DNA of 21,584 nucleotides from a virus: positions 1-21,584 of IMG/VR virus record IMGVR_UViG_3300030101_003167, one strand, 5' to 3'. The notes beneath the pieces were generated by a model. That model searched no databases and was not told where the DNA came from. It saw only the letters and a list, made by a program, of their open reading frames with translations. Shown in pieces: positions 1 through 21,584 of this stretch. A program made the translations under genes and the position numbers. Positions within the stretch are counted from its first letter, which is position 1, and every line of letters begins with the position of its first letter.

Positions 1-208
1 CAACGGCACAAATTAAATACTTGTGTCTATTGCTAAACGGAAACGGCTCAGTAAGATGAGTATGACAGAACAGACGATTAAGCGTAACGAACTTAAGAAA
101 GGCTATAAATGCCTGTGGTAATGGGTTAAGAGACCGAAACGAGCAACACCTAAGTAAATATTATATGGTGTTGTGTTGTATTGAATTTAACTAACTAAGG
201 AGAAAAAA
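1..208 (+). other. Noncoding, probably structured leader region
   Basis: No convincing gene lies here, and base composition is richer in G and C than the small genes that follow. Short self-complementary pieces are visible: CACAA/TTGTG (8-12 with 21-25), CTCA/TGAG (47-50 with 57-60), TTAAG/CTTAA near 78-96, AGGC/GCCT near 100-114, and GCTC at 46-49 that could pair with GAGC at 141-144 to close a multi-branch fold. A 21-codon frame (56-121, starting MSMTEQTIKRN) has no ribosome-binding site and is not called. It may be the 3' part of a structured RNA or a long leader cut by the window edge. It matches no RNA family that I can name. Confidence 0.35.
145..190 (+). repeat. Hairpin-box linker 1 (divergent copy)
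   Basis: AACACC (145-150) pairs with GGTGTT (167-172) around a 16-nt loop. The sequence GTATTGAATTTAAC then resembles the box GTCTTGAATTTAAC of the later linkers, with one change, and AGGAG follows at 198-202 before the ATG at 209. The loop is longer than in the other copies, so membership in the linker family is less certain. Confidence 0.5.
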
Positions 209-508
209 ATGAAAATTACACTAAATTTTTACGGATTTGAAAGAGCATTTCAAAGATACGGAAGAAGCGAACATTTTTCGTATGAAGGCTTACAGGCATT
301 ATTTGAATGGTTGGAAGATTTAGAAGATTGTAACGGAAAAGAGCAAGAGTTAGATGTTATTGGACTTTGTTGTGATTTTTCTGAATATGATAATTTAAAA
401 GAGTTTCAAAATGATTACGGAAAAGATTACGAGTGTATCGAAGATATTGAAAACGATACAATAGTAATACCAATAAATAACGAATCATTTATAATACAAC
501 AATTTTAA
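209..508 (+). CDS. Small acidic hypothetical protein (99 aa)
   Basis: This is the first gene of the small-gene array. ATG follows AGGAGAAAAAA, a good ribosome-binding site at normal distance. The protein is strongly acidic and aromatic, with a Glu/Asp-rich middle (FEWLEDLEDC near residues 32-41) and a Cys-Cys pair in GLCCDF near residue 54. No signal peptide or membrane segment is visible. Its look resembles acidic early phage proteins that bind host proteins or mimic DNA, but that is only a guess from composition. It sits alone between linkers 1 and 2, so it behaves as one cassette. The function is unknown. Confidence 0.8.
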   Translation: MKITLNFYGFERAFQRYGRSEHFSYEGLQALFEWLEDLEDCNGKEQELDVIGLCCDFSEYDNLKEFQNDYGKDYECIEDIENDTIVIPINNESFIIQQF

Positions 509-512
509 ATAA

Positions 513-546
513 TAAGTGGTGGTTCACTATAAAAAACGTCTTGAAT
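513..546 (+). repeat. Hairpin-box linker 2
   Basis: AGTG (515-518), loop GTGGTT, CACT (525-528), then ATAAAAAA, then the box CGTCTTGAAT (537-546), then AGGAG (553-557) before ATG 564. The 35 nt from 513 to 547 recur exactly at 1463-1497 in linker 6. No T-run follows the stem, so it does not look like an intrinsic terminator. Confidence 0.85.
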
Positions 547-563
547 TAACTTAGGAGAAAAAA

Positions 564-782
564 ATGAAAGTAGATTTAACAACATTATCTAAAATGAATA
601 AATATAAAGAAAATCTTTTAGTATCTGATGACGCTATATTTAGTTATTTAACAAAGGTTGGAATTTTAGACCATTTCAATCAACAAATACACGTTGATAA
701 ATGGTGGTCTGTTACTACAAGTAAACATATTAATTATGTTGCAAAACAATATGATTATGAAGTAATAAAGCATTACGAATAA
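564..782 (+). CDS. Small hypothetical protein (72 aa)
   Basis: ATG is preceded by TTAGGAGAAAAAA. The 72-residue product is soluble-looking, of mixed charge, with a Trp-Trp pair (DKWWSV near residue 47) and a His/Tyr-rich C-terminus. There is no recognisable domain. Codon use is as AT-rich as that of its neighbours. It occupies one cassette between linkers 2 and 3, separated from both neighbours, so it is not translationally coupled to them. The function is unknown. It is called as a gene because the start, the ribosome-binding site and the linker architecture match nine other genes. Confidence 0.75.
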   Translation: MKVDLTTLSKMNKYKENLLVSDDAIFSYLTKVGILDHFNQQIHVDKWWSVTTSKHINYVAKQYDYEVIKHYE

Positions 783-789
783 TTATAAA

Positions 790-815
790 GGGAGATTACA
801 TCTCCCGTCTTGAAT
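790..815 (+). repeat. Hairpin-box linker 3
   Basis: A perfect 7-bp stem GGGAGAT (790-796) / ATCTCCC (800-806) with loop TAC runs straight into the box CCGTCTTGAAT (805-815). AAGGAGAATAA then leads to ATG 832. The arm sequence is unrelated to linker 2, but the box is identical. Confidence 0.85.
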
Positions 816-831
816 TTAACAAGGAGAATAA

Positions 832-1002
832 ATGAATTTAACAAAACATATTGAATATTTAGAAAATGGATTAAAATACTATAATGAAAAATTAAAATCA
901 AATAACATTAATGACATTCTTAATGAAGACTATTATTTAGAAAAAAGATTTTTTATAACTACTCAATTACATTTTATAAATATACATTTTATAAATAAAT
1001 AA
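832..1002 (+). CDS. Small hypothetical protein (56 aa)
   Basis: The start is fixed by AAGGAGAATAA directly before ATG. The product begins MNLTKHIEYLENGLKYY and is rich in Asn, Lys, Ile and Tyr. The first 40 residues look helical (heptad-like Leu/Ile spacing), and the last 15 (QLHFINIHFINK) contain a short near-repeat, FIN. No domain, signal or clear membrane span is visible. It is one cassette of the array: linker 3 is upstream, and the linker 4 hairpin starts 6 nt after its stop codon. The function is unknown. Its existence rests on the ribosome-binding site and cassette layout, because the frame is short. Confidence 0.65.
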   Translation: MNLTKHIEYLENGLKYYNEKLKSNNINDILNEDYYLEKRFFITTQLHFINIHFINK

Positions 1003-1007
1003 CCAAA

Positions 1008-1032
1008 GGGAGCAACTGCTCCCGTCTTGAAT
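1008..1032 (+). repeat. Hairpin-box linker 4
   Basis: A perfect 6-bp stem GGGAGC (1008-1013) / GCTCCC (1018-1023) with loop AACT, immediately followed by CCGTCTTGAAT. Then TATAAATGGAGAATAA leads to ATG 1049. Compared with linker 3, the inner stem pairs differ while complementarity is kept. Confidence 0.85.
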
Positions 1033-1048
1033 TATAAATGGAGAATAA

Positions 1049-1219
1049 ATGAAAAAATTAATATATGCGAAAACTCTCATAAATGGGCAAGAAAAACATT
1101 TAGCAGACGTTAGTTATAAGCCTGTTAGTTATGTTGCTCAAAACCTTATAAAATTGGCGTTATATCCTACATTATACGCTTTATATTTATATTTAGCACT
1201 ACAATTCATAAGCAATTAA
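1049..1219 (+). CDS. Small probable membrane protein (56 aa)
   Basis: ATG follows TGGAGAATAA. The N-terminal half is polar and basic (MKKLIYAKTL...). From about residue 29 to the end the chain is hydrophobic and rich in Leu, Tyr and Ala (NLIKLALYPTLYALYLYLAL), long enough for one membrane-spanning helix near the C-terminus, with only QFISN left after it. This would leave the N-terminal part in the cytoplasm. Small early membrane proteins of phages often act on the host envelope or in exclusion of other phages, but nothing here shows that. It lies between linkers 4 and 5. The function is unknown. Confidence 0.65.
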   Translation: MKKLIYAKTLINGQEKHLADVSYKPVSYVAQNLIKLALYPTLYALYLYLALQFISN

Positions 1220-1243
1220 TTTTCGCTTCTATTTCCTACCATT

Positions 1244-1276
1244 GAGCCGATTATATGTCGGCTCTCCGTCTTGAAT
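1244..1276 (+). repeat. Hairpin-box linker 5
   Basis: A 7-bp stem GAGCCGA (1244-1250) / TCGGCTC (1258-1264) with loop TTATATG, two nt, then CCGTCTTGAAT (1266-1276), then AAAAGGAGAAAGA and ATG 1293. Confidence 0.85.
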
Positions 1277-1292
1277 AATAAAAGGAGAAAGA

Positions 1293-1454
1293 ATGAAAAC
1301 TTATGAAATACAATATAGACTTTCAAATAATGATATATGTAATTATACATTTGAGGGCAAAAATAAAACAGAAGCAATCAAAAATTATAATAACGAAACA
1401 GGTTGTCCAAAATCTGCTATTATATACGTTGAAGAAATAACTGATTTAATATAA
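1293..1454 (+). CDS. Small hypothetical protein (53 aa)
   Basis: ATG follows AAAAGGAGAAAGA. The product begins MKTYEIQYRLSNNDIC, and its alternating polar and hydrophobic pattern suggests a small beta-alpha-beta fold: a first strand (YEIQYRL), a helix (KTEAIKNYNN) and a last strand (SAIIYVEEI). That pattern is common in tiny phage and plasmid proteins of unknown role. Two Cys residues (16 and 38) are not arranged as a metal site. It is a single cassette between linkers 5 and 6. The function is unknown. Confidence 0.7.
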   Translation: MKTYEIQYRLSNNDICNYTFEGKNKTEAIKNYNNETGCPKSAIIYVEEITDLI

Positions 1455-1462
1455 CTTCTTGT

Positions 1463-1496
1463 TAAGTGGTGGTTCACTATAAAAAACGTCTTGAAT
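1463..1496 (+). repeat. Hairpin-box linker 6
   Basis: Stem AGTG/CACT with loop GTGGTT, then CGTCTTGAAT at 1487-1496. It is identical to linker 2 over 35 nt although it lies about 950 nt away. AAAGGAGAAAGA precedes ATG 1517. Confidence 0.85.
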
Positions 1497-1516
1497 TTTA
1501 AACTAAAGGAGAAAGA

Positions 1517-1717
1517 ATGAAAAAGCAAGATGTAATAATAGATGTATGGGAAACAGAAGACCATTACGAAATTGTAAGAGTATATTTAGCATATAAACCT
1601 ACTGGCGAACATATACCACCTGACAATACTCAATCTGGAGGTTTTTTTCTATATGGTATTGAAGATTACTATTTTGAAGAATGGAATGTTATAGATGATT
1701 ACAGATGTGAATCATAA
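1517..1717 (+). CDS. Small acidic hypothetical protein (66 aa)
   Basis: ATG is preceded by AAAGGAGAAAGA. The 66-residue product is acidic and very rich in aromatic residues (Trp, Tyr, Phe), with a Gly-rich middle (TQSGGFFLYG near residues 38-47) and a DYYFEEW stretch just after it. No metal site, signal or membrane segment is visible. It occupies one cassette between linkers 6 and 7. The family is not recognised and the function is unknown. Confidence 0.75.
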   Translation: MKKQDVIIDVWETEDHYEIVRVYLAYKPTGEHIPPDNTQSGGFFLYGIEDYYFEEWNVIDDYRCES

Positions 1718-1720
1718 TAA

Positions 1721-1755
1721 TAAGTGGTGGCTCACTATAAACTGCCGTTTTGAAT
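1721..1755 (+). repeat. Hairpin-box linker 7
   Basis: AGTG (1723-1726), loop GTGGCT, CACT (1733-1736), then the box variant GCCGTTTTGAAT (C changed to T). The 36 nt from 1721 to 1756 recur exactly at 2496-2531 in linker 10. AAAAGGAGAAAGA precedes ATG 1772. Confidence 0.85.
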
Positions 1756-1771
1756 TATAAAAGGAGAAAGA

Positions 1772-1909
1772 ATGGAATTTGCAGAATGTAACAGATGTTA
1801 CGATACATTTGCTAATGAATGGGATTTTGGCTGTGCAGTATATGAAGAAGGACACCAATACGACCATTGCTGGTTATGTGATTATTGTTATGGAGAACTA
1901 TTTCCATAA
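1772..1909 (+). CDS. Small Cys-rich, probably zinc-binding protein (45 aa)
   Basis: The start follows AAAAGGAGAAAGA and is chosen over an overlapping frame that opens at 1779 without a ribosome-binding site. The 45-residue product contains CNRC (residues 6-9), a single Cys at 21, His at 28, DHC (31-33) and CDYC (36-39). Paired CxxC knuckles at both ends with His between them fit one small treble-clef or rubredoxin-like zinc site. The chain is acidic and aromatic outside these residues, so it is more likely a protein-protein than a DNA-binding module, which is inference. It lies between linkers 7 and 8; the linker 8 stem begins 7 nt after its stop codon. Confidence 0.7.
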   Translation: MEFAECNRCYDTFANEWDFGCAVYEEGHQYDHCWLCDYCYGELFP

Positions 1910-1916
1910 AAAGTTT

Positions 1917-1943
1917 GGCGATACTATAATCGCCGTCTTGAAT
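1917..1943 (+). repeat. Hairpin-box linker 8
   Basis: Stem GGCGAT (1917-1922) / ATCGCC (1929-1934), loop ACTATA, running straight into CCGTCTTGAAT, then AAAGGAGAAAGA and ATG 1959. Confidence 0.85.
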
Positions 1944-1958
1944 AATAAAGGAGAAAGA

Positions 1959-2108
1959 ATGAAATTAAAAAATAGAATAATTAATTATTTAGAAGATACA
2001 CTTGGAGAATTTCAAAGTGGTATATTGAAATATGACAATATAAATTTTCAGAAAGAAATTATAAATGAAACAGAAAATCTTTTAGATATAATTAAAAAAG
2101 AAATGTAA
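1959..2108 (+). CDS. Small helical hypothetical protein (49 aa)
   Basis: The start at 1959 follows AAAGGAGAAAGA. The same frame is open further upstream, but there it runs antisense to the logic of linker 8 and the Cys-rich gene. The 49-residue product begins MKLKNRIINYLEDTLGEF. It is highly charged and looks alpha-helical throughout, with Leu/Ile every three to four residues (ENLLDIIKKEM at the end), so a small coiled coil or helical hairpin is likely. The family is not recognised. It is one cassette between linkers 8 and 9. Confidence 0.65.
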   Translation: MKLKNRIINYLEDTLGEFQSGILKYDNINFQKEIINETENLLDIIKKEM

Positions 2109-2113
2109 TAACA

Positions 2114-2145
2114 AGAGGTGGCTCTCTATAAAAAGCGTCTTGAAT
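2114..2145 (+). repeat. Hairpin-box linker 9
   Basis: AGAG (2114-2117), loop GTGGCT, CTCT (2124-2127), then ATAAAAAG and the box CGTCTTGAAT (2136-2145). Relative to linkers 2, 6, 7 and 10, the middle stem pair T:A has become A:T, a compensatory change that supports the stem. AAAGGAGAAAGA precedes ATG 2164. Confidence 0.85.
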
Positions 2146-2163
2146 TTAACTAAAGGAGAAAGA

Positions 2164-2487
2164 ATGAAATACACAGAAAAAGCATATATAAATATTGAAC
2201 TTGGAACTGCTACTTGGAATGTTGATTTAGAGCATAATGGTATGCAAGATATACTTGACGAGGGTATTGACTGCACAGAATGTGAAGTTTATGAACTTAT
2301 ATATGAGGGGCATATGTTAGAAGAAGATGAACTAAAAGAACTTTTAGATAATAAAAGTGAATCAATGTTATATCCTCTTTATTGTTTTGATACTTTATCT
2401 TATAAAGATTGGCTTGAATATAAAAAAGAAGCCGAAGCAGAAGATAAATATCGTGAAGAACAAAGATTAAAACAAATGCAAAAATAG
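2164..2487 (+). CDS. Acidic hypothetical protein (107 aa)
   Basis: ATG 2164 is chosen because AAAGGAGAAAGA lies directly before it. A longer in-frame start (TTG 2140) would sit inside the linker box. This is the largest product of the array at 107 residues, and it is strongly acidic. Residues about 1-20 look like a beta hairpin (YINIELGTATWNVDL). The middle has a DCTECEVYEL segment and a helical EEDELKELLDN stretch. The last 30 residues are highly charged and helical (KEAEAEDKYREEQRLKQ), possibly a coiled coil. The family is not recognised. Confidence 0.8.
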   Translation: MKYTEKAYINIELGTATWNVDLEHNGMQDILDEGIDCTECEVYELIYEGHMLEEDELKELLDNKSESMLYPLYCFDTLSYKDWLEYKKEAEAEDKYREEQRLKQMQK

Positions 2488-2495
2488 CTTATTGT

Positions 2496-2530
2496 TAAGT
2501 GGTGGCTCACTATAAACTGCCGTTTTGAAT
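2496..2530 (+). repeat. Hairpin-box linker 10
   Basis: Exact 36-nt duplicate of linker 7: AGTG (2498-2501), loop GTGGCT, CACT (2508-2511), then GCCGTTTTGAAT. AAAAGGAGAATAA precedes ATG 2552. Confidence 0.85.
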
Positions 2531-2551
2531 TTTAAACAAAAGGAGAATAAA

Positions 2552-2716
2552 ATGAATAAAGATAAAAGATGTAGTTTTAGGGTAGTAATTGTAGTTAATG
2601 ATGTAGCAGACCAATCTGTAAAAGATATGCAATATAATGCTCAAAATTATATTAAAGACGATATTAAAAATGATAATCTTTATATTGAAGATATTATAAA
2701 AATAGATAATAACTAA
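2552..2716 (+). CDS. Small hypothetical protein (54 aa)
   Basis: ATG 2552 follows AAAAGGAGAATAA. A TTG start at 2525 would lie in the linker box and is rejected. The product begins MNKDKRCSFRVVIVVNDVADQ, a basic head followed by a hydrophobic strand, then a Lys/Asp/Asn-rich helix and a short final strand (LYIEDIIKI), a small beta-alpha-beta layout. It is the last gene that has a clear linker in front of it. The function is unknown. Confidence 0.7.
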   Translation: MNKDKRCSFRVVIVVNDVADQSVKDMQYNAQNYIKDDIKNDNLYIEDIIKIDNN

Positions 2717-2720
2717 TACT

Positions 2721-2945
2721 ATGACCTATGATGAATGTTTAAATGCAAGAATCCTAAGCCCCAGACATTATAATCTGGGGTTGATTCTCGCTATGACCTA
2801 CGAAGTTATGCCGTCATACAAGTTTAGATATTTTATAAAGACAGGTCTATCTAATTTCAATCCTAACCTTGAGAATTTGTCTGCCCTTCTGGTGTTCTCA
2901 TTATTATATTTAGTCCCAGAAGTCTTTAACCAACTGACTAAATAA
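2721..2945 (+). CDS. Doubtful open frame over a structured region (74 codons)
   Basis: The frame is open from ATG 2721 to TAA 2945, but the start has no ribosome-binding site (TAACTAATACT precedes it), unlike every other gene in this part. Codon use is less AT-biased, with more CTT, CTG, GTC and TTC. The predicted chain holds MTYDE at the start and MTYEV at residue 25, from a direct DNA repeat, and ends with a hydrophobic stretch (LSALLVFSLLYLV) that could span a membrane. A strong hairpin lies inside it. Either this is a weakly expressed small membrane protein, or the region is a structured RNA or regulatory DNA and the open frame is chance. Confidence 0.35.
   Translation: MTYDECLNARILSPRHYNLGLILAMTYEVMPSYKFRYFIKTGLSNFNPNLENLSALLVFSLLYLVPEVFNQLTK
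2748..2788 (+). other. Strong two-part hairpin
   Basis: AGAATC (2748-2753) pairs with GATTCT (2783-2788), and inside it CCCCAGA (2759-2765) pairs with TCTGGGG (2774-2780) around loop CATTATAA. The two stems are separated by an asymmetric internal loop (CTAAG opposite TT). The sequence CTATGACCTA occurs on both sides, at 2719-2728 and 2791-2800. There is no T-run after it, so it is not a standard terminator. Confidence 0.7.
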
Positions 2946-3077
2946 GGATTATAATATATAAAAACATTATAATTATAAACAAACTTTTTATTATAATTAT
3001 AAATAAACAAATAAATGTTTTGGAAATTAAAATATTTATTATAAATTATGCAAAGAATTATAAATGGAGAATTATAA
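2946..3077 (+). promoter_or_regulatory. AT-rich control region with two palindromes
   Basis: This gap ahead of the repressor gene is nearly all A and T. It holds two exact copies of the 12-bp palindrome TTATAATTATAA at 2967-2978 and 2991-3002, with starts 24 bp apart, each followed by AAACAAAC or ATAAAC. They are reasonable candidates for operators of the adjacent HTH protein, or for iteron-like sites. A TATAAT at 2950-2955 and those inside the palindromes could be -10 boxes, but no matching -35 box stands out. The ribosome-binding site GGAGAATTATAA of the next gene ends the region. Confidence 0.4.
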
Positions 3078-3296
3078 ATGAACAATATAAAACAGATTAT
3101 AAAAGACAAGGGAATAAAACAGATATATCTCTGTAAAGAACTTGGTATAAATGAGAGTGTATTATCTCTCATTATAAACGGAAAAAGAAAGCCGAGCCAA
3201 GAAAGATTAAAGGCATTGGCTAAAATTTTGAATGTAAGTATAAAAGACTTATATCCAAATGTAGAAGTAAAACGAATAAACTATTATTATATATAG
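3078..3296 (+). CDS. Cro/CI-type helix-turn-helix repressor (72 aa)
   Basis: A complete small HTH_3/XRE-type DNA-binding protein. Residues about 4-60 hold the five-helix fold: IKQIIKDKGIKQIYLCKELGI, then the recognition helix region NESVLSLIINGKRKPSQERL, then LKALAKILNVSIKDLYP. The pattern of Gln/Tyr at the start of helix 2, Ser-x-Ile-x-Gly-x-R-P after helix 3 and a closing LYP is typical of the family. There is no dimerisation or peptidase domain, so it is Cro-sized. It probably controls early genes from the palindromes just upstream. No integrase is in view, so its presence does not prove a temperate phage. ATG follows TGGAGAATTATAA. Confidence 0.9.
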   Translation: MNNIKQIIKDKGIKQIYLCKELGINESVLSLIINGKRKPSQERLKALAKILNVSIKDLYPNVEVKRINYYYI

Positions 3297-3308
3297 GAGA
3301 ATAAAAGA

Positions 3309-3923
3309 ATGAAAATGCAAGAGATATGGAATACGTTATCTAAAATCAACGTAAACAATCATACTGAAAAGAAAGGCAAGTTTACCTATTTAGGTTGGAA
3401 CTTTGCTATATCTACTATAATGGAACATTATCCAGATGTCACATATGACTTTTTACATTATACTGATAGTAATGGTATGGTTAAGGATTATATTATATCG
3501 CCAGATGGCTCGTGTTCTGTTGAATGTGTAGTCAGCATTGGAGAGCATACTAAAAAAATGTGGTTAGCAGTAACCGATTTTAATAATCGCCCAATCAAAA
3601 ATCCAAGTTGTGTTGATATTGCTAATACTAAAATGAGATGTTTAACTAAGTGTATTGCTACTGGATTTGGACTTGGTTTTTATATTTATAAAGGCGAGGG
3701 TTTACCACAAGAAGATACTCCAGAATTTTATACAGAAGAACAAACTGCTAAGTTTGATAAGTATAAAGACCATCAAGTTTTTGATGGATTAAGACAAAAG
3801 AAAAAACAAGAACTATCCAAATTATTAAAAGACAATAACAATTCTTATAAAGTATATCAAGACTTTTTAAATGAAATGAAAAAAGATATTGATAAATTTG
3901 AAGAATTAGATGGGATATTTTAA
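3309..3923 (+). CDS. Single-strand annealing recombinase, DUF1071/Sak3-like (204 aa)
   Basis: Predicted annealing protein for phage homologous recombination, which pairs complementary single strands in the cytoplasm. Recognition rests on the DUF1071-type pattern: IWNTLSKINVNNHTEKKG at the N-terminus, FTYLGWNFA near residue 25, MWLAVTDFNN near residue 85, and the conserved DIANTKMRCLTKCIATGFG near residues 104-122, followed by GLGFYIYKGE. The family core is about 130-150 residues. The remaining tail (about 140-204) is charged and helical, as expected for a variable C-terminus that may contact SSB. It is preceded by TAGGAGAATAAAAG and overlaps the next gene by 1 nt (TAATG). The resolvase and SSB-like proteins downstream would be partners. 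Its exact place among phage annealing families is less certain than its general role. Confidence 0.8.
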   Translation: MKMQEIWNTLSKINVNNHTEKKGKFTYLGWNFAISTIMEHYPDVTYDFLHYTDSNGMVKDYIISPDGSCSVECVVSIGEHTKKMWLAVTDFNNRPIKNPSCVDIANTKMRCLTKCIATGFGLGFYIYKGEGLPQEDTPEFYTEEQTAKFDKYKDHQVFDGLRQKKKQELSKLLKDNNNSYKVYQDFLNEMKKDIDKFEELDGIF

Positions 3924-4108
3924 TGGACTGGATTAAAGAACATATTAATTCTTGTGTTATAAATGATAGTGATAAATGTGAGGGTTGTCTACACGTTTCA
4001 GAAGCAAGCTGGGCATTAGCACAATCAAATACTGAAGAAGAAACAGAAACCATAAAGAACGAACCTAAAACATTAGTCTACGATTATAGACTAAAAGAAT
4101 GGAGATAA
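3923..4108 (+). CDS. Small hypothetical protein (61 aa)
   Basis: It starts in a TAATG overlap with the annealing-protein gene, so it is probably translated by coupling. The 61-residue product has three Cys residues (11, 19 and 22), with CEGC at 19-22 followed by LHVSEASWALAQ. One CxxC plus a distant Cys and a His is marginal for a zinc site. The C-terminal half is acidic then basic (TEEETETIKNEPK...RLKEWR). The family is not recognised. Its position in the recombination operon suggests an accessory role in DNA metabolism, which is inference only. Confidence 0.7.
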   Translation: MDWIKEHINSCVINDSDKCEGCLHVSEASWALAQSNTEEETETIKNEPKTLVYDYRLKEWR

Positions 4109-4110
4109 GA

Positions 4111-4323
4111 ATGGAAAAAATAAACATGGTAGATTTTGCGAATGAATTACTTTCAGGTAATGTAAAAAAGATTGATTATGATTTAATCAAATCAGAAGCA
4201 AAAGCCGAATGTAAACGATTTGCAAAGCTACAAGAAAATAGATTTAATAACAATGTTATTATAAATTTTGAAGTAATAACAAAAAAAGAAGCAGAAGAAC
4301 AAGGAGAAGTTAATGGAAAATAA
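4111..4323 (+). CDS. Small hypothetical protein (70 aa)
   Basis: ATG 4111 is preferred over the in-frame ATG 4099 because GGAG at 4101-4104 lies at a normal distance before it; the earlier start would sit inside the end of the previous gene without a ribosome-binding site. The product begins MEKINMVDFANELLSGNVKK and is mostly helical and charged, with a short strand near the end (NNVIINFEVI) and the tail KKEAEEQGEVNGK. Its 3' end overlaps the SSB-like gene by 11 nt and carries the AAGGAGAAG ribosome-binding site for it. The function is unknown. Confidence 0.75.
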   Translation: MEKINMVDFANELLSGNVKKIDYDLIKSEAKAECKRFAKLQENRFNNNVIINFEVITKKEAEEQGEVNGK

Positions 4324-4531
4324 AGATATGACTGGTGTACTATTTATGGTTGATGACCGAGCAAGCGATAAGCATCCCAATCTTACAGGGAATTGTACTA
4401 TAAAAGGCGAGAAGTATTATATCTCAGCTTGGACTAATACCTCTAAGAATGGAAAGAAATACATAAGTCTTAAACTTAATGAAGAACAAAAAAAACAAGA
4501 ACCTAAAACCGATAACGATTTACCATTTTAA
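4313..4531 (+). CDS. Small SSB-like protein with acidic C-terminal tip (72 aa)
   Basis: The 72-residue product has the look of a minimal OB-fold-like single-strand-binding protein. A beta-rich core (LTGNCTIKGEKYYISAWTNT, then SKNGKKYISLKL near residues 45-56) is followed by a flexible charged linker and the terminal NDLPF. A terminal acid-acid-x-P-F tip is the hallmark through which bacterial SSBs recruit replication and repair enzymes. The sequence also resembles the DUF736-type proteins of phages. It would coat single-stranded DNA near the annealing protein encoded two genes upstream. It is much shorter than bacterial SSB (about 110 residues of OB fold), so it could instead be a modulator carrying an SSB-mimicking tip. 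The start is set by AAGGAGAAGTTA before ATG 4313. Confidence 0.6.
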   Translation: MENKDMTGVLFMVDDRASDKHPNLTGNCTIKGEKYYISAWTNTSKNGKKYISLKLNEEQKKQEPKTDNDLPF

Positions 4532-4547
4532 GAAAGGGAAAAAAAGA

Positions 4548-4676
4548 ATGGAAAACAATGAGTTAAGATTATCAATGATAGTTTCTACTTTTAGAGATAA
4601 ACTTCAAGATTTAGGAGAAGAAGATTTTATTACTTGGGTAGAAAAAACACAATTTCCAAAAAAGGAGAATGAATAA
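4548..4676 (+). CDS. Small acidic hypothetical protein (42 aa)
   Basis: ATG 4548 follows AAGGGAAAAAAAGA. An in-frame ATG at 4479 lies inside the previous gene and would add a Lys-rich chance extension, so it is rejected. The 42-residue product begins MENNELRLSMIVSTFRDKLQ and looks like two helices ending in EDFITWVEKTQFPKKENE. It ends in a TAATG overlap with the next gene. The family is not recognised. Confidence 0.65.
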   Translation: MENNELRLSMIVSTFRDKLQDLGEEDFITWVEKTQFPKKENE

Positions 4677-4945
4677 TGGTTAGAAATACAAGTATAATAG
4701 CTTATAACGAATTAAAGGCTAATGGGAAGCAACCTACTCAAAAGCAGATTATATTAAATACTTTAAAAAAGAATATAAGACCTATGAGCCTACAAGAAAT
4801 TTGCGATGTAACAAATATGCAAATCAATGCAGTAAGTGGTAGAGTAAACGATTTAAAAAAAGCTAATATGATAGAAGAAGCTCCATCTCGTAAATGTTCT
4901 ATAACTAGAAAAACAATAAAACCAGTTAGGGCATTGACGTTTTGA
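4676..4945 (+). CDS. Winged-helix-like DNA-binding protein (89 aa)
   Basis: The start is in a TAATG overlap, with AAGGAGAATGA upstream. Residues about 22-70 read as a winged-helix domain: QKQIILNTLKKNIRPMSLQEI (helix 1), CDVTNMQINAVSGRVNDLKK (helix 2 and recognition helix, with the typical NAVSGRVNDL turn), then NMIEEAPSRKCSITRKTIKP as the wing. This pattern is common in phage proteins that bind DNA beside replication genes. A basic N-terminal arm (MVRNTS...NGKQPT) precedes it. The next gene overlaps it by 4 nt. It is likely a regulator or replication accessory protein; which one cannot be told. Confidence 0.75.
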   Translation: MVRNTSIIAYNELKANGKQPTQKQIILNTLKKNIRPMSLQEICDVTNMQINAVSGRVNDLKKANMIEEAPSRKCSITRKTIKPVRALTF

Positions 4946-5424
4946 TAGAAATCGCAATAAGAGAGAATGGTAGAGTTAGGTGGGTCAAAGTACACAAGTC
5001 AGTAATAAGCACATTGATAAATGGTAAAAAGGCTAAAACTGCTCTACCAATTTCTTCAAAAGAATTTGATAAATGGTGGAATTTGTATGACAAAAAAACC
5101 ACAAAAAAACAAACACTAACATATTGGAAAAAACATATAACAGATGATTTAGTCGAAAAGATTATGCAACATACTAAAAGTTATATTAAAGATAGAGAAA
5201 AAGTATATAGACTAGACCCAATAAGATATTTAAGGAATGAAAAATATAATGATGAAATTGTTACACAAGACACGAGAATTGATATTAAAGAGTATAAACA
5301 CGACACTACTGGTATGCCTATGGGAGAATGTAAGAGATGTGGTAAAAGAGATACTTACCTTAATCAATGGGAGCTTTATAAAGGCAGTAATTGTTGTGGC
5401 GAAAAAGTATTACCATTTAACTAA
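4942..5424 (+). CDS. Replication-organiser-like protein with zinc knuckle (160 aa)
   Basis: It starts with TTG 4942 in a TTGA overlap with the previous stop; no ATG lies early enough to keep the conserved core, so coupling is likely. Residues about 40-100 carry the pattern FDKWWNLYDKKTTKKQTLTYW, then helical segments and RLDPIRYLRNEKYND. This layout (W..Y..K..KK.A..W, then a P..YL..E.W-like end) is seen in phage replication initiator/helicase-loader proteins. The C-terminus has a zinc knuckle made of CKRCG near residue 132 and SNCCG near residue 150. It may recruit the host helicase to the phage origin; that role is inferred from resemblance and from its place in the operon. No helicase or primase gene is in view. 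Confidence 0.55.
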   Translation: MIEIAIRENGRVRWVKVHKSVISTLINGKKAKTALPISSKEFDKWWNLYDKKTTKKQTLTYWKKHITDDLVEKIMQHTKSYIKDREKVYRLDPIRYLRNEKYNDEIVTQDTRIDIKEYKHDTTGMPMGECKRCGKRDTYLNQWELYKGSNCCGEKVLPFN

Positions 5425-5432
5425 GAGGATAT

Positions 5433-5594
5433 ATGGAAGAATACAAAGAATATAATAATGTTATAGGCACTTTGAAAGAGAAGTTAGATATTGCAAAGCA
5501 AGGATTGAAAGCAATAATAGAGCAATCTGCCGAAGTATCATCAAATAAACAAATTGCCGAAAAAACATTAGAATCTATGAATAATTGTAAATAA
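5433..5594 (+). CDS. Small coiled-coil-like protein (53 aa)
   Basis: ATG follows AAGAGGATAT eight nt after the previous stop codon. The product begins MEEYKEYNNVIGTLKEKLDI and is almost entirely helix-forming, with hydrophobic residues at heptad-like spacing (Val, Leu, Leu, Ala, Leu, Ile), so a short coiled coil is likely. The only Cys is at the second-last residue. The family is not recognised. It sits between replication genes and a structured intergenic region. The function is unknown. Confidence 0.7.
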   Translation: MEEYKEYNNVIGTLKEKLDIAKQGLKAIIEQSAEVSSNKQIAEKTLESMNNCK

Positions 5595-5599
5595 TTAAT

Positions 5600-5659
5600 A
5601 GGGCGAGTATTAGAATATATGCACACTTTCCTACCTAACCTCCTTAGGTTACTTGCCCT
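5600..5659 (+). other. Two-tier intergenic hairpin
   Basis: AGGGCGAGTA (5600-5609) pairs along all ten positions, one of them G-U, with TACTTGCCCT (5650-5659). Inside, ACCTAA (5633-5638) pairs with TTAGGT (5644-5649) around CCTCC, stacked directly on the outer stem. TTTTAAATTGGAGAAGAT and the next ATG follow. The T-run is only four long, so it could be a weak terminator or attenuator, or an RNA processing or stabilising element ahead of the gene at 5677. Confidence 0.65.
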
Positions 5660-5676
5660 TTTAAATTGGAGAAGAT

Positions 5677-5892
5677 ATGGAACGTAAATGTCCAAGATGT
5701 AAAACTATTGAGAAAAAAGAGTGGACTGCAAATGGTTACACTAATTCAACCTATTGCCGAGAATGTCAAAAGTATTATAATAAACGTAAACGTGATAAAA
5801 TTAATGAAGTAATCAATAAAACTACCAGAAATGGCGAAGTATGGTGGCTTCATCAATCTATAATGTCTACATTAAATGATAGGAAAAAATAA
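5677..5892 (+). CDS. Zinc-ribbon protein (71 aa)
   Basis: ATG follows TTGGAGAAGAT. CPRC at residues 5-8 and CREC near 27-30 make a clear four-Cys zinc ribbon, and a basic helix follows (QKYYNKRKRDKINEVINK). This is the N-terminal half of many phage HNH endonucleases, but no HNH histidines follow; the rest ends HQSIMSTLNDRKK. It is therefore either a stand-alone zinc ribbon that binds nucleic acid or a remnant of an HNH enzyme. The first case is more likely because the frame is intact and tightly packed: it overlaps the next gene by 1 nt (TAATG). Confidence 0.75.
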   Translation: MERKCPRCKTIEKKEWTANGYTNSTYCRECQKYYNKRKRDKINEVINKTTRNGEVWWLHQSIMSTLNDRKK

Positions 5893-6200
5893 TGCCAAAT
5901 AAAAGTAAAGCCAAAGGTAATAGATTTGAACGTGAGATTGTGGAAGCAGTAGAACTACATGAAGTAAAAGCAGTTCGTGCTTGGGGCAGTAATGGTAAAG
6001 CATTTGGACACCACGAGGAAGTCGATATATTAATTGATGATGATATTAAGGTACAAGCGAAAGTTCGTAAGGCTTTGCCCAAATGGATTAAACCTACTGA
6101 ACACGTTGATATACAAGTTATAAAAGAGGATAGAGGAAAGATGTATGTAGTACAAGAATTGAATGATTGGTTAGTTAATTTAAAGGAGAAAAAATGTTAA
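5892..6200 (+). CDS. PD-(D/E)XK nuclease, Holliday junction resolvase-like (102 aa)
   Basis: Predicted small nuclease of the archaeal Hjc/phage resolvase type, which cuts branched recombination or replication intermediates. Visible core: an N-terminal basic start and NRFEREIVEAVELHEVKAV (helix with the conserved Glu), RAWGSNGKAFGHHEEVDILI (Gly-rich turn, then the catalytic Asp in EVDIL), then IKVQAKVRK, where Q-x-K stands in place of the usual E-x-K, a known variation. The C-terminal part (PTEHVDIQVIKEDRGKMYVV) gives the closing strands. The length fits the family. It starts in a TAATG overlap and ends 7 nt inside the endonuclease gene, with AAAGGAG for that gene within its own last codons. 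It should work together with the annealing protein at 3309. Confidence 0.75.
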   Translation: MPNKSKAKGNRFEREIVEAVELHEVKAVRAWGSNGKAFGHHEEVDILIDDDIKVQAKVRKALPKWIKPTEHVDIQVIKEDRGKMYVVQELNDWLVNLKEKKC

Positions 6201-7006
6201 TTTATAAAGCTACTAACATACAAAATGATAAAGTATACTTTTCTATTACCTCAAAAAGATTAAATGATGCAATTTCTATACAAAAATCAAGAGCAAGAAT
6301 GCAGGAAAAAAAGATGAAATTTAAAAATGCATATAAAAGCAAAAACCCATTTCATAATGCATTAAATAAATATGGTGAACATAATTTTTATTATCAAATA
6401 ATTGATAAAAATTTAGGCAAAAAAGATGCTTATAAATTAAAAGAGAAACTAATTAAAGAGTATAAAGCAAACAATCCAAAGTATGGTTATAATTGTACTA
6501 CAGGTGGCTATTATTTTAAAAATAACAAAGAAACTATTGAAAAACAAAGCGAATCTAATAAAGGTAAAAAACTGCCTCAATATATGATAGATATGTTAAA
6601 ACAAAGAGTAGGAGAAAAACATCCTTGTTATGGATATAAACATACTGAAGAAGCAAAAAGAAATATGAGTGAAGGACAAAAAAATTCAGATTATGTACAA
6701 ACAGAAGAAATTAAGAAAAGAAAAAGCGAAACTATGAAGGCTCATTGGAAAAATCCAACAGAAAAAATGTTAAAAGACCTTTACAATAGAAAACATCAAA
6801 TAGGCTCAAGAGATATAAGAGGAAAAAAGAATCCTATGTATGGAAAGGGTATGAAAGGCAAAGATAATCCAATGTATGGTAAAAAAGGTAAATTACACCC
6901 ATCATATGGAGTACCTCTATCAAAAGAGAGGTTTGAAAAGTTGCAAAAAGGTAGAGAGAAATATCAAGCAAAAATAAAGAAACAAAAATTAGAAAACAAA
7001 ATTTAA
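6194..7006 (+). CDS. Free-standing GIY-YIG homing endonuclease with NUMOD3 repeats (270 aa)
   Basis: Homing-type endonuclease of the I-TevI/Seg kind. The N-terminal GIY-YIG domain spans about residues 1-100: IYKATN, KVYFSITSKRL, FHNALNKYGEHNF, LKEKLIKEY (position of the metal-binding Glu) and GYNCTTGG. The C-terminal half has NUMOD3-type DNA-binding repeats: GEKHPCYGYKHTEEAKRNMS near 140, GKKNPMYGKGMKGKDNPMYG near 210-230, and LHPSYGVPLSKERFEKL. The first motif is shifted (IYK), the YIG motif reads YFS, and the place of the catalytic Arg (about 11 residues after that Tyr) holds Ala 26. It may therefore be weakly active or inactive. It is not inside an intron: it follows the resolvase gene with its own AAAGGAGAAAAA and is very Lys/Asn-rich. 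Confidence 0.85.
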   Translation: MLIYKATNIQNDKVYFSITSKRLNDAISIQKSRARMQEKKMKFKNAYKSKNPFHNALNKYGEHNFYYQIIDKNLGKKDAYKLKEKLIKEYKANNPKYGYNCTTGGYYFKNNKETIEKQSESNKGKKLPQYMIDMLKQRVGEKHPCYGYKHTEEAKRNMSEGQKNSDYVQTEEIKKRKSETMKAHWKNPTEKMLKDLYNRKHQIGSRDIRGKKNPMYGKGMKGKDNPMYGKKGKLHPSYGVPLSKERFEKLQKGREKYQAKIKKQKLENKI

Positions 7007-7008
7007 AA

Positions 7009-7078
7009 AAGAGATAGGTGGTAGGTTTTTATTCATTCTCCCTGCCTTTGGTGTTTTCCCTTATTCACACTATCTCTT
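7009..7078 (+). other. Long intergenic stem-loop
   Basis: AAGAGATAG (7009-7017) pairs with CTATCTCTT (7070-7078), and GTG (7018-7020) continues with CAC (7066-7068) past a bulged A. A smaller hairpin GTAGG/CCTGC (7021-7025 with 7041-7045, one G-U) may form inside. AAAATTAGGAGAATAA and ATG 7095 follow. It resembles the element at 5600 in plan but not in sequence. There is no long T-run, so termination would be partial at best. Confidence 0.65.
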
Positions 7079-7094
7079 AAAATTAGGAGAATAA

Positions 7095-7214
7095 ATGAAT
7101 TGGTATAATGTTGTTGTATATAGCTTAATATTTATATTAACTATAATAATATGGTATTTTTTAATATTTTGTGTAGATTGGATAAGTGAATGGCTAATAC
7201 TAAAGACTATATAA
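7095..7214 (+). CDS. Tiny membrane protein (39 aa)
   Basis: ATG follows TTAGGAGAATAA, a strong site at the right distance. The 39-residue product begins MNWYNVVVYSLIFILTIIIW and is hydrophobic from about residue 5 to 28, enough for one membrane-spanning helix, followed by an acidic, Trp-containing tail. It overlaps the next gene by 25 nt. Very small single-span proteins near early genes may act at the host membrane, but no family is recognised and it could also serve mainly to couple translation to the HNH gene. It is short, so its reality rests on the ribosome-binding site and the hydrophobic pattern. Confidence 0.6.
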   Translation: MNWYNVVVYSLIFILTIIIWYFLIFCVDWISEWLILKTI

Positions 7215-7459
7215 AATACATTAAGTCAAAGCATTGTATAATATGTGGTAGTTCGCCAGTAGACCCTGACCATTTAGAACATATTGGTATGGGTGGCGAT
7301 AGAACAAAACAATCAATTAAGGATTATAGTTGTGTACCTTTGTGCCGAATACACCACACAGAAAGACATAATTTAGGTACAGATAGGTTTGAACAAGAAC
7401 ACAACATAAACCTATGGAAAGAAGCATATTATTTATTAAGGGGGTATTTTGCAGAATGA
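7190..7459 (+). CDS. HNH nuclease, Ref/DUF968-like (89 aa)
   Basis: Predicted small HNH (beta-beta-alpha metal) nuclease acting in recombination. The motif order is clear: C16-x2-C19, DPDHLEH with the catalytic His at 28 or 31, the Gly-rich turn MGGDRTKQ, Asp 45, then PLCRIHHTERH (residues 50-60) and G63. This arrangement (C..C, H, K..D, PLC..HH...H..G) matches the phage P1 Ref and lambdoid YbcO/DUF968 group, whose members help RecA or repair cross-stranded DNA. The length of 89 fits the short forms. ATG lies inside the tiny membrane-protein gene with only a weak upstream GATAAGTGA, so coupling is likely. Its 3' end overlaps the next gene by 4 nt (ATGA). Confidence 0.8.
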   Translation: MANTKDYIKYIKSKHCIICGSSPVDPDHLEHIGMGGDRTKQSIKDYSCVPLCRIHHTERHNLGTDRFEQEHNINLWKEAYYLLRGYFAE

Positions 7460-7602
7460 AATGTTGGCATTGTAAACACGAAGTAATATGGGGTGGCGAC
7501 CACGATTTTGAAGATTATGATTACGAAGGAGAAGGTATTGTTAGTAATTTTCATTGTCCTAATTGTGAAGCCGAATATGAATGTAGGTATAAAACAAAAT
7601 GA
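7456..7602 (+). CDS. Zinc-ribbon protein (48 aa)
   Basis: The start at 7456 is set by the ATGA overlap with the HNH gene; an earlier in-frame start at 7414 lies inside that gene and would add chance residues. The 48-residue product has CWHC at residues 3-6 and CPNC near 33-36, a four-Cys zinc ribbon, with an acidic loop between them (DHDFEDYDYEGEG) and CRYKTK at the end. It is likely a small protein that binds nucleic acid or protein. It lies between two recombination genes in an unbroken chain of ATGA overlaps, so it is co-translated with them. The exact role is unknown. Confidence 0.75.
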   Translation: MKCWHCKHEVIWGGDHDFEDYDYEGEGIVSNFHCPNCEAEYECRYKTK

Positions 7603-7940
7603 AATTTGCAGGTAAAATAAAAAATGGAAAACTTACCTTAGATGATAATCTCGGTTTTAGGGATTATTTACGTCTGATTGAGGGTGATGTACACCTTGAG
7701 ATAAAACGTGCCGAAAAGGTACGTTCTCCCCAACAAAATGCCTATTATAGAGTTATTATAAGAATACTGGCGAAAGAACTTGGCTATACTGAACAAGAAA
7801 TGCACGAAACCATCAAAGAAAAGTATGATGTGGAATCTACTAAACAATTAGATATGAAAGAATTTACAGAACTAATTGAAACAATTAAGAGATGGGCAGT
7901 TATAGATATGGGAATAGTTCTACCTAATGCTAAATCATAA
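7599..7940 (+). CDS. NinB/Orf-like recombination protein (113 aa)
   Basis: The protein resembles the phage NinB (lambda Orf) group, which binds single-stranded DNA and helps load recombination proteins, partly replacing host RecFOR. Visible features: an N-terminal beta portion with GKLTLDD, the basic signature KRAEKVRSPQQNAYYRVIIR (residues about 38-57, with the conserved R-S-x-x-Q-N-x-Y-Y pattern), then LAKELGYTEQEMHETIKEKY and a C-terminal helical domain. The length of about 110 is slightly below NinB (about 140). It starts in an ATGA overlap with the zinc-ribbon gene and ends the long operon. Assignment to NinB itself is less sure than the general family pattern. Confidence 0.65.
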   Translation: MKFAGKIKNGKLTLDDNLGFRDYLRLIEGDVHLEIKRAEKVRSPQQNAYYRVIIRILAKELGYTEQEMHETIKEKYDVESTKQLDMKEFTELIETIKRWAVIDMGIVLPNAKS

Positions 7941-7969
7941 AAAGTTTACACCCTAGTAAAAAAAAGTAT

Positions 7970-8005
7970 TTGGAATTGTCAAATATTATTCGTATATTGT
8001 ATTAT
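7970..8005 (+). promoter_or_regulatory. Probable sigma-70-type promoter
   Basis: Two overlapping readings exist in the 100-nt gap before the gene at 8041: TTGGAA (7970-7975), 17 bp, TATATT (7993-7998), or TTGTCA (7976-7981), 18 bp, TATTAT (8000-8005). Either would start transcription a short distance before the AAAAAGGAAATAAA ribosome-binding site. A small hairpin TATCG (8003-8007) / CGATA (8018-8022) lies between promoter and gene. Confidence 0.55.
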
Positions 8006-8040
8006 CGTCAATAAGGGCGATACAACAAAAAGGAAATAAA

Positions 8041-8328
8041 ATGAATAAAACAAAACACGAACAATTAGACGAACTTATTCAAAGTCAAATTTGGATAGAT
8101 TTTAATAAGCACGAACAAGTTGAGAATTATCTTGAAGCAATACATGATGATTCTGAATTAGTATATTGGAATCAAGAAACATTCTTAAATGAAATGAATT
8201 GGTTAAATGATGGTATATCAAGTCCTGATGAATTAACTTGGATTGAAGATATGTTAGCAGATAATCCAAAAGAAGTTTATAAGTTAAGAAATCATATGAA
8301 ATATTATCTTAAAAAATGGGGAAGGTAA
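8041..8328 (+). CDS. Acidic hypothetical protein (95 aa), last gene of the plus arm
   Basis: ATG follows AAAAAGGAAATAAA and, unlike the preceding genes, this one is separated by 100 nt that contain a plausible promoter, so it probably has its own control. The 95-residue product is acidic and rich in Trp and Asn (QIWIDFNKHEQ, LVYWNQETF, EMNWLNDG, ELTWIEDM), apparently all-helical, with a basic end (MKYYLKKWGR). No domain, signal or membrane segment is recognised. The terminator hairpin begins 9 nt after the stop codon. Confidence 0.8.
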   Translation: MNKTKHEQLDELIQSQIWIDFNKHEQVENYLEAIHDDSELVYWNQETFLNEMNWLNDGISSPDELTWIEDMLADNPKEVYKLRNHMKYYLKKWGR

Positions 8329-8337
8329 TAATTATAA

Positions 8338-8369
8338 GATATGGGGTATACTTAGGTATGCCTCATATC
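8338..8369. terminator. Bidirectional hairpin between converging arms
   Basis: GATATGGGGTATAC (8338-8351) pairs along all 14 positions, two of them G-U, with GTATGCCTCATATC (8356-8369), loop TTAG. It lies between the last plus-strand and last minus-strand genes, the expected place for termination of both. The T-tracts are poor on both sides (ATAATCTTTCC on plus, TTATAATTATT on minus), so termination is inferred mainly from position and stem strength. Confidence 0.7.
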
Positions 8370-8407
8370 ATAATCTTTCCTAAAATCGCATACCTGTGGC
8401 GAAAAAT

Positions 8408-9535
8408 TTAAGCAATCTCATCTATAGTCATACTTACATTATAAGTATTAAAAGCAATCTGTGTTACCTTAAAACTATTTTCTCTAAAAGTACAAATTGA
8501 ATATCTATCAGGAGCATTTGAATCTTTATCATCAGTAAATATAAATGGTAAAGCACCAGCTAATGTGCAGTTGTAAACAAAGTTAAAACTATTATCTGAT
8601 AACATAGGATTTGCATCAATGCCTGTTGTAGGACTTTGTCCATCTTCTACATCATCATTTATGACTTTATTAGATACTTCACTATTTATCCACATATCAG
8701 ATTCAGATATATAGGAAAATGTTAAATCCCAACTTCTTAAACCTTTACGACCTAAACCACTTTTAGCTCTAAAATCAAAGCGATAACCATCACCATCTAC
8801 CTTAGCTGTAGTGTCAAGTTCAAATGGTGGATATTTGTAAGTTGCATCTCTACCAAAATCAGCATTTTTACTATTCATAGTCCATTCTGTTGGTCCATCA
8901 TAGTATATATTAGCCAACTGCTTACCACCTATTGTTTTTTGTTTTTTAATACCATCAAAACGCCTTGACATTGTAACATTTAAATCAGGTGTTCTTGGAC
9001 AATCAAAATACTTGCCTACAACAAAAGAGCCTAATTGATGTGTATAATCATTAAATCCATCAGGAAAAAATAATTCAAAAGACCTCCAATAATCATTTTC
9101 TCCATCTTTATCACTAAAAGTCCATATATTTGTACCATTATATGAAGGAGCTAAATCACCATAAGTAGGATTTGGAGTATTTAAAACATTTGATACAGCT
9201 CCTAAATTAGCGTGTAATCTTGGATGTGTTCCATCATTTGAAATAAGTCCTTTTTTACCTACCACACCAAATGGTTTACTATCTGATGCAAGGTTATGAT
9301 TTAATAAAGCACAAAAATTAATAGGAAAAGATGTTTTAGGAGCATTTGTATTTGGATGACCTATCATAAAAAACGTAGGTGAACTTTGGTCGCTTGGTCT
9401 TGTATAAGGGTTAGCACAATTCATATACAAAAGTTCTGCACCACCTTTAATATCATCCCAACCTAGTTGTCCTGTGGCGTGTAAAAATGTAGGTATGTCT
9501 ACATAAAATCTTGGCGTTTTAACTTGCTTTCCCAT
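8408..9535 (-). CDS. Distal tail/virion structural protein (375 aa)
   Basis: This is the last gene of the late operon. Its 375-residue product is soluble, beta-rich and aromatic with many Gly, Asn and Asp residues (GDLAPSYNGTNIWTF, SMTIDEIA), as is usual for tail-tip or fibre-like proteins, but there is no collagen-like repeat, coiled coil or known lectin fold. It begins MGKQVKTPRFYVDIPTF, and the upstream neighbour begins MGKAIRTSKFY, so the two share a docking-like N-terminus. The start is in a TAATG overlap with that neighbour. A role in host recognition or tail-tip assembly follows from its place after the tape measure and tip genes. No family is named with confidence. Confidence 0.75.
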   Translation of the reverse strand: MGKQVKTPRFYVDIPTFLHATGQLGWDDIKGGAELLYMNCANPYTRPSDQSSPTFFMIGHPNTNAPKTSFPINFCALLNHNLASDSKPFGVVGKKGLISNDGTHPRLHANLGAVSNVLNTPNPTYGDLAPSYNGTNIWTFSDKDGENDYWRSFELFFPDGFNDYTHQLGSFVVGKYFDCPRTPDLNVTMSRRFDGIKKQKTIGGKQLANIYYDGPTEWTMNSKNADFGRDATYKYPPFELDTTAKVDGDGYRFDFRAKSGLGRKGLRSWDLTFSYISESDMWINSEVSNKVINDDVEDGQSPTTGIDANPMLSDNSFNFVYNCTLAGALPFIFTDDKDSNAPDRYSICTFRENSFKVTQIAFNTYNVSMTIDEIA

Positions 9536-10113
9536 TAATATCCTCCTGAGCCTCCTGAACTACCACCACCTGTTGTGTAAGTAGGTGTAGTAGATTGAAT
9601 TTGTTCTTGTTTTAATTTTTTTATTATTTTTTTATCTACTTTAGGTAAGTCGTAATCAGGTAAATTAAATTTAGTCTTTTTAGCAACACCTTTTTTTCTT
9701 CTATCTTTTATTTCATCCCAAGTTGTTTGACTTTTAAGAAAAGTAGTAGTTTCTTTTATCCAGTCAGATTTTTCATTTGTTACTTTACTTGCTATTTTTT
9801 GACCTTGTTTGTTTGCTAAAATAACTTTAGTTATATCAACTTGTCCAATGTATGTAAATAGTTGATGTTTAGTTATAGGTGTGCCGAAAATAGTAAAAAT
9901 AATTATTTTTTTATTATTACCTTGCATAATCCAATTATCTGGTAATGTTGGCGTAATTTCAGCTTTTCCACTAAAATTTATTTCTATTCCTAATATTTCA
10001 ACATCTGAATCTATACTACAATCACCATCATTACATACAATGGTAGCAAAACCATTTGCATATTGTAGTTGTTTAGAGTTATAAAATTTGCTTGTTCTTA
10101 TTGCTTTTCCCAT
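9535..10113 (-). CDS. Tail-associated structural protein with Gly-rich end (192 aa)
   Basis: The start is in a TAATG overlap with the large tail-tip gene. The first 80 residues are beta-rich (MGKAIRTSKFYNSKQLQYAN, GDCSIDSDVEILGIEINFSG). The middle is Lys-rich and helical (IKDRRKKGVAKKTKFNLPDY, KVDKKIIKKLKQEQ), and the last 15 residues are Thr, Ser, Gly and Tyr only (TTGGGSSGGSGGY), a flexible tail. Its N-terminal MGK..T..FY matches that of the next gene. It is probably a small tail-tip component. The family is not recognised. Confidence 0.75.
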   Translation of the reverse strand: MGKAIRTSKFYNSKQLQYANGFATIVCNDGDCSIDSDVEILGIEINFSGKAEITPTLPDNWIMQGNNKKIIIFTIFGTPITKHQLFTYIGQVDITKVILANKQGQKIASKVTNEKSDWIKETTTFLKSQTTWDEIKDRRKKGVAKKTKFNLPDYDLPKVDKKIIKKLKQEQIQSTTPTYTTGGGSSGGSGGY

Positions 10114-13100
10114 TATTGTCCTAAAATTAAATTTACTAAAATTACAACGTCTAATACATTTGTAATACCATCATCATTCATATCACCTCTTTCAAGTTCG
10201 CTATCTTCTACATTTGTTGCAGTTCCGTTTGCAATTTTTGCTAATCTAACAACATCTAAAACATTTGTTACATAATCACCATTTACATCACCAACAGGAT
10301 AAAAAACATTTTCACCAATTTGTTTAAAACTTACAAATTCTGTGTATTCATCAGCATTTTCAGATATTAAAGGAAATATTTTAATTTCAAATTCAAGTTC
10401 TGCATTTAATGGGTCAATAGCATATTTTTTTGTTATTGATAATTGACCACTAAATTCATCAGCTAAATTTGATTGTGTTTTAGAAACATGAAATAAATCT
10501 TCAATAAAAAAATCAAATTGTGGTTGATTAGTTTCGTCATAATCTCCATCTTCTAATGTTAAATTTATATCTTCAAATATAACACCACTACCATCAGGTG
10601 TACTAACTTTTTTCAAAGAAATTACATACATCCAATCTGATATAAGATTTTCATCCACATTCACATATACAGGACCATTATTTACAATAGTATTTTGACT
10701 TATACTAACATTAAATAAATCTATTTCAGGTTCGTCTTGGTCTATTGTTTCATCGCCATAAGATGGGTTATCAAATGGGTCGCCTAAATCTAAATTTATA
10801 TCACCATCGTTATTACTATTATCAAAAACAATACCATCATCGTCATTAAACATTTCATCATTTGGTATTCCATATTCGCCTCTATGAACTTGTACTGCTT
10901 CTATAGATACTTTTTCTATACTTTTTGTTATTTTTGTAATAAAGAATTGAGGATAAACAAATTGTCCATTTTTTATTGATGATTTTGTGTAATCATAACC
11001 GAAAACTTTTTGTTCATTTAATAATGAATCAAATTTTATGTAATCTCCTGATTCTAAATTAATATAATTAAGTGGTAAATCACACTTTACAATTAAATGT
11101 TGATTTGCATAAAAACTAACTAATCTTTGTTGTAATTTTCTTGCAGTTATGTTATCTCTTATATATTCACTTTCTACATCTAATTTAGCTTCTCCTTCTG
11201 TTAATCCATAATATTCTACATTATATCTTAATTCATCATTTGGATAAGTATCTTCAGGGTAAATTGCTTGTGTTAAAGCATCATAAGTTTGATAAGTTTG
11301 TTCTGTTTCCAAATCTTTTATAGCGTATGATGTATCTCCTTCAAATTCGCCTGAAGCATAATTTTTTTTATATAAAATTCTTACTTGATTTTTAACGTCA
11401 TCTAATTTTGTAAGTGTAAAATTATAACTAAAAACATCCTTTGCTTCAATCATTTGATATTCTATATTGTCTAATGTTTGATGTATTGGTATAAGTTTAA
11501 ATTGACCAAAATTATCATAAGATGGTATAGCTATAGAACTTTTATATAACCCTTCAAATACTTGCTTTAATTCTTTTTGTTCATTTAAAACAAAATCATA
11601 TTTCCAACCATCAAAAGTTGAATTGTTTTCTATATTTTGTTCAAAATTTGCTTCATTAGCTAATATATCTTTTGAAATATCTTCTATACGACTAATTTGA
11701 TTTCCATCACCATCAATTCTGCCAGCTACATTACCATAAAAATCTCTATTATTTAAATCATTTACTAATATATCTTGTAAAATATATAACTCTTTAAGAT
11801 TAGCTAAGCACCATTGATTATCACTGCCTCTTTTATTTAATGGAGAACCCCATTGTATACTATCAAAAGTATTAGTTTCATTCCATCCTTTTATTATATT
11901 TATATATGCAAATTGAGAAGATGTGTCAAATTGTGCATTTATATTAGAATCAATACGTTTTGAGTTACCATTATTACTATCACCATCATCAAAAATTGTT
12001 ACTACATCTTTGAAATATCCTTCATGAGTACCACTTGGAACCATAGCAGGAGTATACCAATCATCTTCTGGAATTTCTGATAAAGAACCTCTATTTTTTT
12101 GCCAATAAAATTTATTATCATTTTCTGTCATTTCTTCAAAGCCATCAGAACCATGTGAATATCTTTTTACTAATTCTTTTTCACACCAAAAATGTGTACA
12201 CATCATATCATTAGTTTTGTCTGCTAAACTATCATTTATTGTTAATGGTCTTATTGTACTAACATTGTAAAAAACTTTAGTAACACATGGATAACTTCCT
12301 ACAGATTTTAATTGAAATCTAGCATAAGCACCTGAATCTCTAAAATTAACACCTTTATAATGTAATCCACTTTCATTATTACCATTTTGTACCCATTGTG
12401 GATTAAATTCTTGTGGTTCATTATAATTTTGCCAGTTTATATCTTTAGTAGCATATATTTCTTTATCAGGTATTACACTTTCAGTATCGTTAATTGCAGT
12501 AGGCTGCCACCAATACATAGTTGGACTTGGATTATTGTCAGGATTCCAATCATTTTCATATTCAGTTTGCATAAAACTATCTGTTACATTTGGCGTAACT
12601 TCATTATTAGCATCACTTTCAGTATAACCTTCCATATATTCTCTTATATTTTCATCAGCAATATTACCATTATTTTGATAGCCAACAAATTTATTACATG
12701 ATAAATATAATGGTGAAAAAACATCTTCTTCATCTGTTTGTACTTGTATTTGATTTTCTTGATTTATAGCAAAAAATGTAACTTTATCTATTGGTCTATA
12801 AACTCTTGCTGGTATACCTATACTGCCTGTACCTTCTAATTCTCCATCTATTTCTGTATATTGTGAATATACAAGTGCATTTGAATTTAATTTAAAATTT
12901 GCCGAAATACCATCTACAGCATTATCAAATGTATAAAATTCTAAATTAGTATAATCTAAATCACCAAAATTATATGGTCTTGAACCCCAACTTTGTACAC
13001 CTCTTTGAAAAATATGTAAAAAAGATTCATCATAAACAGACACAAAAGCATTATTTCTTAAAAAACCTCTAGTATACATTTTATGAGATTGTGTAACATC

Positions 13101-13796
13101 TTCATTTTCAAAATCAACTTGAGTTCCTTCATTCCAAGTTCCAAATAATTGTTGATTAGGTTTGTCTATTTCTAATCTATCTAATTTATTATAAATAAGT
13201 GGAGTTGCATCTAAATTTCCATATACAGCAGGATATGGTTTACCAAAAAGATTTTCATCATATTGTACACTATCTTCTGGTATTAATGTGCTAGGTACTT
13301 GTATAGATAAAATTTGTTGTGTGTAATCTTCAAGATTTAATGTAATACTTTCTGCCGATTGATTAAAACGTCTAATAGTTCCTGTATACATTAATAAACT
13401 ATCTTCTAATGAATCAATACCATTACAAACAAAAAACACTTGACAAACAGATTTTAAATAATCAACTACATTATCACTAAACTTTTTACCAGAATATTCG
13501 TAATTAGATATATTAACAGACATACTAGATGTTGTAAATTTATTATTAATTAAATCTGCTGTTGTAGTTAAAGATGGTGTATTTATTAAAAGTGGCTCAT
13601 AATTTTCATAAACACCTGCAAAATTTTTAAGTGTTGTAGATTTTATAGATAAGTTTAAAACGCTATCAGATTGTCCTTCAAAATCTTGATTTTCCTCATC
13701 CAATCTAACACCTTTGTATATTCTCAATACAGGATATACAGATGTAGTTCTTGAACTTCCTAATGCACTTTTAAATTTTGGCGATAATTCAATCAT
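10113..13796 (-). CDS. Large tail-tip protein ending in a dockerin domain (1227 aa)
   Basis: By size and position directly after the tape measure this is the tail-tip/host-attachment protein, in the place of lambda gpJ. The N-terminus (MIELSPKFKSALGSS..., then TGTIRRFNQSAESITLNLEDY near 140-160 and FGKPYPAVYGN near 187) has the layout of tip-attachment proteins; the centre is long, beta-rich and acidic. The last 59 residues form a complete type I dockerin: GDVNGDYVTNVLDVV (1169-1183) and GDMNDDGITNVLDVV (1204-1218), each with Ca2+ ligands D-x-N-x-D-x-x-x-N-x-x-D. Dockerins bind cohesin domains, so the tip may dock a cohesin-bearing partner on the virion or the host surface. The start is in a TAATG overlap with the tape measure. 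Confidence 0.85.
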   Translation of the reverse strand: MIELSPKFKSALGSSRTTSVYPVLRIYKGVRLDEENQDFEGQSDSVLNLSIKSTTLKNFAGVYENYEPLLINTPSLTTTADLINNKFTTSSMSVNISNYEYSGKKFSDNVVDYLKSVCQVFFVCNGIDSLEDSLLMYTGTIRRFNQSAESITLNLEDYTQQILSIQVPSTLIPEDSVQYDENLFGKPYPAVYGNLDATPLIYNKLDRLEIDKPNQQLFGTWNEGTQVDFENEDVTQSHKMYTRGFLRNNAFVSVYDESFLHIFQRGVQSWGSRPYNFGDLDYTNLEFYTFDNAVDGISANFKLNSNALVYSQYTEIDGELEGTGSIGIPARVYRPIDKVTFFAINQENQIQVQTDEEDVFSPLYLSCNKFVGYQNNGNIADENIREYMEGYTESDANNEVTPNVTDSFMQTEYENDWNPDNNPSPTMYWWQPTAINDTESVIPDKEIYATKDINWQNYNEPQEFNPQWVQNGNNESGLHYKGVNFRDSGAYARFQLKSVGSYPCVTKVFYNVSTIRPLTINDSLADKTNDMMCTHFWCEKELVKRYSHGSDGFEEMTENDNKFYWQKNRGSLSEIPEDDWYTPAMVPSGTHEGYFKDVVTIFDDGDSNNGNSKRIDSNINAQFDTSSQFAYINIIKGWNETNTFDSIQWGSPLNKRGSDNQWCLANLKELYILQDILVNDLNNRDFYGNVAGRIDGDGNQISRIEDISKDILANEANFEQNIENNSTFDGWKYDFVLNEQKELKQVFEGLYKSSIAIPSYDNFGQFKLIPIHQTLDNIEYQMIEAKDVFSYNFTLTKLDDVKNQVRILYKKNYASGEFEGDTSYAIKDLETEQTYQTYDALTQAIYPEDTYPNDELRYNVEYYGLTEGEAKLDVESEYIRDNITARKLQQRLVSFYANQHLIVKCDLPLNYINLESGDYIKFDSLLNEQKVFGYDYTKSSIKNGQFVYPQFFITKITKSIEKVSIEAVQVHRGEYGIPNDEMFNDDDGIVFDNSNNDGDINLDLGDPFDNPSYGDETIDQDEPEIDLFNVSISQNTIVNNGPVYVNVDENLISDWMYVISLKKVSTPDGSGVIFEDINLTLEDGDYDETNQPQFDFFIEDLFHVSKTQSNLADEFSGQLSITKKYAIDPLNAELEFEIKIFPLISENADEYTEFVSFKQIGENVFYPVGDVNGDYVTNVLDVVRLAKIANGTATNVEDSELERGDMNDDGITNVLDVVILVNLILGQ

Positions 13797-16405
13797 TAAC
13801 TTAACCCAAAATCGCTACCTCTACGAGCAGCTTCTTTAATTGCTTCAGCAAGTTCACCCTCTACAAAGTCTTGTGTCATAACATTACCTGATACATTAAC
13901 AACTATATTGCCTGTAGAACCACCTTGATTCATTTGATTTAAAGTTTCAAGTCCTATAGATTCTACAGCATTTCTACTCATTACAAATTCGCCTTGTTCT
14001 GCTTCAATAATTGTTCCACCTTGTGAGTGTCTACGTCCACCTACCATTCCACCATATTGAAAACTTCCAACTGGTGCACCTGTACCTACTGAACCTGAAC
14101 TACTTGAAGAACTTCCCATTTTTTGCATTTGATTTTGTATTCCACGAACATTAGCATAAGCAGCAGCAAAATGAGATGCAGCTACTGCACCTCTTAAAAC
14201 TGTAGGTCGTATTGATGTGTCTGCCCAAGTATCTGAAGCAGCTTTAAAAGCATTTGCAGTAGCCATAACAATTTGTAAATTTAACATATCTTTTTCGTGC
14301 ATACCTGTAACTTTTCCAACAGCTATTATTGAATTACCTAATTGTTTATAAGCATCAAATTGTTTAAATAAATGAATACTTTCTAATTGTCTTAATTTAT
14401 TAAGACCTTCTTGTTTTTGCATTAAATTTTCTAATGCTATTGCTTCTAATTCTGTTAAATCCTTTTTAGTCAAAAGAAATGATATAGCATCACCTAATTG
14501 TTCTATTTCAGCAGTTCTAGTGCTTTTAATAGCATTTTCAACTGTTTTTTGAGATTCTGCTAATTTTTTATTTTCTTCAGTTTTTTTAGCATTATTTACT
14601 ATTCTTTGTATTGCTTCTTCATTTAAAGCAACATCTTCTTTTCTAATAGCATTTAAAACTGCTAATAAATGTTCTTCTGTTGTTATTACTGAGCCTAATG
14701 ATTTTTGTAAAGCTTCAGCTTCACCAGTTTGAAAAAACCCTTCAGCAGTAATACCTGTAATTTTTGTAAAAGTATCTAAAAAGTTTTGTAAATTTTGTTG
14801 ATTAGCTTCATTTTCAAAAGGTTCGATTATTGCAAATAAATCTGCAGTTTGTAAATGTGAAAGTTCTGCTTGTAATTTTTCTATTTCTTCATTTAATTTA
14901 TGAAATGTATTTAAATTTTCATTTGCATCAATTCCTTTTAAAAAATTTTTTTGAGCTTTTTTACTGTCTTTTTGTAAACTTTCTATTTCTAAACTTAATT
15001 CTTTTATTTTGTTGTTAAGAACGTCCATAGAATTTACTTGTGGTAAAGCAGATATATCAAAACTTTTTATTAAATCAACTTGCATACTTCTTGCAACTAA
15101 CTCTAAAAATTCATTTGATGTTTTTAACTTATCTATAAAGTTTTGTATTTGTAAACTTGCATTAGATGTACTTACATCATTTAAATTTTTAGTTACTATT
15201 TTTGTGTTCTTGCTAAATTTCTCTTGTGTTTTTGTTCCTAATCCTAAAATATTAAAAAAATCTATTAATTTTACTGTTAAAAAAGTTACACCAATAACTA
15301 AAAGAGCTTTCATACTAAGTAAAGCTCCAAATGCTCTACCTAAAAGGGCTACTGCTGTTCTTATTAAACCTACTTTTTTAGGAACTTTATCATACAAAGC
15401 AATATTTGAAATTAAAAATGTTCCTAAAGCTGTACCAAAAGCAGCTATTATTTTTGTTGCATTTTTAAATGCTACAAACCCAGCACCTAAAGCTATTGTA
15501 ATTTTAGTAAATTCTTTTAATTTGTCAGCATCAAGATTATTTACAAAGATTGTTAAAGCTTTTATAGCAGGTAATAAAGCATCATTAACTAATTTACCAA
15601 ATTCTACTTCTAAATCTGATACAGCAGCAGTAAACTGGTCATAAGCATCTTGACTTGTTAATGTTTCTTTTCCTAAACTTTTTAATTTTATTCTTGCTGA
15701 TTCTAAAGTTGCATTTAAAAATGCTTGTCTTTTTTGTGCATTTGTTAAGGATTTTTCACTAACCCCTAGTTCCAAAGCATATCTTTTATAAGCTTCTTCA
15801 GCTTTTACAATAATACCTATGTTATCAAGCATAAGACGTGATTGACGACCAATACCAGTTACTAAAGATTCTACTGAACTTGCTGTATCTCTACCTAAAG
15901 CTCTACCTAATCTTTGTGCAATATCAAATAATTGAGCCATTTCATCAGAATTTTTACTAACACCTAAAACCATAGCATTATTTGCTTGTTTAAATAGCTC
16001 GATTTCACTCATTGTGTTATTTGTCGCTTGTTGTAATTTTTCTATAGAAATAGCTGCATTAGATGAGCCACCACTTAATGTAGTAAATGCAGTAGTTAAA
16101 GATTCAACTTGTGCTGCTTGTTTACCAAATTTAACAAGTTGCATTGTAGCTAAACTTAATGCAAAATTAAATAATAGCATCTTTGAACGTAATGTTGAAA
16201 AAGCTATACCTAATCCTTTTAATCCATCAGCATTTCTTTTATTTCGTGTGCCAAATATACCTAAACTATGATTAGTTTTATCTGTTTCTTTTTTTAGAGT
16301 TTTAGTTGATTTTGTTAATCCATTTTCAGCATTTCTTATAGCTTTAATGGCATTTTCTAAATCTTTATGTCCTTCTGGCTTAAATTCTACTATAATACTA
16401 GACAT
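13796..16405 (-). CDS. Tape-measure protein (869 aa)
   Basis: Sets tail length and is thought to help DNA entry. The N-terminus is helical and Lys-rich (KAIRNAENGLTKSTKTLKKE), followed by a hydrophobic segment at about 76-91 and others between about 300 and 390. Then come long helical stretches rich in Glu, Lys and Gln, a Ser-rich linker (GSSSSSSGS) and a C-terminal signature GGMVGGRRHSQGGTIIEAE, GEFVMSR and LETLNQMNQGG that is typical of phage tape measures. At about 0.15 nm per residue, 869 residues predict a tail of roughly 130 nm, a siphovirus value. It follows the chaperone genes, whose frame ends 8 nt inside it. No peptidase motif is seen. Confidence 0.93.
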   Translation of the reverse strand: MSSIIVEFKPEGHKDLENAIKAIRNAENGLTKSTKTLKKETDKTNHSLGIFGTRNKRNADGLKGLGIAFSTLRSKMLLFNFALSLATMQLVKFGKQAAQVESLTTAFTTLSGGSSNAAISIEKLQQATNNTMSEIELFKQANNAMVLGVSKNSDEMAQLFDIAQRLGRALGRDTASSVESLVTGIGRQSRLMLDNIGIIVKAEEAYKRYALELGVSEKSLTNAQKRQAFLNATLESARIKLKSLGKETLTSQDAYDQFTAAVSDLEVEFGKLVNDALLPAIKALTIFVNNLDADKLKEFTKITIALGAGFVAFKNATKIIAAFGTALGTFLISNIALYDKVPKKVGLIRTAVALLGRAFGALLSMKALLVIGVTFLTVKLIDFFNILGLGTKTQEKFSKNTKIVTKNLNDVSTSNASLQIQNFIDKLKTSNEFLELVARSMQVDLIKSFDISALPQVNSMDVLNNKIKELSLEIESLQKDSKKAQKNFLKGIDANENLNTFHKLNEEIEKLQAELSHLQTADLFAIIEPFENEANQQNLQNFLDTFTKITGITAEGFFQTGEAEALQKSLGSVITTEEHLLAVLNAIRKEDVALNEEAIQRIVNNAKKTEENKKLAESQKTVENAIKSTRTAEIEQLGDAISFLLTKKDLTELEAIALENLMQKQEGLNKLRQLESIHLFKQFDAYKQLGNSIIAVGKVTGMHEKDMLNLQIVMATANAFKAASDTWADTSIRPTVLRGAVAASHFAAAYANVRGIQNQMQKMGSSSSSSGSVGTGAPVGSFQYGGMVGGRRHSQGGTIIEAEQGEFVMSRNAVESIGLETLNQMNQGGSTGNIVVNVSGNVMTQDFVEGELAEAIKEAARRGSDFGLS

Positions 16406-17122
16406 TCGATTTTGCCTTTCTTTGTACTTTATCTTTAATTTGCTTTTCTTTTTTGGCTAAAACATTTTTAATTACAAAAAAATACTCTACCCATTTTGCA
16501 GGTTGTTCACCATAACTACCTTTATATGCAGGTGTATTTGTTTCAGTACAATACATATATTTGCTTAAAAACTTTAAATATTTTTTATCTCGTAAATGAT
16601 TTATACAAGCAAAAAATGGTATTTGTGTCATTACAGTTGTCGTAAAGTCAAAGTTTTTATTTTTTTGTTTGTTAAAATCTTTAGTTTCTTTAATAATTAA
16701 ATCAACAATAGACCATACATCATCTACATTACTAAAGGTACGTTTTTCATACCCTTTATCAGTTTTTACAGGTAATTGTGCTTCATAAGGAAATTCACAA
16801 TATTCACAGCCTCCACAGCCATCAGACAGTATAGTTAATTCTACTTGGAGGCTTTCCCTTCCCCCAAAAGATATAAATTCTGCATTTCTGTAAATATTTC
16901 AGTTTTATCTTCTAAGGTTAAAGTTTTTAGAAACTTATCAGACGTATCTCCATTTACACCTATACGAATCCATTTAGTCATTGTAGAGTGCATCATTTTT
17001 ACACTCCCAACTTCACCATCTTTAGTATATTCATATTGTACAGAATCAAGCATTTCATCTCTTTCATCTATAGATACATCTTTTAACTTTATCTTTTTAC
17101 CAGATTTAAGTTTTATTTCCAT
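16398..17122 (-). CDS. Tail assembly chaperone G-T fusion by -1 frameshift (241 aa)
   Basis: Predicted frameshift product joining the 93-residue G-like protein to a T-like extension. At 16868-16862 the minus strand reads T TTG GGG in the G frame, a canonical X XXY YYZ slippery heptamer. Slipping there keeps the first 87 residues and continues GRESLQVELTILSDGCGG... for 154 more codons, open to TAG at 16400-16398. The T part has no ATG, GTG or TTG start anywhere between its last upstream stop and ATG 16631, where only its last 77 residues would begin. It includes SDGCGGCEYCEF, a Cys cluster. This matches the lambda gpG/gpGT logic: both proteins bind the tape measure, whose gene follows with an 8-nt overlap. 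It is inference from frame and position; no sequence family is recognised for the T part. Confidence 0.85.
16841..17122 (-). CDS. Tail assembly chaperone G-like protein (93 aa)
   Basis: The unshifted product, ending at TAG 16843-16841 just after the slippery site. It starts MEIKLKSGKKIKLKDVSIDE, a beta-hairpin and acidic helix layout common in small tail chaperones, and is largely helical to LEDKTEIFTEMQNLYLLGEG. ATG follows AAAAGGAAATAAACA, 20 nt after the major tail gene. It would be made in excess over the fusion and hold the tape measure in an assembly-ready state, as in lambda and many other siphoviruses. The family assignment comes from its position between the major tail and tape-measure genes and from the frameshift, not from sequence similarity. 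Confidence 0.8.
   Translation of the reverse strand: MEIKLKSGKKIKLKDVSIDERDEMLDSVQYEYTKDGEVGSVKMMHSTMTKWIRIGVNGDTSDKFLKTLTLEDKTEIFTEMQNLYLLGEGKASK
16862..16868 (-). promoter_or_regulatory. Slippery heptamer T TTG GGG for -1 frameshifting
   Basis: In the G frame the codons are CTT TTG GGG GAA. tRNAs on TTG and GGG can re-pair to TTT and GGG after slipping back one base, and the next codon becomes GGA. The new frame stays open for 154 codons. GGGAAAG, the heptamer used by lambda, also occurs 4 nt downstream but in the wrong phase. No strong downstream hairpin stands out. Confidence 0.75.
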
Positions 17123-17142
17123 TGTTTATTTCCTTTTATTTA

Positions 17143-18156
17143 TTAACAAGATATTTCAAATAATAAGTCTGAGCTTCCAATACCTGCACCAACTGCTTTA
17201 ACTGATACATCAACAGCCATAACATCACCTTCACTTAAAGCTGCATTTGTAATAATTGAATTAGCAAACTTAAATTCAAATTCACCATCACTTGGAGTAC
17301 TATCTGTTCCCATTAATGTAGCACCTTCAGATGCACCTGATACTTGGTCGTGAAAATTTTCAACTAATACATCAGTCAAATCATCATATTTTACATTAAA
17401 ATCAGCATTAGCTACAACTTCAGATACTCTTGCCATGTGTTCAAAACCAGTTGATGTAATTCCTGAAAATATTACATCATTTTCTATGTTTAAAGTAAAA
17501 TTATTTACTAACACACCTGTAATACCTGCAAGAACTCTTTGAGTTGATACCCAATCTCTCATAAAATAGTTATTTTGACTAATAGCAGTATCTATAGCTA
17601 TGTCTGATTGATTTAAAGTTGGTAGACTACCTGTTTTAAAAGTTGCAGAAAACTTAATTCTACCACCTTCTGTACCTGCATCACCTGTTAAAGACAATGA
17701 AGTACAAAAACAATCTTTAAAAGACATACCATGCCCTGTTGCAGGTGTTTTATACATTATAGATAGTATTTGATTTGCTGTTTGATTTTCAGTTCCACTT
17801 GTAAAACTTGAAATATCACCTGATGAAGCTATACCATAAGGCACAGTATCACCTTGTGTAATATTACCCAAAAGCATATCTAATACTTCAGTTGTAGCAG
17901 TTCCTGATACTGATATTTCAATGACTTTATTTTTATTGTCTTGAAAAAAATCAGTAGCTTGTAAAACTCTACTACCACTTCTAGGTTCTAAAACTTGTGT
18001 TAAATTTAAAGATGGAGTTCCTATTGAATCTACATCTACTGCTAAATAAGGATTGTCTGGACTACCACTACCGTTAGGATTAAGTGTACCCATATCATCT
18101 TGCATAGCAATTAAAAATGAAAATTGCTTACTTGAATAAGCCTTTACATTTGCCAT
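17143..18156 (-). CDS. Major tail (tube) protein (337 aa)
   Basis: The beta-rich 337-residue product lies directly before the chaperone genes, the usual place of the major tail tube protein. It is rich in Ser, Thr, Asp and Gly. It begins MANVKAYSSKQFSFLIAMQD, then has a long series of alternating strands (IEISVSGTATTEVLDMLLGN, GGRIKFSATFKTG, NNFTLNIENDVIFSGI), and ends GDVMAVDVSVKAVGAGIGSSDLLFEISC, a strand-rich tail-tube style terminus. A second copy of an Ig-like domain at the C-terminus (as in lambda gpV) is not evident. The start is in a TAATG overlap with the small gene upstream. The call rests on order, size and composition. Confidence 0.75.
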   Translation of the reverse strand: MANVKAYSSKQFSFLIAMQDDMGTLNPNGSGSPDNPYLAVDVDSIGTPSLNLTQVLEPRSGSRVLQATDFFQDNKNKVIEISVSGTATTEVLDMLLGNITQGDTVPYGIASSGDISSFTSGTENQTANQILSIMYKTPATGHGMSFKDCFCTSLSLTGDAGTEGGRIKFSATFKTGSLPTLNQSDIAIDTAISQNNYFMRDWVSTQRVLAGITGVLVNNFTLNIENDVIFSGITSTGFEHMARVSEVVANADFNVKYDDLTDVLVENFHDQVSGASEGATLMGTDSTPSDGEFEFKFANSIITNAALSEGDVMAVDVSVKAVGAGIGSSDLLFEISC

Positions 18157-18356
18157 TATTTATCTCCTTTAGGGTTCTTACCCTTGTTTTTTGTTTTAAC
18201 TTCTTCCACATATTCTAAAGCAGGTTTTGGCACTTTATCAACCTTAACTTGCTTTCCAGAATTTATTTTTTGTATAGTAGTAAGGCAAAAACCTTTATTT
18301 AAAAAACACCAATTAGATGTTATAGGTTTATCTTTACTAATTAACTTTATTTTCAT
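18156..18356 (-). CDS. Small basic protein before the major tail gene (66 aa)
   Basis: ATG 18356 is chosen because ATTAGGAGTTATT lies before it; a longer in-frame start at 18398 would overlap the upstream gene and lacks a site. The 66-residue product begins MKIKLISKDKPITSNWCFLN with a short hydrophobic middle and a very basic, low-complexity end (EEVKTKNKGKNPKGDK). Small proteins in this slot of siphovirus operons are often tail-completion or unknown proteins. No family is recognised. Confidence 0.7.
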   Translation of the reverse strand: MKIKLISKDKPITSNWCFLNKGFCLTTIQKINSGKQVKVDKVPKPALEYVEEVKTKNKGKNPKGDK

Positions 18357-18364
18357 AATAACTC

Positions 18365-18808
18365 CTAATCTATGTTTCCTAAATGTTGTCCACGCCATTC
18401 AAACTGTACAACATATTCGTTTTGGTCATCTAAAGCGTTTAATTCAGTTGATTCTATCCTACAATTAAAACAAGATGAACTGTTTGTATCACTTAAAGTC
18501 ATAGTAATGTTATCGTGTATTAACGCTTCAATCCTTGATACATACCTTAAAACGTGGTCTAATGATGTTTTGTTTACATTGGGGTCGGCAAAATAATAAA
18601 ACATATTTACCTGAAACTCTCTTAATTCACCATTAACATTGTATTCTATAAGGTTGCTACCTATAGGGTCTAACCTTAAATATTGTGAGCCTTGTTCTTT
18701 TTGCTCATGACCAATAAATACAGGTAATCCACCCTTAAATTCTGTTCTTAATATGTTCCTTAATTTATTAAGAATATTAGTAAAATTGCTAGTAAAAGTT
18801 ACAGGCAT
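18365..18808 (-). CDS. Tail terminator/completion-like protein (147 aa)
   Basis: The 147-residue product lies between a connector-like gene and the major tail gene, the slot of tail terminator (lambda gpU-like) or head-tail joining proteins. Its alpha-beta pattern suits this: a helix (TNILNKLRNILRTEF), strands (GGLPVFIGHEQ, SQYLRLDPI), the acidic strand ELREFQVNMFYYFA, a helix (HVLRYVSRIEALIHD) and a final strand pair (NEYVVQFEWRGQHLG). The start at 18808 follows GAGGATATTAAG two nt after the previous stop codon. The assignment is by layout and fold impression. Confidence 0.6.
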   Translation of the reverse strand: MPVTFTSNFTNILNKLRNILRTEFKGGLPVFIGHEQKEQGSQYLRLDPIGSNLIEYNVNGELREFQVNMFYYFADPNVNKTSLDHVLRYVSRIEALIHDNITMTLSDTNSSSCFNCRIESTELNALDDQNEYVVQFEWRGQHLGNID

Positions 18809-18809
18809 C

Positions 18810-19763
18810 TTAATATCCTCTATAAGTTCTAATTCTTGTCATTTTAACTGCTTTTCCTGTAGAAGCATCAACGTCTTCATATCTACCAAAACATTCAATT
18901 TCCCACTCATCATTTTGTATTGCATCAGTACTACCAGCAAATCTTATTTCAAGTCCACCTGCAAGTGGTTGATAATCTCCAATAATAATTTCATTTGATA
19001 CTGATTCATTGTTTTTAAGTTTTACATTATCTTTAGTAAATACAGAGTATTTTGCTGTACCTAATGCTCCACCTGTTGTAATAATAACTTTAATTAAATC
19101 ATACGTTCCTACCCATTCTCCCCTAGTATCTACAGGTCTTATAGCACCTGCTGTATTATACACAACATCTCTTACTACACCTTGTGATGAATCTCTTGTT
19201 ACCTGCCAAGATAATGCTGCTTTACCTGCATTTATGTTAGCAATATTGTTCATAGCTTCTTCCATAAGAGCATTAGCAAGTTCGCTATTAGGGTCATGGC
19301 TTTTTATCATAAAGTTAGCAGCAAGTAGTGCTGTAGTACGAATGATAATGTAATCGTATGCACCTGTTTTATCTTTCCATGCTTCTTTAGGCATATTAGG
19401 GTCTAACATACTATCTAAGTATCTACTAGCATCAGTTCTGTATTGTGTAACCATAGCAGTAAATTCTTCTCCTGCTTCCATCAATTTATCATTAGGATTA
19501 GTTGCAGAAAAATAATAAAGTACATCTTCAGCAGAATTGTAAAACCATTCTCCTTCAACATTTAAATCAGTATGTGCTGACTGTGCAGGTCCTAAATCTT
19601 CTCCATCTGCAAAACATTGAGTTACTAAACCACTATTATGTGCTGCATACTTATTACTTGAAACTTCTGTCCAACCATATACAGGTTTTTTATTATCAAA
19701 ACTATCAAGTTGTGGAAATACTCTTTTTAATTCTTTATGTGTACAATATATTGGTGCTGCCAT
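18810..19763 (-). CDS. Head-tail connector-like protein (317 aa)
   Basis: The 317-residue product starts MAAPIYCTHKELKRVFPQLD, a connector-like opening (first residues then a helix ending in PQ), followed by helices with DASRYLDSMLDPNMPKEAW, YDYIIIRTTALLAANFMIKS and ELANALMEEAMNNI, the helical bundle expected for an adaptor (HK97 gp6-like) domain. An unusual C-terminal half is beta-rich (VIITTGGALGTAKYSVFTKD...GDYQPLAGGLEIRFAGS) and suggests an added surface domain. It starts in a TAATG overlap with the basic-protein gene. Connector adaptors are usually 100-150 residues, so the protein is unusually long. It may also be another neck protein. Confidence 0.6.
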   Translation of the reverse strand: MAAPIYCTHKELKRVFPQLDSFDNKKPVYGWTEVSSNKYAAHNSGLVTQCFADGEDLGPAQSAHTDLNVEGEWFYNSAEDVLYYFSATNPNDKLMEAGEEFTAMVTQYRTDASRYLDSMLDPNMPKEAWKDKTGAYDYIIIRTTALLAANFMIKSHDPNSELANALMEEAMNNIANINAGKAALSWQVTRDSSQGVVRDVVYNTAGAIRPVDTRGEWVGTYDLIKVIITTGGALGTAKYSVFTKDNVKLKNNESVSNEIIIGDYQPLAGGLEIRFAGSTDAIQNDEWEIECFGRYEDVDASTGKAVKMTRIRTYRGY

Positions 19764-20008
19764 TACTTACCTCTCATCTTTCTTCTAACAGACTTTGAAT
19801 AACTTGCTCTTTGTTTACCTGATTTAGTAGCACGTCTTTTTTTTCTGTTTTCGTATGCTCTTTGTGCAGGTGTTAAACTTGTTCTTACAGATTTAGGTAA
19901 ATACCTACCACGTTTAGACTTTGGTTTCTTACGGTCTGCTTTTGTAAGATAATCCCATTTTTGTCTAGTCCATTTCTTTAAAGACTTTTGTGATGCTTTT
20001 AAAGCCAT
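19763..20008 (-). CDS. Lys/Arg-rich protein, DUF5872-like (81 aa)
   Basis: The 81-residue product is strongly basic. It has SQKSLKKWTRQKWDYLTKAD near the N-terminus, a GRYLPKSVRTSLTPAQRAYEN middle and a KKRRATKSGKQRASYSKS end. The opening K-W-T-x-Q-K-W pattern and the YLP...L...E...KK...K.GKQ layout resemble the DUF5872 group found in many marine phages. Overlaps of 1 nt (TAATG) lie on both sides. A packaged DNA-binding protein is a reasonable idea from charge and its place among virion genes, but no function is established here. Confidence 0.65.
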   Translation of the reverse strand: MALKASQKSLKKWTRQKWDYLTKADRKKPKSKRGRYLPKSVRTSLTPAQRAYENRKKRRATKSGKQRASYSKSVRRKMRGK

Positions 20009-20193
20009 TATCTATATCCTCCACCTGCTTTTTTATATGCTCTTGCTAACATCTGTGCTTTACGAGCTGACCATTGTCCTGCTCTACCACCTTTACTACC
20101 TGCTTTTATTCTATAAAATAATCTTTTACGCATAGCAGGTTTTGTGTAATTACCTGCTTTGTTTACTGTGCTTCTTTTACGTCTTTTTACCAT
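20008..20193 (-). CDS. Lys/Arg/Gly-rich protein, DUF6321-like (61 aa)
   Basis: The 61-residue product has MVKRRKRSTVNKAGNYTKPA, then MRKRLFYRIKAGSKGGRAG and QWSARKAQMLARAYKKAGGG. The KAGxYTKPxMRKxLFxxIKAGxKGG pattern followed by QWSARKAQ is a distinct, well-conserved small-protein family of environmental phages and viruses (DUF6321-like). Its highly basic, Gly-containing sequence suggests nucleic-acid binding, which is inference. It overlaps the previous gene by 7 nt (ATGGTAA). Confidence 0.7.
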   Translation of the reverse strand: MVKRRKRSTVNKAGNYTKPAMRKRLFYRIKAGSKGGRAGQWSARKAQMLARAYKKAGGGYR

Positions 20194-20444
20194 TTCTTAC
20201 AACTCCAGTATCTTGCTTTTGTTTTAGAACCTGGGGTTGCACATCTATGTCTTGCTCTAAACGATTTACGTCTAGCAGGACTAGATTTTTTAATTCTCAT
20301 ATTAGGATCACCAAAAGTTACTCTCTTTACTCTACTTCCATCTTTAACAAAGACTTGGAACTTTTTTCTTCCATAACTTGTTTGACCCTTAGCAATACGA
20401 CTTGGCTTATTTAAACGAACTGTTCTACCTCTGTATTTAGCCAT
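20187..20444 (-). CDS. Basic protein with GDPNM and ARYWSCKKW motifs (85 aa)
   Basis: ATG 20444 is taken, two nt after the stop of the 21-residue gene, because the longer in-frame start (20528) would run through that gene and lacks support. The 85-residue product reads MAKYRGRTVRLNKPSRIAKG, then KKFQVFVKDGSRVKRVTFGD, then PNMRIKKSSPARRKSFRARH, and ends KTKARYWSCKKW. The VTFGDPNMxI...PARRKSFRARHxC...KTKARYWSCxxW pattern is a recognisable small-protein family of environmental phages and some giant viruses whose function I cannot name. Two Cys and several His could bind metal. It precedes two more basic proteins. Confidence 0.8.
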   Translation of the reverse strand: MAKYRGRTVRLNKPSRIAKGQTSYGRKKFQVFVKDGSRVKRVTFGDPNMRIKKSSPARRKSFRARHRCATPGSKTKARYWSCKKW

Positions 20445-20445
20445 T

Positions 20446-20511
20446 TCACTTTTTCTTTCTACGTTTAGTCTTATTTTTGTATTTTCTTTTTTTTGGTGTA
20501 TGATACGGCAT
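20446..20511 (-). CDS. Tiny Lys/Arg peptide gene (21 aa)
   Basis: ATG 20511 follows TAGGAGGAAAAT, the best ribosome-binding site in this part of the window; the site overlaps the stop codon of the upstream gene. The 21-residue product begins MPYHTPKKRKYKNK and ends KTKRRKKK, with 12 Lys/Arg. Its TGA is two nt from the next ATG, so the two are probably translated together. It may be a packaged DNA-binding peptide like its basic neighbours, or a leader for the next gene. It is supported by the ribosome-binding site and tight spacing, not by similarity. Confidence 0.65.
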   Translation of the reverse strand: MPYHTPKKRKYKNKTKRRKKK

Positions 20512-20520
20512 ATTTTCCTC

Positions 20521-21584
20521 CTATACAAATCCTAATAGTTCTACTTCTGCATTAATTTTACTGTTTACACTTCTTGCTGATATTGTAACAATACCATTTT
20601 CTTGGTTACTTGTATCGTTAAGTCCACCACTATGAGCAGAATCATAATTAAAACTTGCTACAAATTCTGCATTAGCAGGACCTGTAAAGTCTAACATTCC
20701 TGTTTCATAGTTTATAATACCTGTTGCTGAACCAACAATATTACCTTTACCATCATCATAAGCAAATGTTGCTTGATTCTTCATTTCAATATAAGTTGCT
20801 TTATCAAATACTGTATCATCAGGTAGTAATGCTTCTACAGCACTTTCAATGTCGCCAATAGCAGGTATTCTACCAACACCAAATGGTGTTGTTCCACTTG
20901 AAGGAGCAGCCAATAATATTGCACTTGCTCTTGTTCTGTTAGTTGAAGCAAATCTTATATCGCCATTTACAATACTTACAGTAACGCCTTTTTCAAATAA
21001 GTTTCCTGAAGTATAGAACTGAGTGTCAAGTGCAGACTGAATCTTGCTTAAAACACCATTATTTCCACCAAATTTAGTATTACTAGCATCTGTTGTAAAT
21101 GAAAGACTAGCAAATGTACTACCACCATCAACTGTTATGTTAAAAGCATACGCTGTTGAAGCAGCAAGTCCTGATTCTGTGTTTGGTGTGATACCAGATA
21201 ATCCAAGTTCTTGATAACCATTGTTGTAAAACTTCATAGCAAAAGAACCTTTTACAATACCTGTTGGATATGTTCTGCTTCTACCATAACCAAATAAATT
21301 ATGTATTTTACACTTACCACTTTCATTAGTTTGTGTATGTGTGTACTTATCAAAATTAGAGTAAGCATTAAAAAATGGCATACGAATAACTGCATCATCA
21401 GCGTGTGAAGCAGCAGTAGATCCATACAATCCACGTCTTATAGTCAAAGTATTAGTTGATATAGCAGTAACTTCTATGATTTCATCACCAAGTCTTAATA
21501 AATCGCCAACTCTAAAGAAATCACCATCATCTACACCTACTGTTGTTACAGTACTGTTTATACCACTTGAATCATCAACTAATA
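20521..21584 (-). CDS. Virion structural protein, 5' end cut by window (at least 353 aa)
   Basis: The frame is open to the window edge, so the true start lies to the right; the TTG at 21447 is not a convincing start because the protein sequence continues sensibly upstream. That upstream part reads DDGDFFRVGDLLRLGDEII, EVTAISTNTLTIRRG and LYGSTAASHADDAV. The pattern D.(I/L)R.GDE...V(T)AIS.NTLT..RG..GT.AASH is common in virion and tail proteins of environmental phages. The rest is beta-rich (FNITVDGGSTFASLSFTTDA, AEFVASFNYDSAHSGG). It is the first visible gene of the late operon on this strand, located on the head side of the connector genes, and might be a head decoration or accessory virion protein. 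Confidence 0.7.
   Translation of the reverse strand, partial: LVDDSSGINSTVTTVGVDDGDFFRVGDLLRLGDEIIEVTAISTNTLTIRRGLYGSTAASHADDAVIRMPFFNAYSNFDKYTHTQTNESGKCKIHNLFGYGRSRTYPTGIVKGSFAMKFYNNGYQELGLSGITPNTESGLAASTAYAFNITVDGGSTFASLSFTTDASNTKFGGNNGVLSKIQSALDTQFYTSGNLFEKGVTVSIVNGDIRFASTNRTRASAILLAAPSSGTTPFGVGRIPAIGDIESAVEALLPDDTVFDKATYIEMKNQATFAYDDGKGNIVGSATGIINYETGMLDFTGPANAEFVASFNYDSAHSGGLNDTSNQENGIVTISARSVNSKINAEVELLGFV

Follow-up and report, generated by a model that had tools for sequence, protein, structure and literature searches.

A linker precedes each of ten small genes

The window, the whole 21,584-base stretch of viral DNA analyzed here, begins with the 3' end of a conserved noncoding leader, followed by ten small genes that each have a linker ahead of them (Table 1). 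The window has exactly nine copies of the motif GTYTTGAAT, all of them on the + strand and within linkers, at the box starts listed for linkers 2 to 10; a scan of the whole window detected no copy outside the linkers or on the - strand. A tenth, diverged box lies behind the hairpin at 145-172, ahead of gene 1. The ten-gene linker array of the original prediction is thus real. That prediction had also described a conserved box of 10 nt; the conservation was upheld but the extent was not, since the preceding C or CC is mostly part of the stem and the conserved box is GTYTTGAAT. The 10-mer with two mismatches allowed is not rare alone (25 seen versus 18 expected); the box stands out as nonrandom by its exact matches, its position and strand, and the helix beside it.

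Table 1. Features of the linker array and of the single-stranded DNA binding protein gene in the window
Feature	Position	Strand	Remarks
3' end of conserved noncoding leader	1..144	+	ends in conserved GGGTTAANARACCGAAAC
Linker 1: hairpin AACACC/GGTGTT	145..186	+	diverged box TATTGAAT 179-186
Gene 1, 99 aa	209..508	+	phrog_9974 (function unknown); 94% identical in L060
Linker 2: predicted pseudoknot AGTG/CACT + GGTT/AAC	515..546	+	box GTCTTGAAT 538-546
Gene 2, 72 aa	564..782	+	phrog_5643 (function unknown)
Linker 3: hairpin GGGAGAT/ATCTCCC	790..815	+	box 807-815
Gene 3, 56 aa	832..1002	+	no relatives found
Linker 4: hairpin GGGAGC/GCTCCC	1008..1032	+	box 1024-1032
Gene 4, 56 aa	1049..1219	+	
Linker 5: hairpin GAGCCGA/TCGGCTC	1244..1276	+	box 1268-1276
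Gene 5, 53 aa	1293..1454	+	no relatives found
Linker 6: predicted pseudoknot AGTG/CACT + GGTT/AAC	1465..1496	+	box 1488-1496
Gene 6, 66 aa	1517..1717	+	relatives without linker in L189, L199
Linker 7: predicted pseudoknot AGTG/CACT + GGC/GCC	1723..1755	+	box GTTTTGAAT 1747-1755
Gene 7, 45 aa, Cys-rich	1772..1909	+	no relatives found
Linker 8: predicted pseudoknot AGT/ACT + GGCGAT/ATCGCC	1912..1943	+	box 1935-1943
Gene 8, 49 aa	1959..2108	+	
Linker 9: predicted pseudoknot AGAG/CTCT + GCT/AGC	2114..2145	+	box 2137-2145
Gene 9, 107 aa	2164..2487	+	no family above cut-off
Linker 10: predicted pseudoknot AGTG/CACT + GGC/GCC	2498..2530	+	box GTTTTGAAT 2522-2530
Gene 10, 54 aa	2552..2716	+	
Phage single-stranded DNA binding protein (SSB), C-terminus DNDLPF	4313..4531	+	phrog_7364, E 1.8e-9

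All ten array genes have a Shine-Dalgarno sequence of the AAGGAG/TGGAG type, and the box starts 24 to 30 nt before the ATG. The spacer between box and Shine-Dalgarno (about 6 to 12 nt) is always A/U-rich and the Shine-Dalgarno always strong; spacers often hold TTAA or TAAA, in a region that is A/T-rich anyway. Across 51 linkers the distance from box to ATG was 26.6 nt (standard deviation [SD], 2.8), versus 30.3 nt (SD, 8.8) from the previous stop to the box. The linker is therefore start-associated, keeping its distance to the downstream start and not to the upstream stop, as the copy ahead of gene 1, which has no preceding gene, also indicates. The genes between the linkers had been called unrelated to each other, and the sole match between array proteins was marginal (18 residues; E 0.008). 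None of their protein family assignments indicates host takeover.

Linker arms covary as hairpins and as putative pseudoknots

The original prediction read every linker as a hairpin whose arms differ and yet stay complementary. Among the hairpins, 21 distinct arm pairs were paired at 105 of 105 positions, compared with a mean of 56 and a maximum of 77 in 10,000 shuffles. The pairs included four G.U and no A.C, indicating that the structure is formed in the sense-strand RNA. The hairpin reading held for some linkers but not for those with AGTG or AGAG arms, which are best read as H-type pseudoknots with a second stem that ends at the box, like the plain hairpins. By this reading, 6 of the 10 linkers in the window (2, 6, 7, 8, 9, and 10) carry, upstream of the ribosome site, a pseudoknot of the kind found at T4 gene 32, and the others are plain hairpins. 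The pseudoknot class was 95.9% paired, with double changes at three pairs and a covariation of 0.244 versus 0.116, a value reached in 0 of 500 shuffles. Both stems covary with their partners (S1, AGTG/CACT, AGAG/CTCT, AGTA/TACT, and AGTT/AACT; S2, GGCT/AGCC, GGTT/AAC, and GGCGA/TCGCC), and the CTGC variants keep just two S2 pairs. The complete arm pairing and the pseudoknot covariation argue for selection on structure, not on sequence.

The original prediction had suggested a covariance model search and hinged on further copies in related phages and on compensatory stem changes. Compensation was evident in both classes, and a model built for the pseudoknot class, with stem 1 only, matched 28 sites, every one in a linker contig, with no match in the 22 other records searched. 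Linker arrays were present in the window and in five other IMG/VR contigs (L005, L060, L016, L228, and L193); the window and four related contigs have ten to eighteen tiny genes each in such an array. Contigs L228 and L193 terminate within a linker repeat.

Linkers stay in place while genes are exchanged

No linker array was found in about 50 further relatives. We scanned with CGTCTTGAAT plus GGAGAA, considering the matches listed, and with TTGAAT plus a stricter start, for which the scan was complete; the latter revealed no further array. In cellular genomes, the box-plus-ribosome-site pattern gave just single matches per contig. As for the host, a search of an 84,980-genome collection found no relatives of the RusA-like protein, and links to Methylophilales phages were weak only.

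Orthologues of gene 2 follow different pseudoknot linkers in L060 and L228 and no linker in L189. Four upstream types are seen with close orthologues of gene 10 (a hairpin in L016, another box in L193, and no linker in L175 and L182). Such linker-less orthologues indicate that the genes as such can do without the linker. Where genes have been exchanged with linker-less relatives, identity is 94 to 97% between ATG and stop and close to chance in the flanks; the linker therefore belongs to the array and not to the gene. The original prediction had envisaged cassettes in which linkers let genes be shuffled; exchange of genes was borne out, but the linker is not the traveling unit, because the open reading frame (ORF) moves without it, with breakpoints at the ATG and the stop. 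The arrays undergo gene gain and loss; linker 5 (shared with L060 and L016, there ahead of another gene) and a GGGGGG linker stay put while the following gene differs. Linker 4 also precedes the gene 4 orthologue in L060 and L016. Linkers can exceed genes in conservation (94 versus 78%, the identities to L060 of the 50 nt upstream of gene 4 and of its ORF, and 96 versus 75%). The exact start-to-stop exchange shows that accessory-gene arrays are refilled while the control elements stay, and related phages that have these genes but no linkers provide a natural control by which the function of the repeats can be tested.

The box is lineage specific. In L193 and L228 it reads GTTCTAAT/GTYTCAAT, altered in concert across the linkers; gene conversion among the repeats, instead of coevolution, could account for this change.

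Linkers co-occur with a noncoding leader and lack promoters

In relatives, the leader measures about 330 to 480 nt and lies behind one promoter-like site. Leader and linkers co-occur in contigs, and the leader motif (Table 1) is confined to L005, L060, L016, L228, and the window. The leader has no long + strand ORF, its GC content is 0.41 versus 0.275 in the array, and its fold z scores are -1.9 and -2.2 in L060 and L016, respectively. No promoter had been visible to the original prediction in the linkers, and we likewise rejected a promoter within the linker: promoter-like sites numbered 21, versus 22.3 in shuffles, and had no tie to linkers. We also considered that the leader might be antisense to the box (AATTCAAC in L060 and L016; AAATTGG in L228). 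This idea was not supported, since antisense runs of the same length arose in 438, 496, and 480 of 500 shuffled leaders.

Comparison with known systems

In T4-like phages, PeSL cassettes place a promoter and a stem-loop as linkers between small early genes, which vary from phage to phage. The likeness to them drawn in the original prediction extends to the stem-loops between small genes; the linkers, however, have no promoter, carry a fixed box after the stem, and do not travel. The preQ1-I riboswitch is a small H-type pseudoknot whose A-rich third loop lies near the ribosome site, features that the linker pseudoknots would share, but the linker loop is far too short for a ligand pocket, and no Rfam family, preQ1-I included, gave a covariance model match, also when the L060 array was searched at E values up to 1. 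Integron attC sites lie at the 3' end of a gene, travel with it, and have a GTTRRRY core and an integrase. This candidate was rejected, as the linker is start-associated and left behind on gene movement and the box is not GTTRRRY.

With half of the linkers read as pseudoknots, closer comparisons are the operator of T4 gene 32 and, in actinobacteriophages, the start-associated repeats. In T4 gene 32, a pseudoknot is followed by UUAAA/UAAA elements and the ribosome site (PMC535899). The linkers resemble the T4 and RB69 operators in having a predicted H-type pseudoknot of about 25 nt, an A/U-rich single strand, and a ribosome site, in a phage with its own SSB (PMC535899, PMC3014915). The linkers differ in accepting plain hairpins, in their fixed box after the helix, and in serving ten to eighteen genes instead of one. 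Should a translational role be confirmed, many pseudoknot leaders in one phage would make up a second, larger case.

Several phage groups are reported to have start-associated repeats, with no function assigned to them. Among these are the SAS/ESAS repeats, found in mycobacteriophages of cluster K and in Microbacterium phages of cluster EF, whose conserved 13-mer is itself the ribosome site. For those of cluster K, the best described, RNA structure found little support with the authors, who state that the 17-bp inverted repeats do not support RNA pairing (PMC3203893, PMC7302621). Like the linkers, these repeats lie beside the start codons of many small nonstructural genes; they have an upstream inverted-repeat part (in cluster K), a consensus that varies by lineage, orthologues with and without them, and no assigned function. 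The linkers are distinguished by arms that vary with full compensation in many copies where SAS/ESAS have a conserved, nonpairing inverted repeat, by the pseudoknot reading of part of them, and by a box between helix and ribosome site. The 13-bp GGGATAGGAGCCC-type ribosome site is absent from the linkers, whose sites read AAGGAGAA or TGGAGAA. Cluster EG Microbacterium phages have 8 to 10 short inverted repeats, 14 to 22 bp upstream of starts, that are retained, as linkers are, although the surrounding genes differ; there the sequence is conserved (GATCAACCNNGGTTGATC), whereas in linkers the pairing is conserved and the sequence is not (PMC7302621). The linkers are a new form of phage start-associated repeats.

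Proposed role of the linkers and alternative explanations

We tentatively propose, at slightly less than an even chance, that the linkers are start-associated mRNA leader elements that act posttranscriptionally through a box read by a trans-acting factor. Each linker would be a structured 5' leader for a single cistron of a long early polycistronic message, which probably starts at a single promoter ahead of the long noncoding leader, and the linker is probably kept to control each gene on that one message. The helix, either a plain hairpin or S2 of an H-type pseudoknot, would end at GTYTTGAAT, ahead of the spacer and the Shine-Dalgarno, and would keep box and spacer single-stranded. The element may then act on the RNA, at or near the translation start of the following gene, where a trans-acting factor, most probably an RNA-binding protein encoded by the phage, would read the box beside the helix end and raise, lower, or time translation of all array genes together. 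In overall plan this would be an operator of the T4 gene 32 type, with copies spread over a regulon. With such an operator, the SSB binds its own message and represses it; the SSB of the present phage, whose gene has no linker ahead of it, is a candidate for the leader-binding factor. Against an operator model, SSB is present in linker-less relatives too, and just part of the linkers appear to be pseudoknots, while a pseudoknot is required by gp32. A gene shared by all linker phages and missing from linker-less ones would be the candidate reader; none emerged from a comparison of short contigs that covered most relatives only within 10 kb of one gene. A more elaborate form of the proposal, which we consider doubtful, is a two-part RNA control, in which a structured leader and ten to eighteen interchangeable helix-plus-box elements are present or absent together and a lineage-specific reader recognizes the box beside any helix end, controlling any gene that follows.

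Nearly every pair of neighboring cistrons, and likewise the leader and gene 1, is separated by a helix and then a single-stranded A/U box, an arrangement that would also suit processing sites in the sense-strand RNA. An endoribonuclease of the phage or the host would cut at the box, beside the helix, to yield single-gene messages, and the helix would then shield the 3' end left on the upstream piece. We regard this as unlikely: the linker's distance is fixed to the downstream start and not to the upstream stop, no nuclease was identified, and the nine-letter box is tighter than most RNase E sites need. Less probable again are standby or insulator leaders, whose helix would only keep the ribosome site accessible and insulated from its neighbors, with no trans-acting factor involved. 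Tolerance of any stable structure at the same place and the uniform spacer and Shine-Dalgarno accord with such leaders, which leave unexplained both a fixed box whose changes from lineage to lineage are concerted and the strict co-occurrence with the leader.

Downstream of the array lie genes for Sak, Orf/NinB, an SSB, and a resolvase-like protein, and the turnover of genes behind fixed linkers might suggest repeats kept mainly to let an annealing protein (Sak) swap genes. Compensatory changes lower DNA identity yet keep RNA pairing, unlike selection for homology, and exchanges with linker-less phages break at the ATG and stop and not in the linker, so this explanation appears very improbable. 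The least probable, to our minds, is a transcriptional element, either a weak terminator or pause site overridden by the leader or a boxB-boxA-like antitermination site, even though the hairpin-then-box order resembles rrn boxB-boxA and the leader co-occurs. Classical boxA, which is bound by NusB/S10, is GCTCTTTAACA, to which the linker box is a poor match, with loose similarity only to rrn boxA; moreover, the 4-bp stem 1 of the pseudoknots sits 9 to 10 nt from the box. Most copies lack a T-rich tail (in the window, none on the + strand has one), and intrinsic terminators with a GC stem and a U run were rejected, there being no + strand site in the window. In L016, some GTTTTGAAT hairpins score as terminator-like on the + strand; hairpins of this contig can pass as terminators on either strand, more often the - strand, and these scores are probably due to A-rich flanks.

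Each gene of the array has a linker placed relative to its start

The early genes of the 21,584-base virus record are encoded on the + strand, those for structural proteins on the - strand. Ten small genes form the array (table), each preceded by a linker whose elements follow the order helix, box, A/U spacer, GGAG and ATG. The box GTYTTGAAT occurs nine times in the whole window, always on the + strand and inside linkers and nowhere else. A tenth, diverged copy, TATTGAAT, lies upstream of gene 1, which has a linker although no gene precedes it. In 51 linkers from a small set of four linker phages, all compared contigs being fragments and the alignments partly manual, the distance from box start to ATG is 26.6 nt (sd 2.8), whereas that from the previous stop to the box is more widely spread (30.3, sd 8.8). 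The tighter spacing indicates that the linker goes with the downstream gene.

Pattern scans of IMG/VR detected the same box in the related contigs L005, L060 and L016; L005 and L060 were counted as one, being 99.5% identical over 4.9 kb. A scan for the RusA-like protein gave 53 related loci, including L193, and L228 was reached through the pseudoknot sequence; these two have the same linkers, but their boxes read GTTCTAAT and GTYTCAAT. Further copies therefore exist in related phages, as the original prediction required. The window and L060 each have 10 linkers, one in L060 preceding a reading frame of merely 16 codons, and L016 has 18. L228 and L193 come from one metagenome, and a single 34-nt linker sequence closes the former contig and opens the latter; the junction is an assembly break at a repeat, and the two may be one phage. 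The remaining relatives have tiny-gene arrays that lack the hairpin linker, and a scan of the genome collection yielded no array. Other repeated tiny-gene junctions without a hairpin, TTAATAACTAATAGAAAGGA..ATG or AATAGGAGATTAAAAAAATG, were seen in seven linker-less relatives (L175, L182, L187, L188, L195, L198 and L202); the L016 and L193 arrays have the former kind too, at their distal ends.

The helices are hairpins or pseudoknots

The arms of the plain hairpins vary freely in sequence and keep their pairing (for example GGGAGC/GCTCCC, GAGCCGA/TCGGCTC and GGGGGG/CCCCCC). Across 21 distinct arm pairs, 105/105 positions pair, against a shuffled mean of 56 and maximum of 77, which bears out the claim that the arms differ yet stay complementary. 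The four non-Watson-Crick pairs are all G.U and none is A.C, as expected of sense-strand RNA.

For the AGTG and AGAG copies, the predicted arm pairing (AGTG/CACT, AGAG/CTCT) stood as stem 1, but the plain hairpin gave way to an H-type pseudoknot, which fits best. Stem 2 pairs a loop GGCT with AGCC directly before the box, and an A-rich loop, ATAAA, completes the layout. Stem 1 also occurs as AGTA/TACT and AGTT/AACT, and stem 2 as GGTT/AAC and GGCGA/TCGCC. In 13 sequences pairing was 95.9% (88.2% shuffled) and covariation 0.244 (0.116 shuffled; 0/500 shuffles as high), a figure that counts related copies separately and includes few independent events. Stem 2 shows one clear double change in this alignment, in addition to the GGCGA type outside it, and CTGC variants keep just two stem 2 pairs. 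For these reasons stem 2 is well supported but not proved. Once pseudoknots are assumed, the helices of both classes stop 0-3 nt short of the box; the exceptions are the first linker of each array and a weak L060 copy (5121).

A non-coding leader precedes the arrays

A non-coding region of ~330-480 nt precedes every array whose 5' end is in sequence. It has a higher G+C content than the array and no long + strand ORF, and its predicted fold is slightly better than that of shuffled sequence (z -1.9, -2.2). Its 3' motif, ATGGGTTAANARACCGAAAC, also present in the window, matched L005, L016, L060 and L228 and no other contig when all of IMG/VR was searched, and was absent from linker-less relatives spanning the upstream genes and the array (e.g. 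L173, L175, L182, L187, L195, L198, L199, L202). The leader copies of the window, L005, L060 and L016 matched no known RNA family. In L016 a promoter-like pair, TTGATT-16-TATATT, precedes the leader, a match no better than many chance ones.

Features of the window and related contigs (L168 coordinates serve for the L016 array)
Feature	Location	Remark
Small genes 1-10	window 209-2716	
Non-coding leader	window 1-144; L060 2528-2990; L168 322-832; L228 11292-11620	found only together with linkers
Leader 3' motif	window 121-140	
ORF-only identity pairs	L016 6307 / L189 4705; L016 2980 / L179 2659; L193 2039 / L175 6572	
Peptide deformylase	L168 1172-1579	phrog_2890, E 2.9e-24
Terminator-like sites	L168 200-6765	- strand
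SSB	window 4313-4531	
Second conserved RNA	window 2712-2950; L060 5826-6090	
Listed ORF	window 2721-2945	probably not a gene
Homing endonuclease-like gene; HNH-type protein	window 6194-7006; 7190-7459	
1227-aa protein	window 10113-13796	- strand
MEP402 match	window 20032-20173	84% over 142 bases

Possible roles of the linkers

Sense-strand pairing that outlasts sequence change, at a constant position ahead of the ribosome site, suggests that the element acts on RNA near the translation start. The box is uniform within a lineage and changed in all L193 and L228 copies, which suggests recognition by a trans-acting reader, although gene conversion among repeats could also change it lineage-wide. 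We tentatively propose that the array linkers would form a translational regulon under this putative reader. The window phage encodes an SSB, as do linker-less relatives. That the linkers are instead processing sites is unlikely, and that they are factor-free insulators somewhat more so.

Linkers and genes also assort separately. Gene 10 is preceded by a pseudoknot in the window, a hairpin in L016, another box in L193 and no linker in L175 and L182. The GAGCCGA linker stands before gene 5 in the window and before another gene in L060 and L016, which likewise share a GGGGGG linker with different genes behind it. Some ORFs shared by linker and linker-less phages have 94-97% identity over the whole ATG-to-stop span, and the flanks on either side are near the shuffled level (52-68% for the L193/L175 pair; shuffled mean 58-62%). 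Genes move as bare ORFs, and the recipient's linker remains. Among linker phages, the linker is sometimes better conserved than the gene (94 vs 78%; 96 vs 75%). A role as recombination elements we regard as improbable. Least probable is one in transcription. T4 PeSL cassettes carry promoters, whereas promoter-like sites are not in excess in the window, in agreement with the initial impression that the linkers show no promoter. The L016 array genes include a peptide deformylase, of which L175 has a linker-less relative. The - strand of this array holds more terminator-like sites than expected (9/14 found; 1.5 expected in all), so antisense transcripts coming from the converging structural genes might be stopped by some L016 hairpins.

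In the T4 gene 32 operator, a pseudoknot of ~28 nt is followed by UUAAA/UAAA elements and then the ribosome site (PMC535899). Start-associated sequences occur in cluster K and EF phages (PMC3203893; PMC7302621), the hairpins of the cluster K inverted repeats being little supported according to the authors (PMC3203893), and cluster O repeats have no link to starts (PMC4351075). We place the linker arrays among the start-associated repeats of phages, as a new form distinct from the cluster K, EF, O and PeSL types.

Other features

A second conserved RNA lies between the array and the repressor gene, and also in L182, L192, L178, L209, L204, L168, L193 and L175, linker-less relatives included. 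In ten sequences, 8/14 predicted pairs have compensatory changes; the window, L005, L060 and L016 copies gave no Rfam match. The 1227-aa protein among the structural genes has a type I dockerin-like C-terminal domain (PF00404, E 5.2e-5, above cut-off); the annotated phage collection gave no match to it. Next to the recombination genes are an HNH-type protein and a homing endonuclease-like gene that carries a NUMOD3 motif. Among cultured phages, Methylophilales phage MEP402 alone gave a near match at the DNA level, in a small gene close to the MEP402 terminase gene.
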